Shown one piece after another: positions 1 through 64,000 of a DNA stretch of 64,000 nucleotides; the stretch's first letter is position 1; each line of letters starts with the position of its first letter. The translations under genes and the position numbers were made by a program. The notes below the pieces were generated by a model. It was not told the origin of the DNA. It made no database searches and saw only the letters and a program-made list of their open reading frames with translations. The DNA comes from Candidatus Methylomicrobium oryzae (GTDB lineage Bacteria > Pseudomonadota > Gammaproteobacteria > Methylococcales > Methylomonadaceae), in the NCBI RefSeq assembly GCF_016745425.1, contig NZ_JAERVK010000005.1:1-64000 (forward strand), written 5' to 3'.

Positions 1-1133
<1,133 letters not shown>

Positions 1134-1147
1134 TATTTCCTTTAGAA

Positions 1148-1183
1148 ACTCTGAACAATTGTTTTTCCGGCTTTGTTCAGAGT
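1148..1183 (+). terminator. Stem-loop after collagen-like gene
   Basis: A perfect 11-bp inverted repeat (arms 1148-1158 and 1173-1183) with a T-rich 14-base loop lies 15 bases after the stop codon. No U-run follows it, so it may be a processed 3' end rather than a classical intrinsic terminator. Confidence 0.45.
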
Positions 1184-1211
1184 GGGAAGAACTAAGTTGA
1201 GTTAATCGGGA

Positions 1212-1236
1212 CGGCAGGCCGGTTTCCGGCCTGCCG
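1212..1236 (+). terminator. GC-rich hairpin, possible terminator
   Basis: A perfect 11-bp GC-rich stem with a 3-base loop (arms 1212-1222 and 1226-1236) lies between the collagen-like gene and the convergent GGDEF-EAL gene. The following bases are only weakly T-rich. It could serve either strand. Confidence 0.4.
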
Positions 1237-1351
1237 CATTTACTGCAGTTAACCGGATACCCGCCGACTACAGGCCGCGCCTGCGTCAAAATGCCGAGTT
1301 CGCCATTAGGCAAATTAAACCAACCTTCATTGGCTAAATTGCTTCCCCAAG

Positions 1352-4300
1352 CTAACTACTGCTCAATATAAACTTGCTGCGCTGATCCAACCATTCAATC
1401 AAAGATTCTGCAGACATGGGCTTTGCGAAAGCGTAGCCTTGTCCGAATTCGCAGCCCATTTCGAGCAGTTTCTCAGCGTGAGCGTCGGTTTCGACCCCCT
1501 CCGCAATGCATTCGCGTCCGAAGGCGCGGGCCAATCCTATTACGCCGCTGAGAATGGCCAAGTCATCCTGATCTTCCAGCATATCCCTGACAAAACTTTG
1601 GTCGATTTTCAAGGTTCTGACAGGCAGGCGTTTTAAGTAAGTCAACGATGAATAACCGGTGCCGAAATCATCCAGAGCAAACCTGATCCCCATGGTTTTA
1701 CAGGCCTCGATGACGGAGGATACACCGACAATATCATTCAATGCGCTTGACTCCAGGACTTCGAGTTCCAAATGGGCCGGATTAATATCCGGATACCTAC
1801 GCAGTGCGTTGCGGATGTCGTTCAGGAAATTGGGATTCTGAAGATACGCCCCGTCTATATTGATGCTGATGGGGAGTTCGATCCCCGCATTGCGCCATTG
1901 CCTTAATTGATCCAAAGCGCAATATAGCACCCAATTGCCAAGCTCGATATGCAAACTGTGTTTACCGATGAAGGGTAAGAATTCGTTCGGATAGACGATG
2001 CCTTTTTCGGGGTCGAGCCATCGAATTAAGCCCTCAACGCCGATAACGCGATGGGTGCGCAAGTTGATTTTGGGTTGATAGTGAAGAAGAAATTCATGGT
2101 TCTGCAGGGCCAGACGGATGCGTTCGAGGCTTTGATGGTGTTTCCGCAGTAAAAGATCGTGGTCCGCGTCAAAAAAACAATACCGGCTTTTACCCGCCAA
2201 TTTTGCTTGATACATGGCCTGATCGGCTTGCCGTATCAATTGGTCGGGTTCGATTTTGTCATATTGCGGATAACAGGCCACGCCGATACTTGCCGATATT
2301 CGCAAGCGCAAGCCATTGATACAAAAGGGTTTAGTGGCGGCAATCAGTAACCGGTCGATGATTTCTTGGCACATGGCAATATCATTAAGCTCCGGCAAAA
2401 CCACGACAAACTCGTCGCCGCCGAGTCTGGCCAGGGTATCGCAATGCCGGAGGGCGTGTTTCATACTATCGGCAATGTGTACCAATAGCTGGTCGCCGCA
2501 GGCGTGACCGTACCGATCGTTAATTTCTTTGAAACCGTCCAAGTCAATATAAATTAAAGAGACTGTATGCGCATAACGATCGGCATGGGCCAATGCCTGC
2601 TGCAGCCTGTCCGTCAATAAAACGCGGTTTGGCAGATGAGTCAAAGGATCATAATGGGCAAGATATTCCAGTTGTTTTTGATGATCCTTGATAGCCGTGA
2701 TATCGGAAAATAAGGCGACATAGTATTCTACGGCCCCGGCCTCGTTTTTTACGCAATTGATCGAGAGTAGTTCGGCATAGTGCTCGCCCTGCTTATTACG
2801 ATTCCAAATCTCCCCCGTCCATTGACCTGTGACATGAATCGATTGCCACATTTCCGCGTAAAAATCGGCTTCGTGCAAGCCGGAGCGCAATAAATTCGGA
2901 TTTTTCCCCAGCACTTCATTTTTTTCGTATCCTGTGATGCGGGTAAAAGCCCGATTCACATCAATAATATTGCAGGCGGAATCGGTCACTAAAATAGCCT
3001 CATTCGAATGATCGAACACACTCGCCGCCAAACGTAAATGTTCCTCATTTTTTTTCTGTGCGGTGATGTCTTCATAAACGCCTATCATCCCGATAACGAC
3101 CTGTTGTGTATCCCGTAACGGCACTTTTGAAGTCCGCAACCACATTTGGTGGCCTTGCGGAGTGGTTTGTAATTCTTCAAAGCCAAGTTTTGGCTTACCG
3201 GTTACCATGACATTTTGATCGTCAACCTGATAAAGGGCCGCTTGTTCCTGCCAACACAATTGAAAATCATCTTTACCGAGTATGTCTTGTTCGGACCGGA
3301 CACCGGCATCCCGAGCAAACAAGATATTGCATCCTAAATAACAAGAACCCTTATCTTTCCAAAAAATCCGCACAGGGACAGTATCGATAATCGTTCTCAG
3401 TAGGGCATGAGACTCCATCAACGCCCGTTCGTTGGCTTTGCGTTGATTCTCATGTTCAAAGTTGGTCAATGCAAAATCAATATCGGCTGCCAGTTCCAGC
3501 AGAAGTTTGCGTTCCTCTTCGCCAAAAGCGTTTGTATCCGCACCATAGAGCGTGAACCCGCCGATCACTCGGCCATTTCGGTGTAAAGGCAAAGAGGCCG
3601 ATGCTCCCCAGCCATAAGGTTCAGCTCTTTCGCGCCAATAGGACGTGCCGGAATCTTTTTGAAAATCGTGGCACCAAAAAGCTCTATCCTCCCGCAACGC
3701 CGTGCCCGTCGGTCCTCTACCGCTCGCTAAAGATGCATCGGTTGTAATATCGATATCGTCCAGGTATTCGGTTCCGAGTCCGTAACTGGCAACCGGCTTG
3801 AGTTGGTACCCATTAGGCTCTATCAACCCTATCCAGACCATTTTCAAGCCGCCGAAAACAACGGTATCGCGGCAAATGACCTCAAATAGTTGTTCTTGAC
3901 TGGTGGAGCGTACGATGGCCTGGTTGCACTGGCTCAAGACGGCATAAAACCGTGTCAGGCGTTGATTATTGGCTTCCGTAATCCGGCGGTCATTATCCAG
4001 GCGAGCCAGATTTTTTTGGGTTTCCGAAAGCCATGCCAGAACACTGTCGCGATGACCGGAGCTGACGGTAATGGGATCAAAAAACTCGCCCTGACCCAGC
4101 TTTGTGATCGATTGATACAACTGTTTGACCGAACCGCCCAGCACGTCGGTTAAAACACGGTAAGAGCGATACAATGTCCAAGTCCAAAACACACTGAATG
4201 CGATAAACGCGTAACGAAGTAACAGGGCGACGTCTTCAGCGTGACGAATGGAGCTCAGTGTGCGTTTATCGACGAGTTGATAGAATTCCCTAATTGGCCG

Positions 4301-4867
4301 CATGATCTTGGCTTTGGCCTGAAAATAGGCGTCATCGAACAGCATTCGGATGGCTGTTTCGCGGTTTTCCTGCAGGGACGCGCCGGGTTCGATCAGGCTC
4401 ATCGCCTTGAATTCGGTTTGAGTTAACTCGTCGGAAGAGCGCTTTGCTTCAGCTAATTTTGCAAATTCCGCTTCGGTGAAACCGACCTGACGGAATAAAT
4501 CCAATAACGAAATCGCTTGGCCTGAAGGCATTGGCCTTTGGTCATCGGCTAGCACCAAATCCCAATAGATGTATTTATAGTCGATGGGGCGCGGCTGTTT
4601 ACCGTCCCGGATATCTAAAATCTCTTGAAAGTGCTTCTTATAGAGAGGATTGCCCGTTGCCACATAGGTGCGAACTTTCATGGTCAAATCGGCGGAAGAT
4701 TGCCGCAATTCGTTGGCCAACAAGAATGCCAGATCGCGCCGCTCGTACGCACGGTCGATCTGTTTTTCGGAATAAACATAGATGCCGAACAAGAGGGCGA
4801 GCACAACAAATAGCCCGAGGCTCAGCCATAGATTTTGATAAAGCCTGGTTAAATATCTTCTTTGCAT
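1352..4867 (-). CDS. Membrane GAF-PAS-PAS-GGDEF-EAL c-di-GMP protein
   Basis: This 1171-residue protein makes and/or breaks the second messenger cyclic di-GMP. A transmembrane helix at about 13-32 and a second at about 212-233 bracket a periplasmic sensor segment. A GAF-like region (about 305-460) and two PAS domains (about 485-740) follow. The GGDEF domain has an intact GGDEF signature at residues 816-820 and an RHCD inhibitory I-site five residues before it. The EAL domain has EGL at 945-947 in place of EAL, with DDFGTGYSS, LKIDQSF and IAEGVET motifs all conserved, so phosphodiesterase activity is plausible. It stands alone on the minus strand behind the terminator of the LysR gene. The ligand is unknown. 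Confidence 0.93.
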   Translation of the reverse strand: MQRRYLTRLYQNLWLSLGLFVVLALLFGIYVYSEKQIDRAYERRDLAFLLANELRQSSADLTMKVRTYVATGNPLYKKHFQEILDIRDGKQPRPIDYKYIYWDLVLADDQRPMPSGQAISLLDLFRQVGFTEAEFAKLAEAKRSSDELTQTEFKAMSLIEPGASLQENRETAIRMLFDDAYFQAKAKIMRPIREFYQLVDKRTLSSIRHAEDVALLLRYAFIAFSVFWTWTLYRSYRVLTDVLGGSVKQLYQSITKLGQGEFFDPITVSSGHRDSVLAWLSETQKNLARLDNDRRITEANNQRLTRFYAVLSQCNQAIVRSTSQEQLFEVICRDTVVFGGLKMVWIGLIEPNGYQLKPVASYGLGTEYLDDIDITTDASLASGRGPTGTALREDRAFWCHDFQKDSGTSYWRERAEPYGWGASASLPLHRNGRVIGGFTLYGADTNAFGEEERKLLLELAADIDFALTNFEHENQRKANERALMESHALLRTIIDTVPVRIFWKDKGSCYLGCNILFARDAGVRSEQDILGKDDFQLCWQEQAALYQVDDQNVMVTGKPKLGFEELQTTPQGHQMWLRTSKVPLRDTQQVVIGMIGVYEDITAQKKNEEHLRLAASVFDHSNEAILVTDSACNIIDVNRAFTRITGYEKNEVLGKNPNLLRSGLHEADFYAEMWQSIHVTGQWTGEIWNRNKQGEHYAELLSINCVKNEAGAVEYYVALFSDITAIKDHQKQLEYLAHYDPLTHLPNRVLLTDRLQQALAHADRYAHTVSLIYIDLDGFKEINDRYGHACGDQLLVHIADSMKHALRHCDTLARLGGDEFVVVLPELNDIAMCQEIIDRLLIAATKPFCINGLRLRISASIGVACYPQYDKIEPDQLIRQADQAMYQAKLAGKSRYCFFDADHDLLLRKHHQSLERIRLALQNHEFLLHYQPKINLRTHRVIGVEGLIRWLDPEKGIVYPNEFLPFIGKHSLHIELGNWVLYCALDQLRQWRNAGIELPISINIDGAYLQNPNFLNDIRNALRRYPDINPAHLELEVLESSALNDIVGVSSVIEACKTMGIRFALDDFGTGYSSLTYLKRLPVRTLKIDQSFVRDMLEDQDDLAILSGVIGLARAFGRECIAEGVETDAHAEKLLEMGCEFGQGYAFAKPMSAESLIEWLDQRSKFILSSS

Positions 4868-4972
4868 CCGGGACTAAGTTTTGTCGATACTTGCCTGAAA
4901 CAGGCTATTGGGACTGCCATTTTGTCACCTTGGGCTGCAATATCAAAGATTATTCTCCGCAAGCGGGCGACA

Positions 4973-5018
4973 GAAAAAAAGCCCCCTAAGGCGGAACGCG
5001 CCAGCGGTTCCGCCGGGG
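4973..5018 (-). terminator. Intrinsic terminator of LysR gene
   Basis: Read on the minus strand, a GC-rich stem (arms 4990-4997 and 5007-5014, extended by flanking G/C bases) is followed by an uninterrupted T tract (A tract 4973-4980 on plus). It begins four bases after the LysR stop codon, which makes it a good Rho-independent terminator. Confidence 0.75.
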
Positions 5019-5022
5019 AGCT

Positions 5023-5883
5023 TCAACTGTAACGGGCCTGCCGCTCAATCGCCGCCAGACGGCGCAAATTGCCCAGCACCTGCGTCAGTACCGCCGAATC
5101 GGTATCGAGCGGATACACCATATACGACGGCAGTTTGAACTCCGGACTGCCGGGGACGCGGTGCAGACGCCTTGCCCAGACGAAGGATTCGGCCATCCGG
5201 ATCGGCAGGAAACACGAGCCGCCGTTGGACAAAATCAATTGGATGCCGAGCCAGCCGATATTGACCACTTGCGCGGGACGTTCCATATCGGGATAGAAGC
5301 CGCTGTGCTGAGCATAAAACTCGGGGCCCCAATCGACATAGATATAGTCGTCTCCCGGCCAGGGGTCGTTCGGCCGGGTAGTCAACAGTACCAGCGTTTC
5401 GTCGAATAAATGCTCGACTTTCAGCCCCGGGCTGTGCTGCGGGGCGTACATCATCCCGATATCCACGGTGCCCTCGATCAGCCGCCGCATCAAATCTTCC
5501 TCGAATCCGATCTCACAGCGCAGCGACACATCCGGCAACGAAGCGCGAATCTCGCCGATCCAGCGCGGCAGCATTGTTTCCCACAGCGCGATGCGCGCAC
5601 CCACGGTAATGCTGGCTCGAAAGCGGCTGGGCAGACCGATATCGTGTTTCGCCTGCTCCAGCGTCAACAGCATCGATTTCGCATGCTTCAGGAACCGCCG
5701 GCCCTGCTGGGTCAGATGCGCCCCGGACCGGTTGCGCACGAACAAAGGCACCCGCAGATGCTCTTCCAGGCGCTGGATGCGCATGCTGACGGTCGATTGC
5801 GTCACATAGAGACGGTTGGCCGCCTCCTGAAAGCTGCCGTTCGCCGCTACGCTCAAAAAGGTACGGATCTGTTCGATATCCAT
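5023..5883 (-). CDS. LysR-family transcriptional regulator
   Basis: This is a 286-residue protein of typical LysR length. The N-terminal winged helix-turn-helix (about residues 1-60) contains the usual signature around SFQEAANRLYVTQSTVSMRIQRL, followed by a linker helix and a periplasmic-binding-protein-like effector domain (about 90-280). It is expected to bind DNA as a tetramer and respond to a small ligand. The nearest divergent gene is the lipoprotein starting at 6073, with an AT-rich spacer between them. LysR proteins often regulate the divergent gene and themselves, so that pair is the first candidate target. The ligand cannot be predicted. Confidence 0.92.
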   Translation of the reverse strand: MDIEQIRTFLSVAANGSFQEAANRLYVTQSTVSMRIQRLEEHLRVPLFVRNRSGAHLTQQGRRFLKHAKSMLLTLEQAKHDIGLPSRFRASITVGARIALWETMLPRWIGEIRASLPDVSLRCEIGFEEDLMRRLIEGTVDIGMMYAPQHSPGLKVEHLFDETLVLLTTRPNDPWPGDDYIYVDWGPEFYAQHSGFYPDMERPAQVVNIGWLGIQLILSNGGSCFLPIRMAESFVWARRLHRVPGSPEFKLPSYMVYPLDTDSAVLTQVLGNLRRLAAIERQARYS

Positions 5884-6072
5884 GGTGGTTCCATTTGTTT
5901 TATCGATATTAAAGTCAAATATAAATCATTTGTTTCATTTGTAAATTGAATTTATATTGGATATTAAAAGTGATCGCCCTATTCTGGGTCATTGTCATCC
6001 GCTACCGAGTCGGGCGGTCCATTTCGGCGCAGAGATAAATTCTGCTTTCAGGGCTCAGGCAGGAGGTTCGTG
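5884..6072. promoter_or_regulatory. Divergent AT-rich regulatory region
   Basis: The spacer between the divergent LysR and lipoprotein genes is markedly AT-rich at 5890-5960, in a GC-rich neighbourhood. It contains a short inverted repeat CAAAT-N7-ATTTG (5916-5932), compatible with a LysR-type T-N11-A site. A Shine-Dalgarno AGGAGG at 6061-6066 serves the gene at 6073. Confidence 0.4.
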
Positions 6073-6918
6073 ATGTTCAAGAAATATGTACAAAAGGGTT
6101 GGTATTGGCTGTTGCCGGCGTTGATGCTGGCCGGCTGTCAGACGGCTCCCACGGTCAGATTGCCCGGCGCGGCAGCCTCGGCGATCAAAACGGTCAGAAT
6201 AGTAGCCGTCGAGGCGCCCCCCCTGGAGGTGTTGCCCGACCAGCTCGAAGCCCGGATGCCGAATTACGCGCATGAATACAATATGGTTTTGCCGTTGCCC
6301 GGCATTAGCACTGCGCAGGAGGCCGTTTACCGGAGTCCGGGCGGTATCCTGATCGCCGGCAAGGTCGGGCAAGGCGACAGCGTGGAAATCGCCGACCTGT
6401 CGGCGAAGGGCGACGCTTCAGCCCTGGCCGGTTATTGGCTGCCGACGCGTGAACTGGCATCCGCCGCGGAAGCGCAACTGAAGGCCGCGCATATCGCGGC
6501 AGAGCTGAAGCCTCAAGCCGCCCGCCTGCCGATCGCCGCCGGAGAGCGCACAGCGTATATCGGGCATTGGCGGGACGCGGTCGATCGATGGTACGCCCAA
6601 AACGCGCCCGCATCCCTTGAAGGGGTGCAAACAGCCGACGCGGTGCTTGAAGTCGGCATCGGCCGCTACCGTATTTTCGAAGGCCAGACGTCCCTTCAGG
6701 TCTTGCTTAAATTGATCGATCCGCACACGGGCCAAGTGCTCGCCAAGACCAGCAAGAAAACGCTATTGATCGGTGATACGGCAATACCCGCACTGCTCTA
6801 TCCGCAAGGCGAAAGATTCAAGGGTTTGATCCGCGAAAACGGCGGGCGGCTGATGGCGGAAGCGATGCAGGACATCGGCCTGACGCCGGTGCGCTTGTCG
6901 GAACTGACCGTTCCGTAG
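6073..6918 (+). CDS. Putative outer-membrane lipoprotein, unknown function
   Basis: The start at 6073 is chosen because AGGAGG lies seven bases upstream and the product then opens with a lipoprotein signal: a positively charged n-region, hydrophobic stretch and lipobox LAGC, giving 281 residues. In-frame extension upstream to 5992 would bury the signal. The mature part is alpha/beta in character with no motif I recognise, including a region around AVLEVGIGRYRIFEGQTSL that resembles lipoproteins which build secretion or surface-organelle parts. The next gene is a small membrane protein 26 bases downstream, so the two may be co-transcribed. Function is not assigned. Confidence 0.75.
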   Translation: MFKKYVQKGWYWLLPALMLAGCQTAPTVRLPGAAASAIKTVRIVAVEAPPLEVLPDQLEARMPNYAHEYNMVLPLPGISTAQEAVYRSPGGILIAGKVGQGDSVEIADLSAKGDASALAGYWLPTRELASAAEAQLKAAHIAAELKPQAARLPIAAGERTAYIGHWRDAVDRWYAQNAPASLEGVQTADAVLEVGIGRYRIFEGQTSLQVLLKLIDPHTGQVLAKTSKKTLLIGDTAIPALLYPQGERFKGLIRENGGRLMAEAMQDIGLTPVRLSELTVP

Positions 6919-6944
6919 CCGGAAGCGGCTTGCGGAGAAAGGTT

Positions 6945-7358
6945 ATGAGTATATCGCTGAAACAGAAGATCGGTTTCGGTTCGCTCATCGTAACCCTGGT
7001 GTATCTGCTGTCCGATACGTTGCTCGACCTGTTCTTCGAGCTCCTGGATTTGGCTTTCGAAGGTATCGAATACGTCTTCGATGCGGCCATCGAGCATCTG
7101 TTCGACACATCGCGCCATACGGCGCAGGTTGTCACTTTTTACCTGCTGTTTCTGATTGCGGCGGTCTTGCTCTACAGGCTGAGCCGCCGGTTGCCGGGTT
7201 GGTACGCGACATTCAAGGCCGATTGGGTTGATGCACGGCATCAGTTGTGTGCAGAGACGCTGGATTATTGGCATACCGCATCGGTATCGGATTTAGTGAA
7301 ATGGGGATCGGCCGTCACTATCGGCGTGGGCATACTGATGTGGGGACTTTTGATCTGA
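6945..7358 (+). CDS. Small membrane protein, unknown
   Basis: The ATG at 6945 has a GGAG ribosome site seven bases upstream; a TTG at 6930 is the longer alternative. The 137-residue product has a hydrophobic segment near residues 8-27, an acidic amphipathic stretch rich in Leu, Phe, Asp and Glu, a strong helix at about 66-84 and a last one at the C-terminus. No family was recognised. It follows the lipoprotein closely and could be its inner-membrane partner. Confidence 0.6.
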   Translation: MSISLKQKIGFGSLIVTLVYLLSDTLLDLFFELLDLAFEGIEYVFDAAIEHLFDTSRHTAQVVTFYLLFLIAAVLLYRLSRRLPGWYATFKADWVDARHQLCAETLDYWHTASVSDLVKWGSAVTIGVGILMWGLLI

Positions 7359-7585
7359 CGGGACTAAAAAGATTGTGGTACCTGATTAATTAATGCGTAG
7401 AGGCGCCGGCGGCGGTTAACAGGCCGGTCTTTTAAGGCCGCCGGCGATAGCGGGCCAGTGCCGCTCTCACTTTATCATAGTATCGATTCGCTGTTTTTTT
7501 GAGAATGTATAAAAACTTATGCTGCGGATTTTCCGTATGACCACATGCTTCGCAACCGCCATCCCCGTCAGGAAATCTTCATAGC

Positions 7586-9154
7586 ATGGGCCTCATTTAT
7601 AGTAAACGGCTGCGCGGCTGGCGCTTCGCGCTGTTCAACCTGTGCCTGGGCCTTGGTCATGCGGTCGTAATTTTCAATGCGGGGGCTTATATCGCGATGC
7701 TGCCGCGCGTGGCGGGCGGGCTTTCGATTCCTCCCAGCTTCGCGACCTGGACCCAGACCGACTACATGACCAGCCTGGCGCTCGGTTTTCCTGTCGGCGC
7801 CTGGCTGGCGCGGCGTAAAGGCGAATGCCGGCCGTTCGTCTGGGCCTTTCTCGTGTTTGCGCTCGCCTCGCTGGTATGCGCTTTTTCCGCTTCGCTTTAC
7901 CCTTATCTGGCGGCGCGGATCGTACTCGGTTTCGCGGGCGGCGTAACTCTGCCTTTGGGCCAGACGCTGGTCCTGAAAGAATATCCCGACCGCAAAAAAT
8001 CGGCCGGGATTGGCGTCTGGAGTCTGTTCACGCTGACGCCGTTCACGTTTGGCCCTCCGCTCGGCGGCTGGATCGCGGACCATCTGGGCTGGCGCTGGCT
8101 GTTTCTGTTCAATGTTCCTGTCTCGCTCGCGATCGCCGGCATCGTCGGCGCCTTGCTGTACGGGCGCGGCGCAAAAACCGCCTTCAGCCATTTCGACTGG
8201 GTCGGCTTCGGCCTGTTGGCGGTCGCGATGGGCAGCTTCCAGACCCTGCTGAATCAGGGCAACGACTGGGACTGGACGAACTCAGGCTACCTGAATGCGT
8301 TGATCATCATCTGCATCGCCTCCCTGTTGTACTGGATCGTCTGGGAAATCGGCAGCCGCCGCCCTTTTCTGGATGTGCGTTTATTCGCGCATCGCAATTT
8401 CACGATCGGCGTGCTGCTGCTTTCGGCCGGCTTTCTGTTTTTTCAGGGCCTTCTCTCGCTTCTGATCGTGCAGTTGCAGCTGACGATGGGCTATTCCTCG
8501 TTCCTCGCGGGCCTGGTGTTTTTGCCGATGGCGATTTTCGCGAAGCCGGTCGCGGGAGTCTTTCATGAAGTCGTCAAACGCTTTGATGCCCGCCCGCTGG
8601 CCTGCGCAAATCTGCTCGGCTTCGCGGGCGTTTACTTCTGGTTGAGCCGTTTCGACGATCCCGCGTCTTTCGACCGGTTGTTCTGGCCTAAATTGATCGA
8701 AGGCATTTGCCTCGGCACGTTCTTCGGGCCGCTGACCGCATTGATGCTGCACGGCGTGCCTCCGGCCCAACAGCCCCGCGCGGTCGATATGGCAGGCCTG
8801 ATGCGGATCGCGGCCGGCGCGATCGGCATTTCGCTGCAAACGGTCGTGTTCTACCGGCGCGCGCCTTTCCATATGACCCGCCTGGCCGAGACCCTGACGC
8901 CGCTCGATCCGCCTTACGGCCTGGCAATGGATACCCTGACCGGCGCCGGGCTTGCGGAACCGGCCGCCACGGTGCAATTGGCGAAAATCGCCAAGCAGCA
9001 GGCGGCCATTCACAGCGTCAACGACGCTTTCTGGATCGCCGGCTGTGCCTTCACCGCGATGGCGCTGCTGGTCTGGCTGGCGCAGCCGACCCGGGAACCG
9101 CGGCGCCTCCCGTGGGTGCGCCGCGCACTGGAACTGCTCGCGAGGGAAGTATGA
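7586..9154 (+). CDS. MFS drug efflux permease, DHA2 (EmrB-like)
   Basis: This 522-residue polytopic protein has about 14 hydrophobic helices, as in the 14-TM DHA2 branch of the major facilitator superfamily. Family motif C is visible at GPPLGGWIADHLGWRW. DHA2 pumps use the proton gradient to expel lipophilic drugs, dyes or acids. The next two genes encode an outer-membrane factor (overlapping by 4 bases) and a membrane-fusion protein, which together make a complete EmrAB-TolC-type tripartite pump in the unusual order pump, channel, adaptor. No local regulator is in the operon; the LysR gene is 1.7 kb away. The substrate is unknown. Confidence 0.9.
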   Translation: MGLIYSKRLRGWRFALFNLCLGLGHAVVIFNAGAYIAMLPRVAGGLSIPPSFATWTQTDYMTSLALGFPVGAWLARRKGECRPFVWAFLVFALASLVCAFSASLYPYLAARIVLGFAGGVTLPLGQTLVLKEYPDRKKSAGIGVWSLFTLTPFTFGPPLGGWIADHLGWRWLFLFNVPVSLAIAGIVGALLYGRGAKTAFSHFDWVGFGLLAVAMGSFQTLLNQGNDWDWTNSGYLNALIIICIASLLYWIVWEIGSRRPFLDVRLFAHRNFTIGVLLLSAGFLFFQGLLSLLIVQLQLTMGYSSFLAGLVFLPMAIFAKPVAGVFHEVVKRFDARPLACANLLGFAGVYFWLSRFDDPASFDRLFWPKLIEGICLGTFFGPLTALMLHGVPPAQQPRAVDMAGLMRIAAGAIGISLQTVVFYRRAPFHMTRLAETLTPLDPPYGLAMDTLTGAGLAEPAATVQLAKIAKQQAAIHSVNDAFWIAGCAFTAMALLVWLAQPTREPRRLPWVRRALELLAREV

Positions 9155-10593
9155 ACGCATTACGGCGGCGTTTTGCCGTGTGTCTGAGCGTATTGCTCCT
9201 GGCCCCATCCTGCGCCTGGCTTCCCGAACCCGGCGTGCGCGCCGGCAAAATCCCCATGCCGCGCCTCGATAAAACGCTGGCGGCGGCTCGACAAGAGTCG
9301 CCGACCAACGCGCGCTGGCCCTCGGAGAAATGGTGGCAAAGCTTCGCGATACCGGCGTTGGACCGCTTGGTCGAAACCGCGCTGGCCGACAGTCCGACCC
9401 TCAAAACCGTCGAGGCGCGGCTGCGTCAGGCGCAAACCGGGGTCGATGCCGAAGCGGCCAACCAGTATCCGACCGTCAGCGCCAATATCGGTTTCAGCGC
9501 CCAACGCTTTTCCGCCAACAGCGTGCAGGCCAAACTGGCGGGCGAACACTTCCGGCAACTGTTGATCAATCCGTTTGTGCTGCGTTATCACCTGGATTTG
9601 TGGGGTGAGGACAAAGCGGCTCTGGAAGCCGCGATCGGCAAGGCGATGGCTTCTGAGATCGAACTGGCCGACGCCCGTCTGCTGCTGTCGGCCGCGGTCG
9701 CCGGCGCCTATTTCGATCTGGCTTCGGCATCGGCCCGGCTCGACGCCGCCGCACGCCTCACCGCCGACCGGAGCGAATGGCTCAAATGGGCCGAATCGCG
9801 GCTCTCTACCGGCCTTTCGTCCACTGCGCCGTTGTTGAAAGCGAAAATGGACCTCAACGATGCGAAGCAACAGGAGGCGGGGATTCGAGCCGAAATCCAG
9901 CTGCTGCAAAACCGTCTTGCGGCGCTGGTCGGGAAAGGGCCCGACTGGGGACGGCAAGTCGCGGCCGCCGCCCTGATCCTGCCCCGGCTGCTGCCCTTGC
10001 CGAACGATCTGCCGCTGCATCTTCTCGCGCATCGTCCCGATGTGCAGGCCGCGCGGCTGCGCGCCGAAGCCGAAGCGAAGCTGATCGATGTCGCGAAAAC
10101 GGCATTTTATCCCGATGTGAATCTCGTCTCTTTTGCGGGGCTGCACAGCGTCAGCATGACCGATGTAATCTTGCAGGGGTCGAGCCTTGCTTATGCGGTC
10201 GGTCCGTCGATCGACTTTCCGATTTTCGAAGGCGGACGCCTGCGCGCCGAACTCCAGTATCGGGAGGCCGCCTACGACGCCGCGATCGAACGCTACAACG
10301 GCCAGGTACTGCACGCGGTGCAGGAAGTCGCCGACGCGCTGGCCGGCTGGCAAAAGATCGATGAACAGGTGAACGAGCAGCGGCAAACGCTCGCCGCGGC
10401 GGAGAAGGCGCGGCAGTTGGCGGAAAGCGCATACCGTTCCGGGCTGAGCGACCGCCGCGGTCTGATCGAAGCGGATACGGCCGCCTCCCTACAACGTCTC
10501 CGGCTGGCCGGCCTGGAAGGCGATTATTGCAAAACCGCCGTACAACTCGCCCGCGTCCTGGGCGGCGGCTATCTGAATAAGGCCGTTGAATAA
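9151..10593 (+). CDS. RND/MFS efflux outer-membrane lipoprotein (NodT family)
   Basis: The start at 9151 overlaps the permease stop as ATGA, giving 480 residues; longer in-frame extension upstream would lie wholly inside the permease gene. A hydrophobic N-terminus ends in LAPSC, a plausible lipobox, followed by two outer-membrane efflux repeats rich in Ala, Leu and Glu coiled helices (about 60-260 and 280-470). This family trimerises into the outer-membrane channel and periplasmic tunnel of tripartite pumps. Translational coupling to the permease and the adaptor gene nine bases downstream argue strongly for one pump. Confidence 0.9.
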   Translation: MNALRRRFAVCLSVLLLAPSCAWLPEPGVRAGKIPMPRLDKTLAAARQESPTNARWPSEKWWQSFAIPALDRLVETALADSPTLKTVEARLRQAQTGVDAEAANQYPTVSANIGFSAQRFSANSVQAKLAGEHFRQLLINPFVLRYHLDLWGEDKAALEAAIGKAMASEIELADARLLLSAAVAGAYFDLASASARLDAAARLTADRSEWLKWAESRLSTGLSSTAPLLKAKMDLNDAKQQEAGIRAEIQLLQNRLAALVGKGPDWGRQVAAAALILPRLLPLPNDLPLHLLAHRPDVQAARLRAEAEAKLIDVAKTAFYPDVNLVSFAGLHSVSMTDVILQGSSLAYAVGPSIDFPIFEGGRLRAELQYREAAYDAAIERYNGQVLHAVQEVADALAGWQKIDEQVNEQRQTLAAAEKARQLAESAYRSGLSDRRGLIEADTAASLQRLRLAGLEGDYCKTAVQLARVLGGGYLNKAVE

Positions 10594-10601
10594 AGGAAAC
10601 C

Positions 10602-11768
10602 ATGCATAAAACGATACGTCCCAGGGAAATCCTCCGGCGCCGCAAGCGCCGGCTGGCCGCCGTCACCTTGACGTTACTGCTGAGCGTCGCCGCTTATTTG
10701 GTTTACTGGTGGCTTGCGAACCGCGAATGGGTCGCGACCGACGACGCTTTCGTGACCGGCCACCTGATTACGCTGAAAGCGCAAACCGAGGGCACTGTCG
10801 TCGAAATCCTGGCCGAAAACACGCAGCGGGTGCGCCAGGGGCAGGTCCTGGTGCGCCTCGACGGCGTCCGCGCGCAGCTGGATTTCGAAAAGGCGCAGGC
10901 CGAGCTTGGCGAAACGGTCCGCCGTCTCGAAAAACTGACTGCGGGAATTCAAACCTTGCGGCAGCGCATCGCGGCCAGGCAGGCGGCTCTGAACCAGGTC
11001 CGCCACGATTTGGACCGCTATCTGGCTGCCTTCCGCGACGGCGCCGCTTCCGAACAGCAGGTGCAAAACGCCAGGGACAAAATCCAGGAACTCGAAGCCG
11101 CGATCAAGGAAGCCGAAGCGGAGAAAACGGGCATCGAAGCCGAGGTAGGAGGCGTCGACATCGACCAACATCCTTCGGTCGAAAAAGCCAAAAGCAAACT
11201 GCGCCAGGCGTACCTGGAATATAAGCGCCGCCATATCGTCGCGCCGGCTTCCGGCTATGTCGCGAAACGCCGCGCCGAGGTCGGCGACCAGATCAAGCCC
11301 GGCGCGCCGCTGCTGGTGATCGTGCCGCTCGACGATCTCTGGATCGAAGCGAATTTTCTCGAAAACCAGATCGCCGGCATCCGCCCCGGCCAGCCTGCCG
11401 AAATCCGGGTCGACGCTTACGGCGACCGCCTTGTGTACCACGGCCGCGTACAGGGCATCAACCCCGGCACCGGCAGCCCGTTCGCGCTGTTGCCGACCGA
11501 CAATGCCACCGGCAACTTCATCCACATCGCCGAACGGGTCCCGGTCCGTATCGGCCTCGATCCTGAGGAATTGCGGAAGAATCCGCTGCAGCCGGGGCTT
11601 TCGACCCTGACCCGGATCAGGACCAGCGAAAAAGGCGATGCGCTGCTGGCCTCGCATACCGAAACCGCAAGTGCGGCCTATCGTACCGGCATTTACGAGC
11701 ACGAGCTGGATGACGTTGAGAAACGGATCCTCGATATTGTGTCGGCTAACCGGTTTAACGTCCGTTAA
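10602..11768 (+). CDS. HlyD/EmrA-type membrane fusion protein
   Basis: This 388-residue periplasmic adaptor has one N-terminal transmembrane helix (about residues 16-36) after a very basic cytoplasmic tail. A biotinyl-lipoyl half-motif (about 45-95), a long coiled-coil hairpin (about 95-200) and a second lipoyl half with beta-barrel (GYVAKRRAEVGDQIKPG and onward) follow. Adaptors of this class join the inner-membrane permease to the outer-membrane channel, both encoded just upstream. Confidence 0.92.
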   Translation: MHKTIRPREILRRRKRRLAAVTLTLLLSVAAYLVYWWLANREWVATDDAFVTGHLITLKAQTEGTVVEILAENTQRVRQGQVLVRLDGVRAQLDFEKAQAELGETVRRLEKLTAGIQTLRQRIAARQAALNQVRHDLDRYLAAFRDGAASEQQVQNARDKIQELEAAIKEAEAEKTGIEAEVGGVDIDQHPSVEKAKSKLRQAYLEYKRRHIVAPASGYVAKRRAEVGDQIKPGAPLLVIVPLDDLWIEANFLENQIAGIRPGQPAEIRVDAYGDRLVYHGRVQGINPGTGSPFALLPTDNATGNFIHIAERVPVRIGLDPEELRKNPLQPGLSTLTRIRTSEKGDALLASHTETASAAYRTGIYEHELDDVEKRILDIVSANRFNVR

Positions 11769-11910
11769 CCTCTTCTGAAAGCGATGAATACACTCCAAAT
11801 ATAACTTCCGTTTCTCCTTCAAAGCCGGATCGCATCCCTGTTGCCCGAATCACGGATAGAGTACAATCTCAGCCGCTTCGTTGCCCTTGTCTTCTCAGGA
11901 GAATCGATCG

Positions 11911-14900
11911 ATGGCCAGGTTGTTTGCGGTGTTGTCCTCATTATGGCGCTATTTGCTGCTCGGCTGGCGCGGCCTGTTCGGCGTCTGGCACTGGGATAGG
12001 CCGGCCTGGGTTCATCGATCGAGCGGCTGGCTCGAACCCCGCATCCGCTATCTCCAAAACCATCTCTGGCAAAGCATCCTGGCCCTAACCCTGGCCGCAG
12101 GGGCCGGCGCGGCAAGCTGGTACGGCTATCAACTGTGGGAAAGCCGCCCCAAGCCGGTGTCGGTCGACTTTTCAGTCGCCGCGCCCGAGCGGATGAAAAT
12201 CGAGGAAAAAAACGCCAAACCGAATCCCTTGGTAATTACCTTCCAAGGATCGGTCGCGCCGCTGGATCGGGCCGGAAAGGACATTAGCGAAGGCGTCTCG
12301 ATCAAGCCGGAAGTCAAAGGCCGCTGGCAGTGGCTGGACGACCGCCGCCTGGCGCTGCAACCCGACCGGGAATGGCCGGTCGGACAAACGTTCGAAGTCG
12401 CTTTCGAAAAACATCTGGTCGCGAAACAAATCCGGCTGGCGCGCGACGAATTTTCGTTCGCGAGCCCGGCTTTCACCGCCGCGCTCGACAAAGCCGAATT
12501 TTATCAGGACCCGCTGGACCCGGTGCTGAAGAAGGCGATTTTCCAGATCCGCTTCAGTTATCCGGTCGATAGCGCCTCGCTCGAAAAAGCGGTCGAGATA
12601 TCGCTGATCAGCGCGCAGGATCCGAAAATCAAACCCGAGCCGATTCCTTTCACCGTCAGCTACGACAAACTGGGGCTGAACGCCTTCATTCACAGCCGGC
12701 CGCTCGCGATTCCCCAGCATCCGCAGCAGGTCAATTTTTTGTTGAACAAGGGCGTCAAGGCGAAAGGCGCGGAGGCGGAAACCGCGTCCGAATTACGCAG
12801 CGAAGCGCGCGTACCGGGCCTTTACGACGAACGGATGATCGAGAATATAGAGCTTACGGTTGCGCCGAATCTCCAGTCCGGCCAGCAGGAACAGGTTCTG
12901 ATCGTGACTACGTCGGTGCCGATTCATGAACAGGAAATCGTCAAAGCGGTGCAGGTCCGGCAATTGCCCGAATTCGCACCCGAGACGCCCGAAGAGGAGC
13001 GCGATCACCCGACTTACTGGTCCGTGGATCAGGTTAGCGCGGAAATCCTGAAATCCGCCCAACCGGTCGACCTGCACACGGTTCCGGCCGAAAACGAGTA
13101 CGGCACATCCCATGCGTTCCGGCTCGAAGCCGATGTCGGCCGTTATCTGTATGTAGCCGTTTCGAAAAACTTGCGCTCGTTCGGCGGCTACCGGCTGCCG
13201 AAACCGCTTTACCGGACTCTGCAAGTGCCCGAGTTTCCGAAGGAGCTGCACATCATGGGCCAGGGATCGCTGTTGACGCTGAGCGGCGAAAAGAAAATCG
13301 CGGTGATGAGCCGCGACCTGAAGGGCTTGAAAGTCGAACTGGGCCGGCTGTTGCCGGACCAGTTGCAGCATCTGGTCACCCAGACCTCCGGCGATTTCGC
13401 GCATCCTGAATTCAGCGGCGATCTCGGGCAGGACAACTTGACCGAACGCTTCGAGCTCAAGCTGCCGCTGCCGGAGGCCGGGCAAGGCAAGCCGCATTAT
13501 CAACCGGTCGACCTGAAAACCTATCTGGTCGATGCGGAGGGGCAGCCGAAACGCGGCATTTTCCTGCTGACCGCAAAAAGCTACGATCCGGACAAGCCTG
13601 AACAAGAGGAAACGGACGATACCGACGGGCCGGAAGAGAAGCGACTGGTGCTGGTGACCGATCTCGGGATGATCGTGAAAACCGAACGGGACGGCTCGCA
13701 GGTCGTTTTCGTGCAGTCGATCCGGACCGGCGAACCGCAGGAAGGCGTTGAGGTTTCGGTGATCGGCAAGAACGGGCTGACTCTGATGAAGGGGCTAACC
13801 GATGCGGACGGCAAGGTCCGCTTCGCGAAACTGGCAAAACTCGAACGCGAACGCGAGCCGGTCTTTTACCTGGCCTCCGACCGCGGCGACATGAGCTTCC
13901 TGCCGCTCGGCCGGGACGACCGCAACCTGAATCTTTCGCGCTTCGACATCGACGGGGCGGCCAATGCGGTCGATCCGGGAGAACTCAGCGCTTATCTGTT
14001 CTCGGATCGCGGCATCTACCGCCCCGGGGACGCGTTCCATATCGGGATGATCGTGAAAGCGGAAAAATGGGACATCCCGCTCGACGGCCTGCCGCTGGAG
14101 GCCGAAATCCTCGATCCGCGCGGCCTCGCCATCAAAAAAACGCGGCTGAACCTCGGCCGGGGCGGCTTCAACGAGCTCGCGCACGAAACGCTCGACAGCT
14201 CGCCGACCGGCACTTATACAGTCAACCTGTACACGGTCAAGAACGCGAAGTCGGACAAATACCTCGGCTCGGTGTCGGTCAAGGTCGAAGAATTCCTGCC
14301 CGACCGGATGAAGGCGGCGATCCGGTTTTCGCAGCCGGTTCCCGAAGGCTGGGTGAATCCGAAAGACTTGCAGGCGACCGTAAACGTGCAGAACCTGTAC
14401 GGCGCGCCGGCGGAAAACCGGGCCGTCGAGGCCAGTCTGACCTTGAGCCCCAGGTTGCCGGAATTTCTCCGGTACAAGGATTACCGATTTTACGATCCGC
14501 ACTACGCCGAGCACGGCTACGATGAAGAGCTGGATCCTGTAGAGACCGATGCGGGCGGCAATGCATCCTTCAGCCTGGACCTGGAAAAATACGCGAAGGC
14601 GACCTACAAGCTGCATTTACTGGCGCGCGCATTCGAAGCGGAAGGCGGCCGCAGCGTCGCGGCCGAAGCGGATATCGTCGTCTCCGACCTGCCGTATCTG
14701 GTCGGCTACAAGGCCGACGGTGCGCTCGATTTCGTCGCCCGCAATGCGAAACGCAACGTCGAACTGATCGCGGTCGATCCGAATCTGCAAAAAACCGCCG
14801 CCGACCAGCTGACGCTCGAGCTGATCGAACGCAAGGCGCTGTCGGTGCTGATCCGTCAAGACGACGGCACTTACCGCTACGAGTCGCGAATCAAGGAAAG

Positions 14901-17781
14901 CAGCCTGCACAAAGCGCCGCTGGCCCTGCCGAAGGAAGGCCATACGCTGGCGCTCGACAGCAAGACGCCGGGCGATTACGTCTACCAGGTACGGAATGCG
15001 GAAGGTACGGTGCTGGCCAAAATCGCCTACAGCGTTGCCGGCCTCGGCAATGTGTCCCGGACGCTGGACCGGAATGCGGAACTGCAGCTGACGCTCGACA
15101 AGCCGAGCTACGCGCCGGGCGAGACGATCAGCGTGAATATCCGGGCGCCTTATACCGGCGCGGGGTTGATCACGGTTGAGCGCGACAAGGTCTACGCGAG
15201 CCGCTGGTTTAAAGCCGACACCCAGTCGACCGTGCAGACGATCGATGTACCGAAGGAACTGGCCGGCAACGGTTACGTATCGGTGCAATTCGTCCGCGAT
15301 CCGGGCTCCGACGAAATTTTCATGAGCCCGCTGTCGTACGGCGTCGCGCCGTTCAAGATCAACCTCAATGCGCAAACGCAGCCGTTGACGCTCGACGCGC
15401 CGGAACGGATTAGGCCCGGCGAACGTCTGCCGATCAAGGTAACCAGCGCCGGCCCGGCGCGGGTCGCCGTGTTCGCGGTCGACGAGGGCATCCTGCAGGT
15501 CGCGCGCTATAAGGCGCCCGATCCGCTCGGCCATTTCTTCCGGAAGCGCATGCTCGAAGTCGACACATCGCAGATTCTCGACCTGATCCTGCCCGAATTC
15601 ACCAAACTGCTGCAACTCTCCGCGCCCGGCGGCGACGGCGAGGAAGAGGAAGCCGCCTCTTACCTGAACCCGTTCAAGCGCAAACGCGACAAACCGGCGG
15701 TGTATTGGTCCGGCATCACCGATATCGACGGCGAGAAAACCTTCAGCTACGACGTGCCGGACACCTTCAACGGCGCGCTGAAGATTTTCGCGGTCGCGGT
15801 CGGCGATCTGAAGATCGCCAGCATGACCGGAAGAACCCAGGTGCGCGGCGACCTGATCGTCACCCCGAACGTGCCGTCGATGGTCGCGCCGGGCGACCAA
15901 TTCACGGTCAGCACCGGCATCGCGAACCACGTCGAAGGCAGCGGACCGAAAGCCGAAGTCAAGGTTAGGCTGGCCGTGCCGCCGCAGTTGCAGATCAAGG
16001 GTAATGCGGAGCAGACGCTCGCGATCGCGGAAGGCCATGAAGGTGCCGCCACCTTCATCCTGCAGGCCGCAACAGATGTCAAAGCCGTCCTGGGCGATGC
16101 GGAACTGCGCTTCAGTGCGGAAAGCGGCGGTAAATCGGCCAAATTGAGCAGCCATCTCAGCCTGCGCCCCGCCGTGCAGAAAATGGCAAACCTGAGGTTG
16201 GGCAACTTCAAAGGCAAACAGGAAGTGAAAGAGCTGCGCCGGCTGTATCCGGAATACCGGAAGGTCAGCGCCGGACTGTCGCCGTTGCCGCTGGTCGCGA
16301 TGCCGGGATTGACGGCCTATCTGGACAATTTCAGCCATTACTGCACCGAGCAGTTGACCAGCAAGGCGATGCCGGCAATCGTGCTGCGGAAGCGCCCGGA
16401 ATTCGGCGACAAGCCTGAGCCGGCCAATGCCGAGATGGATATATCGAGACTGCTTTCGGTGCTGCGCACCCGCCAAAACGGCGAAGGCGGCTTCGGCTTG
16501 TGGACCGCCTCGCCCGATGCGCACGAATTCGTTTCGGTCTACGCGACCCACATGCTGCTGGAGGCGTCCGCGAACGGGCTTCCGGTGCCCGCCGACATGC
16601 TGCGGCAGGCGACGGATTACCTGCGAAACCTGTCCGCGAGCCCGGCGGAAGACCTGACCGGCCTGCGCACGCGCGCCTATGCCGCGTATCTCTTGACCCG
16701 GCAGGGCAACGTCACGACTGCCGCATTGGCCGGGATTCAAGAAACGTTGCGCGCGAATTACAAGGATGAAGAATGGCAGGACGACCTGGTCGCGGTCTAT
16801 CTCGGGGCCAGTTATCAGTTGCTGCAGCAGCCTTCGGTCGCTGCTGAGTTGATCAAGATTCCGGCCGAGTCGCTCGGAAACTCGGCCGGCACATTCGAGT
16901 TCAACGACTATTACGATCCCTTGATCTATCAATCCCAGACCCTGTATGTGCTGGCGAAGCATTTCCCGGACCGGCTCAAAAAGCTGCCGCCTTCCCTGTT
17001 CTCTGCGATCGGCCGGCACTTGCAGGAAGACCGCTTCAACACGCTGTCCTCGGCGTATCTGCTGCTCGCTTTCGACGCCTACCTGGACGCGCTGCCGTCC
17101 GAAGAGGCGCAGCATCTTTCGATCACCGCGATCGACGGCAAAGGCCAACGCCAGACCCTGGCTCTTCCGCAAAATTTCGCGCCGCGCGTAGCGTTCCCTC
17201 TCGAAACTGCTGCGCTCGAATTCGAAGGCGGGAGGGGTATGCCGCTGTATTACGCGGTTTCCGAATCGGGCTTCGATATCGAGCCGCCGAAATCGGAGGT
17301 GCGTAACGGCCTTGAAATCGTCCGGAGTTTCCTGGACGACGAAGGCAAGCCGCTCGATAAAATCCCGCTGGGTGCTGAACTGACCGTTTCGATCCGCGCG
17401 CGGGCGATCGATCGCGACTTTATCGACAATGTCGCGATTGTCGATCTCTTGCCCGGCGGTTTCGAAGCGGTGCGGCAGAATCCGGCTGAGAAAGAACCGG
17501 CTGATTCCGAAGAGGATGCGGGAGAAGAAAATGTCCCAAGCTGGCTGGACCGCCTGAAAACCGGCGGCAACTGGACGGCCGATTATGTCGACATCCGCGA
17601 GGACCGGGTGCTTCTTTACGGCACGCTGAATAAGGACATGGCGGAATACCGCTACCGTGCGAAGGCGACCGCCGCCGGCATTTTCAACGTGCCTCCGGTT
17701 TATGCCGAGGCGATGTATCTACCGACTTTACGGGCACATTCCGGGTCAGGCACTGTGCGTGTTGACGAGAAAGATCCGTAG
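11911..17781 (+). CDS. Bacterial alpha-2-macroglobulin with thioester, YfhM-like
   Basis: The start at 11911 has an AGGAG-like site upstream. The 1956-residue product is the size of large bacterial alpha-2-macroglobulins. One membrane helix lies at about residues 53-73 with no lipobox Cys, so it is predicted to be anchored in the inner membrane and face the periplasm. Macroglobulin beta domains fill the first half. The thioester motif CTEQ is intact at residues 1478-1481, inside the alpha/alpha toroid domain. The family traps attacking proteases covalently and is paired with PBP1C in peptidoglycan repair; a pbpC gene lies 1.8 kb downstream. The TAG stop lies inside a GTAGG palindrome, so the native C-terminus may have been altered by that insertion. 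Confidence 0.93.
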   Translation: MARLFAVLSSLWRYLLLGWRGLFGVWHWDRPAWVHRSSGWLEPRIRYLQNHLWQSILALTLAAGAGAASWYGYQLWESRPKPVSVDFSVAAPERMKIEEKNAKPNPLVITFQGSVAPLDRAGKDISEGVSIKPEVKGRWQWLDDRRLALQPDREWPVGQTFEVAFEKHLVAKQIRLARDEFSFASPAFTAALDKAEFYQDPLDPVLKKAIFQIRFSYPVDSASLEKAVEISLISAQDPKIKPEPIPFTVSYDKLGLNAFIHSRPLAIPQHPQQVNFLLNKGVKAKGAEAETASELRSEARVPGLYDERMIENIELTVAPNLQSGQQEQVLIVTTSVPIHEQEIVKAVQVRQLPEFAPETPEEERDHPTYWSVDQVSAEILKSAQPVDLHTVPAENEYGTSHAFRLEADVGRYLYVAVSKNLRSFGGYRLPKPLYRTLQVPEFPKELHIMGQGSLLTLSGEKKIAVMSRDLKGLKVELGRLLPDQLQHLVTQTSGDFAHPEFSGDLGQDNLTERFELKLPLPEAGQGKPHYQPVDLKTYLVDAEGQPKRGIFLLTAKSYDPDKPEQEETDDTDGPEEKRLVLVTDLGMIVKTERDGSQVVFVQSIRTGEPQEGVEVSVIGKNGLTLMKGLTDADGKVRFAKLAKLEREREPVFYLASDRGDMSFLPLGRDDRNLNLSRFDIDGAANAVDPGELSAYLFSDRGIYRPGDAFHIGMIVKAEKWDIPLDGLPLEAEILDPRGLAIKKTRLNLGRGGFNELAHETLDSSPTGTYTVNLYTVKNAKSDKYLGSVSVKVEEFLPDRMKAAIRFSQPVPEGWVNPKDLQATVNVQNLYGAPAENRAVEASLTLSPRLPEFLRYKDYRFYDPHYAEHGYDEELDPVETDAGGNASFSLDLEKYAKATYKLHLLARAFEAEGGRSVAAEADIVVSDLPYLVGYKADGALDFVARNAKRNVELIAVDPNLQKTAADQLTLELIERKALSVLIRQDDGTYRYESRIKESSLHKAPLALPKEGHTLALDSKTPGDYVYQVRNAEGTVLAKIAYSVAGLGNVSRTLDRNAELQLTLDKPSYAPGETISVNIRAPYTGAGLITVERDKVYASRWFKADTQSTVQTIDVPKELAGNGYVSVQFVRDPGSDEIFMSPLSYGVAPFKINLNAQTQPLTLDAPERIRPGERLPIKVTSAGPARVAVFAVDEGILQVARYKAPDPLGHFFRKRMLEVDTSQILDLILPEFTKLLQLSAPGGDGEEEEAASYLNPFKRKRDKPAVYWSGITDIDGEKTFSYDVPDTFNGALKIFAVAVGDLKIASMTGRTQVRGDLIVTPNVPSMVAPGDQFTVSTGIANHVEGSGPKAEVKVRLAVPPQLQIKGNAEQTLAIAEGHEGAATFILQAATDVKAVLGDAELRFSAESGGKSAKLSSHLSLRPAVQKMANLRLGNFKGKQEVKELRRLYPEYRKVSAGLSPLPLVAMPGLTAYLDNFSHYCTEQLTSKAMPAIVLRKRPEFGDKPEPANAEMDISRLLSVLRTRQNGEGGFGLWTASPDAHEFVSVYATHMLLEASANGLPVPADMLRQATDYLRNLSASPAEDLTGLRTRAYAAYLLTRQGNVTTAALAGIQETLRANYKDEEWQDDLVAVYLGASYQLLQQPSVAAELIKIPAESLGNSAGTFEFNDYYDPLIYQSQTLYVLAKHFPDRLKKLPPSLFSAIGRHLQEDRFNTLSSAYLLLAFDAYLDALPSEEAQHLSITAIDGKGQRQTLALPQNFAPRVAFPLETAALEFEGGRGMPLYYAVSESGFDIEPPKSEVRNGLEIVRSFLDDEGKPLDKIPLGAELTVSIRARAIDRDFIDNVAIVDLLPGGFEAVRQNPAEKEPADSEEDAGEENVPSWLDRLKTGGNWTADYVDIREDRVLLYGTLNKDMAEYRYRAKATAAGIFNVPPVYAEAMYLPTLRAHSGSGTVRVDEKDP

Positions 17782-17815
17782 GATGGGTTTCGGCTGGCGC
17801 CTCTACCCATCCTAC
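17778..17815. repeat. GTAGG palindrome overlapping a stop codon
   Basis: A perfect 11-bp inverted repeat (17778-17788 and 17805-17815) begins GTAGG and ends CCTAC. The TAG in its left arm (17779-17781) is the stop codon of the macroglobulin gene. It resembles other palindromic elements in this window at 18.6, 29.5 and 31.3 kb and could also act as a transcription end. Confidence 0.65.
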
Positions 17816-17871
17816 ACGTTACAGGCTAAATTTGTAGCATATAAAATTTTTATAGTGCCGTTTTAATTACA

Positions 17872-18546
17872 ATGTCTATTCAAGCCGCCGCTACTGCATT
17901 CGAAACGGAAAAACTACAGCATCGGATCCTGATGATCGATCTCGAAAATTGTCCAAGTCAAATTGGACATTTGATGGACGACTTGAAGCAGTATGCGCAA
18001 GTCGTTATATGCTATGCGCAAAGCGGGGCCAAAGTTCCGCTGGATTGGATCATGCCATTAACAGCACTGGTTAATGAAAAACGTTTGGAAATCGTCAAGA
18101 TGCCTAATGGAGGTAAGAATGCCGCTGATTTTGGGATTGCTTTTTGGGCCGGAACTTTAATGGCGCAAACAGGCGCTGATACCCACTTCGATATCCTGTC
18201 CAACGATGCCGATTTGGATCATGTCGTTCGCCTGCTAAGCAGCCAGCAACGTAGCGCTAAAAGGATTACAACCCAAAAACCAAATGATCCCGTATCAAAT
18301 AGTACTTTTATCCTGCCGACTTCAGTGCAGACATATTGCTTGCACTTGGATACTCATCAAAAGAACCGTCCTGTCAAAAAAGAAACTTTACTTAACCACA
18401 TCAAAAGTAAATTTAATGGATCGGGTATCGATGCGGAAAAGCTATTTGAAGATCTGTGTAAACAGGGAGCTATTAAACTTGTCGACAATAAAATCAATTA
18501 TATCCAGAAAAAAATCAGCGAACTGGCCAGCACGGCTGCTAAATGA
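17872..18546 (+). CDS. NYN/PIN-like domain protein (LabA/DUF88-like)
   Basis: This is a 224-residue protein. The first roughly 140 residues show the NYN (PIN-like nuclease) pattern: an acidic strand end MIDLENCPSQ, a central Asn/Asp motif GGKNAADFGIAFWAG, and ILSNDADLDHVVRLL, which together supply the usual cluster of metal-binding acidic residues. The last roughly 80 residues look like a small winged-helix domain. NYN proteins are usually RNases or nucleic-acid binding proteins. The gene is visibly more AT-rich than its neighbours, has no clear ribosome site and sits between yfhM-like and pbpC genes, suggesting acquisition. Its target is unknown. Confidence 0.75.
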   Translation: MSIQAAATAFETEKLQHRILMIDLENCPSQIGHLMDDLKQYAQVVICYAQSGAKVPLDWIMPLTALVNEKRLEIVKMPNGGKNAADFGIAFWAGTLMAQTGADTHFDILSNDADLDHVVRLLSSQQRSAKRITTQKPNDPVSNSTFILPTSVQTYCLHLDTHQKNRPVKKETLLNHIKSKFNGSGIDAEKLFEDLCKQGAIKLVDNKINYIQKKISELASTAAK

Positions 18547-18602
18547 CATTTCCAGTTTTCAGAAAATCAGCATGCCATAAGATGTGCCGATAAATGCAGG
18601 AC

Positions 18603-18737
18603 CGTAGGACCACAGGATGCGCTGACGACTGCATGGATGCAGGAGCTAGAGCAATGCATGGAGCAATTGCCGAGGAACGAAGGGCATCATTTCGCGTAAA
18701 TTCAATTGATGCGCCTCCTGCGTCGGCACATCCTACG
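18603..18737. repeat. Dispersed intergenic element, CGTAGGA...TCCTACG
   Basis: A segment of about 135 bp is bounded by inverted CGTAGGA and TCCTACG ends, with imperfect extension of the inversion (TGCGCTGACG against CGTCGGCACA). From memory it resembles a common non-coding intergenic element of gammaproteobacterial methanotrophs. An open frame through it (18594-18932) has a composition unlike the real genes and is not called. Confidence 0.5.
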
Positions 18738-19141
18738 AGAGGTTTTTCGGCTTGGCTGCTTTGGGGCTGTATTCTTACGCTCAGACGCATCCCCCTTCCC
18801 AGAATCAACCGTTATCTTTATCTACTCGGGGAACTCCAACGCCTGAATTTAGCTTACGGTTGGCGTTTTCGGCTTGTTGACGTCACTCGATCAGTTTCTC
18901 TTCCAAGTGCCATTTACGTCGACCGGATTTAAGCCAAGCACAAACCCAACGGGTTAGGATAAGGGTTTCTCAACTAAACCTTCGGGCATAGATGCAATAA
19001 AAAATGTTTTCCCGATGCTCAAACTCATAGGTTTAACTTTGCGCGCATCGGCTAAAAAGATGCTCTAAACCCGGTTTTTTCAGGTCATCTGGTAAAATTC
19101 ATCGTCTTCTATTAGTCCGCAACATTTAAGAGCCACTGATT
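18738..19141. other. Non-coding spacer, nothing clear
   Basis: These 404 bases lie between the repeat and the small lipoprotein gene. They are moderately AT-rich. I see no convincing gene or RNA, only a TAAAAT-like -10 candidate shortly before the lipoprotein start. Confidence 0.4.
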
Positions 19142-19444
19142 ATGCAAAATTATACTGTTCGAACGAAGTTTGCGATTTCATGTTTTATTTTAGCCCTTAG
19201 CGGCTGTGCCTCCGAACCGGCGCCGGCCCCGGAACCGCTCATTTCCGGCGAGGAAATGCTGCGCGAAAGCCAAGGCATCGCGAATTTAGGCGACAGATGG
19301 AAAAAAGGCAAGCAGTTGGTTGACCGGGGCAATGCCATGATCGCTGAAGGTCAAAATAAAATTAACGAAGGCAGGCGAATCGTCGAAGAGGGAGAAAGAG
19401 TCATGCGCGAAAGTGAGGAAAGCTATAAGAGTATCAAAAAATAA
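19142..19444 (+). CDS. Small lipoprotein with coiled-coil tail
   Basis: This 100-residue product has a short basic n-region, hydrophobic core and lipobox LSGC with the lipidated Cys at residue 22. The mature part is a Pro-rich linker followed by a charged helix with repeating E-G pattern (IAEGQNKINEGRRIVEEGERVM), likely a coiled coil. In size and build it resembles small outer-membrane lipoproteins that touch peptidoglycan. The next gene is a peptidoglycan synthase, but co-function is only inferred. Confidence 0.75.
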   Translation: MQNYTVRTKFAISCFILALSGCASEPAPAPEPLISGEEMLRESQGIANLGDRWKKGKQLVDRGNAMIAEGQNKINEGRRIVEEGERVMRESEESYKSIKK

Positions 19445-19559
19445 CCGCGCGGAAATCTCTGACGAAATGCTGTCCAGGTTGGGCTGACGTCAGAAAGCCC
19501 AACCAGTACTTTTCCAGGCAGAGCATGTTGTCATTGTCTGAAACAAGGATGGCTGATAA

Positions 19560-21920
19560 ATGACCCACAATCAAGCCGGCCTACTGCGCAACCCGTTGCA
19601 TGCGAATAGGTGGTTTCGAGCCGCCGTTCTCGGTTTAGCGGCAGTTTGGCTTGTTCTTGGGGCGGTTAAGTATTTCCCCAAATCGTCACTTTCGGATTCC
19701 TACCCCAAATCAACCGCGATCTATGCCCGGTACGGGGAGCTGCTGCGCCTGACCTTGGCGAGCGACGGCCAGTTCCGGCTGTGGACTCCGCTGGAACAGA
19801 TTCCCGTCCACCTCCGTACCGCCGTCCTGCTCTACGAAGACCGCTGGTTCTACCGGCACCCCGGCGTCAATCCCTGGGCCTTGGTACGCGCGGCCTGGGC
19901 AACCTTGACGAACAGCGGCCGGCAAGGCGGCTCGACGATCGCGATGCAGGTCGCCCGGCAGTTATACCGGATCGACAGCCGCAGTTATTTCGGGAAACTC
20001 CGCCAGATTGCGCTCGCGCTGTGGCTCGACCTTCGCTATAGCAAAGACGAAATATTGGAAGCCTATCTGAACGGCGTTTCGTACGGCGGCAATATCGTCG
20101 GGATCGGGGCGGCGAGCCGGATTTATTTTCACAAACCGGCGATGGAGTTGAACCGGGTCGAAGCGCTGACGCTGGCAGTGATCCCGCAAAATCCTGCGCG
20201 CCGCGTCCCGATACACCATGAACTGCCGAAGACGCTGCTGGCCGCCCGGCAACGTCTTTGGCAAAGCTGGCTGGAGGAATTTCCGGAAGACCGCCGCTAT
20301 GCCGCCGATCTGGCTCTGCCTTTACCCGTGTACAGCCGCTCCGAATTGGCGATCGAAGCCCCGCATCTGACCGACCTGTTGTTGCAGCGCTGCGCCGGAA
20401 CCGACGCAATTCACAGCGGCCTGGACTTGAGGGTGCAAAAGAGCTTGGAACGTTCGATCCGCCATTTCTTGGCAGCCGCCCGCGACAAAGGCATACGCAA
20501 CGCCGCTGCCCTTTTGATCGATGCAAATTCGATGCAGGTGCGGGCGATGGTCGGCTCGGCCGATTACCGAAATGCCGCGATCGACGGCCAGGTCAACGGC
20601 ACGCTGGCGAAACGCTCGCCGGGTTCGACTTTAAAGCCGTTCGTCTATGCGCTGGCGCTCGATCAGGGACTGGTGCATCCCCGTACGATCCTGGCCGACC
20701 TGCCGACCGCCTTCGGCCCTTACAGTCCGGAAAATTTCGACGGACGCTTCATCGGTCCGGTTACGGTGCAGGATGCGTTGATTCGCTCCCGCAACGTGCC
20801 CGCGGTCCGGATTGCAGCCAAGCTTTCCCGTCCTACGCTCTATCAATTCCTGCAGCGCGCCGGCGTGTCAAGGCCTCGGGATGAGCCGCATTACGGTCTG
20901 TCGCTGGCGCTCGGCGGCGGCGAGGTGACGATGGAAGAGCTGGCCGAGCTTTATGCGCTGCTGGTCAATCAGGGGAAACTCGGCAGGCTCGATTATTGCG
21001 GTAGCCCCGACCGGGCGGAACCGAACGCTCCCGAGCCCTTGGCGCTGCTGAGCCGCGCCGCGGCCTACATTACGCTCGCTATGCTGAAGCACAATCCACG
21101 TCCCGATTCGAAGCGTCCGGACCGGCCCGATACGGCCTGGAAGACCGGCACTTCCTGGGGATTTCGCGACGCCTGGAGCATCGGCATCGCGGGGCACTAT
21201 GTGCTGGCCGTCTGGGTCGGCAATTTCGACGGCACTAAAAACCCGGCCCTGGTCGGCGGCAAAGCGGCCGCACCGCTGTTTTTCTCGATTACGGACAGCC
21301 TGCGGGCCCAAAGCCTGTTGCCCGGACTGGCGGACCCGATTCCCTCGGTCAAGCCCGATGCGGTTGCAGAGGTCGAGGTCTGCGCCGCCAGCGGCGACCT
21401 CCCGAACGCGGACTGCCCGGTACGGGCGAAGACTTGGTTCATTCCGGGCAAATCGCCGATCCGAACCAGTACGCTGCACCGCGCGGTTCATTTCGACCGG
21501 CAAACCGGCCGCATCGTCTGTCCGGACGCCCCGCAAAGCCGGCGCGAAATCGTCGAATTCTGGGACAGCGAGATGCTCCGCCTTTTCGAACAGGCCGGCA
21601 TGCCGCGCCGCCCGGCTCCGCCATTGCCCGAGTGCTACCGGAACCCGGCGGAAGAGGACGGCGGACTCCGGATTATCTCGCCTTCGAAATCCGGCATCTA
21701 CGCTTTCCGTCTCGGCAAACCTTCGACCCTGGCCTTGAAAGCGACCACGGCCGCGAACGGCAGCATTTATTGGTTCGCCAATCGAAGTTTCATTGCCAGA
21801 ACGGCTCCTTCCGAAACCTATTCCTGGCTGCCCGGCCAGCCCGGCCATTACCTGATCAGCGCGGTCGATGCAGACGGTCATGCCGCATCGACCGAAATCC
21901 GGGTCGAATTGGCGCCCTGA
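19560..21920 (+). CDS. pbpC: Penicillin-binding protein 1C
   Basis: This 786-residue bifunctional peptidoglycan synthase has a membrane anchor at about 20-38. The family-51 glycosyltransferase domain carries catalytic Glu93 in LLYEDRWFYRHPG and the GGSTIAMQ motif. The transpeptidase domain has active-site Ser356 in GSTLK and KTGTS at 528-532. A C-terminal BiPBP_C domain (about 690-785) is diagnostic of PBP1C. PBP1C usually sits directly beside the thioester macroglobulin gene, which here is 1.8 kb upstream with other genes between. Motif conservation suggests both activities are intact. Confidence 0.95.
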   Translation: MTHNQAGLLRNPLHANRWFRAAVLGLAAVWLVLGAVKYFPKSSLSDSYPKSTAIYARYGELLRLTLASDGQFRLWTPLEQIPVHLRTAVLLYEDRWFYRHPGVNPWALVRAAWATLTNSGRQGGSTIAMQVARQLYRIDSRSYFGKLRQIALALWLDLRYSKDEILEAYLNGVSYGGNIVGIGAASRIYFHKPAMELNRVEALTLAVIPQNPARRVPIHHELPKTLLAARQRLWQSWLEEFPEDRRYAADLALPLPVYSRSELAIEAPHLTDLLLQRCAGTDAIHSGLDLRVQKSLERSIRHFLAAARDKGIRNAAALLIDANSMQVRAMVGSADYRNAAIDGQVNGTLAKRSPGSTLKPFVYALALDQGLVHPRTILADLPTAFGPYSPENFDGRFIGPVTVQDALIRSRNVPAVRIAAKLSRPTLYQFLQRAGVSRPRDEPHYGLSLALGGGEVTMEELAELYALLVNQGKLGRLDYCGSPDRAEPNAPEPLALLSRAAAYITLAMLKHNPRPDSKRPDRPDTAWKTGTSWGFRDAWSIGIAGHYVLAVWVGNFDGTKNPALVGGKAAAPLFFSITDSLRAQSLLPGLADPIPSVKPDAVAEVEVCAASGDLPNADCPVRAKTWFIPGKSPIRTSTLHRAVHFDRQTGRIVCPDAPQSRREIVEFWDSEMLRLFEQAGMPRRPAPPLPECYRNPAEEDGGLRIISPSKSGIYAFRLGKPSTLALKATTAANGSIYWFANRSFIARTAPSETYSWLPGQPGHYLISAVDADGHAASTEIRVELAP

Positions 21921-22139
21921 AACCGAGGTTTGCGAGCTCTCGCAACGCAGAAACGCATCCGGATCGAAATTATCCGTGCCGATCGTACCCGAATGGCGGA
22001 ACCTAGAGTCCATCCGGCCGGTCTTGGTAGATATCCCGAAGCACGGCTTTCAGGGATCTCTGAAGTACCCCGTCCGAACGTTTTCAAAAATCCGGCGTGC
22101 CATGGGCCGGCCGGGTACAAATACACGAGGAGAACGATA

Positions 22140-22652
22140 ATGAAACACGCAGCCTTAATTTCGATGGGACTTTTATTTTTCGCAGCGTCCGCGTTCGCCG
22201 AGGAAAATGCGGCGCCGCAGCGGCGGGAGGATGTCGAGCAGCGCCGCCAGGAACTGGTGCCGTATAATCCCGCCCAGGCGCTGGAAACTTTTTCGAAAAC
22301 CGTTCACGGCGGGGTCTTGCACGTGGTGACCAAATCGGACAATCCCGAACAGGTTAAATTGATCCAGGGGCATCTGAAAGAAATGGCCGAAGAGTTCAGA
22401 AAAGGCGATTTTTCCAGCACGATGCGGATGCACGGCCCCGAGATGCCGGGCCTTCAGCAATTGAAAACTGCGCCGACCGACGACATCCGCTATGAATACA
22501 AACCGCTAACGAACGGCGCGCAAATTCATTTTTCCACCGAATACCCCCAGTATGTGCAGGCACTGCATGAATGGTTGGATGCCCAGGCAAAGGATCACGG
22601 CAACGCTCCGGTGCCCGAGCACATGAAACACCATTCGGGCATGTCGGAATAA
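22140..22652 (+). CDS. Exported protein of unknown function
   Basis: The ATG at 22140 follows a GAGGAG ribosome site and opens a clear signal peptide with cleavage after ASAFA, giving 170 residues; the longer in-frame extension back to 21930 has no signal. The mature protein is hydrophilic, Met- and His-rich near the C-terminus (HMKHHSGMSE), which could bind a metal. I recognise no catalytic motif. From memory, similar short exported proteins in databases carry the name aspartate carbamoyltransferase without having its active-site motifs; this one has none either. Confidence 0.7.
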   Translation: MKHAALISMGLLFFAASAFAEENAAPQRREDVEQRRQELVPYNPAQALETFSKTVHGGVLHVVTKSDNPEQVKLIQGHLKEMAEEFRKGDFSSTMRMHGPEMPGLQQLKTAPTDDIRYEYKPLTNGAQIHFSTEYPQYVQALHEWLDAQAKDHGNAPVPEHMKHHSGMSE

Positions 22653-22895
22653 AGGCACCGGTCTCGCTTCGAGACGGCCGGTTTCTTTACCATGCCAAAG
22701 TCGACCCTAAGCGGCCGGCAACGGCGTGGAAGCGGCGTTTTATGCTACGAGAAATATCCCCGGCTTTTCCATAAGCGGCCGACGACGACGCTTTCCGCGC
22801 TTTGCATTTCCGACAATGCCGTTATCCACCTGAAATTCAAGGTATGCCCATGTATAATGGACCTTTGTTTGATTTTCCAACTCGTCCTGGTAACC

Positions 22896-23690
22896 ATGCT
22901 GACTTATCCGCAAATCGATCCGATCGCCATCGCCATTGGCCCGTTAAAAATCCACTGGTACGGTTTGATGTATCTGGTCGGATTCGCCGGCGTCTGGATA
23001 TTAGGCAAGAAACGGGCCGAAAAACCCTGGTCGCCGATCAAGCCCGAGGCAATCGAAGACCTGGTCACTTACGGCGCGCTCGGCGTGATCCTGGGCGGAC
23101 GCATCGGCTACACACTGTTTTACAACCTGCCCGAATTCCTGCATAACCCCTTAGTGCTATTCGAGATATGGAAGGGAGGCATGTCGTTCCACGGCGGCAT
23201 GCTCGGTGTGTTTGCCGCCATGTGGTTTTTCGGCAAGCAGCAGAACTGCACGATGCTGCAGCTGACCGACATCATCTCGCCGCTGGCGCCGATCGGCCTC
23301 GGCGCCGGCCGGATCGGCAACTTCATCAACTCCGAACTTTGGGGACGGCCGACCGATGTGCCGTGGGGCATGGTATTCCCGAACGGCGGTCCTTTGCCGC
23401 GCCATCCGTCCCAGCTTTACGAAGCGTTTCTGGAAGGCGTGGTGCTGTTCGCGATCCTCTGGATCTATACCGCCAAACCGCGCCCGAAGATGGCGCCGAC
23501 CGGGATGGCGCTGTTTTTTTACGGCTGCTTCCGCTTCTTCGTCGAATTCTTCCGGATGCCCGACGTGCAGTTGGGCTATCTGGCGCTCGACTGGGTCACG
23601 ATGGGGCAGATCCTGTCCACGCCGATGATCCTGATCGGCGCCGGGATGGTTTACTGGGCTTACCGCAATCCGGTTCCGCAAAACGTTTGA
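22896..23690 (+). CDS. lgt: Prolipoprotein diacylglyceryl transferase
   Basis: Lgt moves diacylglycerol from phosphatidylglycerol to the lipobox Cys of prolipoproteins at the inner membrane. The start at 22896 matches the family N-terminus (IGPLKIHWYGLMYLVGF); a longer start at 22857 is possible. Seven hydrophobic segments fit the known topology, and the signature GRIGNFINSELWGRPT and the essential Arg/His region HGGMLG are present. Length, 264 residues, is normal. It is followed closely by thyA, the same order as in E. coli. Confidence 0.96.
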   Translation: MLTYPQIDPIAIAIGPLKIHWYGLMYLVGFAGVWILGKKRAEKPWSPIKPEAIEDLVTYGALGVILGGRIGYTLFYNLPEFLHNPLVLFEIWKGGMSFHGGMLGVFAAMWFFGKQQNCTMLQLTDIISPLAPIGLGAGRIGNFINSELWGRPTDVPWGMVFPNGGPLPRHPSQLYEAFLEGVVLFAILWIYTAKPRPKMAPTGMALFFYGCFRFFVEFFRMPDVQLGYLALDWVTMGQILSTPMILIGAGMVYWAYRNPVPQNV

Positions 23691-23725
23691 ATCCGCATGA
23701 CGACAGGACTTGAATTCGGAATTTC

Positions 23726-24559
23726 ATGCAACCTTATCTCGATCTACTGAACAAAATCCTGCACGAAGGCACCCGGAAGGGCGACAGAACCGGAAGCGGG
23801 ACCTTATCGATCTTCGGGCACCAGATGCGTTTTCCGCTGGCCGAAGGGTTTCCTTTGGTCACCACGAAAAAAGTCCATCTGAAATCGATCATTCACGAAC
23901 TGCTCTGGTTCCTGCGCGGCGATACGAATCTGGCCTACCTGCACGAACACAAGGTTACCATCTGGGACGAGTGGGCCGACGAAAACGGCGATCTCGGCCC
24001 GGTTTACGGCCGTCAATGGCGTGCCTGGCCGCTGCCCGGCGGCGGCACGGTCGACCAATTGAAACAGGTCGTCGAACAGATCAAGACTACCCCGAACAGC
24101 CGACGGATGCTCGTTTCGGCCTGGAACGTGGCCGATTTGCCGGACGAAACGATCAGTCCGCAGGCGAACGTCGCACACGGCAGGATGGCGCTGGCGCCGT
24201 GCCATGCGCTGTTCCAGTTTTACGTCGCGGAAGGCAAGCTGTCGTGCCAGCTCTACCAGCGCAGTTGCGATACCTTTCTGGGCGTGCCGTTCAATATCGC
24301 GAGCTACGCCCTGTTGACGCACCTGGTCGCGCAGCAGGCCGGCCTCGGCGTCGGCGATTTCATCTGGACCGGCGGTGATGTACACTTGTACCTGAACCAT
24401 CTGGAGCAGGCCCGGCTGCAATTGAGCCGTACGCCTTATCCTTTGCCGCGGCTGGTCCTGAAACGCAAGCCTGATTCGCTGTTCGATTACCGGTACGAGG
24501 ATTTCGAAATCGAAGATTATCGGGCGCACGATCCGATCAGGGCGCCGATTTCGGTTTGA
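23726..24559 (+). CDS. thyA: Thymidylate synthase
   Basis: This enzyme converts dUMP to dTMP using methylene-tetrahydrofolate. The 277-residue protein has catalytic Cys159 in [10 protein letters not shown], the phosphate-binding Arg-rich [18 protein letters not shown] region and the C-terminal APISV tail. It sits 35 bases after lgt, in a conserved gammaproteobacterial pair. Nothing unusual is seen. Confidence 0.97.
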
Positions 24560-24712
24560 TGCCGGGGTTTTCGCGACTCCGGCCAGTCTATTTTATGCAT
24601 CACCTCGATGGCGCATGCGCGATCGAGGCAGCTCATCCGTCTATCCGGTTTTACGCTGCATCGAGGCTACAGTTTATTTGTTCGATTCATCGCCTTCAAA
24701 CGGAGCATGGCA

Positions 24713-25375
24713 ATGAAACAAGACCGCCCCTTTATCGACCCCAATTACATGAACAACTACCATTACAAAGCCCATCCCTGGCACGGCATCAGCGCGGGCG
24801 ACAATACGCCTTCGGTGGTCAACGCCTTCATCGAGATCGTGCCGACCGATACGGTCAAATACGAAATCGACAAACAGAGCGGCTACCTGAAAATCGACCG
24901 GCCGCAAAAATTCTCGAACATGGTCCCGACCTTGTACGGCTTCGTCCCGCGCACCTATTGCGGGAGTAAGGTCGCCGAATTCGCCGCCTTGAAGTCGGGG
25001 CGGATGGGCATCAAGGGCGACGGCGACCCGCTCGACATCTGTGTGCTGAGCGAACGCAGCGTATCCCACGGCGACATCATCCTGCAGGCGATCCCGGTCG
25101 GCGGCTTCCGCCTGCTCGACGGCGGCGATGCGGACGACAAGATCATCGCCGTGATGAAGGGCGACGAATTTTACCGGCAGTGGAATGACGTCTCCGACTG
25201 CCCGAGTTCTTACATCAACCGGCTGATGCATTATTTTCTGACCTACAAAAATCTGCCCGGCGAGGAGTCCACCTGCGAAATTACCGACGTGTACGGCCGC
25301 GCCGAGGCCCATGAAGTGATCAAGCGCGCGATGCAGGATTACATGAGCCTGTTCAACGGCATCGAAGATTTGTAA
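24713..25375 (+). CDS. ppa: Inorganic pyrophosphatase, family I
   Basis: This enzyme hydrolyses pyrophosphate to drive biosynthesis. The ATG at 24713 is preferred because GGAG lies seven bases upstream; an ATG two codons earlier is too close to it. The 220-residue protein shows the family I metal-binding pattern DGDPLDICVL and later Asp/Lys residues (DADDKIIAV). It is longer than E. coli Ppa (about 175) and resembles the longer bacterial subgroup. A DUF4160 gene starts 11 bases downstream. Confidence 0.9.
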   Translation: MKQDRPFIDPNYMNNYHYKAHPWHGISAGDNTPSVVNAFIEIVPTDTVKYEIDKQSGYLKIDRPQKFSNMVPTLYGFVPRTYCGSKVAEFAALKSGRMGIKGDGDPLDICVLSERSVSHGDIILQAIPVGGFRLLDGGDADDKIIAVMKGDEFYRQWNDVSDCPSSYINRLMHYFLTYKNLPGEESTCEITDVYGRAEAHEVIKRAMQDYMSLFNGIEDL

Positions 25376-25386
25376 GAAATAATGAT

Positions 25387-25656
25387 ATGCCTGAAATAGC
25401 AAGATTTTACGGAATCATCATCAAGTTGTTTTTTGGCGATCATCCGCCACCCCATTTCCATGCTGTGTATGGCGAGTACGTTGGATTATTTAATATCGAA
25501 ACGTTGGAAATGATCGAAGGCGATCTCCCGAACAGAGCTAAGAAATTGGTATTGGAGTGGGCGAGCACGTATAAAAGCGAACTCAAAGAAATGTGGGTGC
25601 GCCAGGGGAGTTCCATAAACTTCCTCCACTGGAATAATTGCCATGCATATTCCTAA
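25387..25656 (+). CDS. DUF4160 protein
   Basis: The 89-residue product has the DUF4160 hallmarks: an N-terminal strand followed by FFGDHPPPHFHAVYGEY with a His cluster, then a helix with LVLEWASTYKSEL. Its end overlaps the next gene by 14 bases. DUF4160 and DUF2442 genes often occur as a pair, and a toxin-antitoxin-like role has been suggested but is not established. The pair is more AT-rich than the flanking ppa and dnaE genes, which suggests transfer. Confidence 0.85.
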   Translation: MPEIARFYGIIIKLFFGDHPPPHFHAVYGEYVGLFNIETLEMIEGDLPNRAKKLVLEWASTYKSELKEMWVRQGSSINFLHWNNCHAYS

Positions 25657-25888
25657 AATAACCACGGCCTTCGCAGTTGATGATCGCACGCTTATCGTTC
25701 AATTTGATAACGATGCCCGAAAAAAATACGACATTACACCATTGCTGGATAAAGCGATGTTTGCACCTCTCAGAAATGTTTCACTATTCAAATCCGTTAA
25801 GGTCGAACAGGGTGGCTATGCAGTCGTCTGGAACGATGAAATCGACATCAGTGAATATGAATTGTGGATTCACGGTGAAACTGCATAA
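25643..25888 (+). CDS. DUF2442 protein
   Basis: The 81-residue product has the DUF2442 pattern: a strand with a turn (TLIVQFDNDARKKYDITPLLD), FAPLRNVSLFKSVKVEQGGYAVVWNDEIDIS and the C-terminal ELW. It is translationally coupled to the DUF4160 gene by overlap. Function is unknown; it is probably the DNA- or protein-binding half of the pair. Confidence 0.85.
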   Translation: MHIPKITTAFAVDDRTLIVQFDNDARKKYDITPLLDKAMFAPLRNVSLFKSVKVEQGGYAVVWNDEIDISEYELWIHGETA

Positions 25889-25960
25889 TCGAAACAGGCT
25901 GTTTGCGATGCCCACAATCGGGTTTGCACGCCAACTTTTAGGCGCAAATAATTAATAAGC

Positions 25961-28900
25961 ATGCCGCCCAAATTCATTCACCTGCGCCTGCATAGCGAGT
26001 TTTCGCTGGTCGACGGCATCGTCAAAATCAAACCGCTGGTCAAGCGCCTCGCCGAATTGAACATGCCGGCCGCGGCGGTGACCGATCACGTGAACCTGTT
26101 CGCGCTGGTCAAATTCTACAAAACCGCGATGGGCCAAGGCATCAAGCCGGTCGCAGGCGCGGACGTGCTGATCTTCAATCCGGACGAGCCGACCAACCCG
26201 TACCGCCTTACGCTGCTGGTCAAGAACCGGCAGGGCTATACCACGCTGACCGAACTGATTTCCAAGGCCTATCAGGAAGGCCAGCATCAGGGCGTGCCGA
26301 TGCTCAAATACGAATGGATCGAGGCGAACCACAGCGGACTGATCGCGTTGTCCGGCGCGATGGCCGGCGATGTCGGCCGCGCGCTGATCGGCGAACGCAA
26401 GGAGGATGCGAAACGCCAGGCGCTGTATTGGGCAAACCTGTTTCCGGACAGTTTCTATCTGGAACTGCAGCGCGTCGGCAAGCCCGGGGAAGAGCATTAC
26501 ATCGCAGCCGCACTCGATTTGGCGGTCGAGGCAGGCCTTCCGGTCGTCGCGACGAATGACGTGCGCTTTTTGCATCGGAAAGACTTCGATGCGCACGAGG
26601 TCCGCGTCTGCATCAACCAGGGGCGCGTGCTCGACGATAGCCGCCGCCCGAAGGACTATACCAACCAGCAGTACTTGCGCAGCCCCGAAGAAATGTGCGA
26701 GCTGTTCGCGGACATTCCGGAGGCGCTCGAAAACACGGTCGAAATCGCCAAGCGCTGCAACATCACGCTGACGTTGGGCAAGAACTTCCTGCCCGACTAT
26801 CCGGTGCCGGAGGGGATGACGATCGGCGACGTGATGGCCGAAGAATCGCGCAAGGGCCTCGAAGAACGGCTGCGCCAGCATCCGCCTTACGGCAGCGGTA
26901 CCGAGGAAGAAAACCGCAAGGTCTACTACGACCGGCTCGAAACCGAGCTGCGCGTGATCACCCAGATGGGTTTCCCCGGCTACTTCATGATCGTCGCGGA
27001 CTTCATCCAGTGGGCGAAGAACCATCAGATCCCGGTCGGGCCGGGCCGGGGCTCGGGCGCGGGCTCGCTGGTCGCGTACGTATTGAAGATCACCGATCTC
27101 GACCCGATCGAATTCGACCTCCTGTTCGAACGCTTCCTAAACCCCGAGCGGATCTCGATGCCCGACTTCGACGTCGATTTCTGCATGGACCGGCGCGACG
27201 AGGTGATCGACTATGTTGCCGAGCATTACGGCCGCGACCAGGTTTCGCAGATCATCACCTACGGTTCGATGGCCGCGAAAGCGGTTACCCGCGACGTCGG
27301 CCGGGTGCTCGGCTTTTCGTACGGCTTCGTCGACCAGCTCGCTAAACTGATTCCGTTCGAGCTCGGAATGACGTTGGACAAGGCGCTGCAGGACAGCCCC
27401 GACCTACGGCAGCGCTACGAAAACGAGGAAGAAGTCCGCGCGCTGATCGACATGGCGCGCTCGCTCGAAGGCATGGCCCGGAACGCCGGCAAGCACGCGG
27501 GCGGGGTCGTGATCGCGCCGACCAAGCTGACCGATTTCACGCCGTTGTACTGCGAACAGGGCGGCGGCAACCTGGTCACCCAATTCGACAAGGACGACGT
27601 CGAGGCGGTCGGCCTGGTCAAGTTCGACTTTCTGGGGTTGCGCACCCTGACGATCATCGACTGGGCGCTGCAGACGATCAACCGCAAGAAAGCGGAGCTT
27701 GGCGAACCGCCGGTCGACATCGCTGCGATTCCGCGCGACGATCCGGCCTCTTACGAGATTTTGAAGACCGCCCAGACCACCGCGGTATTCCAGCTCGAAT
27801 CGCGCGGGATGAAGGAACTGATCAAAAAACTGAAGCCGGACTGCTTCGACGACATCATCGCGCTGGTTGCGCTGTTCCGGCCCGGCCCGCTCGAATCGGG
27901 CATGGTCGACGACTACATCAACGTCAAGCACGGCGCCAAGGCCGAATACGCGCACCCGATCCTGGTTCCGATCCTGAAACCGACCAACGGCGTTATCCTG
28001 TATCAGGAACAGGTGATGCAGATCGCGCGGGAAATGGGCGGCTACACGCTCGGCGGCGCGGATATGCTGCGCCGGGCGATGGGCAAGAAAAAGCCCGAGG
28101 AAATGGCCAAGCAGCGCGAGGTGTTCACGACGGGCGCGGTCGCGAACAATATCGACGAAAGTATCGCGACCTACATCTTCGACCTGATGGAGAAGTTCGC
28201 CGGCTACGGCTTCAATAAGTCGCATTCGGCCGCCTACGCGCTGGTCGCCTACCAGACCGCCTGGCTGAAGGCGCATTATCCGGCCGAATTCATGGCCGCG
28301 GTACTGTCGGCCGATATGGATAACACCGACAAGGTCGTCGTGTTGATCGAAGAATGCCGGCGTATGAAGCTGCCGATCGAACCGCCGTCGATCAACGACT
28401 CGAGCTTTCGTTTCACGGTGAACAAGGCCAATAAGATCGTTTACGGCCTCGGTGCCCTCAAAGGCGTCGGCGAGAACGCGATCGAGGACATGATCCAGGA
28501 ACGCGAGGAAAACGGTCCTTACAAAGACCTTTACGACCTGTGCAAGCGCGTCGACCTGCGCAAAGTCAACCGGCGCGTGCTCGAAGCCTTGATCCGCGCC
28601 GGCGCGTTCGATACCTTCGACCCGAACCGCGCCGCGCATCTGGCCGAACTCCCGACCGTCTTGAAGGTCGCCGAACAGCACGGCAAAATGGCCGAAACCG
28701 GCCAAAACGACCTGTTCGGCCTGCAGGAAGCCGGCCCCGAGGAAGACGCGATCGCGGCTTATTCGACCTACGTCGAACCCTGGCCCGAACAGGAACGCCT
28801 GAACGCCGAAAAGCAGACCCTCGGCCTGTTTCTGACCGGCCATCCGATCGCGCAGTACGAGGCCGAAATCAGCCAGTTTACCCACGGCAGCCTGAACAAG

Positions 28901-29443
28901 CTGAAATCGGACATGGAACGCAGCAAGGGCAAAACGGAAGCACGCATCGCGGGCCTCGTCGTCGAAATCCGCACCCGCCAGTCCAAGAACGGCAAGACGA
29001 TGGGCTTTGCGCTCTTGGACGACCGTACCGATCGGCTGGAGGTCGCGGTGTATCCGGAAACCTTCGAACGGCACCGCGACATCTTCACCCGAGACGTGCT
29101 GCTGGTCGCCGAAGGCGCGCTCGCAATGGACGACTTCACCGGTACCCCGCGCCTGACCGCCGAAAAGCTCTACAGCATCGACCAGGCCCGTAACGCCTTT
29201 GCGCGTGGTTTGCAGTTGATCTGGAATGCCGGCGTTAACGGCAATTCGCTGGTAGACCAATTGAGTCCGGCATTGGCGCCTTATAAAGGCGGGGCCTGCC
29301 CGGTTTTAATCCAATATCGCTCGGCAGAAGCGCAGGCGACCGTCAGGCTGGGCGATGAGTGGCGGGTGTTTGCGACCGAGGAGTTGCTGTTGCGGTTGAA
29401 ACGGCAGCTTGGGAGTGAGGCGGTTGAGGTTAAATACCGATAA
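25961..29443 (+). CDS. dnaE: DNA polymerase III alpha subunit
   Basis: This is the replicative polymerase catalytic subunit, 1160 residues, the same as E. coli DnaE. The PHP domain starts at FIHLRLHSEFSLVDG. The C-family polymerase active site PDFDVDF is at 401-407 with catalytic Asp402 and Asp404. Finger and beta-binding regions follow; the OB fold (EARIAGLVVEIRTRQSKNG) is near 985 and the C-terminal tau-binding domain ends the protein. It is a housekeeping gene. Confidence 0.97.
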   Translation: MPPKFIHLRLHSEFSLVDGIVKIKPLVKRLAELNMPAAAVTDHVNLFALVKFYKTAMGQGIKPVAGADVLIFNPDEPTNPYRLTLLVKNRQGYTTLTELISKAYQEGQHQGVPMLKYEWIEANHSGLIALSGAMAGDVGRALIGERKEDAKRQALYWANLFPDSFYLELQRVGKPGEEHYIAAALDLAVEAGLPVVATNDVRFLHRKDFDAHEVRVCINQGRVLDDSRRPKDYTNQQYLRSPEEMCELFADIPEALENTVEIAKRCNITLTLGKNFLPDYPVPEGMTIGDVMAEESRKGLEERLRQHPPYGSGTEEENRKVYYDRLETELRVITQMGFPGYFMIVADFIQWAKNHQIPVGPGRGSGAGSLVAYVLKITDLDPIEFDLLFERFLNPERISMPDFDVDFCMDRRDEVIDYVAEHYGRDQVSQIITYGSMAAKAVTRDVGRVLGFSYGFVDQLAKLIPFELGMTLDKALQDSPDLRQRYENEEEVRALIDMARSLEGMARNAGKHAGGVVIAPTKLTDFTPLYCEQGGGNLVTQFDKDDVEAVGLVKFDFLGLRTLTIIDWALQTINRKKAELGEPPVDIAAIPRDDPASYEILKTAQTTAVFQLESRGMKELIKKLKPDCFDDIIALVALFRPGPLESGMVDDYINVKHGAKAEYAHPILVPILKPTNGVILYQEQVMQIAREMGGYTLGGADMLRRAMGKKKPEEMAKQREVFTTGAVANNIDESIATYIFDLMEKFAGYGFNKSHSAAYALVAYQTAWLKAHYPAEFMAAVLSADMDNTDKVVVLIEECRRMKLPIEPPSINDSSFRFTVNKANKIVYGLGALKGVGENAIEDMIQEREENGPYKDLYDLCKRVDLRKVNRRVLEALIRAGAFDTFDPNRAAHLAELPTVLKVAEQHGKMAETGQNDLFGLQEAGPEEDAIAAYSTYVEPWPEQERLNAEKQTLGLFLTGHPIAQYEAEISQFTHGSLNKLKSDMERSKGKTEARIAGLVVEIRTRQSKNGKTMGFALLDDRTDRLEVAVYPETFERHRDIFTRDVLLVAEGALAMDDFTGTPRLTAEKLYSIDQARNAFARGLQLIWNAGVNGNSLVDQLSPALAPYKGGACPVLIQYRSAEAQATVRLGDEWRVFATEELLLRLKRQLGSEAVEVKYR

Positions 29444-29447
29444 TTGC

Positions 29448-29577
29448 GTAGGTCGGGCAACAGCTTTATCGTTGCCCGACGTTCAGCCGTCAATAAAGGT
29501 AGGGAATTAGGCAAAGTAAAACACATTGCCGTATTAAAGCATCGAATTGTCGGGCATAAAAAGCATGCCCGACCTAC
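29448..29577. repeat. MITE-like element with 12-bp terminal inverted repeats
   Basis: A 130-bp element starts GTAGGTCGGGCA and ends with its exact reverse complement. Inside are two further hairpins: a 10-bp arm pair (29452-29461 and 29471-29480) and a 9-bp pair (29549-29557 and 29565-29573). It lies five bases after dnaE and has no coding capacity. It shares GTAGG/CCTAC ends with other elements in the window. Confidence 0.7.
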
Positions 29578-29680
29578 AGGACTAAACGCGATAAGGCGCA
29601 TTAGCCACAGCATGCGGTGCAATACGGCTATCGCCTATTACGCCCTATGGATGGATTCTTCAATCACACGAGGGAAACAA

Positions 29681-30067
29681 ATGGCGATAAAGATCGTAAG
29701 ATTAGGCAGTTCCCGTCAGGATCATGAAGGCCTGCGCATCGGCACGGTGAGGCGTCCTCCACGGGGCGTCAGAAAGGAAGATTATACGTCGAAAAACATT
29801 TATGACGTTTGGTTTCCGAATCTCTCTCCGAGCGAAGCATTGCTGAAAGAATTCCTCGCGACGGAGGACGAAAAATCCTGGAAGGCTTTCAGACGGAAAT
29901 TCCTGGCCGAAATGAAGGGGCCGGAAGCGAGCAAGGACCTGGACCTGCTCGCCGCGCTTTCGCATCATACGAACCTGGCGATCGGTTGTTATTGCGAGGA
30001 TGAAAGCCGCTGCCATCGTTCGCTATTGAAGGAGCTGCTCTTGAAACGAGGGGCCGAGGTTGAATAA
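29681..30067 (+). CDS. DUF488 family protein (YeaO-like)
   Basis: The start at 29681 is preceded by GAGGGA; the upstream in-frame extension runs through the repeat and is rejected. The 128-residue protein has the DUF488 pattern: YDVWFPNLSPS, then a charged helix, then the C-terminal IGCYCEDESRCHRSLLKELL with paired Cys and a CHR motif. The family is widespread and its biochemical role is not established. Confidence 0.85.
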   Translation: MAIKIVRLGSSRQDHEGLRIGTVRRPPRGVRKEDYTSKNIYDVWFPNLSPSEALLKEFLATEDEKSWKAFRRKFLAEMKGPEASKDLDLLAALSHHTNLAIGCYCEDESRCHRSLLKELLLKRGAEVE

Positions 30068-30110
30068 GAACCCGTGTAAGGGGTGGGAGCCTAACTTGAT
30101 GGGAATGAAG

Positions 30111-30137
30111 CGGAAGCCATGTTAAGCATGGCTTCCG
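30111..30137. terminator. Hairpin between convergent genes
   Basis: A perfect 11-bp stem (30111-30121 and 30127-30137) with a five-base loop separates the convergent DUF488 and 30154 genes. No T-run is seen on either side, so any termination would be weak or Rho-aided. Confidence 0.5.
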
Positions 30138-30153
30138 GAACTGAAACGGCCGT

Positions 30154-30537
30154 TTAGATTTGTTTTTTGATGATGGTCTTGCCATCGATGACCAGTTCGG
30201 AAATGCCGCCCAGCGAACCGTGCAGGGTGCAGGAAGCCTCCTTGAATTTCTTTTCGCCCTTCCATTTCAGGGTGATATAGGTTTCCTTGTCGGTTTGAGG
30301 ATCTTCAGCGGGAAAGAATACTTCTTCGCCGGTTTCTTTCAGAATCGCGGCCGGGCATTTCTGGTTGGCCATTTGCTGGATCGCGACATAATTTCTGAGC
30401 ATCGACTGCGCTTCGACTTGCTGCGGCGATTCCTGCTTGCTGACTGCAACGACGACAAAGCCGATTACAAAGACGCCGATCACGGCCCACATCAGCTTGG
30501 TAGCATCGCTCATTTTTTCTTCGGTCTGTTCACTCAT
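30154..30537 (-). CDS. Single-pass membrane protein, unknown
   Basis: This is a 127-residue product with one transmembrane helix at about 14-33 (LMWAVIGVFVIGFVVVAV) after a charged N-terminal tail. A soluble domain follows with two Cys (QKCPAAIL and EASCTLHG) that could form a disulfide if the domain is periplasmic. No family was recognised. Confidence 0.7.
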   Translation of the reverse strand: MSEQTEEKMSDATKLMWAVIGVFVIGFVVVAVSKQESPQQVEAQSMLRNYVAIQQMANQKCPAAILKETGEEVFFPAEDPQTDKETYITLKWKGEKKFKEASCTLHGSLGGISELVIDGKTIIKKQI

Positions 30538-30671
30538 TTGGCACCTCTGATTTGTTATTGATGAATTATCCCAGTTAGGCTTGGCCCGGTTGCCCGGTTA
30601 ACTTCCCTACGAATTCTAAGCGAATTGCGCTTTTCCGGCAATGCAAAGTGCCGGATCCCGAAAAACAAGGC

Positions 30672-31208
30672 CTAGAATTCTATTCCTTGTTCCGCCTTGA
30701 TCCCTTTTTCAAAGGCATGTTTGACCTGAGTCATTTCGGTGACCGTGTCCGCGATCGCAATTACTTCGGGTGCGGCGTTGCGGCCGGTCAAAATCAGGTG
30801 CATCCAGCGCGGCCGGTGCTGTTCGATGAATTCGGCGATTTCCCGGCCGCTGATCCAGCCATAGCCGCAGCAGTAATTGATTTCGTCCAGTACAACCACA
30901 TCGAATTCTTCGGACAGGATTTTCCGTTTGCCGAACTCCCAGATTTCGCGGCTGGTCTTGATGTCCTGTTCGGGATTTTTGGTGTCCCAGGTAAAGCCGT
31001 CGCCGAGCGCATGCCATTCGATATTCTCGAAACGCTGAGCGGCTTTTTGCTCGCCGGTTTGCCACTGGCCTTTAATGAACTGGATCACGCAGACTTTCAT
31101 GCCCCAGCCGGCGGCGCGGAATGCCATCCCGAACGCGCTGGACGATTTGCCTTTGCCCTCGCCGGTGTTGACGACGATCAAGCCCTGACGTCTGTCTCTT
31201 GTTTTCAT
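30672..31208 (-). CDS. cobO: Cob(I)alamin adenosyltransferase (CobO/BtuR type)
   Basis: This enzyme adds the adenosyl group to corrinoids to make adenosylcobalamin. The 178-residue protein has the CobA/CobO P-loop GEGKGKSSSAFG near the N-terminus, followed by VIQFIKGQW and DEINYCCGYGW, all typical of this family. Length matches. No other B12 gene is nearby. A GTAGG palindrome lies just upstream on the same strand. Confidence 0.93.
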   Translation of the reverse strand: MKTRDRRQGLIVVNTGEGKGKSSSAFGMAFRAAGWGMKVCVIQFIKGQWQTGEQKAAQRFENIEWHALGDGFTWDTKNPEQDIKTSREIWEFGKRKILSEEFDVVVLDEINYCCGYGWISGREIAEFIEQHRPRWMHLILTGRNAAPEVIAIADTVTEMTQVKHAFEKGIKAEQGIEF

Positions 31209-31264
31209 GGTGTAGTTGGTTTTCTGATGGAAAGAGATATTGAATGGTAAAAAGGGTTATGTGC

Positions 31265-31351
31265 CGTAGGGTACGCTGTGCGTACCTGATCCTGATCCAA
31301 GGCAACGGCCCAATTCATGCTTTAAAAAAGGTACGCACAGCGTACCCTACG
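31265..31351. repeat. Palindromic element with 22-bp perfect arms
   Basis: Two perfectly complementary 22-bp arms (31265-31286 and 31330-31351) beginning CGTAGGGTACGC enclose 43 bases. The transcript would form a very stable hairpin. It lies between cobO and the PfkB gene and belongs with the GTAGG/CCTAC-ended elements. Confidence 0.75.
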
Positions 31352-31425
31352 CCGGTCTGTATTTTGCCAGTATCGTAAGGCAGGCTACGTATATCTTTTT
31401 AAAGCTAAGGACAGGCCCTGTTCAA

Positions 31426-31474
31426 AGCAACGACCAGACCATGCTTCAAAAAAGATACGCCCAGCGTACCCTAC
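31426..31474. repeat. Partial copy of the 31.3-kb element overlapping a stop codon
   Basis: The loop and right arm of the element at 31265-31351 recur here with several differences (CAAAGCAACG..., ATGCTTCAAAAAAG, then GCGTACCCTAC at 31464-31474). The left arm is absent. The PfkB gene, read on minus, ends at a TAG inside the GTAGGG terminus of this copy. Confidence 0.65.
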
Positions 31475-32364
31475 TGTGCGAGCAGGTGGCTATGTTCGGC
31501 TCGTGTCGGCAAGCCCGGCCGCGCGCCCATCTTCGTGCAGCACAGCGCGCCGGCCGCGCTGGCGTAACGCAACACATCCTCCCAGCCCATCCGCTGCGCG
31601 ACAGCCGCCGCGAAGGCGCCGTGAAACGCATCGCCGGCCCCTGTCGAATCGACATCGGTGACTTTGAAAGCGGGCATGAAGCCCTGTTCGGCGCCGCGGC
31701 GCCAGTAGAGGCCTCTTTCGCTGAGCGTGATCACGACGTTCGGAGCGCTATCAGCCAATTGGCTCAGCGCAAGTTCGACCGAGCCGGCGATCTGCAGGGC
31801 GAACTTTTCCGAACAGACCAGGTAATCGACCAGGGTCATTAGTGCCTGCGTGCCTTCGTGCAGAGAGCCTGCATCGAGTACGGTCGGAATCTGCCGGCTG
31901 CGCAGTTCCCGGCAATAGGGGGCGGAAACGCGGGGCTCGTGCCCGTCGAACAGCACCACTTGCGGCCGAATGCCGCTGAAGTCCAGCGCATCGGCGGGTA
32001 GGGGATGGGTGCCGATTTTATAGTTGATCAGCGCGCGCTTGCCATCCGGTTTGACGAGCACCGTCGAGATCGGCGTGGGAGCGGCGCCGCGCATGACCAG
32101 ACGGGTATCGACACCGTGATCGTGCAATTCCTTAAGGTGCTTGTCGCCGTAGAAGTCTGCGCCGAGATAGCCGGCGAAAGCGGCTTTCAAGCCCAAGTTT
32201 GCGACCATCACTGCCGCGTTCGCGGCCGGTCCGCCGCCACAGTCGATAAAGCCGGTCGCAAAAGTTTTTTCGTCCGCGGCCGGGTGATGATCGACCGAGA
32301 ATACCAAGTCGTAGGAAGCATGGCCGATACAGAGTACATCGGCATCAATCAGCGGTTTTTTCAT
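31471..32364 (-). CDS. PfkB-family sugar kinase
   Basis: The ATG at 32364 gives 297 residues; the in-frame extension to 32583 has no family similarity. The protein starts with DVLCIGHASYDLVFSV. It has the substrate-binding GGGPAANAAVMVANLG region and ends with the PfkB signature DSTGAGDAFHGAFAAAV carrying the catalytic Asp. Substrates of this family include fructose, ribose, adenosine and sugar phosphates; which one applies here is not visible. It is divergent from dhaL and near dhaK, so a role in C1 or C3 sugar metabolism is possible. The TAG stop is inside an inserted repeat, so the natural C-terminus may be changed. Confidence 0.9.
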   Translation of the reverse strand: MKKPLIDADVLCIGHASYDLVFSVDHHPAADEKTFATGFIDCGGGPAANAAVMVANLGLKAAFAGYLGADFYGDKHLKELHDHGVDTRLVMRGAAPTPISTVLVKPDGKRALINYKIGTHPLPADALDFSGIRPQVVLFDGHEPRVSAPYCRELRSRQIPTVLDAGSLHEGTQALMTLVDYLVCSEKFALQIAGSVELALSQLADSAPNVVITLSERGLYWRRGAEQGFMPAFKVTDVDSTGAGDAFHGAFAAAVAQRMGWEDVLRYASAAGALCCTKMGARPGLPTRAEHSHLLAQ

Positions 32365-32524
32365 CGGTGCTTGGAGTGGACAGCGCAACAAAATGGGCGT
32401 TATTCTAATCGAAAACCGTAACCGTCTCCCTGCCGTTTTTGATCCGTTGCGCGGCCGAAGCTGCGCTATCGGCGAAATATTTCCATCGGGAGGTCGAGAT
32501 AGTCTTATTTCATGGAGGTCATGT

Positions 32525-33169
32525 ATGAATATCAGTCCCGAAATTTTGCCCCGCTTGATCGAGGCGGTTGCCGATACAATCAAAAAAAATGCCGAGGAAG
32601 TGACCCAACTCGACCAAGCGATCGGCGACGGCGATCATGTGGTCAACTTACAGCGCGGCATCCATGCGCTTAAGGCGCAAAGCGCGGAAATCGGGCAGAC
32701 GGATTGGGTAGGGGCATTGCAGAAAATCGGGATGACCCTGATGTCGACGGTCGGCGGGGCTTCCGGTTCGCTGTACGGGACCTTGTTCGTGACGATGAGC
32801 AAGTCGCTGCGGGACAAACCGGTCGATCGGCAGCGCTTTGCCGATGCGTTCGTGCAAGGCGTCGAGTCGGTCAAGCTGCGGGGCAGGGCGGATGCGGGCG
32901 AAAAAACGATGCTCGATGTACTGATTCCGGCCGCGCAAAGCCTGCAAAAATCGGCCGCTGCCTCCGAAGGATTGAAGGAGTCGCTGGACGAGATCGTCAG
33001 GACCGCCGAAGCCGGCGTCGAGGCGACCCGCAACATGCTCGCGACCAAAGGCAGGGCCTCTTTTCTCGGCGAGCGCACGCTCGGCCATCTCGACGCGGGC
33101 GCTAAAACCGCGCAGTTGATGATTTCGGCGATTGCGGAAGCGCTTGCGTCTTCAGCAGCCCCAACGTAA
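32525..33169 (+). CDS. dhaL: Dihydroxyacetone kinase subunit DhaL
   Basis: This is the nucleotide-binding subunit, 214 residues. The start at 32525 has GGAGG six bases upstream. The Mg-ADP binding signature DQAIGDGDHVVNLQRG (usually GDGDHG.N) and GGASGSLYG are present. An active DhaL passes phosphate to dihydroxyacetone held by DhaK. No DhaM phosphocarrier is nearby, so ATP use or a distant PTS partner are both open. Its last 18 bases overlap the end of dhaK on the other strand. Confidence 0.92.
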   Translation: MNISPEILPRLIEAVADTIKKNAEEVTQLDQAIGDGDHVVNLQRGIHALKAQSAEIGQTDWVGALQKIGMTLMSTVGGASGSLYGTLFVTMSKSLRDKPVDRQRFADAFVQGVESVKLRGRADAGEKTMLDVLIPAAQSLQKSAAASEGLKESLDEIVRTAEAGVEATRNMLATKGRASFLGERTLGHLDAGAKTAQLMISAIAEALASSAAPT

Positions 33170-34141
33170 CGCGGCAGTATGGACCGGCGCGTCCCAAAGA
33201 CGGACCAGTTCCTCGTCTAGCCGTGTCAGCGTCAGCGAAGCGCCGGCCATGTCCAGCGAGGTGGTGAAATTGCCGACCAGCGAGCGGGCGATCTTCAGGC
33301 CGCGTTTCTCCCAGTGTTGGGCGGCCAACTGATAGAGCAGATGCAGTTCGATCAGGGGCGTGCCGCCGAAGCCGTTCACATGCAGCAGCATGGATTGGCC
33401 GGGCTGCGGATTCAGTTCTTCGTCGATCGCGTGCGCCAACTGTTCGACGATTTCGCTCGCGCTTTTTAACGGAACCGTCTCGCGTCCGCGCTCGCCGTGG
33501 ATACCTACGCCCATTTCCATTTCGTTCTCTCCAAGCTCGAAAGTCGGCTTACCGAGCGCAGGCACAGTGCAGCTGGTCAGTGCAACGCCGATCGAGGCGG
33601 TGGCCTCATTGACCCTGTCGCCCAGCGCTTTGCAGGCGGCCAGATCGGCGCCCGTTTCGGCAGCCGCGCCGACCATTTTTTCGACGATCAGTGTGCCTGC
33701 CACTCCGCGCCGTCCGATGCTGTGCGTTTTGGGCAGGGATACGTCGTCGTCGACCAGTACGGTGGCGTTCGGCGCTTCGAACATTTCAGCCGCGATTTCG
33801 AAATTCATTACGTCGCCGGCATAATTCTTCACGATGAAGAGCACTCCGGCGCCTTGGTCGACTGCCTGCGCTGCGGCCAGCATCTGATCCGGCGTCGGCG
33901 AGGTGAAGATTTGTCCGGGGCAGGCCGCATCGAGCATGCCGAGGCCGACAAAGCCGCTGTGCAGCGGTTCGTGGCCGGAACCGCCGCCGGAGATCAATGC
34001 GACTTTTCCGGGTTTGGTCGGCTGCAGGCGTTTGATGAAGTGCGGCTGGAGGTTCAGTTCGACGATATCCGCATGGGCTTTCGCAAAGCCTTTCAGGCTG
34101 TCTTCGAGCAGGCTGTCGAGGTCGTTGATGAATTTTTTCAT
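33152..34141 (-). CDS. dhaK: Dihydroxyacetone kinase subunit DhaK
   Basis: This is the dihydroxyacetone-binding subunit, 329 residues, with the family N-terminal GGGSGHEP loop and His215 in GIHGERG, matching the His that forms a covalent hemiaminal with the substrate in E. coli. It overlaps the upstream HAD gene by four bases (same strand) and is convergent with dhaL. Separation of the two subunits onto opposite strands is unusual; they are normally one operon. In an RuMP organism the product would join glycolysis as dihydroxyacetone phosphate. Confidence 0.93.
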   Translation of the reverse strand: MKKFINDLDSLLEDSLKGFAKAHADIVELNLQPHFIKRLQPTKPGKVALISGGGSGHEPLHSGFVGLGMLDAACPGQIFTSPTPDQMLAAAQAVDQGAGVLFIVKNYAGDVMNFEIAAEMFEAPNATVLVDDDVSLPKTHSIGRRGVAGTLIVEKMVGAAAETGADLAACKALGDRVNEATASIGVALTSCTVPALGKPTFELGENEMEMGVGIHGERGRETVPLKSASEIVEQLAHAIDEELNPQPGQSMLLHVNGFGGTPLIELHLLYQLAAQHWEKRGLKIARSLVGNFTTSLDMAGASLTLTRLDEELVRLWDAPVHTAALRWGC

Positions 34142-34995
34142 GGATGTGGCTCCGGCTGTAGGATGGCTTGACTGCGCAAGGCTTCGGTGACGGCGATGAT
34201 GTCCTGCATCAGCCAGGTCGGCCGATAATCGGAAGCGCGAAGGTCTGCTTCGCTCGAAATGCCGCTCAGCACCATCAGGCTGCGGATGCCGGTGCGTACC
34301 GCACCGAGGATGTCGGTTTCCAGGCGGTCGCCGATCGCAATCGTTTCGGCCGGATCGGAACCCAAAAGTTTCATCGCCTGGCGGTACATGATCGGCTCGG
34401 GTTTGCCGATGATCGTCGGCGAGACGCCGGTCGCGGCGGTCAGGGCGGCCAGGATCGCGCCGTTGCCGTGTGTGACTCCGTACTCGGTCGGCAGTGTCGT
34501 ATCACCGTTGGTGCCGACGAATTTGGCGCCGGCCCGTATATTCAACGTCGCTGTCGCCAGCTTGGCCCAAGTCAGTGTCGAATCCTTGCCGCAGACGACG
34601 ATGTCCGCGCCTTGCGCATCAGGGGTCTTGGGCGTGGGCAGTTCGTAAAGGCCGGTCAACGTAAATCCCTGTTCGCGCAAGGGACCCACGGCGCCGTCCT
34701 CGCCGACCACGAACACGCGGGTCGAGGCCGGGTCGTGGAGTTCGGCAAGGTGCAGAGCGGTCGCCATGCCGGAGGTGAGTATTTGATCCTTCGAAACGGT
34801 GACGCCCATGCCGGCAAGTTTCGTGACATATTGATCCTGCGTCTGGCTGGCGTTGTTGGTCGCCAGGAGGAAGCGGATGTCGAGATCGCGCAGGGTTTCG
34901 AAAAACGCGCACAATCCAGGCTGGGGGACGGAGCCGTGCCAGAGCACGCCGTCCATGTCGATGATCATTGCGCGAATATTATTGAAAGGCTCCAT
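34138..34995 (-). CDS. HAD-superfamily IIA phosphatase (NagD-like)
   Basis: This 285-residue protein has the HAD nucleophile motif MIIDMDGVLWHG (Asp13, Asp15), motif II LLATNNAS and motif IV GDRLETDILGA, with the cap size of class IIA. NagD/Pho13-type enzymes remove phosphate from nucleotides or sugar phosphates. It is translationally coupled to dhaK, which suggests a housekeeping or repair role with triose or hexose phosphates. The substrate is not predictable. Confidence 0.9.
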   Translation of the reverse strand: MEPFNNIRAMIIDMDGVLWHGSVPQPGLCAFFETLRDLDIRFLLATNNASQTQDQYVTKLAGMGVTVSKDQILTSGMATALHLAELHDPASTRVFVVGEDGAVGPLREQGFTLTGLYELPTPKTPDAQGADIVVCGKDSTLTWAKLATATLNIRAGAKFVGTNGDTTLPTEYGVTHGNGAILAALTAATGVSPTIIGKPEPIMYRQAMKLLGSDPAETIAIGDRLETDILGAVRTGIRSLMVLSGISSEADLRASDYRPTWLMQDIIAVTEALRSQAILQPEPHP

Positions 34996-35434
34996 TCATT
35001 ATGTCTCTCAAAGCGCAGCTGTCCTTCTGGCTGATGACTGCTGCGCCCTTCTTCTCTCCGGTATGATCCGGAACGGTTAAAATCGGGGGCCGGCTGCCCG
35101 CATACTTTAAAAAAGGTATGTTAGAGCGCTCGATCCGGTCGCAACAGCTTGGCATAAGTTTCCGGTGCTTGTCCAGTCCGTACGCTTAAAGGTGTAAGCC
35201 GAGAGAAATGCGACTATGGTCAAAGTGAGCCGGGGCGAGGCGAGCCGGGCTGGTTTGCTCCCGGAAAAACCAAAAAACCGATCGAGTAGAGATCGTGCCG
35301 GGGCTGAGGAGACAGATGCAGCAAAACCGAGTAAAATTGAAACATTTATGAGCAAATATGTCTGGCTCGGGCTGGTTGTCAAATTGCCCGGAAAAGCCAC
35401 CAGAAGGCGCCGTGGCTGTATTCGGCAAGGATCA
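34996..35434. other. Long spacer upstream of the RuMP genes
   Basis: Short open frames occur on both strands (for example 35216-35443 on plus) but have basic, low-complexity products without family character, so none is called. The stretch may hold the upstream control region of hps. Confidence 0.4.
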
Positions 35435-35464
35435 TTGACATGACTCCCCTTTCTAATTTACAGT
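35435..35464 (+). promoter_or_regulatory. Candidate hps promoter
   Basis: TTGACA at 35435-35440 is followed after 18 bases by TACAGT (35459-35464), four of six matching the sigma70 -10. It would leave a leader of about 50 bases before hps. The ribosome site is TTGGAG at 35512-35517. Confidence 0.4.
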
Positions 35465-35523
35465 AGCGTTCGCATTAAACAGGTAACCCACCTATTACAA
35501 TAACAAACCATTGGAGCAATAAC

Positions 35524-36165
35524 ATGGCAAAACCATTAATTCAAATCGCTTTGGACTCTCTGGACTACAACGCAACCATCCAGCTGGCTGAAACCGTCGC
35601 GCCTCATGTCGACATTTTCGAAATCGGCACGCCTTGCATCAAACACAACGGTGTTAATCTGGTTAAGGATCTGCGCGCCAGATTCCCGGATAAACTGTTG
35701 CTGGTCGACCTGAAAACGATGGACGCCGGCGAATACGAAGCAACCCCTTTCTATGCGGCCGGCGCCGACATCTGCACCGTGCTGGGCGTATCCGGTCTGG
35801 CGACTTGCAAAGGCGTTATCAAAGCGGCTAACGCTCATGGCGCCGAAGCGCAAATCGACCTGATCAACGTTGAAGACAAAGTTGCTTGCGCACGCGCTTG
35901 CGCGGAAGCCGGCGCTCACATCATGGGCGTACACACCGGTCTGGACGCACAGGCTGCAGGCCACACTCCTTTCGGCGACCTGAGCGACATCGCCAGATTG
36001 GGTTTGAACGTTAGAATCTCTGTCGCGGGCGGTATCAAGGCTTCGACCGTACAAGACGTTGTTAGAGCCGGTGCGAACATCATCGTTGTCGGCGCTGCAA
36101 TCTACGGCGCTCCATCCCCAGCTGACGCAGCACGCGAAATCCGCGAATTGGTTGAAGCTGTATAA
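35524..36165 (+). CDS. hps: 3-Hexulose-6-phosphate synthase
   Basis: This enzyme joins formaldehyde to ribulose 5-phosphate, the entry step of the RuMP pathway. The 213-residue protein is a TIM barrel of the orotidine-phosphate decarboxylase superfamily, with the signature VDLKTMDAGEYEA supplying Mg and base residues, and a phosphate-binding end SVAGGI and GAAIYGA. It is two bases from the isomerase gene. Codon usage is biased as in highly expressed genes. Identity is reinforced by the neighbour phi. Confidence 0.96.
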   Translation: MAKPLIQIALDSLDYNATIQLAETVAPHVDIFEIGTPCIKHNGVNLVKDLRARFPDKLLLVDLKTMDAGEYEATPFYAAGADICTVLGVSGLATCKGVIKAANAHGAEAQIDLINVEDKVACARACAEAGAHIMGVHTGLDAQAAGHTPFGDLSDIARLGLNVRISVAGGIKASTVQDVVRAGANIIVVGAAIYGAPSPADAAREIRELVEAV

Positions 36166-36167
36166 CG

Positions 36168-36701
36168 ATGCATCAGCAACTTATCATAGACAAAATTTCG
36201 GGCATTCTGTCGACGACCGATTCTTCCTACGATCAACGTCTGACCCAGATGCTTGATAATGCCAAGCGTATATTTGTTTCAGGCGCCGGTCGCTCCAAGC
36301 TCGTTGGCAATTTTTTTGCGATGCGGCTGGTGCATGCCGGTTACGATGTCAGTGTTGTGGGTGAAATTGTCACGCCCAGCATCAAAAGCGGCGATCTGTT
36401 GATTATCATTTCAGGCTCGGGCGAAACCGAGCAGTTGATAGCCTTCACGAAAAGCGCGAAAAAAGTCGGCGCGGACATTGTGTTGATTTCGGCAAAGAGC
36501 AGCTCAACGATAGGCGACATGGCCGATGCGGTTTTCCAAATCGGTCAGGCTGAACAATACGGCAAAGTGGTCGGCATGCCGATGGGTACCGTTTTCGAAC
36601 TGTCGACCCTGTTTTTCCTGGAAGCCACCATTTCTCATATCATCCATGAGAAGGGTATCCCGGAAGAAGTCATGAGAGAAAGGCACGCTAACCTAGAATA
36701 G
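36168..36701 (+). CDS. phi: 6-Phospho-3-hexuloisomerase
   Basis: This enzyme converts hexulose 6-phosphate to fructose 6-phosphate. The 177-residue SIS-domain protein shows FVSGAGRSKLVGNFFAMRL and IISGSGETEQLI loops that hold the phosphate, and the C-terminal MRERHANLE tail typical of the family. It directly follows hps and is closed by an intrinsic terminator. The gene is less GC-rich than its neighbours. Confidence 0.96.
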   Translation: MHQQLIIDKISGILSTTDSSYDQRLTQMLDNAKRIFVSGAGRSKLVGNFFAMRLVHAGYDVSVVGEIVTPSIKSGDLLIIISGSGETEQLIAFTKSAKKVGADIVLISAKSSSTIGDMADAVFQIGQAEQYGKVVGMPMGTVFELSTLFFLEATISHIIHEKGIPEEVMRERHANLE

Positions 36702-36708
36702 CGAAACC

Positions 36709-36740
36709 AAGAACGGGCGGCCCAGGCTGCCCGTTCTTTT
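36709..36740 (+). terminator. Intrinsic terminator after hps-phi
   Basis: A 10-bp stem (36709-36718 and 36729-36738) is followed by T-rich bases TTTTC. It separates hps-phi from transketolase, so the latter probably has its own promoter or depends on read-through. Confidence 0.75.
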
Positions 36741-36821
36741 CTCATGTGTTTGGCGACCAAATCAAGTGACGCTGAATAGGCTGATTAACTCAACATCATT
36801 ATACCAACGAAGGAGAAGACT

Positions 36822-38816
36822 ATGGCTTCGCGCCGTGTTTTAGCTAACGCCATTCGCGCTTTGAGCATGGATGCGGTTCAAAAAGCAAATTCGGGTCATC
36901 CCGGCGCCCCGATGGGTATGGCGGATATTGCCGAGGTTTTGTGGAACGATCATATGCACCACAATCCGGCCAATCCAAAATGGCCAAACCGCGACCGTTT
37001 CGTGCTGTCGAACGGCCACGGCTCCATGCTGATTTATTCCCTGCTGCACCTGACCGGTTACGATTTATCGATCGAAGATCTGAAACAGTTCCGTCAGTTG
37101 CACTCGAGAACACCAGGCCACCCGGAATACGGCTATGCGCCTGGCGTTGAAACGACGACCGGTCCTCTGGGACAAGGCATCACCAATGCGGTGGGCATGG
37201 CGATTGCCGAAAAAGCTCTGGCCGCGCATTTCAATAAGGACGGTCATAAAATCGTCGACCACAAGACTTATGTGTTTTTGGGCGACGGCTGCTTGATGGA
37301 AGGCATCTCTCATGAAGCTTGCTCGCTGGCGGGTACGCTGGGTCTTGGCAACCTGATCGCGTTCTGGGACGACAACGGCATTTCGATCGACGGCCATGTT
37401 GAAGGCTGGTTTACCGACAATACGCCGAAACGTTTCGAAGCCTACGGCTGGCATGTCATTCCGGACGTCGACGGCCATGATGCGGAAGCGATCAATAAAG
37501 CGATCGAGTTTGCGAAAGCGATGACCGACAAGCCGACGCTGATCTGCTGCAAGACCACGATCGGTTTCGGAGCGCCGAACAAGGCCGGTACTCATGCCTG
37601 CCACGGTGCGCCATTGGGTCAAGAAGAAATCAATTTGACCAAAGCGGCTTTGGGCTGGGATCACGACGCGTTCGAAGTGCCTGCGGATGTTTATGCAGGC
37701 TGGGATGCAAAGGCGAAAGGCGGTGCTGCAGAGACAGCCTGGAATGAGGCGTTTGCGGCTTACAAAGCGGCGCATCCTGAACTGGCGGCCGATTTCGAGC
37801 GGCGGATGAACGGCGACCTGCCTGCCAACTGGCAAGCGGACGCGGACAGCTTTGTCGCTGCCGTCAACGCCGAAGCGAAAACTACCGCAACCCGTCTGTC
37901 GTCTTTGGCATCGATCGAAGGCTATGCCAAATTGCTGCCGGAAATTTTCGGTGGTTCGGCCGACCTCGGCTGTTCGAACATGACCGAATGGTCCGGTTAC
38001 AAGCCGATGCGCGCGAACAAGCCGGATGCGAACTATGTGAACTACGGTGTACGCGAATTCGGAATGGCGGCGATCATGAACGGCATTGCCCTGCACGGCG
38101 GCCTGATCCCGTTTGGCGCGACCTTCCTGATGTTCTCCGAATATGCGCGTAACGCATTGCGGATGGCTGCGTTGATGAAGATCCGTTCGATCTTCGTTTT
38201 CACTCATGACTCTATCGGTCTGGGCGAAGACGGTCCGACGCACCAGCCGATCGAGCAAACTGCAACTTTGCGGATGATTCCGAGAATGCATGTTTGGCGG
38301 CCTTGCGACGCAGTCGAAACAGCCGTTTGCTGGCGTGCAGCAATCGAGCGTAAAGACGGCCCATCGACGCTGGTGTTCTCGCGGCAGAACCTGCCGCATA
38401 TTCCGCGCAGCGAAGAGCAGATCAAATTGATTGCTCGCGGCGGCTATGTGTTGAAAGACTGCGAAGGACAGCCGGACGCGATCATCATCGCCACGGGTTC
38501 CGAGGTCGAATTGGCAGTGAAAGCGGCGGAAGAGCTTGGTGCGAAAGGTAAGAAGATCCGCGTCGTTTCGATGCCGTCCACCAATGTTTTCGATGCGCAG
38601 GATGCGGAATACCGTGAATCGGTATTGCCGTCGACTGTTACCAAGCGGGTTGCCGTCGAAGCCGGCGTAACCGAGTTTTGGTGGAAATATGTCGGCTGCA
38701 ACGGCAAGATCGTCGGTATCGATCACTTCGGTGAATCGGCGCCGGCTGGACAACTTTTCAAGGAGTTTGGCTTCACTGTTGAAAACGTAGTCAAAAACGT
38801 GGAAGCTGTACTTTGA
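36822..38816 (+). CDS. tkt: Transketolase
   Basis: This enzyme transfers two-carbon units in the regenerative part of the RuMP cycle. The 664-residue protein has the thiamine-diphosphate motif [18 protein letters not shown]...WDDN, the invariant His residues at SGHPGAPMG and HTPG-type positions, and the transketolase second domain [37 protein letters not shown] ribosome site precedes the ATG. It is followed by the two GVAKYL-motif genes and then transaldolase. Confidence 0.97.
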
Positions 38817-38825
38817 TTGAAAAAA

Positions 38826-38850
38826 GACGGGATGACTCTGTCATCCCGTC
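38826..38850. terminator. Stem-loop between tkt and the motif-protein genes
   Basis: A perfect 11-bp stem with a three-base loop (38826-38836 and 38840-38850). The A-run lies on its 5' side, so it reads as an intrinsic terminator only on the minus strand. On plus it may be a 3'-end stabiliser or partial attenuator. Confidence 0.45.
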
Positions 38851-38937
38851 GGTTGACGAGATCTTGGGCGCGGGCAGAGGCATAATCCGGTGCTCAAGAT
38901 CCCGATCCACATACTACGACTTATTAGGGTGAACAAC

Positions 38938-39642
38938 GTGAAAATTATAAATATAACGAACGGTGCTTTTGCGGCTTTACTGTTAGCCAGCTCTGTTGCA
39001 GGAGCAGATTCTCAATATCCTGCTTCCGATTTTCAGCCGAAGGTGGTTTATCAGGATCCCGAGTACAAGCATCAGGCAGCGGCCGCTCCAACGGCGTCCA
39101 AAGCGGTGGACTCACAATATCCGGCATCTGATTTCCAGCCGAAAGTCGTCTACTCGGACCCTAACTACAAGCCTGCTGCAGCCGATGCTGCGCCTGCCGG
39201 CAGACCCAAGAATGTAGCTGTCGAAGAAAGCGCGCCTGCAGCGACGGCAAGCCAGCCGGCAGCTCCGGCAGTCACTGCGGCGGAAGAAGCCAAGCCTGCG
39301 GCCGAAGCCAAAAAGGAAGAGTCCAACTTCGTCTATCTGATCGGTCTGGCAGTATTGGCGTTCGTCGGCGTGATCTTTTTCAAGAAGCAAGCGCAGCCTG
39401 AGGGCCATGCGCCGAATGGTTCAGCGCGTTCAGCTGCAGGCGGTGCGACCGGCGTAGCGAAATATCTGAACCGCAAAGCCGGAACCGGCGTATCCAGATA
39501 CTTGGAAAAACAAGTCAAGTCCGCTGCGGCATCCGCTCCATTGACTGGGGTTGCCAAGTACATGGCAAGCCAGAAGGCTTCCGAAAGTGCGCCATCACAG
39601 CCGGTTTCCCGCGTCGAAAAATATCTGCGCGACCGGGGGTAA
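38938..39642 (+). CDS. Membrane protein with TGVAKYL motifs, unknown
   Basis: The GTG at 38938 is chosen because AGGG lies about eight bases upstream and a signal peptide then begins at once, with probable cleavage after SSVAGA; GTGs at 38890 and 38929 are alternatives. In the 234-residue product a 21-residue unit starting DSQYPASDFQPKVVY occurs twice (24-44 and 58-78). An Ala/Pro linker, a transmembrane helix at about 131-148 and a cytoplasmic tail follow. The tail has four seven-residue motifs: TGVAKYL (171), TGVSRYL (183), TGVAKYM (203) and SRVEKYL (224). No known family. The next gene, three bases on, is built from the same motif. Position inside the RuMP block suggests a tether for those enzymes; this is inference. 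Confidence 0.8.
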   Translation: MKIINITNGAFAALLLASSVAGADSQYPASDFQPKVVYQDPEYKHQAAAAPTASKAVDSQYPASDFQPKVVYSDPNYKPAAADAAPAGRPKNVAVEESAPAATASQPAAPAVTAAEEAKPAAEAKKEESNFVYLIGLAVLAFVGVIFFKKQAQPEGHAPNGSARSAAGGATGVAKYLNRKAGTGVSRYLEKQVKSAAASAPLTGVAKYMASQKASESAPSQPVSRVEKYLRDRG

Positions 39643-39645
39643 GGG

Positions 39646-40953
39646 ATGGATCAGGCTTACTTGATCAGCTTGGTCGAGGGATTGTATCCCTTCGGTAAGC
39701 GATCCAAAACAGGAACAAGAAAACAGCAATCATTGGTTCACTCCGGGGATGTTTACGAACAATCTTCCGGAGCGGCCGAGAACATGCCGGTCGTTGCGGC
39801 CAGTACTGGCGTCGCTCGCTATCTGAGCGCCCAGCCTCTGGAGTCCGGTGTAGCGCGGTATGTGAAAAAAAATAAATCACAGCCTGCTACAGGTGTCGGC
39901 AAATATTTGGTGATGCAGTCGATCAAAGGGCGGGAAGAGGCGTGCATCACCGGCGTCAGCAAATATCTGGCGCGTTTCGACAACGATACGCCCGCCAGCG
40001 GTGTTGCAAAATATGTCGCTAAACAGATCATCCAAACCAAATATCTGCCGAAGCGTACTACGGTCGGTCGGTACATCACCCGGCAGGAAATTGCCGAAGC
40101 GAAGCTTGCCGCATTGACCGGCGTTGCGAAATACCAGGCCGAACAGGACTTGTTGCAAAGAAGGCTCGATGCGCAGAAGCTGATCGAGCGTTATCTAGTA
40201 GAGGAAGCGCGTATCGCGGCTGAAAAAACCGCGGCAATGTCAGCTCAACCGGAAACTGTCGTGGAAGCCCCGCAGCCTGCAGAAGCCTTGGAAGCGCCTG
40301 CGGAAACCGGCGTCGGACGGTATTTTCAGCAACAGGCGAAAATTGAGAGCCAAAAACCGCCAGTCAGCAAAGTTGCCAAGTACATCGCTCAACAAGTCGT
40401 TCGGGACAGCCTGAAGCCACGCCAGAGCGGCGTTGCCAAATATTTGGCAAAAAGCCGGGTCTATAAGTCGAAGCCGGTCGTGAGCGGCGTTGCCAAATAT
40501 CTGGAAGCGCAGGCACAGCTTGCAAAAACCAAACCTGCGTTTTCAGGCGTTGCCAAATATTTGATTAGGCAGAGAATATCGATTCCAAATACATCGGCTA
40601 AAATCAGCGGTGTGACAAGATATCTTTCCAAGCAGGCACCGACCGTCGGCGGCAATACCGTCATGAGGCAACAATCCGTTTCTCAAGAATTTGTGTTGAC
40701 GGGGGTTGCTAAATACCTGAGCCGTCAAAACACGGCGGATCATGAAAGCCCTGAACCTATCTTCGTACCGGTCGAGAGATGCTTGGAAGGCGAATTCATT
40801 CCTGCAGCGGAAGCGGTGGAAAATGATGCCGTCACACCCAAAAATGCGAAGGCTACCCGGGTTTCGAAATATATCAGCGAGCATCAGGCTCCGGCGGAAA
40901 AAGCAGCTAAAAAGCCTACGGGCGTTGAAAAGTACCTTCAGCAAACCGCCTGA
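39646..40953 (+). CDS. Multi-copy (S/T)GVAKYL-motif protein, unknown
   Basis: This 435-residue hydrophilic protein has no signal or membrane helix. The motif (S/T)GV(A/S/G)(K/R)Y(L/I/V) appears about 16 times, starting at residues 54, 67, 82, 102, 118, 138, 158, 221, 241, 261, 280, 300, 321, 352, 404 and 425. Degenerate forms lie at 178 (KLIERYL) and 374 (VPVERCL). Spacing is mostly 19-21 residues, and a Gln often follows three residues after the motif. Linkers are basic and Gln/Ala-rich with no shared sequence, which fits a disordered chain of short binding peptides rather than a folded repeat. It is coupled to the membrane protein upstream and followed by transaldolase. Function unknown; scaffold or enzyme-clustering role inferred. 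Confidence 0.85.
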   Translation: MDQAYLISLVEGLYPFGKRSKTGTRKQQSLVHSGDVYEQSSGAAENMPVVAASTGVARYLSAQPLESGVARYVKKNKSQPATGVGKYLVMQSIKGREEACITGVSKYLARFDNDTPASGVAKYVAKQIIQTKYLPKRTTVGRYITRQEIAEAKLAALTGVAKYQAEQDLLQRRLDAQKLIERYLVEEARIAAEKTAAMSAQPETVVEAPQPAEALEAPAETGVGRYFQQQAKIESQKPPVSKVAKYIAQQVVRDSLKPRQSGVAKYLAKSRVYKSKPVVSGVAKYLEAQAQLAKTKPAFSGVAKYLIRQRISIPNTSAKISGVTRYLSKQAPTVGGNTVMRQQSVSQEFVLTGVAKYLSRQNTADHESPEPIFVPVERCLEGEFIPAAEAVENDAVTPKNAKATRVSKYISEHQAPAEKAAKKPTGVEKYLQQTA

Positions 40954-40970
40954 TTCGCAGGCGGATATTT

Positions 40971-40999
40971 GAGCCTGTGTTCGTTTGAGCCACAGGCTC
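40971..40999 (+). terminator. Hairpin after the motif-protein operon
   Basis: A 9-bp perfect stem (40971-40979 and 40991-40999) with an 11-base loop lies 18 bases after the stop codon. It lacks a T-run, so termination is uncertain. Confidence 0.45.
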
Positions 41000-41325
41000 A
41001 TGCATCCGGTCCGCTGGTCACCACGGTTGGAGTTTGGTTCGGGCAAACGGGAAGCTAGAACTAACTTTTTCAGAGTTTGTCTTTAAACATAGCATCGAGC
41101 TTTTATAGCGCGATAAGTTGCTATGGCTATTGCGGCGCATGTCGCTTGGGTTATCCATCCTCCGCCCTTCCGTCAATCGACCTCTGTCACGGAGTCCACA
41201 GGTGAAGCCCCGCAAACCCTAGACCCTTTTCAATATATTGCGCTTGTATATGAAAATTGGCGCCAAAAACCGCCTTCTGAATTGGATCATTCAGTAGTTT
41301 CGTACAAATACGAGTTGTGATAATA
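41000..41325. other. Spacer before transaldolase, no gene seen
   Basis: This stretch of about 326 bases shows no supported gene. Short frames such as 41123-41320 have no ribosome site or family character. AT content rises towards the transaldolase promoter. Confidence 0.4.
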
Positions 41326-41355
41326 TTGAGGAGGTATTTGTTTTTTAATTATAAT
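41326..41355 (+). promoter_or_regulatory. Sigma70-type promoter of transaldolase
   Basis: TTGAGG (41326-41331) is followed after 18 bases by a perfect TATAAT (41350-41355). Transcription would start near 41362, about 15 bases before the ATG; AAGG at 41366-41369 is the ribosome site. An AT-rich tract between the boxes supports a strong promoter. Confidence 0.6.
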
Positions 41356-41376
41356 TATTCATTTAAGGTGCACATT

Positions 41377-42384
41377 ATGGCTAAGAACTTATTGGAACAA
41401 CTCAGGGAAATGACCGTAGTCGTCGCCGACACCGGGGACATCCAGGCGATCGAAACCTTTAAGCCGCGCGATGCGACGACCAATCCTTCGCTGATCACTG
41501 CGGCAGCCCAAATGCCCCAATATCAAAGTATCGTTGACGATACTTTGAAAGGTGCGCGCGACACGCTGGGTCGCGGCGCGACTCCGGCTGAAGTTGCTAA
41601 CCTGGCGTTTGACCGTCTGGCAGTGTCATTCGGATTGAAAATTCTCGAAATCATTCCAGGCCGGGTTTCAACCGAAGTTGACGCCCGTCTGTCCTACGAC
41701 ACTGAAGCAACTATCGCGAAAGGCCGAGAAATCATTGCGCAGTACGAAGCGGCCGGCGTTTCCAAAGAACGCGTACTGATCAAGATTGCTTCAACCTGGG
41801 AAGGCATCCAGGCGGCGGCGGTTCTGGAAAAAGAAGGCATTCACTGCAACTTGACGTTGCTGTTCGGCATGCATCAGGCGATTGCCTGTGCGGAGAACGG
41901 CATCACGCTGATTTCTCCGTTCGTCGGACGCATCCTCGACTGGTATAAAAAAGATACCGGCCGCGATTCTTATGCACCCGCAGAAGACCCAGGCGTCGTT
42001 TCCGTGACCGCGGTTTATAACTATTACAAGAAATTCGGTTACAAGACCGAAGTTATGGGCGCGAGCTTCCGTAACATTGGTGAAATTACCGAACTGGCGG
42101 GTTGCGACCTGTTGACCATCGCGCCGTCTTTACTGGCCGAGCTGCAATCGACCGAAGGCGAACTGCCGCGCAAGCTGGATCCTGCGAAATCCGCCGGCAT
42201 GGAGATCGAAAAAATTACAATGGACCGCGCGACATTCGATCGCATGCATGAAGAAAACCGCATGGCGACAGACAAGTTGTCCGAAGGCATCATCGGTTTC
42301 GAAAAAGCTTTGGAATCTCTGGAAGAGCTGTTGGCCAAGCGTCTGGCCGAGTTGGAAAATCAACCGGAAGCCGTCGAAGCGTAA
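41377..42384 (+). CDS. tal: Transaldolase
   Basis: This enzyme moves three-carbon units between sugar phosphates and is needed for the transaldolase variant of the RuMP cycle. The ATG at 41377 gives 335 residues. The Schiff-base Lys sits in [13 protein letters not shown] and the N-terminal TTNPSL motif is intact, matching TalB-type enzymes. It has its own promoter and terminator, then fba follows. Confidence 0.96.
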
Positions 42385-42397
42385 GTCATTGAAGTTT

Positions 42398-42430
42398 CCG
42401 GCATCGGCAAGTCCGGTGCCGGTTTCTTTT
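42398..42430 (+). terminator. Intrinsic terminator after tal
   Basis: A 10-bp GC-rich stem (42398-42407 and 42413-42422, one G-T wobble) is followed directly by TTTCTTTT. This is a good Rho-independent terminator. Confidence 0.8.
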
Positions 42431-42492
42431 GCCCGATGAAAATGTGGCAGGATGCTTTTGCACCTTAGCTTAACAATTTTTAACAATTCATT

Positions 42493-43572
42493 ATGTCGAA
42501 AAAAATTTTAGATGTAGTTAAACCCGGCGTTGTGACCGGAGAAGATGTGCAGAGAGTGTTTGCGATCTGCAAAGAAAATAACATGGCGCTGCCGGCAGTC
42601 AATGTGATCAATACCGATTCGATCAATGCCGTACTGGAAGGCGCGGCGAAAGCCAAATCAGCGGTAATCATCCAGTTCTCGAACGGCGGCGCATCTTTCG
42701 TAGCCGGCAAAGGCCTGAAGTTGGACGGTCAAAAAACCGCGATTCTGGGTGCCGTTTCCGGTGCCCAGCACGTGCATCTGATGGCCGAGTATTACGGCGT
42801 GCCGGTTATTCTGCACACCGACCATGCGGCAAAAAAACTGCTGCCATGGATTGACGGACTCCTGGATGCGGGCGAGAAACGGTTCGCGGAAACCGGAAAG
42901 CCTCTGTTTAGCTCGCACATGCTGGACCTTTCCGAAGAAAGCCTGAAAGAAAACATCGAGATTTGCGGCGAATACCTGAAGCGCATGTCTAAAATGGACA
43001 TGACGCTGGAAATCGAGCTGGGTGTAACCGGCGGCGAGGAAGATGGCGTCGATAATTCCGACGTGGATCATTCCCAGCTTTATACGCAGCCCGAAGACGT
43101 GGCTTATGCCTATGAGCATCTGAGCAAGATCAGTCCCCGCTTCACTATCGCGGCTTCGTTCGGCAACGTACACGGCGTTTACAAGCCGGGCAACGTTAAA
43201 CTGACTCCGAAAATTTTGGATAACTCGCAAAAGTATGTGTCGGAGAAATTCGGCTTGCCGGCCAAAACCCTGAATTTCGTATTCCACGGCGGTTCGGGTT
43301 CTACTCCGGAAGAAATTGCCGAATCGATCAGCTACGGTGTCGTGAAGATGAATATCGACACCGACACCCAATGGGCAACGTGGGAAGCCATCATGAATTT
43401 CTACAAGAAAAATGAAGGTTACCTGCAAGGCCAGATCGGCAACCCCGAAGGCGACGACAAGCCGAACAAGAAGTATTACGATCCGCGCGTTTGGCAGCGG
43501 GAAGGCGAGCTCGGCATGGTCAGCCGCCTGCAGCAGGCCTTCATGGATCTGAACTCAGTTAACTCGCTGTAA
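42493..43572 (+). CDS. fba: Fructose-bisphosphate aldolase, class II
   Basis: This enzyme cleaves fructose 1,6-bisphosphate to two trioses. The 359-residue zinc enzyme matches E. coli FbaA in length and motifs: HTDHAAKKLLPWIDGLL (zinc His and catalytic Asp), GVTGGEEDGVD, and FHGGSGSTPEEI with NIDTDTQWA for phosphate binding. It closes the RuMP block together with tal. Confidence 0.97.
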   Translation: MSKKILDVVKPGVVTGEDVQRVFAICKENNMALPAVNVINTDSINAVLEGAAKAKSAVIIQFSNGGASFVAGKGLKLDGQKTAILGAVSGAQHVHLMAEYYGVPVILHTDHAAKKLLPWIDGLLDAGEKRFAETGKPLFSSHMLDLSEESLKENIEICGEYLKRMSKMDMTLEIELGVTGGEEDGVDNSDVDHSQLYTQPEDVAYAYEHLSKISPRFTIAASFGNVHGVYKPGNVKLTPKILDNSQKYVSEKFGLPAKTLNFVFHGGSGSTPEEIAESISYGVVKMNIDTDTQWATWEAIMNFYKKNEGYLQGQIGNPEGDDKPNKKYYDPRVWQREGELGMVSRLQQAFMDLNSVNSL

Positions 43573-43583
43573 CTGGTTCGAAA

Positions 43584-43617
43584 GCTACAGGCTTGCGGAG
43601 CGCCGCAAGCCTGTAGC
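43584..43617. terminator. 15-bp hairpin between convergent genes
   Basis: A perfect 15-bp stem (43584-43598 and 43603-43617) with loop AGCG stands between fba and the convergent pterin dehydratase gene. It is probably a bidirectional transcription end, though without a long T-run. Confidence 0.7.
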
Positions 43618-43651
43618 GTATCCTTCCAAAAAGCGCGGCATCGCGCCGTAT

Positions 43652-44035
43652 TCAGTCGTATTTGAGGTATTTGAAGCGAGGATCGTCCGGGGTTCCCTCT
43701 AAGGCTCCGCCTTCTTTACCCGGTTGCCACATTACCACTTCTTCTATCTTGTGCGCCAGCTCAAAGTCTTTATTCGTAATGCCTTTGGCAGCATGATTCA
43801 TCAGCTTGACGATCACGAAAGCATAGGAAACGCTCAAATCGGGGTGATGAAAAGCGGCTTCCGCCAAATGGCCGACCGTGTTGACTACCATCAGCGTGCC
43901 TTTCCAGCCGCTGGTTTTGTATTTGCGGCGTATCCAGCCGTTTTCGAGATACCAATGCGGCAATTCTTCCTTCAGCCGCTCTTCCACTTCGTTATCTGAA
44001 TAAGTTTCTTCGTGTTTGCGTTCGCGCCAGCCCAT
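43652..44035 (-). CDS. 4a-Hydroxytetrahydrobiopterin dehydratase (PhhB/DCoH family)
   Basis: The ATG at 44035 has AGGAGG six bases upstream; a TTG two codons earlier is the alternative. The 127-residue protein has the family core HLAEAAFHHPDLSVSYAFVIVKLMNHAAKGIT with the conserved EAAxHHP motif, then the C-terminal helix. The N-terminal extension is longer than in classic PCD proteins. The family dehydrates carbinolamine pterin; no phenylalanine hydroxylase is nearby, so a moonlighting or molybdopterin-related role is possible. Confidence 0.9.
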   Translation of the reverse strand: MGWRERKHEETYSDNEVEERLKEELPHWYLENGWIRRKYKTSGWKGTLMVVNTVGHLAEAAFHHPDLSVSYAFVIVKLMNHAAKGITNKDFELAHKIEEVVMWQPGKEGGALEGTPDDPRFKYLKYD

Positions 44036-44409
44036 GATCAACCTCCTGCCTACTGGATGACAGGGGGATTGTAAACCATTTGTTGTTTTTCCGGAGAATT
44101 ATATTCGCCAGCGGCGATCGGGAAGTCGGAGAGCTCGGCAACGATGCGTTATTGGTGAGCAAACGATTGATTCATATGGAACATGAATTACCGTTGGTGC
44201 AAAAGAAGAATTACGTGAAACTTTTCACAAAAATAGTTGTTTAGTAAATACAAAAGGTGTGCATAGTTCGACTTTGAGCTAATGTTTCAGTATGGGAAGA
44301 GGTTTAGAGCTTGTCTTCACAGAAATCTTTTTCGGGTAGGGTATTTTTACAGCCTTACAGCTTACACACAAAGCATTATGTTGAAATTATTCGATAGAAG
44401 GACATGGTC
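44036..44409. other. Spacer, nothing clear
   Basis: About 370 bases, AT-rich in the second half. I see no RNA or gene other than the short frame that starts at 44410. Confidence 0.4.
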
Positions 44410-44550
44410 ATGTTCAAGAAATTAATGGTAATCATCAATTTATTAGGCAGCCTCTGCGTATTTATCGTAATGTGTATATCGAAAGGTCTACACAAATCGA
44501 AAAAAATACAGGGAGAGCCGTCCGTCGGAAATCGGTCGGTGAGACAATAG
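44410..44550 (+). CDS. Possible 46-residue membrane protein
   Basis: An open frame starts at ATG 44410 with AAGGA seven bases upstream (a closer ATG at 44404 is too near). The product has a basic start, a hydrophobic helix (about residues 7-23) and a basic, polar tail. It is below common gene-calling limits. The ribosome site and clear membrane helix make it plausible; there is no homology evidence. Confidence 0.35.
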   Translation: MFKKLMVIINLLGSLCVFIVMCISKGLHKSKKIQGEPSVGNRSVRQ

Positions 44551-44628
44551 AGGATTAATGCTCCGCGTCGCGTTAACGTTCCGCAGTAAATGGCCGAAAA
44601 ATTTGACGGATGGGTTTTTCGGCGGTAT

Positions 44629-45225
44629 TTACTGGGTGAAACGGGTCATATCGCAGCCTTTCTGATAAAAAGTGAGCGAAGGAGGAAATGGCGTAACCTC
44701 GATCATTAACGTCGTCTCGCGAGTAAAAGCCGACAGGGGACGTGTTGCAGCCTCATGGAAATTTTTTATTAATTGTTCGGCCAGTCTTTCCTGCATCACG
44801 TCATCGCCCAAGGAAAAAGGATCGGCCGTCAAATTGGTCTGATTAATCGCTTGCTGCAAAATTTCGGTAGAGAAATTTTGTATTTTAGTTTCAAAATCTT
44901 TGAAAATTTCTTTCGGCTTTTCCTTCTTGATGCGTTCAATGTCGTGCGGGTCCGCATAAACCAAGAATGAACCGCTGGCTCCCTGTAGCTCGTTTTTACA
45001 GACCCCGCCGTCCATGATTCTGACTAAATTTAGCGGTTTGCCGTTTTTGGTAATGGTCAAGGGAGGGTCGGTGTAAGGATTGTGATCGGGCGGCAGTTCC
45101 TCTTGCTGAATCTGCGGTTTAGGTTCGATTGCTGCGACGGTATCCGGCTGCGGGGTAGGTTCGGTCGCGCATGCACTTAACAGCGAAACGGCGAGAGTGG
45201 TAAAGATTTTTGCCCGGGTATTCAT
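44629..45225 (-). CDS. Putative lipoprotein, unknown
   Basis: This 198-residue product has a lipoprotein signal with lipobox LLSAC (Cys about 19). A Pro/Gln-rich linker precedes a domain containing PLTITKNGKPLNLVRIMDGGVC, and a second Cys lies near the end (QKGCDMTRF), so one disulfide is possible. No family recognised. It is AT-rich compared with housekeeping neighbours. Confidence 0.75.
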   Translation of the reverse strand: MNTRAKIFTTLAVSLLSACATEPTPQPDTVAAIEPKPQIQQEELPPDHNPYTDPPLTITKNGKPLNLVRIMDGGVCKNELQGASGSFLVYADPHDIERIKKEKPKEIFKDFETKIQNFSTEILQQAINQTNLTADPFSLGDDVMQERLAEQLIKNFHEAATRPLSAFTRETTLMIEVTPFPPSLTFYQKGCDMTRFTQ

Positions 45226-45570
45226 ATTTAGCTGAAGAAGTAAAATGGATGGCGGAGACTTGGCAAAGCCGCCACGAAGATTTGCGTATTATAGTTATGA
45301 ACCTGTCACCGATAAAGCTTGGTCGAAGTTGGATGAGGCCGTATTAAAGCCATCTTTGGATGACGAAATACCCTATATAAATCGAATGGGTCGGATTCGT
45401 CCGTATGGCCGGGTTTGTTTTCGGTTTTTCCGCGACAAGCTCGGTAAGGATATGCTTCGTCGAGCTCGGTCTATGGGGGGAATACGCGAATGCCATTTTC
45501 GGTGCACGATAATGGCAATCATCCGGCCCCATCCATCCAGTAAAAAAATGAACGCATTGAGTGTGCGTAG
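45226..45570. other. Spacer before the structured RNA
   Basis: This stretch has an open frame on plus (from 45245) with a product of mixed character and no ribosome site, so it is not called. No further feature was identified. Confidence 0.35.
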
Positions 45571-45905
45571 TTACCCTGTAGGATGAAGGAGATAGGCATT
45601 CTGTGCGCCGGTACCTGGATTATTAAGGGTAACGGATGGTAAAACGGCTTGTCGGAAGGACATAAGGAGATGCGAAAGCATATGTCGGCCCGCCGATTTG
45701 GCGAAAGCCGATTTGAAGAGATGTAACGCTGGGCGGAATCAATCAGTAAGCATTCGAACAGGGATTAGTCGGGGCGCCAGAATCCCGGTAGCGTCTGTCT
45801 GCTCTGAAGAAGCCTTGCTCCTGTGGCTTCTCCGGAGCTGGATAAGGGTTGCGATGGCCGCCGACCGGAAGCTTGGGCGGCGAGATTGATCCGGCGCAAC
45901 CCGCT
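45571..45905 (+). ncRNA. Structured RNA resembling HEARO/omega RNA, orphan
   Basis: A non-coding stretch holds several strong helices in one orientation. These are: TTACCC/GGGTAA (45571-45576 with 45627-45632); GACAT/ATGTC plus ATGC-GAAA-GCAT with a GNRA loop (45659-45686); GGC-GAAA-GCC (45700-45709); AGAAGCC/GGCTTCT inside GCTC/GAGC (45801-45838); and a two-tier hairpin with an 8-bp base GGGTTGCG/CGCAACCC (45846-45853, 45895-45902) and 6-bp inner stem GCCGCC/GGCGGC. The string GTAAGCATTCGAACAGGG and the terminal hairpin recall, from memory, HEARO RNAs, now known as the omega RNAs that guide IscB nucleases. No iscB follows; the next gene is on the other strand. Structure is well supported; the family name is tentative. 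The 5' end is a guess. Confidence 0.5.
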
Positions 45906-45917
45906 AGGGGACCGGCT

Positions 45918-46430
45918 TTAGGCTACAACGCGCAGCGCTTCGTCTTCGTAGAGGCGTTTTTTCTTCCAGCCCGCGAATTTGCTTTCGTCGAATTCCAGAT
46001 CATTATCAATCGCGTATTCGTAGCAGCTTCTGAACAGGCGGGCGGTACGGAAAGCGTGCAGTTCGTCGTCCGCGGTAATTTTCGCAATATTGCCGACCTG
46101 GAAGGTCTTATTTTTCGATTTGCCGTTGTGAACCCAGAATACGGTATAGCACAGGTAGCTTTTATCCTTCCGATGATCGTATTTGATCGTTTTCGAAACG
46201 CCGGTGACGCCGGTTGTGGTTTTATTCTTCGGCGGCTTTAAAAAACGGGTTTTACTGCCTTTCAGCACGACCAGCATCTGATCGCGCCAGAGAATAGCGG
46301 CCTGTAAGGATTTGGCTTTGTTTCCCCATAGTTTATGGGAAAAATACCGACTGCTTTCTTTGCCGCGGCGGACAATACGTACTTGATAACCGAATACGTC
46401 CGGTTCGGTAATGTGTTTATTTTTTGCCAT
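45918..46430 (-). CDS. AP2/ERF-like DNA-binding domain protein
   Basis: This is a 170-residue basic protein. Residues about 85-125 (TTGVTGVSKTIKYD...YTVFWVHNGKSKNKTF) fit the AP2/ERF beta-sheet pattern found in bacterial and phage homing-type proteins, and the N-terminal part (YQVRIVRRGKESSRYFSHKLWG) may be a second copy. Bacterial members are often annotated as pathogenesis-related or ERF proteins and occur alone or next to HNH nucleases. It is convergent with the structured RNA, ending 13 bases from it. Role unknown. Confidence 0.65.
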   Translation of the reverse strand: MAKNKHITEPDVFGYQVRIVRRGKESSRYFSHKLWGNKAKSLQAAILWRDQMLVVLKGSKTRFLKPPKNKTTTGVTGVSKTIKYDHRKDKSYLCYTVFWVHNGKSKNKTFQVGNIAKITADDELHAFRTARLFRSCYEYAIDNDLEFDESKFAGWKKKRLYEDEALRVVA

Positions 46431-46735
46431 GGAAGTGACCCCTCACAAAAACGACATCAGTCTAATAGCGGTAAAGCTAGGTTGCCTATAAACGTAGCGG
46501 CTTTAGTTCTAATAATTGAAAGAGTACAGCCACTATATTTGTAATCCAATGATTACAAATTATGCCTAAAGTTCTGACAAATGCAAGAAAAAAATGACAA
46601 ATTTATGAAAGCCTTAAGATTCGAAAAAATAATTAATTCCGACCGTTTTGGTGTAGAATGCAGGGATTCCACGCTAGCGTGGCTGAACTTGATATGATAA
46701 CTCTTTGCTTTTTATAACTATTTGGAGAAAAAACG
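46431..46735. other. AT-rich divergent spacer
   Basis: About 305 bases between the AP2-like gene and the peroxiredoxin. A TAGAAT (46654-46659) is a possible -10 for the peroxiredoxin, but no good -35 is seen at normal spacing. The ribosome site TTTGGAG lies at 46721-46727. Confidence 0.4.
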
Positions 46736-47341
46736 ATGAGCGTTCTAGTTGGTAAACAAGCCCCGGATTTCACCGTTCCCGCCGTGTTAGGCGATGGTCA
46801 AATCGTTGATTCTTTCAGCTTTTCCGAAGCTACTCGCGGCAAATATGCCGTTATCGTCTTCTATCCCCTGGATTTTACGTTCGTTTGCCCCAGCGAATTG
46901 ATCGCGCTGGATCACCGCATCGACGAATTCAAAAGCCGTAACGTGGAAGTGATCGCCGTTTCCATCGACTCGCATTTCACTCATAATGCGTGGCGTAACA
47001 CCCCGGTCGGCAAAGGCGGCATCGGTCCGGTCCGTTACACGATGGCGGCCGACATCGCTCACAATATCTGCAAAGATTATGATGTCGAAGCGGAAGGCGT
47101 TGGCGTAGCTTATCGCGGTTCTTTCCTGATCGACAAAAACGGCGTCGTGCGTCATCAAGTGGTCAACGATTTGCCGCTGGGTCGTAACATGGACGAATTG
47201 ATCCGTATGGTCGATGCGCTGCAATTCCACGAAGAGCATGGCGAAGTTTGCCCGGCCGGCTGGAACAAAGGCGATACCGGTATGAATGCAAGCCCTGCCG
47301 GGGTTGCGGAATACCTGGAAAAAAATGCCGAAAAGTTATAA
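46736..47341 (+). CDS. 2-Cys peroxiredoxin (AhpC/Prx1 type)
   Basis: This thiol peroxidase reduces hydrogen peroxide and organic peroxides. The 201-residue protein has peroxidatic Cys51 in DFTFVCPSE and resolving Cys172 in GEVCPAGW, with the typical GG..G and YF-like C-terminal features of sensitive Prx1 enzymes partly present. No AhpF lies beside it, so thioredoxin is the likely reductant. It is followed by an intrinsic terminator. Confidence 0.95.
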   Translation: MSVLVGKQAPDFTVPAVLGDGQIVDSFSFSEATRGKYAVIVFYPLDFTFVCPSELIALDHRIDEFKSRNVEVIAVSIDSHFTHNAWRNTPVGKGGIGPVRYTMAADIAHNICKDYDVEAEGVGVAYRGSFLIDKNGVVRHQVVNDLPLGRNMDELIRMVDALQFHEEHGEVCPAGWNKGDTGMNASPAGVAEYLEKNAEKL

Positions 47342-47354
47342 AGAGTTTTAGAAG

Positions 47355-47377
47355 ACTGCCATAAAGGCAGTTGTTTT
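47355..47377 (+). terminator. Intrinsic terminator of peroxiredoxin gene
   Basis: A 6-bp stem ACTGCC/GGCAGT (47355-47360, 47366-47371) followed by TGTTTT. A second hairpin with 9-bp arms (47379-47387 and 47398-47406) lies just after it and may serve the convergent gene. Confidence 0.65.
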
Positions 47378-47427
47378 CGGGCGCATTGCATCGCTGTAAT
47401 GCGCCCTTGGCAGGCCGGGTCGCAGGA

Positions 47428-47730
47428 TTAGTTGTCGTTGCCCTGCGCCGATTCTTTCGAGGCATTTGCGATCAGCTTCTTGCGAACGAAAATGCTTACA
47501 ATGATGCCGGCGATGGCCGGAATTTGAGTCACCAGAAAAAGTGAAGTCGGGCTTTTGGTCAGCATGTCGCCGATCGGGTGCAGCACCGACAGTTTGACCA
47601 GCCACCAGGTTAGCCAGTAGCCGACCAGTCCTATTACAGCCCATTGCAGCGTCGGCTGTCCTCTTTCTTTCGCGGTTAAATAAAACCAGACCAGAACTGC
47701 CACTCCGGCGAATTTTGCTAGGTATAACAT
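47428..47730 (-). CDS. Small multi-pass membrane protein, unknown
   Basis: This 100-residue protein has three hydrophobic segments (about 2-18, 27-49 and 63-83) and a charged C-terminal tail. No family recognised. It is convergent with the peroxiredoxin gene. Confidence 0.7.
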   Translation of the reverse strand: MLYLAKFAGVAVLVWFYLTAKERGQPTLQWAVIGLVGYWLTWWLVKLSVLHPIGDMLTKSPTSLFLVTQIPAIAGIIVSIFVRKKLIANASKESAQGNDN

Positions 47731-47857
47731 CGTCTCACCTTTTTAGTTCGTTATTTTGATATGCTGCTGCCGGTTTGTCCGGAACGCAGCGATCGGGCGC
47801 TAATCATATTCCATATTCGGCCTTTACGGCATCATTATTAATCGCAAGGTGAGAATT

Positions 47858-49990
47858 ATGAGAAAAACGCAGAAAGTGTTTGCCGTCATCTTGGGCATAT
47901 TGGCGTTATTGCTCGTCTTCGCGATCGCGATCCTGCCGTTTGTTGTCGACCCGAATCAGTTCAAGCCTCTGATAACCGAGGCGATTAGGGAAAAAACCGG
48001 ACGCGAAGTCGAATTTGCCGGCGATTTGCAGCTGTCGGTTTTTCCTTCGACGGGGTTATTGATCGAGCGGATCCGGATCAAAAATGTTCGGGTGTTTCCG
48101 GAAACGGATTTTCTGAGCATCGAGCAGAGCGAAGTTCGGGTCAAATTGTTACCGCTGCTGCTGCAAAAGCGGATTGAAATCGACCGCATCGACCTGCAAG
48201 GTTTACGGCTGCATCTGATCCGTACAGAGGCAGGCCTCAATAATTGGAGTTTTGAGAGGTCTAAAAGCAGTGCGAATGCAGCTGTTCCTTCGGCTCCTCC
48301 GGCGGCGACCGCGCCGCCTCAAGAAGACGCGGGGCTGCAGCTTTTTGCTATCGGCGGCGCCTCGTTGAAAGATTCGGAAATAGTTTGGGACGATCGGCAA
48401 GCCGGCAGATGCCTGGAAATCGACGGGATCAATCTGGATGTGGGGGCTTTCAAGTGGGATCAATTTACCGAGGTGGCGCTGAAGTTCTCGATCCTGGAGC
48501 CGGAATCCGGCTATCAGGATCGGATCGCTTTGCACAGCCGGGCGATGCTCAAGCAGAATCCGGTTGCCGCGAATCTTGCCGGCGCCGAGTTGATATTGAC
48601 TCGGGAGGCGAAGACTCAGCCGGGTAAAGCGTTGGCGGCCAAGTTGACCGCGCCGGAAATTATTTTCGAGAAAGACGCGCAAAAACTCCAGGCTTCCAAC
48701 CTGCATTTCGAGTCGGCTGGCGTGTTAATCGAGTCCAGCTTGAGCGGCGCTAATCTATGGAGCGATCCCGACATCCAGGCCGGCATAGAAGTAGCGGAGC
48801 TCAATCCGCGCGAAGTGTTGCCACGCTTCGGCATTGCGGTTCCGAAATTTCAGGATGCGCTTGCATTTACTCGCTTGCAGGCCGACTTCAACCTGCGCGC
48901 AGCGAAAGATACGCTGGCTATCGGCGCATTCCGCTGCCGCCTGGACGATACGCTGCTGCAAGGCGAGGCGCATCTTGAAGATTGGAAGGCACCGTCGATC
49001 CGTTTTAATTTAACCGGCGATGCGGTCGATGTCGGGCGCTATCTGCCGCCGAGTGAGAAAAAAAACAAGCTGGTCAGCCCGTCCGCGGCGATTGCGGCGG
49101 CGCTTGCGAAGCTGCCGGCGGAGCGGATGCGGAAGCTGGATGCACAAGGCGAGCTGCATTTGCGACACTTGAAAGTAAACGGTATTGCCGCTGACGATCT
49201 GCATTTGCAGTTGGGAGCCCGAGAAGGCGTTATACAAACCCGTCAAGGTATCGGCCGATTTTATGGGGGGCGCTATTCGGGTGGCGTCGATCTCAACGCA
49301 AAAGGCGGCGATACGGCAGTGGCCTTGACCGAAAAGATCGATCGGGTCGATATTGAAGCTATTCTTAAGCTAATCGGGAGTAAAATCGGCATGAGCGGCG
49401 CACTGACCGGCTCGGCGACTTTGCAGGGGCAGGGAAGGGATTTGAAACAGATCAGGCACGGACTGAATGGAAAGCTGGCCTTCGGGGTCAAGGATGGCGC
49501 GATCAGAGATGTGAAGTTCTTGAAAGTCATCAATCAAGGCATCGGTTTGCTCAATCAGGCGCCGCTGCCGGCAGGCTATGGCGACGGGCTGAAGTTTTCC
49601 GAGATATCGGGCTCGGGTTCTCTGGCCGAAAGTATCCTGCGGAGCGACGATCTGCTGGTCAAGGCGCCCTTGTTCCGGATAACCGGCAGCGGTTTTACGA
49701 ATGTCGATACCGGTCTGGCGGATTACCGTTTTGTCACGCACCTCGTTAAGGCGCAGGCGACTGATACCGAGCCGGAAAAATTTCACAGCACGCCGATTGT
49801 GGTGGATATGTCCGGAACGCTGGAAGATCCCCGTTATCGACTGGATATGAAAGCCTTGCTGACCGAGAAGAATAAGGCCAAAATCGAGAAGTTTCTCGAT
49901 AAAAACACGGATAAAATAGACAAATTGAAAGATAAACTGGATAAGAAATTAGGCCCCGGCGTCGGCGATTTACTGGACCGGTTGTTCTAG
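47858..49990 (+). CDS. AsmA-family protein
   Basis: The ATG at 47858 follows AAGGTGAG; a GTG three codons earlier is possible. The 710-residue protein has one N-terminal membrane helix (about 8-28) followed by the AsmA N-domain (FVVDPNQFKPLITEAIREKTGREVEF) and long beta-rich repeats, ending with the AsmA C-domain and a Lys-rich amphipathic tail. AsmA-like proteins form periplasmic bridges or affect outer-membrane lipid and protein assembly. Here, as in many gammaproteobacteria, it precedes mutY. Confidence 0.9.
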   Translation: MRKTQKVFAVILGILALLLVFAIAILPFVVDPNQFKPLITEAIREKTGREVEFAGDLQLSVFPSTGLLIERIRIKNVRVFPETDFLSIEQSEVRVKLLPLLLQKRIEIDRIDLQGLRLHLIRTEAGLNNWSFERSKSSANAAVPSAPPAATAPPQEDAGLQLFAIGGASLKDSEIVWDDRQAGRCLEIDGINLDVGAFKWDQFTEVALKFSILEPESGYQDRIALHSRAMLKQNPVAANLAGAELILTREAKTQPGKALAAKLTAPEIIFEKDAQKLQASNLHFESAGVLIESSLSGANLWSDPDIQAGIEVAELNPREVLPRFGIAVPKFQDALAFTRLQADFNLRAAKDTLAIGAFRCRLDDTLLQGEAHLEDWKAPSIRFNLTGDAVDVGRYLPPSEKKNKLVSPSAAIAAALAKLPAERMRKLDAQGELHLRHLKVNGIAADDLHLQLGAREGVIQTRQGIGRFYGGRYSGGVDLNAKGGDTAVALTEKIDRVDIEAILKLIGSKIGMSGALTGSATLQGQGRDLKQIRHGLNGKLAFGVKDGAIRDVKFLKVINQGIGLLNQAPLPAGYGDGLKFSEISGSGSLAESILRSDDLLVKAPLFRITGSGFTNVDTGLADYRFVTHLVKAQATDTEPEKFHSTPIVVDMSGTLEDPRYRLDMKALLTEKNKAKIEKFLDKNTDKIDKLKDKLDKKLGPGVGDLLDRLF

Positions 49991-49996
49991 TTGCAG

Positions 49997-51073
49997 ATGA
50001 TCCGCGTGAACAATTCGACATTTAACGAGCGCGTACTTGCCTGGTTTGACCTGCATGGACGCAAAGATCTGCCCTGGCAGCAGGACAAGTCGCCCTATCG
50101 GGTCTGGGTTTCCGAGACGATGCTCCAGCAAACCCAGGTGGCCACCGTAATTCCCTATTTCAATGCGTTCATGGACCGATTCCCGACCGTCGAAGCGCTG
50201 GCGGAAGCGGGTATTGACGAGGTATTACGCTATTGGTCCGGATTGGGCTATTATGCGCGGGCCCGTAATTTGCATAAGGCCGCGCTGATTATCGCCGAGC
50301 GGGGAAGTTTTCCCGATACCCTCGAAGAGCTTCAGCAACTGCCCGGGATCGGCCTGTCGACAGCCGGCGCGATCATGAGCATTGCCTATGGCCGCAGCCA
50401 TCCGATCTTGGACGGCAATGTCCGGCGGGTGCTGGCCCGTTACCGGGCCGTATCGGGCTGGCCCGGCGAAGCAAAAGTAAACCGGCGCTTATGGGAGCTC
50501 AGCCGGGCATTGACGCCCGAGCACCGGGCGGCGGATTATACGCAGGCGATCATGGATCTGGGCGCGACGGTCTGTACCCGCAGCCGACCTTCCTGCGGAG
50601 CCTGTCCTGTGAACGCAGACTGTTTGGCGTTCGGGAGAGGGCAGGTGGCCGACTTTCCAGCGCCCAGGCCGGCCAAGACTTTGCCGGTCAAACAGCGGAT
50701 TTTTTTGCTGCTCACCGATAGGCATCGGCAGGTTTTTCTCGAAAAACGTCCGCCGGCCGGAATTTGGGGCGGTTTGTGGTGTCTACCTGAGTTCGAGAAT
50801 CCCGATCAGGCCGTGGCTTGGTGTCTGGACCGTCATTTAGCGGTCATCGAGCAGTATGCGATGGACGGACGGCGTCATACCTTTTCGCATTTTCACCTGG
50901 ATTTTACGCCACTGGTGATTCTGGCTGACGGCATCCCCGCCGGTGTCGGCGAAACAGGATCGGCGATCTGGCATCCGCTTGAGGCGATTGCCAGGCTGGG
51001 TCTGCCCGCGCCGATCAACCTATTGTTGAAACAATATCAAAACCGCGAGGACAAACATGGCAAGACTGGTTAA
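49997..51073 (+). CDS. mutY: A/G-specific adenine glycosylase
   Basis: This enzyme removes adenine paired with 8-oxoguanine. The start is uncertain: ATG 49997 is preferred to a TTG two codons earlier, and no strong ribosome site is seen. The 358-residue protein has catalytic Glu in VSETMLQQTQV, the helix-hairpin-helix LPGIGLSTAGAI, the Asp-containing GNVRRVLAR and the 4Fe-4S Cys cluster CTRSRPSCGACPVNADC. A NUDIX-like C-terminal domain follows for 8-oxoG recognition. It overlaps yggX by 17 bases. Confidence 0.95.
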   Translation: MIRVNNSTFNERVLAWFDLHGRKDLPWQQDKSPYRVWVSETMLQQTQVATVIPYFNAFMDRFPTVEALAEAGIDEVLRYWSGLGYYARARNLHKAALIIAERGSFPDTLEELQQLPGIGLSTAGAIMSIAYGRSHPILDGNVRRVLARYRAVSGWPGEAKVNRRLWELSRALTPEHRAADYTQAIMDLGATVCTRSRPSCGACPVNADCLAFGRGQVADFPAPRPAKTLPVKQRIFLLLTDRHRQVFLEKRPPAGIWGGLWCLPEFENPDQAVAWCLDRHLAVIEQYAMDGRRHTFSHFHLDFTPLVILADGIPAGVGETGSAIWHPLEAIARLGLPAPINLLLKQYQNREDKHGKTG

Positions 51074-51329
51074 ATGCGCAAAATTGGGGATAGAACTGGA
51101 AGGCTTCGACGAGCCGCCGTTTCCGGGTCCCAAAGGGCAGGAAATCTATGAAAAAGTATCGAAACAGGCCTGGCAGCAATGGATCGCCAAACAGACGATG
51201 CTGATCAACGAATACCGCTTGGCCAGCTTCGACCCGAAAGCCAAGGCTTTTCTGGCGCAGGAGCGGGACAGGTTTTTGTTCGAAGGCAACAACGAGATGC
51301 CGGAAGGTTATGTGCCTCCGCAGCCGTGA
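51057..51329 (+). CDS. yggX: Oxidative damage protection protein YggX
   Basis: This 90-residue protein is thought to traffic Fe(II) and protect iron-sulfur clusters. Its N-terminal Cys (LVKCAKLG), the GLDFPPFPG-like segment GFDEPPFPGPKGQEIYE and C-terminal YVPPQ match the family closely. It overlaps mutY, a conserved gammaproteobacterial pair that links iron-sulfur repair with oxidative DNA repair. Confidence 0.96.
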   Translation: MARLVKCAKLGIELEGFDEPPFPGPKGQEIYEKVSKQAWQQWIAKQTMLINEYRLASFDPKAKAFLAQERDRFLFEGNNEMPEGYVPPQP

Positions 51330-51395
51330 GCCGGCGAGTTGGCGCGCCATCCGTATAAGACGGCGCGCTGTATTTAAATGAGATAGAGAAATTGC

Positions 51396-52061
51396 ATGAG
51401 ACTTTTGTTAGTTGAGGATGACGAAATCCTCGGAGAAGGACTGGCGACCGGCCTGAAAATGGAAGGCTATGCGGTCGACTGGTTCACTACCGGAAAGCTT
51501 GCCGAAGAAGCGCTGAAAAATAACCTTTATGAGTTGATCGTGCTGGATTTGGGGTTGCCGGACATGGACGGTATGGACCTGTTGCGCGATCTGCGCAGCC
51601 GCAAGGACGAGACGCCGGTGATGGTATTGACCGCCCGAGACACGGTTCCCGATAGAGTGTCGGGACTCGACAGCGGCGCGGACGACTTCGTGATCAAACC
51701 GTTCGACCTGACCGAAGTCTGCGCCCGTTTGCGCGCGCTGGCCAGACGGCACGAAGGCCGCAGTACGCCGACGATTGAGCATAAAGGGCTGGTGCTGGAT
51801 CCTGCCGCCCACATCGTGACTTATAACAATGAAAGAGTCGACCTGTCGCAGAAAGAGTTCGAAATCCTGAGTTTTCTGATGGGCAACATCGGCCGTGTCG
51901 TCTCGCGGGCGCGCCTGGAAGAGAGCCTGTATTCATGGGACTCCGACATCGAGAGTAATACGGTCGAAGTGCATATTCATTATCTCAGGAAGAAACTCGA
52001 TCCCTCCTTGATTCGGACGGTCAGGGGGGTTGGCTATATCATTGACGCCGAAGAAGGCTGA
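51396..52061 (+). CDS. OmpR-family response regulator (QseB/PmrA-like)
   Basis: This 221-residue protein has a receiver domain with acidic pocket EDD at 7-9, phosphorylation site Asp51 in VLDLGLPDMDG and Lys near 101 (IKPFD). A winged-helix output domain (about 125-220) follows. The stop codon overlaps the start of the kinase by one base, so the pair is co-translated. It is the local partner of the histidine kinase. Confidence 0.95.
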   Translation: MRLLLVEDDEILGEGLATGLKMEGYAVDWFTTGKLAEEALKNNLYELIVLDLGLPDMDGMDLLRDLRSRKDETPVMVLTARDTVPDRVSGLDSGADDFVIKPFDLTEVCARLRALARRHEGRSTPTIEHKGLVLDPAAHIVTYNNERVDLSQKEFEILSFLMGNIGRVVSRARLEESLYSWDSDIESNTVEVHIHYLRKKLDPSLIRTVRGVGYIIDAEEG

Positions 52062-53707
52062 TGAACTACTCCCTACGGCAACTATTGCTGGTATCGCTAC
52101 TGTCGGCAACGATGGTGGTCTGGGGCGTTACCGCTTACTCAAGCTATAAAGCGACCCGTGACGAGGTTGCCAAACTGTTCGATGCGGAACTGGCCCAGTC
52201 CGGTAAAGTCTTGTTGGCTTTTGTGGACAGCCTGCTGCTGGACGGTTCATTGCCCGATTATTGGAAGCAGGGACGACTGGCGCATGGAGGGGAAAAGAGC
52301 TCTTTTACCGAAACGTATAAAAGAAAACTGGCCTATCAGCTCTGGTCCGAAGAAAAGGGCGTGCTGTTGAGCTCCGGCAAAAAACCGGGCCTTCCGGAAG
52401 ACGGCCTGAAGGAAGGCGACCAGGATGGAATGGTATGGCATGTTTTCAACGATTCTCTGAAAGACGATGCGTTTCGCCTGAAGTACGAAAGAAAAGTCGC
52501 CTTTCAGTTATGGTCCAAAGATAAAGGGCTCCTGCTGCGCTCCGAGAGCGCGCCCCAGATCCCATTTACCTTCGCCAAGGAGGGATTCAGCGAGGTGCAA
52601 AGCGAGGGCAGCCTGTGGCATGTCTTCAGTGTGTCGAACAAGACGGGCGATTATGTGATCCATGTCGGTCAGCAGGAAGCGATCCGCCAGCAATTGACCG
52701 ACGAAATCTCCGAACAGCTAGTCACCCAGTTCCTGGTCGGGATGCCCGTGCTGGCGCTGGTGATCTGGTTTATCATCGGCAATGCGCTGGCGCCGATGAA
52801 TCAATTGCAAAAAGCGCTGGCGCAGCGCGAAGTCAGCTACCTCAAACCTTTGTCGGTCGACAATCTGCCGAATGAGCTGGTGCCGATGGTGAATGCGCTG
52901 AACAGCCTCTTCGCTCAGCTTGAGCAAGCTTTCGAGCATGAGCGCCGCTTTACCGCCGATGCTTCCCATGAGCTGAGAACGCCGCTGGCGGGGCTTCTGA
53001 CGCAGGTGCAGGTTGCGCTGAAAACGCAGGACGAGCAAATCCAGCGCCAGGCTTTGAAAAGGATAGAGCAGGCGGTCAACCGGATGAGCTACATGGTCAA
53101 GCAATTGCTGACCTTCTCGCGGATCGATTCCGGACCCGAATTTCTCGAAAAGACCGGCGTAAAATTGTCCTCCGAGATCATTCAGGTGATCACGGACCTG
53201 GAGCACGACGCCTACAGGAAATCGATCGATGTCGAGTTCATCGAGAAATCTTCCGCCGAAATCATCGGCAATCCGCCCTTGATCAATATCTTGATCCGCA
53301 ATATCGTCGACAATGCGATCAAATACACGCCCGAATACGGCAATATCCGGATCTATCTGACCGACAAGGAAAAGCATGTGGAATTGCGCGTCGAGGATTC
53401 GGGGCCGGGCATCAAGCCCGACGCCTACGAAAAGTCGCTCAAGCGTTTCCACCGTCTGGCCGAAACCGCCAGCGTCGCGCAGGGCACCGGGCTCGGCTTT
53501 TCGATCGCGCAACGGATCGTCGCGATCCACGGCGCCGAATTCAGCCTCGGCGTGTCGGAACTGGACGGTTTGAAGGTGACGGTGCTATTCCCTTATCCGC
53601 GAAGAAAATCCGATAAAGCGGCCGCCCACAAATCGGGCGGCTCGGCGCCGGCGGGCGCACTGCCTAACAAGAAAAGAAACTTCACGGCTCCATCACGACC
53701 GGGTTAA
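52061..53707 (+). CDS. Sensor histidine kinase with duplicated sensor unit
   Basis: This 548-residue membrane kinase has one N-terminal helix (about 8-26) and a second at about 225-240. The phosphorylation motif has His303 in SHELRTPLAG, and N, G1 and G2 boxes (NIVDNAIKYTPE, DSGPGIKP, GTGLGFSIAQ) complete the ATPase domain. Two similar units lie in the periplasmic part: residues 87-129 and 142-189 each run YxRKxAxQLWS-[ED]KG-LL to WHVF. QseC-type kinases have one such unit, so this is an internal duplication. The C-terminus has an extra Ala/Gly/Lys-rich tail. It overlaps the convergent FAH-family gene by 26 bases. Confidence 0.93.
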   Translation: MNYSLRQLLLVSLLSATMVVWGVTAYSSYKATRDEVAKLFDAELAQSGKVLLAFVDSLLLDGSLPDYWKQGRLAHGGEKSSFTETYKRKLAYQLWSEEKGVLLSSGKKPGLPEDGLKEGDQDGMVWHVFNDSLKDDAFRLKYERKVAFQLWSKDKGLLLRSESAPQIPFTFAKEGFSEVQSEGSLWHVFSVSNKTGDYVIHVGQQEAIRQQLTDEISEQLVTQFLVGMPVLALVIWFIIGNALAPMNQLQKALAQREVSYLKPLSVDNLPNELVPMVNALNSLFAQLEQAFEHERRFTADASHELRTPLAGLLTQVQVALKTQDEQIQRQALKRIEQAVNRMSYMVKQLLTFSRIDSGPEFLEKTGVKLSSEIIQVITDLEHDAYRKSIDVEFIEKSSAEIIGNPPLINILIRNIVDNAIKYTPEYGNIRIYLTDKEKHVELRVEDSGPGIKPDAYEKSLKRFHRLAETASVAQGTGLGFSIAQRIVAIHGAEFSLGVSELDGLKVTVLFPYPRRKSDKAAAHKSGGSAPAGALPNKKRNFTAPSRPG

Positions 53708-54536
53708 CCAGCGTGCCGATTCCTTCGATTTCGATTCTGACCGTTTGTCCCGGCTTTAAGTAACCGCGCGGGTACATTTTGACGCCGACGCCGGCCGGCG
53801 TGCCGGTGCTGATTACATCGCCCGGCTCCAGCGTCATCGCCTCGGACAGATAGGCGACCATCTCATAGCAGTTGAACAGCATCTCGCCGGTATTCGCGTT
53901 TTGCCGCAACTCTTCGTCGACCCAAGTTTTCAGCTCCAGGTTGTGGGGGTCGGGGATTTCGTTCGCAGTGACGATCCACGGCCCCAAAGGCCCCGCCGTA
54001 TCGAACGACTTGCCGATCATCATGGTCGGCGAGCGCGCCTGCCAGTCGCGTACGGACACGTCGTTCGCGATCATGAAGCCCGCGATCACTTCATGGGCTT
54101 TTTCGGCCGGCACATGGCGGCAGCGCCGGCCGATCACGAACGCCAGTTCGCCTTCGTAATCGAGCTTGTCCGATACCCGGGGGCGCTGAATCGCATCCCC
54201 GGTCCCGATCACGCAGGTGCTTTGCTTGGTGAAGAAGCTCGGGTACTCGGGCCGGTCCTTGCCGGTTTCGGCGATATGGTCCGCGTAGTTCAGGCTGATC
54301 GCGAGATATTTGCCGGGCCTCTGAATCGGCGCCTCGAGCTTGACATCCCGAAGCGGAATGCGCTGATTGCCGCTGTCGATCAATGCCTGCATCGCTGCGA
54401 GCGCTTCGCTTCCCAAGGCCAGAAAATCGATCATTCGCGGCGGAATGGCGGGATTACCCAGACTGTCGACGACGGTATCGTTAACGACGGCGCCGAGGCG
54501 GGTAGATTGAGCGTGCGTAAAGGTAACCAGTTTCAT
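53682..54536 (-). CDS. Fumarylacetoacetate hydrolase-family protein
   Basis: The start at 54536 gives 284 residues. The C-terminal catalytic domain has the metal site EGELAFVIGRRC and the ANDVSVRDWQ motif of FAHD/5-carboxymethyl-hydroxymuconate isomerase enzymes, and a C-terminal DVISTGTPAGVG loop. These Mg/Mn enzymes cleave or decarboxylate acyl-pyruvates, or hydrate 2-oxo acids. Substrate unknown. It is convergent with the kinase and divergent from rpe. Confidence 0.9.
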   Translation of the reverse strand: MKLVTFTHAQSTRLGAVVNDTVVDSLGNPAIPPRMIDFLALGSEALAAMQALIDSGNQRIPLRDVKLEAPIQRPGKYLAISLNYADHIAETGKDRPEYPSFFTKQSTCVIGTGDAIQRPRVSDKLDYEGELAFVIGRRCRHVPAEKAHEVIAGFMIANDVSVRDWQARSPTMMIGKSFDTAGPLGPWIVTANEIPDPHNLELKTWVDEELRQNANTGEMLFNCYEMVAYLSEAMTLEPGDVISTGTPAGVGVKMYPRGYLKPGQTVRIEIEGIGTLVNPVVMEP

Positions 54537-54603
54537 CGTGAAAATTTTTCCATCACATTGCAAACGGTTATTGTATATCGAAGCCTAGCCGTAAAAAAAA
54601 AGT

Positions 54604-54609
54604 TATAAT
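54604..54609 (+). promoter_or_regulatory. Candidate -10 box of rpe
   Basis: TATAAT stands 38 bases before the rpe ATG. No good -35 at 16-18 bases upstream, so this may need an activator or an extended -10. The ribosome site is GAGGAG before the ATG. Confidence 0.35.
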
Positions 54610-54647
54610 GGGCCGTTTTAACCGAGATTAACCGCGAGGAGACGATA

Positions 54648-55322
54648 ATGAACGAAAACTGGATCGCGCCTTCCATTCTGTCCGCCAATTTCGCCAAATT
54701 GGGCGAGGAAGTGGATAACGTCCTGGCCGCCGGGGCCGACATTGTGCATTTTGACGTGATGGACAACCATTTCGTCCCGAACCTGACCATCGGTCCTCTG
54801 GTTTGCGAGGCGCTCAGAAAACACGGCGTAACCGCCCCGATCGACGTGCACCTGATGATCGAGCCGGTCGACCGGATCATTCCCGATTTCGCGAAAGCCG
54901 GCGCCAGCATCATCACCTTCCATCCGGAAGCGTCCGTGCATATCGACCGCACCCTGCAGCTGATCAAGGACAACGGCTGCAAGGCGGGTCTGGTATTCAA
55001 TCCGGGCACCCCGCTGCATTATCTGGATTACGTGATGGACAAGCTGGACATGATCCTGTTGATGTCGGTCAACCCGGGCTTCGGCGGCCAGTCGTTCATT
55101 CCGTCCGCGTTGACTAAACTGCGCGAAGTGCGCAAGAAAATCGACGACAGCGGTTTGAACATCCGCCTCGAAATCGACGGCGGCGTAAAAACCGAAAACA
55201 TCCGAGAAATCAAGGAAGCGGGCGCCGATACGTTCGTCGCGGGATCCGCGATTTTCGGCAAGCCGGATTACAAGAAGATCATCGACGACATGCGCGCCGA
55301 ACTCGCGAAAGCCGGTAAATAA
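54648..55322 (+). CDS. rpe: Ribulose-phosphate 3-epimerase
   Basis: This enzyme interconverts ribulose and xylulose 5-phosphates, supplying the RuMP cycle acceptor. The 224-residue TIM barrel has the metal-binding His and Asp motifs [30 protein letters not shown] and EIDGGV. It is away from the main RuMP block and precedes trpE by about 80 bases, as rpe does in many bacteria with trp genes. Confidence 0.97.
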
Positions 55323-55400
55323 AATTTATAGGGCAGGTTGCCGGTCCGCCCTACACTTGTCGTTCATACCGTTGTGCAAAACGCAGTTTGAAGAAACAGA

Positions 55401-56888
55401 ATGACCCCGGAACAATTCAATCAATACGCCCGCCAGGGCTACAACCGCATCCCGGTTAGCCGGGAAGTGCTGGCCGATCTGGATACGCCGCTCAGCGCGT
55501 ACCTGAAATTGGCCGACGGCGCTTATTCCTATCTCTTCGAATCGGTGCACGGCGGCGAGCAATGGGGACGCTATTCGATCATCGGACTGCCCTGCAAAAC
55601 GATCGTCAAAGTGATCGGCAACCGGATCAACCTGGAAAAAAACGGCGAGATCGTCGAAACGGCCGTGCTCGACAATCCGCTGCTCTGGATCGAAGAGTTC
55701 AAGGCACGCTTCAAGGTGCCCGACATCGACGACCTGCCGCGCTTTAACGGCGGCCTGGTCGGCTATTTCGGCTACGAGACGATTTCGTATATCGAACCGC
55801 GGCTCGCCAGCCACGGCAAACCCGATCCGCTCGGTAATCCGGACATCGTGCTGATGGTGTCCGAGGAAATGCTGGTGTTCGACAATCTGTCCGGCAAATT
55901 GCTGCTGCTGACGCATGCGGACCCGGCCGAAGACCTGGCTTACGAGCGGGCGCAGCAGCGCCTGCACGAGTGGTCGATCAAGCTGCGCGAAGTGCAGGCC
56001 AAGCCGGCTAGGCATACCGCGCCCAAAAAGGTCAACGAATCCGATTTCGTCTCCGGCTTTACCCAGCAGGGTTTCGAGGAAGCGGTCTGCAAGGCGAAGG
56101 AATACATTACCGACGGCGACATCATGCAGGTGGTGCTGTCGCAGCGGCTGTCGATTCCGTACACCGCCGCGCCGCTGAACCTGTACCGGGCCTTGCGCTG
56201 CCTGAATCCGTCGCCGTATATGTTCTTCCTGAACCTCGGCGACTTCCATATCGTCGGCTCGTCGCCGGAAATCCTGGTCCGCCTCGAAGACAACATCGTG
56301 ACGGTTCGTCCGATCGCGGGCACCCGCCGCCGCGGCGCGACCCAGGAACAGGATCTGGCGCTCGAAAAAGAACTGTTGGACGATCCGAAAGAAATCGCCG
56401 AACACCTGATGCTGATCGACCTCGGCCGCAACGACACCGGCCGCGTCGCCGAAATCGGCAGTGTGCAGTTGACCGACAAGATGATCGTCGAACGTTACTC
56501 GCACGTGATGCATATCGTCTCGAACGTGATCGGCCGATTGAAACCGGGCAAGAACGCTTTCGACGTACTCGCTGCGACCTTCCCGGCCGGCACCGTCAGC
56601 GGCGCGCCGAAAATCCGCGCGATGGAAATCATCGACGAACTGGAGCCGGTCAAACGCGGCGTCTACTCGGGCGCGGTCGGCTACATCGCCTGGTCCGGCA
56701 ATCTCGACACCGCGATCGCGATCCGCACGGCCGTGATCAAGGACAGCATGCTGCACATCCAGGCCGGCGCCGGCATCGTCTATGACTCGATACCGCGCAA
56801 CGAATGGGACGAAACGATGAACAAGGGCCGGGCGATCTTCCGCGCGGTCAGCATGGCCGAAGCCGGACTCGAAGGAGAAGGAGCATGA
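55401..56888 (+). CDS. trpE: Anthranilate synthase component I
   Basis: This subunit makes anthranilate from chorismate with the glutaminase subunit. The 495-residue protein has the tryptophan-binding LFES-type motif (SYLFESV) and catalytic chorismate-site blocks [21 protein letters not shown] and [11 protein letters not shown]. Length is normal. Its stop overlaps the trpG start. Confidence 0.97.
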
Positions 56889-57475
56889 GCGCAATCAAAG
56901 TGGTGATGATCGACAATTACGATTCGTTCACCTACAACCTGGTGCAGTATCTGGGAGAGCTCGGCGCCGACGTGACCGTCGTGCGCAACGACCAGGTTAC
57001 GGTCGAAGACATCGAGCGCCTGTCGCCCGATAAGATCGTGATTTCGCCGGGTCCCTGCACGCCTCGGGAAGCCGGTGTTTCGGTCGAGGCGATCATGACA
57101 TTCGCCGGCCGCTACCCGATTCTCGGTGTCTGCCTCGGCCATCAAAGCATCGGCTACGCCTTCGGCGGCAACATCATTCACGCTAAAGCGATCATGCACG
57201 GTAAGACCTCCGAGGTTTACCACCATAATGTCGGCGTGTTCAAGGGGCTGAAAAACCCGTTCACTGCGACCCGTTACCATTCGCTGGTGATCGAACAGCA
57301 AACCCTGCCCGACTGCCTCGAAGTGACTGCCTGGACCCGGAACGAAGCCGGTAATATCGACGAAATCATGGGCGTCCGCCACAAAACGCTTGACATCGAA
57401 GGTGTGCAGTTCCATCCCGAGTCGATTCTGACCGAGCACGGACATGATCTTTTGAGGAATTTTTTGGAGAGATAA
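56885..57475 (+). CDS. trpG: Anthranilate synthase component II (glutaminase)
   Basis: This 196-residue class I glutamine amidotransferase has the triad Cys83 in GVCLGHQS, and His and Glu in QFHPES. It supplies ammonia to TrpE. It is translationally coupled to trpE; the next trp gene, trpD, is 1.5 kb away behind an island. Confidence 0.97.
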
Positions 57476-57517
57476 CTCAGAAGATTTTTTCAAGATGAAG
57501 CTCAATATAAAAAGCAG

Positions 57518-57676
57518 ATGAGTATTGCGATGAGTGGGTGCTTGTACATTTTAACTGATGGGAATAATACGAAAATCGGTATTACAACCGATTTTAATAA
57601 CAGAATGTCATCTTATGATAAGTACAGGTGCAAAATAAACCTGGTATTTTTAAGGCTGCTTACGAAAAGCCGTTAA
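57518..57676 (+). pseudogene. Truncated GIY-YIG/T5orf172-like fragment
   Basis: A 52-codon open frame reads MSGCLYILTDGNNTKIGITTDFNNRM, in which YILTDG..KIGIT..NNRM matches the GIY-YIG nuclease-like start found in phage T5orf172-type proteins. The frame stops soon after, so most of the domain is missing. It is much more AT-rich than the trp genes around it. It is likely a remnant of a mobile or phage gene. The call rests on pattern only. Confidence 0.45.
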
Positions 57677-57741
57677 TAAAAACAGTGACATAACTGATGC
57701 TGCCGCCTGAATAATTATGCACAGGTACTTAGGTGAAAGAC

Positions 57742-58122
57742 ATGGGGCTAACCTACGCAAAACTCAAATTAACCAATTTGTTCAACCATAAACGGGTCGA
57801 GGTGGACGCGCGGGTCGATACCGGAGCGACGTTCATGTGCGTAACCGAAGAGATTGCGCTGCAACTGGGGTTCGATATTACCGAAGTCAATCAGCAAGTC
57901 GTGACGCTCGCCGACGGCCACCAGCGCAAAGTGCCGAAAATTGCGCCGATCGAAATAGCCTTCGAGAACCGTACCTATGTGACCGAAGCGGTGGTGCTGG
58001 GTAACGAACCGCTGATGGGCGTCATTCCGCTGGAAGCGATGGATTTGGTTGTCGACCCTCGCAAGCAGGAATTGGTCGTCAACCCGCAGCATCCGAATTA
58101 TCCGGTCGCTTTGGCCAAATAG
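57742..58122 (+). CDS. Retropepsin-like aspartic protease
   Basis: The ATG at 57742 has AGGTGA upstream; a GTG three codons earlier is possible. The 126-residue protein has the aspartic protease motif VDTGATFMCV (Asp26) and a later ALV-type Gly-rich flap region GVIPLEAMDLVVDP. This matches clan AA single-domain retropepsin-like proteins, which act as homodimers. In cells they are of unknown function. It lies in the island that separates trpEG from trpDC. Confidence 0.85.
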   Translation: MGLTYAKLKLTNLFNHKRVEVDARVDTGATFMCVTEEIALQLGFDITEVNQQVVTLADGHQRKVPKIAPIEIAFENRTYVTEAVVLGNEPLMGVIPLEAMDLVVDPRKQELVVNPQHPNYPVALAK

Positions 58123-58173
58123 CAATGAAACAATTGAGTTAGGGCTAGGTCAATAATGATTTTCGCTTATGGC

Positions 58174-58192
58174 TCCCACGCTCTGCGTGGGA
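58174..58192. repeat. Short intergenic palindrome TCCCACGC/GCGTGGGA
   Basis: An 8-bp stem with loop TCT occurs in the string GGCTCCCACGCTCTGCGTGG. From memory this is a widely dispersed intergenic repeat in proteobacteria. It lies between the convergent retropepsin-like and VapC-type genes. Confidence 0.55.
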
Positions 58193-58209
58193 ACGATAAA
58201 AAAGCCGAG

Positions 58210-58620
58210 TTAACGCGGCTTGGAAAGAAAATCGTCGATCGTGCAAGCGATGCCGGGAAAAGCGCCGATGACTTTTTTGTCGGCGGTAATCAACGGAATG
58301 CCAAGCATCTTGGCTAGGGCGACGAACTCGCAGTCGTAAGCCGAACAGGCGCTGGATTGAACCAATTGCATGACGGGAACCGAGGACACATCGTGTTCAT
58401 TGCCGAGCATTAGGCTTTCGGCTTGTCTGAGAATCAGCAGCACGTCTTCGATCGAAAGGATGGCTTTGCGCAGATAGAGCGCTAGGACATTGCGAAATTC
58501 GCTTTTCCAAAGGCGTGGCGCGATCCATTTCGGTTCGAGCGTCAGCAGCCGTTCGGCTTGCGCAGACTTGTCGCTGCTTAAATAGAGATAGGCCAGGGTG
58601 TTCGTATCGACTACGATCAT
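58210..58620 (-). CDS. PIN-domain toxin, VapC-like
   Basis: The 136-residue protein has the PIN ribonuclease pattern: MIVVDTNTLAYLYL at the start, a central Glu (WKSEFRNVLALYL), and AYDCEFVALAKMLGIPLITADKKV with the last acidic residues. VapC toxins cleave RNA, often tRNA, and are blocked by the partner antitoxin. The partner gene is just upstream with a four-base overlap. Confidence 0.9.
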   Translation of the reverse strand: MIVVDTNTLAYLYLSSDKSAQAERLLTLEPKWIAPRLWKSEFRNVLALYLRKAILSIEDVLLILRQAESLMLGNEHDVSSVPVMQLVQSSACSAYDCEFVALAKMLGIPLITADKKVIGAFPGIACTIDDFLSKPR

Positions 58621-58859
58621 GGCCTGCCATCCCGCTTGGCTGTATCGATTTCTTCGTCGGTTAATTTATAATGAGCCGTTTTTTCCCGGATCAGCCTGGC
58701 TTCCTCCAGGCGTTCGGCAACATCAATAGGGCGGGGGCGGAGCGTGCGTTCGAGGCAATACAAAATCTCGCCATTGAGGCTTCGATGATGCAGGCGGGCG
58801 GACTCTTTCAGTTGATGGTACAAATCGTCCGGTATGTTTTTGAGAGTAAGGTTAGTCAT
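58617..58859 (-). CDS. Antitoxin, FitA/VapB ribbon-helix-helix type
   Basis: The ATG at 58859 has GGAG nine bases upstream and gives 80 residues. MTNLTLKNIPDDLYHQLKE with the following RSLNGEIL matches Arc-like ribbon-helix-helix antitoxins of the FitA/VapB group. The C-terminal tail (EARLIREKTAHYKLT) would wrap the toxin. It overlaps the toxin start, so expression is coupled; it probably represses its own promoter. Confidence 0.9.
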   Translation of the reverse strand: MTNLTLKNIPDDLYHQLKESARLHHRSLNGEILYCLERTLRPRPIDVAERLEEARLIREKTAHYKLTDEEIDTAKRDGRP

Positions 58860-58961
58860 TTCTGCCATCTCCAAGGTACAACCAAATCGGTTCCATTATG
58901 GTTTTGCCGGTTTTAAAAAGCAAGGGCCGATGCGAATATAGAATGAGAAATAATTTTTCCG

Positions 58962-59996
58962 ATGCAAATCCAAAAAGCCCTGCAGAAACTGCTCGATAAA
59001 CAGAGCCTGACGCACGATGAGATGCGCGCGGTGATGCTTCAGATCATGAGCGGCAATGCGACCGATGCGCAGATCGGCGGTTTCTTGATCGCGTTGCGCT
59101 GCAAAGGCGAAACGGTCGACGAAATCGCCGCGGCGGCCGAAGTGATGCGCGTGCTGGCGAGCAAGGTGCCGGTTACCGGTGAGCATCTGATCGATACCTG
59201 CGGCACCGGCGGCGACGGCGCGAACACGTTCAATATCTCGACTACCTGCGCGTTTGTGGTTGCGGCGGCGGGCGCGAAGGTGGCCAAGCATGGCAACCGT
59301 TCGGTGTCGAGCCGTTCCGGCAGTGCGGATGTGCTGGAGGCGGCCGGCGTAAATCTGGATTTAAGCCCCGAACAGGTCGCCGAGTGCGTGGATCAGGTCG
59401 GCGTCGGCTTTTTATTTGCGCAAAAACTGCACGGCGCGATGAAGCACACCAGCGGGCCGCGCCGCGAAATGGGAGTTCGGACCCTGTTCAACCTGCTCGG
59501 TCCGTTGTCCAATCCCGCCGGCGCGCCTAACCAGTTGATCGGCGTATTCGCGAAGGAGTGGGTCGAGCCCTTGGCCCAGGTCTTGAAGAAACTCGGCAGC
59601 CGGCACGTGCTGGTCGTGAACGCGGACGACGGACTCGATGAAATCAGCATCGCCGCAGCTACGAATGTGGCCGAGCTGAAAGACGGCGCCGTCGCGACCT
59701 ATACGGTAACGCCCGAACAATTCGGCTTGCAGCGCGCAAGTTTGGCGGAACTGGCGATCGACGACGCCGAATCGAGCCTTGCGATGCTGAAGACCGTGCT
59801 CGATAACCGGCCCGGCCCCGCGCGCGATATTGTTGTTCTGAACGCCGGCGCTGCAATCTATGCGGCGAATCTTACCCCTTCGTTCGAAGCCGGCATCGCC
59901 AGAGCCGATACACTGATCGCCAGCGGCGCCGCGCGCGCGAAGCTGGACGCCCTGATTGCTTATTCAAACTCTATGAACACTCCATTGACGCTATGA
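58962..59996 (+). CDS. trpD: Anthranilate phosphoribosyltransferase
   Basis: This enzyme attaches phosphoribose to anthranilate. The 344-residue protein has the PRPP-binding motif [17 protein letters not shown], the [18 protein letters not shown] loop and GPLSNPAGA region. The next gene trpC overlaps its end by four bases. The expected neighbour trpG is separated from it by about 1.5 kb of unrelated sequence. Confidence 0.97.
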
Positions 59997-60793
59997 CCGA
60001 TACGCCCGACATCCTGAAAAAAATCCTCGACACCAAAGCCGAAGAAGTCAGCCGCCGCAAGGCGCGCACGCCGATCGTCGACCTTGAAAGTTTCGCCGAA
60101 AGCGTCGAAAAACCGCGCGGATTCTATCAGGCGCTGCTGGGCCGGGTCATGATGAAAAAACCGGCGATCATCGCCGAAATCAAGAAGGCCTCGCCGAGCA
60201 AGGGCGTGATCCGGGAAGACTTCCAACCGGTCATGATCGGCCAGGATTACGCGATGAACGGCGCGACCTGCCTGTCGGTGCTGACCGACAAGGAGTATTT
60301 CCAGGGCTCCGAAGTGTACCTGCAACTGGTTCGCGAGCGCTGCCCGTTGCCGGTACTGCGCAAGGATTTCATGATCGATCCGTACCAAGTTTATGAAGCG
60401 CGCGCGCTCGGGGCGGACTGCATCCTGCTGATCGCCGCCGCGCTCGAAGACGGCCAGATGCGCGAGCTGGCCGAACTGGCCGCCAAACTGGGCATGGATG
60501 TGCTGGTCGAAGTGCACAACGAAGAAGAATTGCACCGTGCCTTGAAACTCGATGCCAAACTGATCGGGATCAACAACCGGAACCTGCGCACCTTCGAGAC
60601 GACGCTGCAGACAACGCTGGATTTGAAGGCGCAAATTCCCGAAGACCGTCTGGTGATTACCGAAAGCGGCATCCATACGCCCGACGACGTGAAGCTGATG
60701 CTCGATAACGGCATCTATGCGTTCCTGGTCGGCGAAGCGTTCATGCGCGCGGACAGTCCGGGCCAGAAAATGCGCGAATTGTTCGGCTTATAG
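59993..60793 (+). CDS. trpC: Indole-3-glycerol-phosphate synthase
   Basis: This TIM-barrel enzyme makes indoleglycerol phosphate. The 266-residue protein has catalytic residues in [32 protein letters not shown] and IGINNRNL, and ESGI for phosphate binding. It is not fused to TrpF. It is translationally coupled to trpD, and murI follows. Confidence 0.97.
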
Positions 60794-60806
60794 GATCTTG
60801 GCGGTT

Positions 60807-61643
60807 TTGCATTCGAATGCCGATCCGGTCGGCGTCTTCGATTCCGGCGTCGGCGGGCTGTCGGTGCTGAGTGAGATCCGGCGCCAATTACCCGCCGAAA
60901 ACCTGATTTATGTTGCCGATTCCGGCCATGCGCCGTACGGCGACAAGCCCCGGGCGTTCATCGAAAAGCGGTCGCTCGCGATCACCCGGTTTTTGCTCGA
61001 CCGCGGCGCGAAAGCGATCGTGGTCGCCTGCAATACCGCGACCGGGGCGGCGGCGGCCTCGCTGAGGACTCGTTTCACGCTGCCGATCGTGGCGATGGAA
61101 CCGGCAATCAAGCCGGCCGCCGCGCAAACCCGAACCGGCGTGGTCGGCGTACTTGCGACCAGCCGGACACTGGCCAGCCACAATTTCGTCAAGCTGTTCG
61201 AGCGTTACGGTTCCGAAGCCGAAATCCTGCCGCAAGCCTGTCCGGGGCTCGTCGAGCAGGTCGAGGCGGGCGAACTGGCCGGTGAAAAGACGCGTAGCCT
61301 GCTCGAGCGCTATCTGGCGCCGCTTTTGATCAAAGGGGCTGACACCCTGGTGCTCGGCTGCACCCATTATCCTTTCCTTCGCGCTTTGATTCAGGAAATT
61401 GCCGGGCCGAATGTCGCAGTGATCGATTCGTCCGAAGCGGTCGCGCGCCAGCTTTGCCGGCGTCTCGAAGCGCATGGTTTGCTGAATGATGCGAATGAGT
61501 CCGGCTCCGAGCGATTTTGGACTAGCGCCGATCCGGCGACCACCGGGCCGGTGATTACGCAGTTATGGTGCCGGAATGCGAGCGTTGAACGTTTGCCTGA
61601 AGCCGAGGCTCATAAGGCTCCCGAGTTAACCAGCAGCCCGTGA
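60807..61643 (+). CDS. murI: Glutamate racemase
   Basis: This enzyme makes D-glutamate for peptidoglycan. There is no ATG at the N-terminus: TTG at 60807 (or 60798) is the most likely start, with AGGAT at 60792-60796 upstream. From 60807 the protein has 278 residues, with Asp12 in FDSGVGG, catalytic Cys75 in VVACNTATG and the second Cys in LGCTHYPFL. It follows trpC by 13 bases, so tight coupling to trp transcription is likely. Confidence 0.93.
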   Translation: MHSNADPVGVFDSGVGGLSVLSEIRRQLPAENLIYVADSGHAPYGDKPRAFIEKRSLAITRFLLDRGAKAIVVACNTATGAAAASLRTRFTLPIVAMEPAIKPAAAQTRTGVVGVLATSRTLASHNFVKLFERYGSEAEILPQACPGLVEQVEAGELAGEKTRSLLERYLAPLLIKGADTLVLGCTHYPFLRALIQEIAGPNVAVIDSSEAVARQLCRRLEAHGLLNDANESGSERFWTSADPATTGPVITQLWCRNASVERLPEAEAHKAPELTSSP

Positions 61644-62218
61644 ATCTGCGTCGCGATCCGCTCGTAACCTTGGTCGTTCGGATGAATCATATCGGATTTG
61701 AGGTTGTTGTCTCCGAGCACCTCGGGGAGCGTTTCGAGATCGATCGGAACGTCCATCGCTTCGGCAAGCGACTGATAAAAACCGGCGCTGGACAGCCAGA
61801 AAATAGTCGGAGCCGGCACACCGAGCATCACCACGCCGATTTGGCGGTTTTTAGCCAGAGTAATCATTTGCTTCAGGTTCTCGGCGGTATGTTCCGGCGG
61901 AATCCGGCGCAGCATGTCGTTGCCGCCGTGAATCAGGATCAGGAGGTCAGGCCGGTGCCGGTCGAGCAGGTCGGGCAGGCGCCTGAGGCCCTCGCTGCTG
62001 ATTTCCCCGGGACGGCCCGCATTGACCACTTGCCGCGTCGTCAGTCTGGCCAAGACGCTCGGATAATCGCGCTGGGGCGAAGCGCCGGTGCCGTAGGTCA
62101 GGCTGTCGCCGAAAGCGAGAATTACCCCCTGATCCGGTAATTTGCTTAGCGAGTCCGAGGACTTGCTGCAGGAGGCGAGAGTAATCAGCAAAGGGAGAAA
62201 TAGCAGAAGGTTTGTCAT
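61610..62218 (-). CDS. SGNH/GDSL hydrolase lipoprotein (TesA-like)
   Basis: The start at 62218 gives 202 residues. A lipoprotein signal ends with LASC (Cys17). The SGNH motifs are visible: GDSLTYG with nucleophile Ser39, the Gly-containing GRPGEISSEG, the Asn in HGGNDML, and DMIHPNDQGY with Asp and His. The family includes TesA-type arylesterase, thioesterase and lysophospholipase enzymes. Its end overlaps murI by 34 bases on the opposite strand. Confidence 0.92.
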   Translation of the reverse strand: MTNLLLFLPLLITLASCSKSSDSLSKLPDQGVILAFGDSLTYGTGASPQRDYPSVLARLTTRQVVNAGRPGEISSEGLRRLPDLLDRHRPDLLILIHGGNDMLRRIPPEHTAENLKQMITLAKNRQIGVVMLGVPAPTIFWLSSAGFYQSLAEAMDVPIDLETLPEVLGDNNLKSDMIHPNDQGYERIATQIHGLLVNSGAL

Positions 62219-62233
62219 GGCGGAGCAGAATCG

Positions 62234-62965
62234 ATGCAAAAAAATGTACTTATAACCGGCGCGGCCAAACGGATCGGCGCGGCCTGCGCGCGGCGGCTGC
62301 ACCGGGAAGGCTGTCATGTGATCGTGCATTATAAGTCGTCGGAACGGGAAGCGCTTGATCTGTGCGGTGAGTTGAACCGGCTGCGGCCGGCTTCGGCCAG
62401 CGCGCTGCAGGCCGATCTGCTGGACAAGGATCAGCTGGGAGGGCTCGCCAAAGCGGCGCTGGAAATCGGTGGAGGCATCGACGTCCTGATCAATAATGCC
62501 TCGGCATTTTACGCGACGCCTTTCGGCGAGGTTTCCGAAGCGCACTGGGAGGAACTGCTCGGCAGCAACCTGAAAGCGCCGTTTTTTTTAGCCCAGGCCT
62601 TGCGGGATACCCTGAAGGCCAAGCAGGGATGCGTTGTGAATATCGTCGACATCCATGCCGAACGCGGCTTGCCCGATTTTTCGGTGTACAGCCTCGCAAA
62701 GGCGGGGCTCGCGGCGATGACCCGGATACTGGCCAAGGAAATGGGGCCGGAGGTCCGCGTCAACGGCGTGGCGCCCGGCGCAATCATCTGGCCTGAGCAC
62801 GATCTGTCAGACCAGCACAAACAGGAAATTCTCCAGCGTGTGGCCCTTAAACGAAGCGGCGAGCCGGACGATATCGCAAAAGCGGTTTCGTTTCTGGTCC
62901 GGGATGCCGATTACATGACCGGCCAGATACTGACCGTCGACGGCGGGCGCACCTTATTCTATTGA
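62234..62965 (+). CDS. Pteridine reductase-like SDR (FolM-type)
   Basis: This 243-residue short-chain dehydrogenase has the N-terminal NADP motif TGAAKRIGAACARRL, the Arg there favouring NADPH, NNAS, and the catalytic Tyr/Lys in YSLAKAG. Its substrate-loop region DIHAERGL and C-terminus resemble FolM/PTR1 dihydromonapterin or dihydrofolate reductases. The neighbours folK and folB support a pterin role. It overlaps the end of folK by 12 bases on the opposite strand. Confidence 0.87.
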   Translation: MQKNVLITGAAKRIGAACARRLHREGCHVIVHYKSSEREALDLCGELNRLRPASASALQADLLDKDQLGGLAKAALEIGGGIDVLINNASAFYATPFGEVSEAHWEELLGSNLKAPFFLAQALRDTLKAKQGCVVNIVDIHAERGLPDFSVYSLAKAGLAAMTRILAKEMGPEVRVNGVAPGAIIWPEHDLSDQHKQEILQRVALKRSGEPDDIAKAVSFLVRDADYMTGQILTVDGGRTLFY

Positions 62966-63454
62966 CGACCAGCCCCGGTTGACCCGTTTTTGCGCGAGAC
63001 CGTCCTTGTCGAAGCGTTCCCACAGATCGCGGTAGCTGATGCCGTTGACCGGATGCCGCAAATCGCCGGCGATTTCGGCGAGCGGTTCCAGAACGAACGC
63101 GTAGCGTTCGATTTCGTCGCGCGGAATCTGCAGGCCGTCGTCGTTGATGATCAGGTCGCCGAACAGGATCAGATCCAAATCGAGGGTTCGGGATGAAAAT
63201 TTTTTACATCCGCGCGTGCGGCCGTGATCCAGCTCTATCTGCCGGAGCTGTTTCGCGATCGTTTTAACGTCCAGGTCGGAGTCGAAACCGACGACCAGGT
63301 TATGGAAAGTAGCTCCGTCGAAGCCGACGGGTTCGGTTTCGTATGTGCTCGAAACCACCAATCCGCCAAAAAGCAGGGACAGCTCGCGCAATGCGCTGTG
63401 GATGTTTTTTTCCTTCTCGATGTTGCTGCCAATGCTGATATAGCCTCTGGTCAC
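62954..63454 (-). CDS. folK: 6-Hydroxymethyl-7,8-dihydropterin pyrophosphokinase
   Basis: This folate-pathway kinase has its probable start at a GTG at 63454 that overlaps the folB stop (GTGA), giving 166 residues; the longer in-frame extension inside folB is rejected. Motifs GYISIGSNIEKEKNI, VVSSTYETEPVG and the HPPK signature RTLDLDLILFGD are present. Folate or methanopterin C1 chemistry needs this pathway. Confidence 0.95.
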   Translation of the reverse strand: MTRGYISIGSNIEKEKNIHSALRELSLLFGGLVVSSTYETEPVGFDGATFHNLVVGFDSDLDVKTIAKQLRQIELDHGRTRGCKKFSSRTLDLDLILFGDLIINDDGLQIPRDEIERYAFVLEPLAEIAGDLRHPVNGISYRDLWERFDKDGLAQKRVNRGWSSIE

Positions 63455-63810
63455 TGTTTGCGATCCCCTCGTTCGATCATGATGCCGACATCGCTGGCGC
63501 CGCTGATCGCGCCTTTCTTGTTCAACGTCAGTTTGACCCAAGGTACCTGAAATTCGTTCTGGATGATTTTAACGATTTCCACCGCGAGTTTTTCGACCAG
63601 AAAAAACTGGCTCTCCTCGACAAAGCCGATGATCCGCTTGGAGACTTTTTTGTAGTCGAGCGCGTACTGGATGTCGTCGGTTTCGGCGGCTTTTCCGATG
63701 TCGAATCCCATTTCGATATCGAGCACCACGCTTTGTTTCGTTTCCCGTTCCCAGTCGTAAATGCCGATGATCGTTTTGATCTCCAGCCCGCCTAAAAAAA
63801 TGATGTCCAT
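63451..63810 (-). CDS. folB: Dihydroneopterin aldolase
   Basis: This 119-residue folate-pathway enzyme has the family N-terminus LGGLEIKTIIGIYDWERETKQ, ALDYKKVSKRI and the C-terminal Lys-containing VKLTLNKKGA. It is coupled to folK and divergent from plsY, an order shared with many gammaproteobacteria. Confidence 0.96.
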   Translation of the reverse strand: MDIIFLGGLEIKTIIGIYDWERETKQSVVLDIEMGFDIGKAAETDDIQYALDYKKVSKRIIGFVEESQFFLVEKLAVEIVKIIQNEFQVPWVKLTLNKKGAISGASDVGIMIERGDRKQ

Positions 63811-63904
63811 GGTAGTTTTCCGGTTATGATGAGCGCTTTTTTAAAAGCGCTAAGTATCGGGGAATTGCCCTCGGCTTACAAGTTTTGATTGACGAAAGGT
63901 GTAT

Positions 63905-64000
63905 ATGATTGAGTGGTTGTTTGTTCCTGCGGCCTATCTGATAGGGTCGGTTTCCAGTGCGATTATCATCTGCCGACTGATGGGCCTGCCCGATCCGCGC
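63905..64000 (+). CDS. plsY: Acyl-phosphate glycerol-3-phosphate acyltransferase, 5' part
   Basis: The visible 32 residues begin a hydrophobic helix with [24 protein letters not shown]. This is the PlsY start, including the GSxxxA.I and DPR motifs, and it makes lysophosphatidate from acyl phosphate. The gene runs off the window. Divergence from folB supports the call. Confidence 0.85.

What the first reader, a model, noticed from the sequence alone, without database searches (positions are those of the whole stretch)
39646..40953. A protein made of about 16 short (S/T)GVAKYL motifs inside the RuMP block
Seen: a 435-residue hydrophilic protein has the heptad (S/T)GV(A/S/G)(K/R)Y(L/I/V) at about 20-residue spacing, with linkers that share no other similarity. 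Known: short conserved peptides in variable linkers act as docking motifs in scaffold proteins such as carboxysome CsoS2. Inference: this could be a scaffold that binds many copies of one partner, perhaps a RuMP enzyme, because it sits between transketolase and transaldolase. I know of no described family with this motif.
Basis: partly seen in the sequence, partly recalled or inferred. Interest (0 to 1): 0.9.

Follow-up and report, generated by a model that had tools for sequence, protein, structure and literature searches.

The report
Likely scaffold for formaldehyde-fixing enzymes
Methane-eating bacteria carry an undescribed pair of proteins, one predicted to sit in the membrane and one soluble, that share a short repeated peptide and are encoded beside the enzyme that captures formaldehyde, so they may tie that enzyme together and to the membrane.

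Summary
The 435-residue protein (B) has 16 V-x-(K/R)-Y motifs; shuffling never gives more than 4.

The module sits in hps-phi-tkt-A-B-tal-fba in Methylococcales (A profile: 168 of 201 genomes). A second lineage (unnamed family f10) keeps a short motif protein between hps and tal. In 369 class-wide genomes the six with the motif are the six with hps. Of 117 motif frames, 98 lie within 6 kb of hps; 14 of 19 misses are cut by contig ends. Motifs are under much stronger purifying selection than linkers.

Best reading: a multivalent docking scaffold plus membrane tether for a RuMP enzyme, most likely Hps, working like EPYC1/RBMP in algal pyrenoids. Binding is inferred, not shown. Against it: in f10 a ChpA-type kinase carries the motif; a third motif protein lies away from RuMP genes; another hps-bearing family has no match in 187 genomes. 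No curated family fits A or B.

The parts
35524..36165 (+). hps, 3-hexulose-6-phosphate synthase (213 aa); nearest invariant neighbour of the motif genes and most likely docking partner
   Evidence: TIGR03128 over cut-off; Pfam PF00215; linkage
36168..36701 (+). phi, 6-phospho-3-hexuloisomerase (177 aa)
   Evidence: named from sequence and position; conserved in neighbourhoods
36822..38816 (+). tkt, transketolase (664 aa)
   Evidence: named from sequence; within 6 kb of 75 of 117 motif frames, none in family f10 stretches except L171
38929..39642 (+). A: predicted membrane tether, start taken as GTG 38929 (inferred from relatives): N-terminal hydrophobic segment, two YPASDFQPKVVYxD repeats, one transmembrane span, tail with four motifs
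   Evidence: profile matches 168 of 201 genomes of the order
39013..39171 (+). YPA repeats of A (two copies, about 39013-39069 and 39112-39171), predicted periplasmic
   Evidence: alignment A1; topology is inference
39325..39381 (+). predicted transmembrane span of A, followed by KK
   Evidence: hydropathy maximum 2.44 over 19 residues; helix 132-153 in the model
39448..39627 (+). four motifs in the tail of A (39448, 39484, 39544, 39607)
39646..40953 (+). B: soluble multivalent linker, 435 aa, 16 V-x-(K/R)-Y motifs from 39805 to 40938
   Evidence: no membrane span; AF2 helix at each of the 16 motifs
41377..42384 (+). tal, transaldolase (ATG 41377; 335 aa)
   Evidence: Pfam PF00923; within 6 kb of 98 of 117 motif frames
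42493..43572 (+). fba, fructose-bisphosphate aldolase (359 aa)
   Evidence: named from sequence; within 6 kb of 53 of 117 motif frames

Best explanation
A and B form a multivalent docking system for a formaldehyde-fixation enzyme. The motif (S/T)-G-V-x-(K/R)-Y-(L/I)-x-x-Q is a short helix with S/T at its N-cap and V, Y and L on one face. It docks on a site of a RuMP enzyme, most likely the oligomeric Hps, with transaldolase the next candidate. B, with 16 copies on flexible linkers, crosslinks many enzyme molecules into a cluster. A, held by one membrane span and carrying four copies on its cytosolic tail, ties the cluster to the membrane, where periplasmic methanol dehydrogenase (established knowledge, not tested here) releases formaldehyde. 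Shown: the motif, its conservation and selection, its presence on a predicted membrane protein, and its link to hps in two lineages. Inferred: docking, partner, clustering, topology and benefit (toxic formaldehyde captured where it enters).
For: Motifs far above chance. All 21 invariant columns of the B alignment (26 rows) are motif residues, 20 of them V or Y. dN/dS of motif 10-mers 0.04-0.09 against 0.13-0.37 for linkers in 5 of 5 B pairs, 0.06 against 0.21 in the one A pair. The same motif on A. A helix begins one or two residues after the start of 16 of 16 motifs in B and 4 of 4 in A, with low overall confidence and pTM 0.22 and 0.17, as expected of disordered docking proteins. hps within 6 kb of 98 of 117 motif frames. 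hps and motif in the same 6 of 369 class-wide genomes. In f10 the order hps - motif protein - tal in 25 of 28 loci. When the block is duplicated, A and B each follow their own hps-phi or hps-phi-tkt copy (L077, L078, L079, L089).
Against: No binding was tested. In f10 a chemosensory kinase carries the motif (16 read of about 35 matched) and a third motif protein has no RuMP neighbours, so the partner may lie outside the pathway. Within Methylococcales tkt is as tightly linked as hps (73 and 69 of 85 frames). Eight f4 genomes have hps but no A match. Family f206 (strong hps) has no motif match in 187 of 187, and two further hps-bearing genomes (G768, G970) were not searched for the motif; the 16 kb around hps in G970 shows none. 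One A-like gene (L162) has no RuMP gene in 19.9 kb. Comparison of Hps groups gave no convincing docking patch. The genomes are not independent: two clades, and joint transfer with hps is possible.
Confidence: 0.55

Rival explanations
1. The motif docks on a general cell-organising hub (polar, membrane or array protein), not on a RuMP enzyme; A, B, the third motif protein and the f10 kinase are separate clients of that hub, and A/B bring the RuMP enzymes there by other contacts.
For: Motif in ChpA-type kinases of f10 and in a third protein without RuMP neighbours.
Against: A, B and the f10 short protein lie in RuMP operons; outside hps-bearing genomes the motif profile found nothing in 363 of 369 class-wide genomes.
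Confidence: 0.2
2. The motif binds itself: helices from A and B bundle together and make a condensate or meshwork into which other things partition.
For: Same motif on A and B; amphipathic short helices.
Against: Very strict Y over F (317 of 323) and V (390 of 395) fits a defined pocket better than a loose bundle; f10 loci examined show one short motif protein with 3-8 copies and no A except in L171.
Confidence: 0.1
3. A and B are structural proteins of the intracytoplasmic membranes of methanotrophs, with the RuMP block as a mere location.
For: A is a predicted membrane protein of Methylococcales.
Against: The motif protein also sits in the RuMP block of f10, which I believe to be methanol users without such membranes (inferred, not tested).
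Confidence: 0.06
4. B is a basic nucleic-acid-binding or regulatory protein of the operon.
For: Net charge about +24; K or R in each motif.
Against: V and Y are the invariant residues while K and R interchange; in f10 the residue before K/R is E in 91%; the same motif hangs on a predicted membrane protein.
Confidence: 0.04

Closest known systems
Chlamydomonas pyrenoid: EPYC1 linker with RBMP1/2 and SAGA1/2 (review PMC10473226, passages read)
   Same: One short motif shared by a disordered multivalent linker, by membrane proteins and by other clients; beside the carbon-fixing enzyme; motif within a lineage only
   Different: Different motif, organism and pathway; enzyme binding and phase separation are shown there and untested here; no kinship claimed
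Carboxysome scaffold CsoS2 (recalled)
   Same: Short repeats in a disordered scaffold next to a carbon-fixing enzyme's genes
   Different: No Pfam match over cut-off; no shell genes named in the operon; a membrane tether instead of a shell
Engineered Mdh-Hps-Phi assemblies for synthetic methylotrophy (PMC8879981, passages read)
   Same: Bring formaldehyde production and Hps together to improve capture
   Different: Man-made fusions and complexes; this would be a natural counterpart
Natural Hps-Phi fusions (a 409-aa hps frame in this genome)
   Same: Keep consecutive RuMP steps together
   Different: Covalent fusion of two enzymes, no separate scaffold

Membership tests
EPYC1/RBMP-type linker and tether system (works-like comparison) | Several copies of one short motif in a disordered linker protein | tested here: met
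EPYC1/RBMP-type linker and tether system (works-like comparison) | Same motif on a membrane protein | tested here: met
   predicted span and four motifs in A
EPYC1/RBMP-type linker and tether system (works-like comparison) | Motif binds the carbon-fixing enzyme | not testable with these tools
   no complex prediction or binding assay available; gene linkage only
EPYC1/RBMP-type linker and tether system (works-like comparison) | Linker and enzyme phase-separate | not testable with these tools
   needs purified proteins
EPYC1 protein family (kinship) | Sequence homology to EPYC1 | not tested
   EPYC1 was not fetched or compared; no kinship claimed
CsoS2 carboxysome scaffold | Match to a CsoS2 family model | tested here: not met
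   best Pfam match of B is PF05771 at 18.4 bits, under its cut-off of 22.4; none is CsoS2
Any curated family for A or B | Match over curated cut-off, or a PDB sequence relative | tested here: not met
   Pfam, NCBIfam; PDB profile searches 0 at E 0.1. Pfam also gave nothing over cut-off for the third motif protein, the YPA protein and two f10 motif proteins

The most novel reading that the evidence does not exclude
A is a transmembrane formaldehyde relay: its periplasmic YPA repeats dock the methanol-oxidising machinery, its cytosolic tail docks Hps, and B condenses the RuMP enzymes into a membrane-bound, pyrenoid-like body for C1 fixation. In the f10 lineage the same tag also ties a chemosensory kinase to that body and so couples motility to C1 metabolism.
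Probability: 0.17. Interest if true: 0.96.

Novelty: new variant of a known kind. Interest (0 to 1): 0.85.

Why it matters
To my knowledge it would be the first natural scaffold proposed for the RuMP cycle, the route by which type I methanotrophs turn methane carbon into biomass. It offers a testable answer to how cells capture toxic formaldehyde where it enters the cell, and a short docking tag for engineering synthetic methylotrophs, where artificial Mdh-Hps-Phi assemblies are already used (PMC8879981, passages). My recollection that older biochemistry found Hps activity in the particulate fraction of Methylococcus would be explained by it, but I could not verify that (papers not held; nothing to the point in the listings).

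Tried and rejected
Chance or low complexity: rejected by shuffles and by selection on motif residues.

Motif copies elsewhere in the own genome: the DNA pattern gave 20 matches (its control, the pattern read backwards, gave 2). 14 lie in A or B and 2 in the third motif protein. For three of the other four (C6, C7, C64:58747) the frame that holds the letters looks to me like a non-coding frame; C64:77940 printed nothing there and stays unresolved.

Hps residues specific to motif-linked copies: five weak positions, not convincing. Viral contigs: no relatives of A or of the f206 Hps confirmed. Amphipathic N-terminus of B: clear in f10 proteins, uneven in Methylococcales by hydrophobic moment. Sub-threshold family matches (PF05771 for B; PF14960 for one f10 protein) were taken as chance.

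Paper searches on RuMP scaffolds, metabolons or membrane-bound Hps gave nothing to the point in the listings. Of papers I read passages only, of PMC517821, PMC8879981 and PMC10473226.

Limits of counts: the expression fixes V and Y, so their 100% there is by construction; searches are independent of that, except that still fixes the other motif positions. In one of the five dN/dS pairs (L077/L079) dS is saturated. The 117 frames come from 83 stretches with at least two motifs; they include four frames for two genes in L158 and two for one broken gene in L063. L157 was not given to that call; L167 and L192 gave no frame; A-like proteins without motifs (A') are not counted. That 14 misses are contig ends was judged from coordinates. 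The order cross-table is my count from the lists. Some f4 matches of the A profile may rest on the YPA region alone; I read motif-bearing tails outside family f1 in G003, G070, G011 (f4), G018 (f6) and G004 (f5) only.

Full report
CHECK. The ORF at 39646-40953 encodes a 435-residue protein with 16 V-x-(K/R)-Y motifs, 10 of them strict [ST]GV[ASGT][KR]Y[LIVM]; 10,000 shuffles reach at most 1 strict or 4 loose motifs. The usual spacing is 20 residues. The heptad is part of a longer signature with P at -2 (40%) and Q at +10 (63%) in 437 motifs of 29 relatives. In an alignment of 26 B proteins made without any motif expression, all 21 invariant columns are motif residues: 20 are V or Y, one is the T of the first motif.

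THE MISSING HALF. The ORF just upstream (A, 38929-39642) ends 3 bases before B begins. A has an N-terminal hydrophobic segment, two YPASDFQPKVVYxD repeats, one strong transmembrane stretch followed by KK, and a tail with four motifs, the last close to the C-terminus. By the positive-inside rule the tail is cytosolic and the YPA repeats periplasmic; this is inference. AF2 models of B and A have low confidence (pLDDT 61.8 and 58.4, pTM 0.22 and 0.17); a helix begins within two residues of the start of each of the 16 motifs in B and each of the four in A, mostly with coil between. B has no membrane span.

SELECTION. In five of five B pairs motif 10-mers have dN/dS 0.04-0.09 and linkers 0.13-0.37 (one pair has saturated dS); in the one A pair 0.06 against 0.21. 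With the position left free, Y is found in 317 of 323 cases (6 F) and V in 390 of 395. The protein is kept for its motifs, and the recognition is precise.

NEIGHBOURHOOD. In 83 stretches with 117 motif-bearing frames, hps lies within 6 kb on the same strand of 98, tal of 98, tkt of 75, phi of 67, fba of 53. Of the 19 frames without hps, 14 are cut off by a contig end; the rest are the third motif protein (L063, two frames; L159), a kinase (L155) and one A-like gene without RuMP neighbours (L162). Outside f10 the counts are hps 69, tkt 73, tal 67 of 85; in f10 hps 29 and tal 31 of 32. The arrangements are hps-phi-tkt-A-B-tal-fba (window, Methyloglobulus morosus L034 and many others), hps-tkt-A'-B in genus g5 (A' has the YPA repeats only; 7 read) with a separate hps-phi-tkt-A-tal-fba, tandem hps-phi-tkt-B and hps-phi-tkt-A blocks (L078, L089), hps-phi-B before hps-phi-tkt-A-tal-fba (L077, L079), hps-B (L081), A-hps-phi (L158, L161) and, in f10, hps - motif protein - tal - hps-phi. 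Hps is the gene common to these arrangements. In f10 the triplet hps - motif protein - tal shows in 25 of 28 short loci; of the others L178 begins at a contig end, L192 had no frame with enough motifs, and L171 has tkt-A-B-tal-fba.

DISTRIBUTION. In 201 genomes of the order the A profile matches 168 and hps 170: both 162, A only 6 (four of them f1 genomes whose A or B lies at a contig end; the other two are G009 and G046), hps only 8 (all family f4), neither 25. B as a single query matches 136 of 201. In 369 genomes across the class, motif and hps mark the same six (chance overlap 3e-13 if genomes were independent, which they are not): three in the order, three in f10. In f10, 53 of 57 genomes match the B profile, 46 of them in a short frame and 7 only in the kinase frame (my count). 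In f206, another family with strong hps, 0 of 187 match. A phylum-wide hps search gave 11 of 398 genomes, 4 over the cut-off, among them G768 and G970, which were not searched for the motif; 16 kb around hps in G970 holds none. That the order is Methylococcales follows from L033, a named Methylococcales MAG contig of the same length (8,798) as the G163 contig with the match.

RESULTS THAT DO NOT FIT NEATLY. In f10 a large kinase (Pfam on one of them: Hpt, ATPase, CheW, receiver), beside PilG/H/I/J-like genes in the two loci I read with flanks (named from sequence), carries 2-7 motifs in a linker: 14 of 14 newly fetched (shuffles at most 1), plus L155 and L157. One search lists matches in frames of 733-2,065 aa in 35 of 57 genomes by my count; 16 were read. 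The window's own genome has a third motif protein with a Cys/His-rich end and no RuMP neighbours, with a relative in G008. The motif is thus a reusable tag. That is natural if the partner forms a cluster to which other proteins are recruited, as Rubisco-binding motifs do in the pyrenoid (PMC10473226, passages); it also leaves room for a partner outside the RuMP cycle.

A PARALLEL. The f206 genome G960 has two Hps copies; one ends in GSQSSGGLFGWLKKLFS, a short amphipathic tail of a kind that binds membranes, the other does not. One genome only, but it would be another way of bringing Hps to the membrane where the motif system was not found. The f10 motif proteins likewise begin with an amphipathic segment.

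MECHANISM. I commit to an enzyme-docking scaffold with a membrane tether, Hps the likeliest partner, at 0.55. Shown: the motif, its conservation and selection, its presence on a predicted membrane protein, its link to hps. Inferred: binding, partner, clustering, topology, benefit. It works like EPYC1 with RBMP1/2; no kinship is claimed. No CsoS2 model is matched.

NOVELTY. No Pfam or NCBIfam family over cut-off and no PDB sequence relative for A and B. Six motif strings gave one unrelated paper and six further motif and YPA strings none; the library holds open-licence PMC papers only. As a way of working it is a variant of a known kind; as a protein family and as an organiser of formaldehyde fixation I found no precedent in these searches.

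Noticed in passing
L242-L255, L155, L157 (family f10 genomes): A ChpA-type multi-Hpt chemosensory kinase carries 2-7 copies of the motif (for example TSVERYIQQQ) in a linker; read in 16 genomes, matched in about 35 of 57.
   Followed up: partly
L063 9461-10683 (own genome C1:167461-168683): Third motif protein, interrupted by a run of N, with a Cys/His-rich end (CxxxTxxGxxCK...CxxH); its first eight residues MAKNLLEQ equal those of the window's transaldolase. Relative in G008 (L159). No Pfam match.
   Followed up: partly
L238 8817-9515 (G960, family f206): An Hps copy with a C-terminal amphipathic tail GSQSSGGLFGWLKKLFS; the second copy (L239) lacks it. One genome seen.
   Followed up: partly
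L064 4725-4997 (own genome C4): A 90-residue protein with a signal-like start and two YPA repeats and nothing else, like A' of genus g5.
   Followed up: no
window 33152-34995: A dihydroxyacetone-kinase-like gene and a HAD-phosphatase-like gene (named from sequence) lie next to hps in the window and also in the f10 loci L153, L154, L156.
   Followed up: no
window 38826-38850: An 11-pair inverted repeat between tkt and A, listed as terminator-like on the minus strand; may separate tkt from A-B.
   Followed up: no
L158 (G003): Tandem duplicated RuMP block with many broken frames; resembles the 5,267-bp direct repeat around tal reported for Methylococcus capsulatus Bath (PMC517821, passages).
   Followed up: partly
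L171 (G576, family f10): A methanotroph-type tkt-A-B-tal-fba order in a genome of the other lineage (77% complete, 5% contamination): contamination or transfer.
   Followed up: no
own genome C11:232674-233285 (L241): A second hps in a 409-aa frame, apparently an Hps-Phi fusion, away from the motif genes.
   Followed up: no
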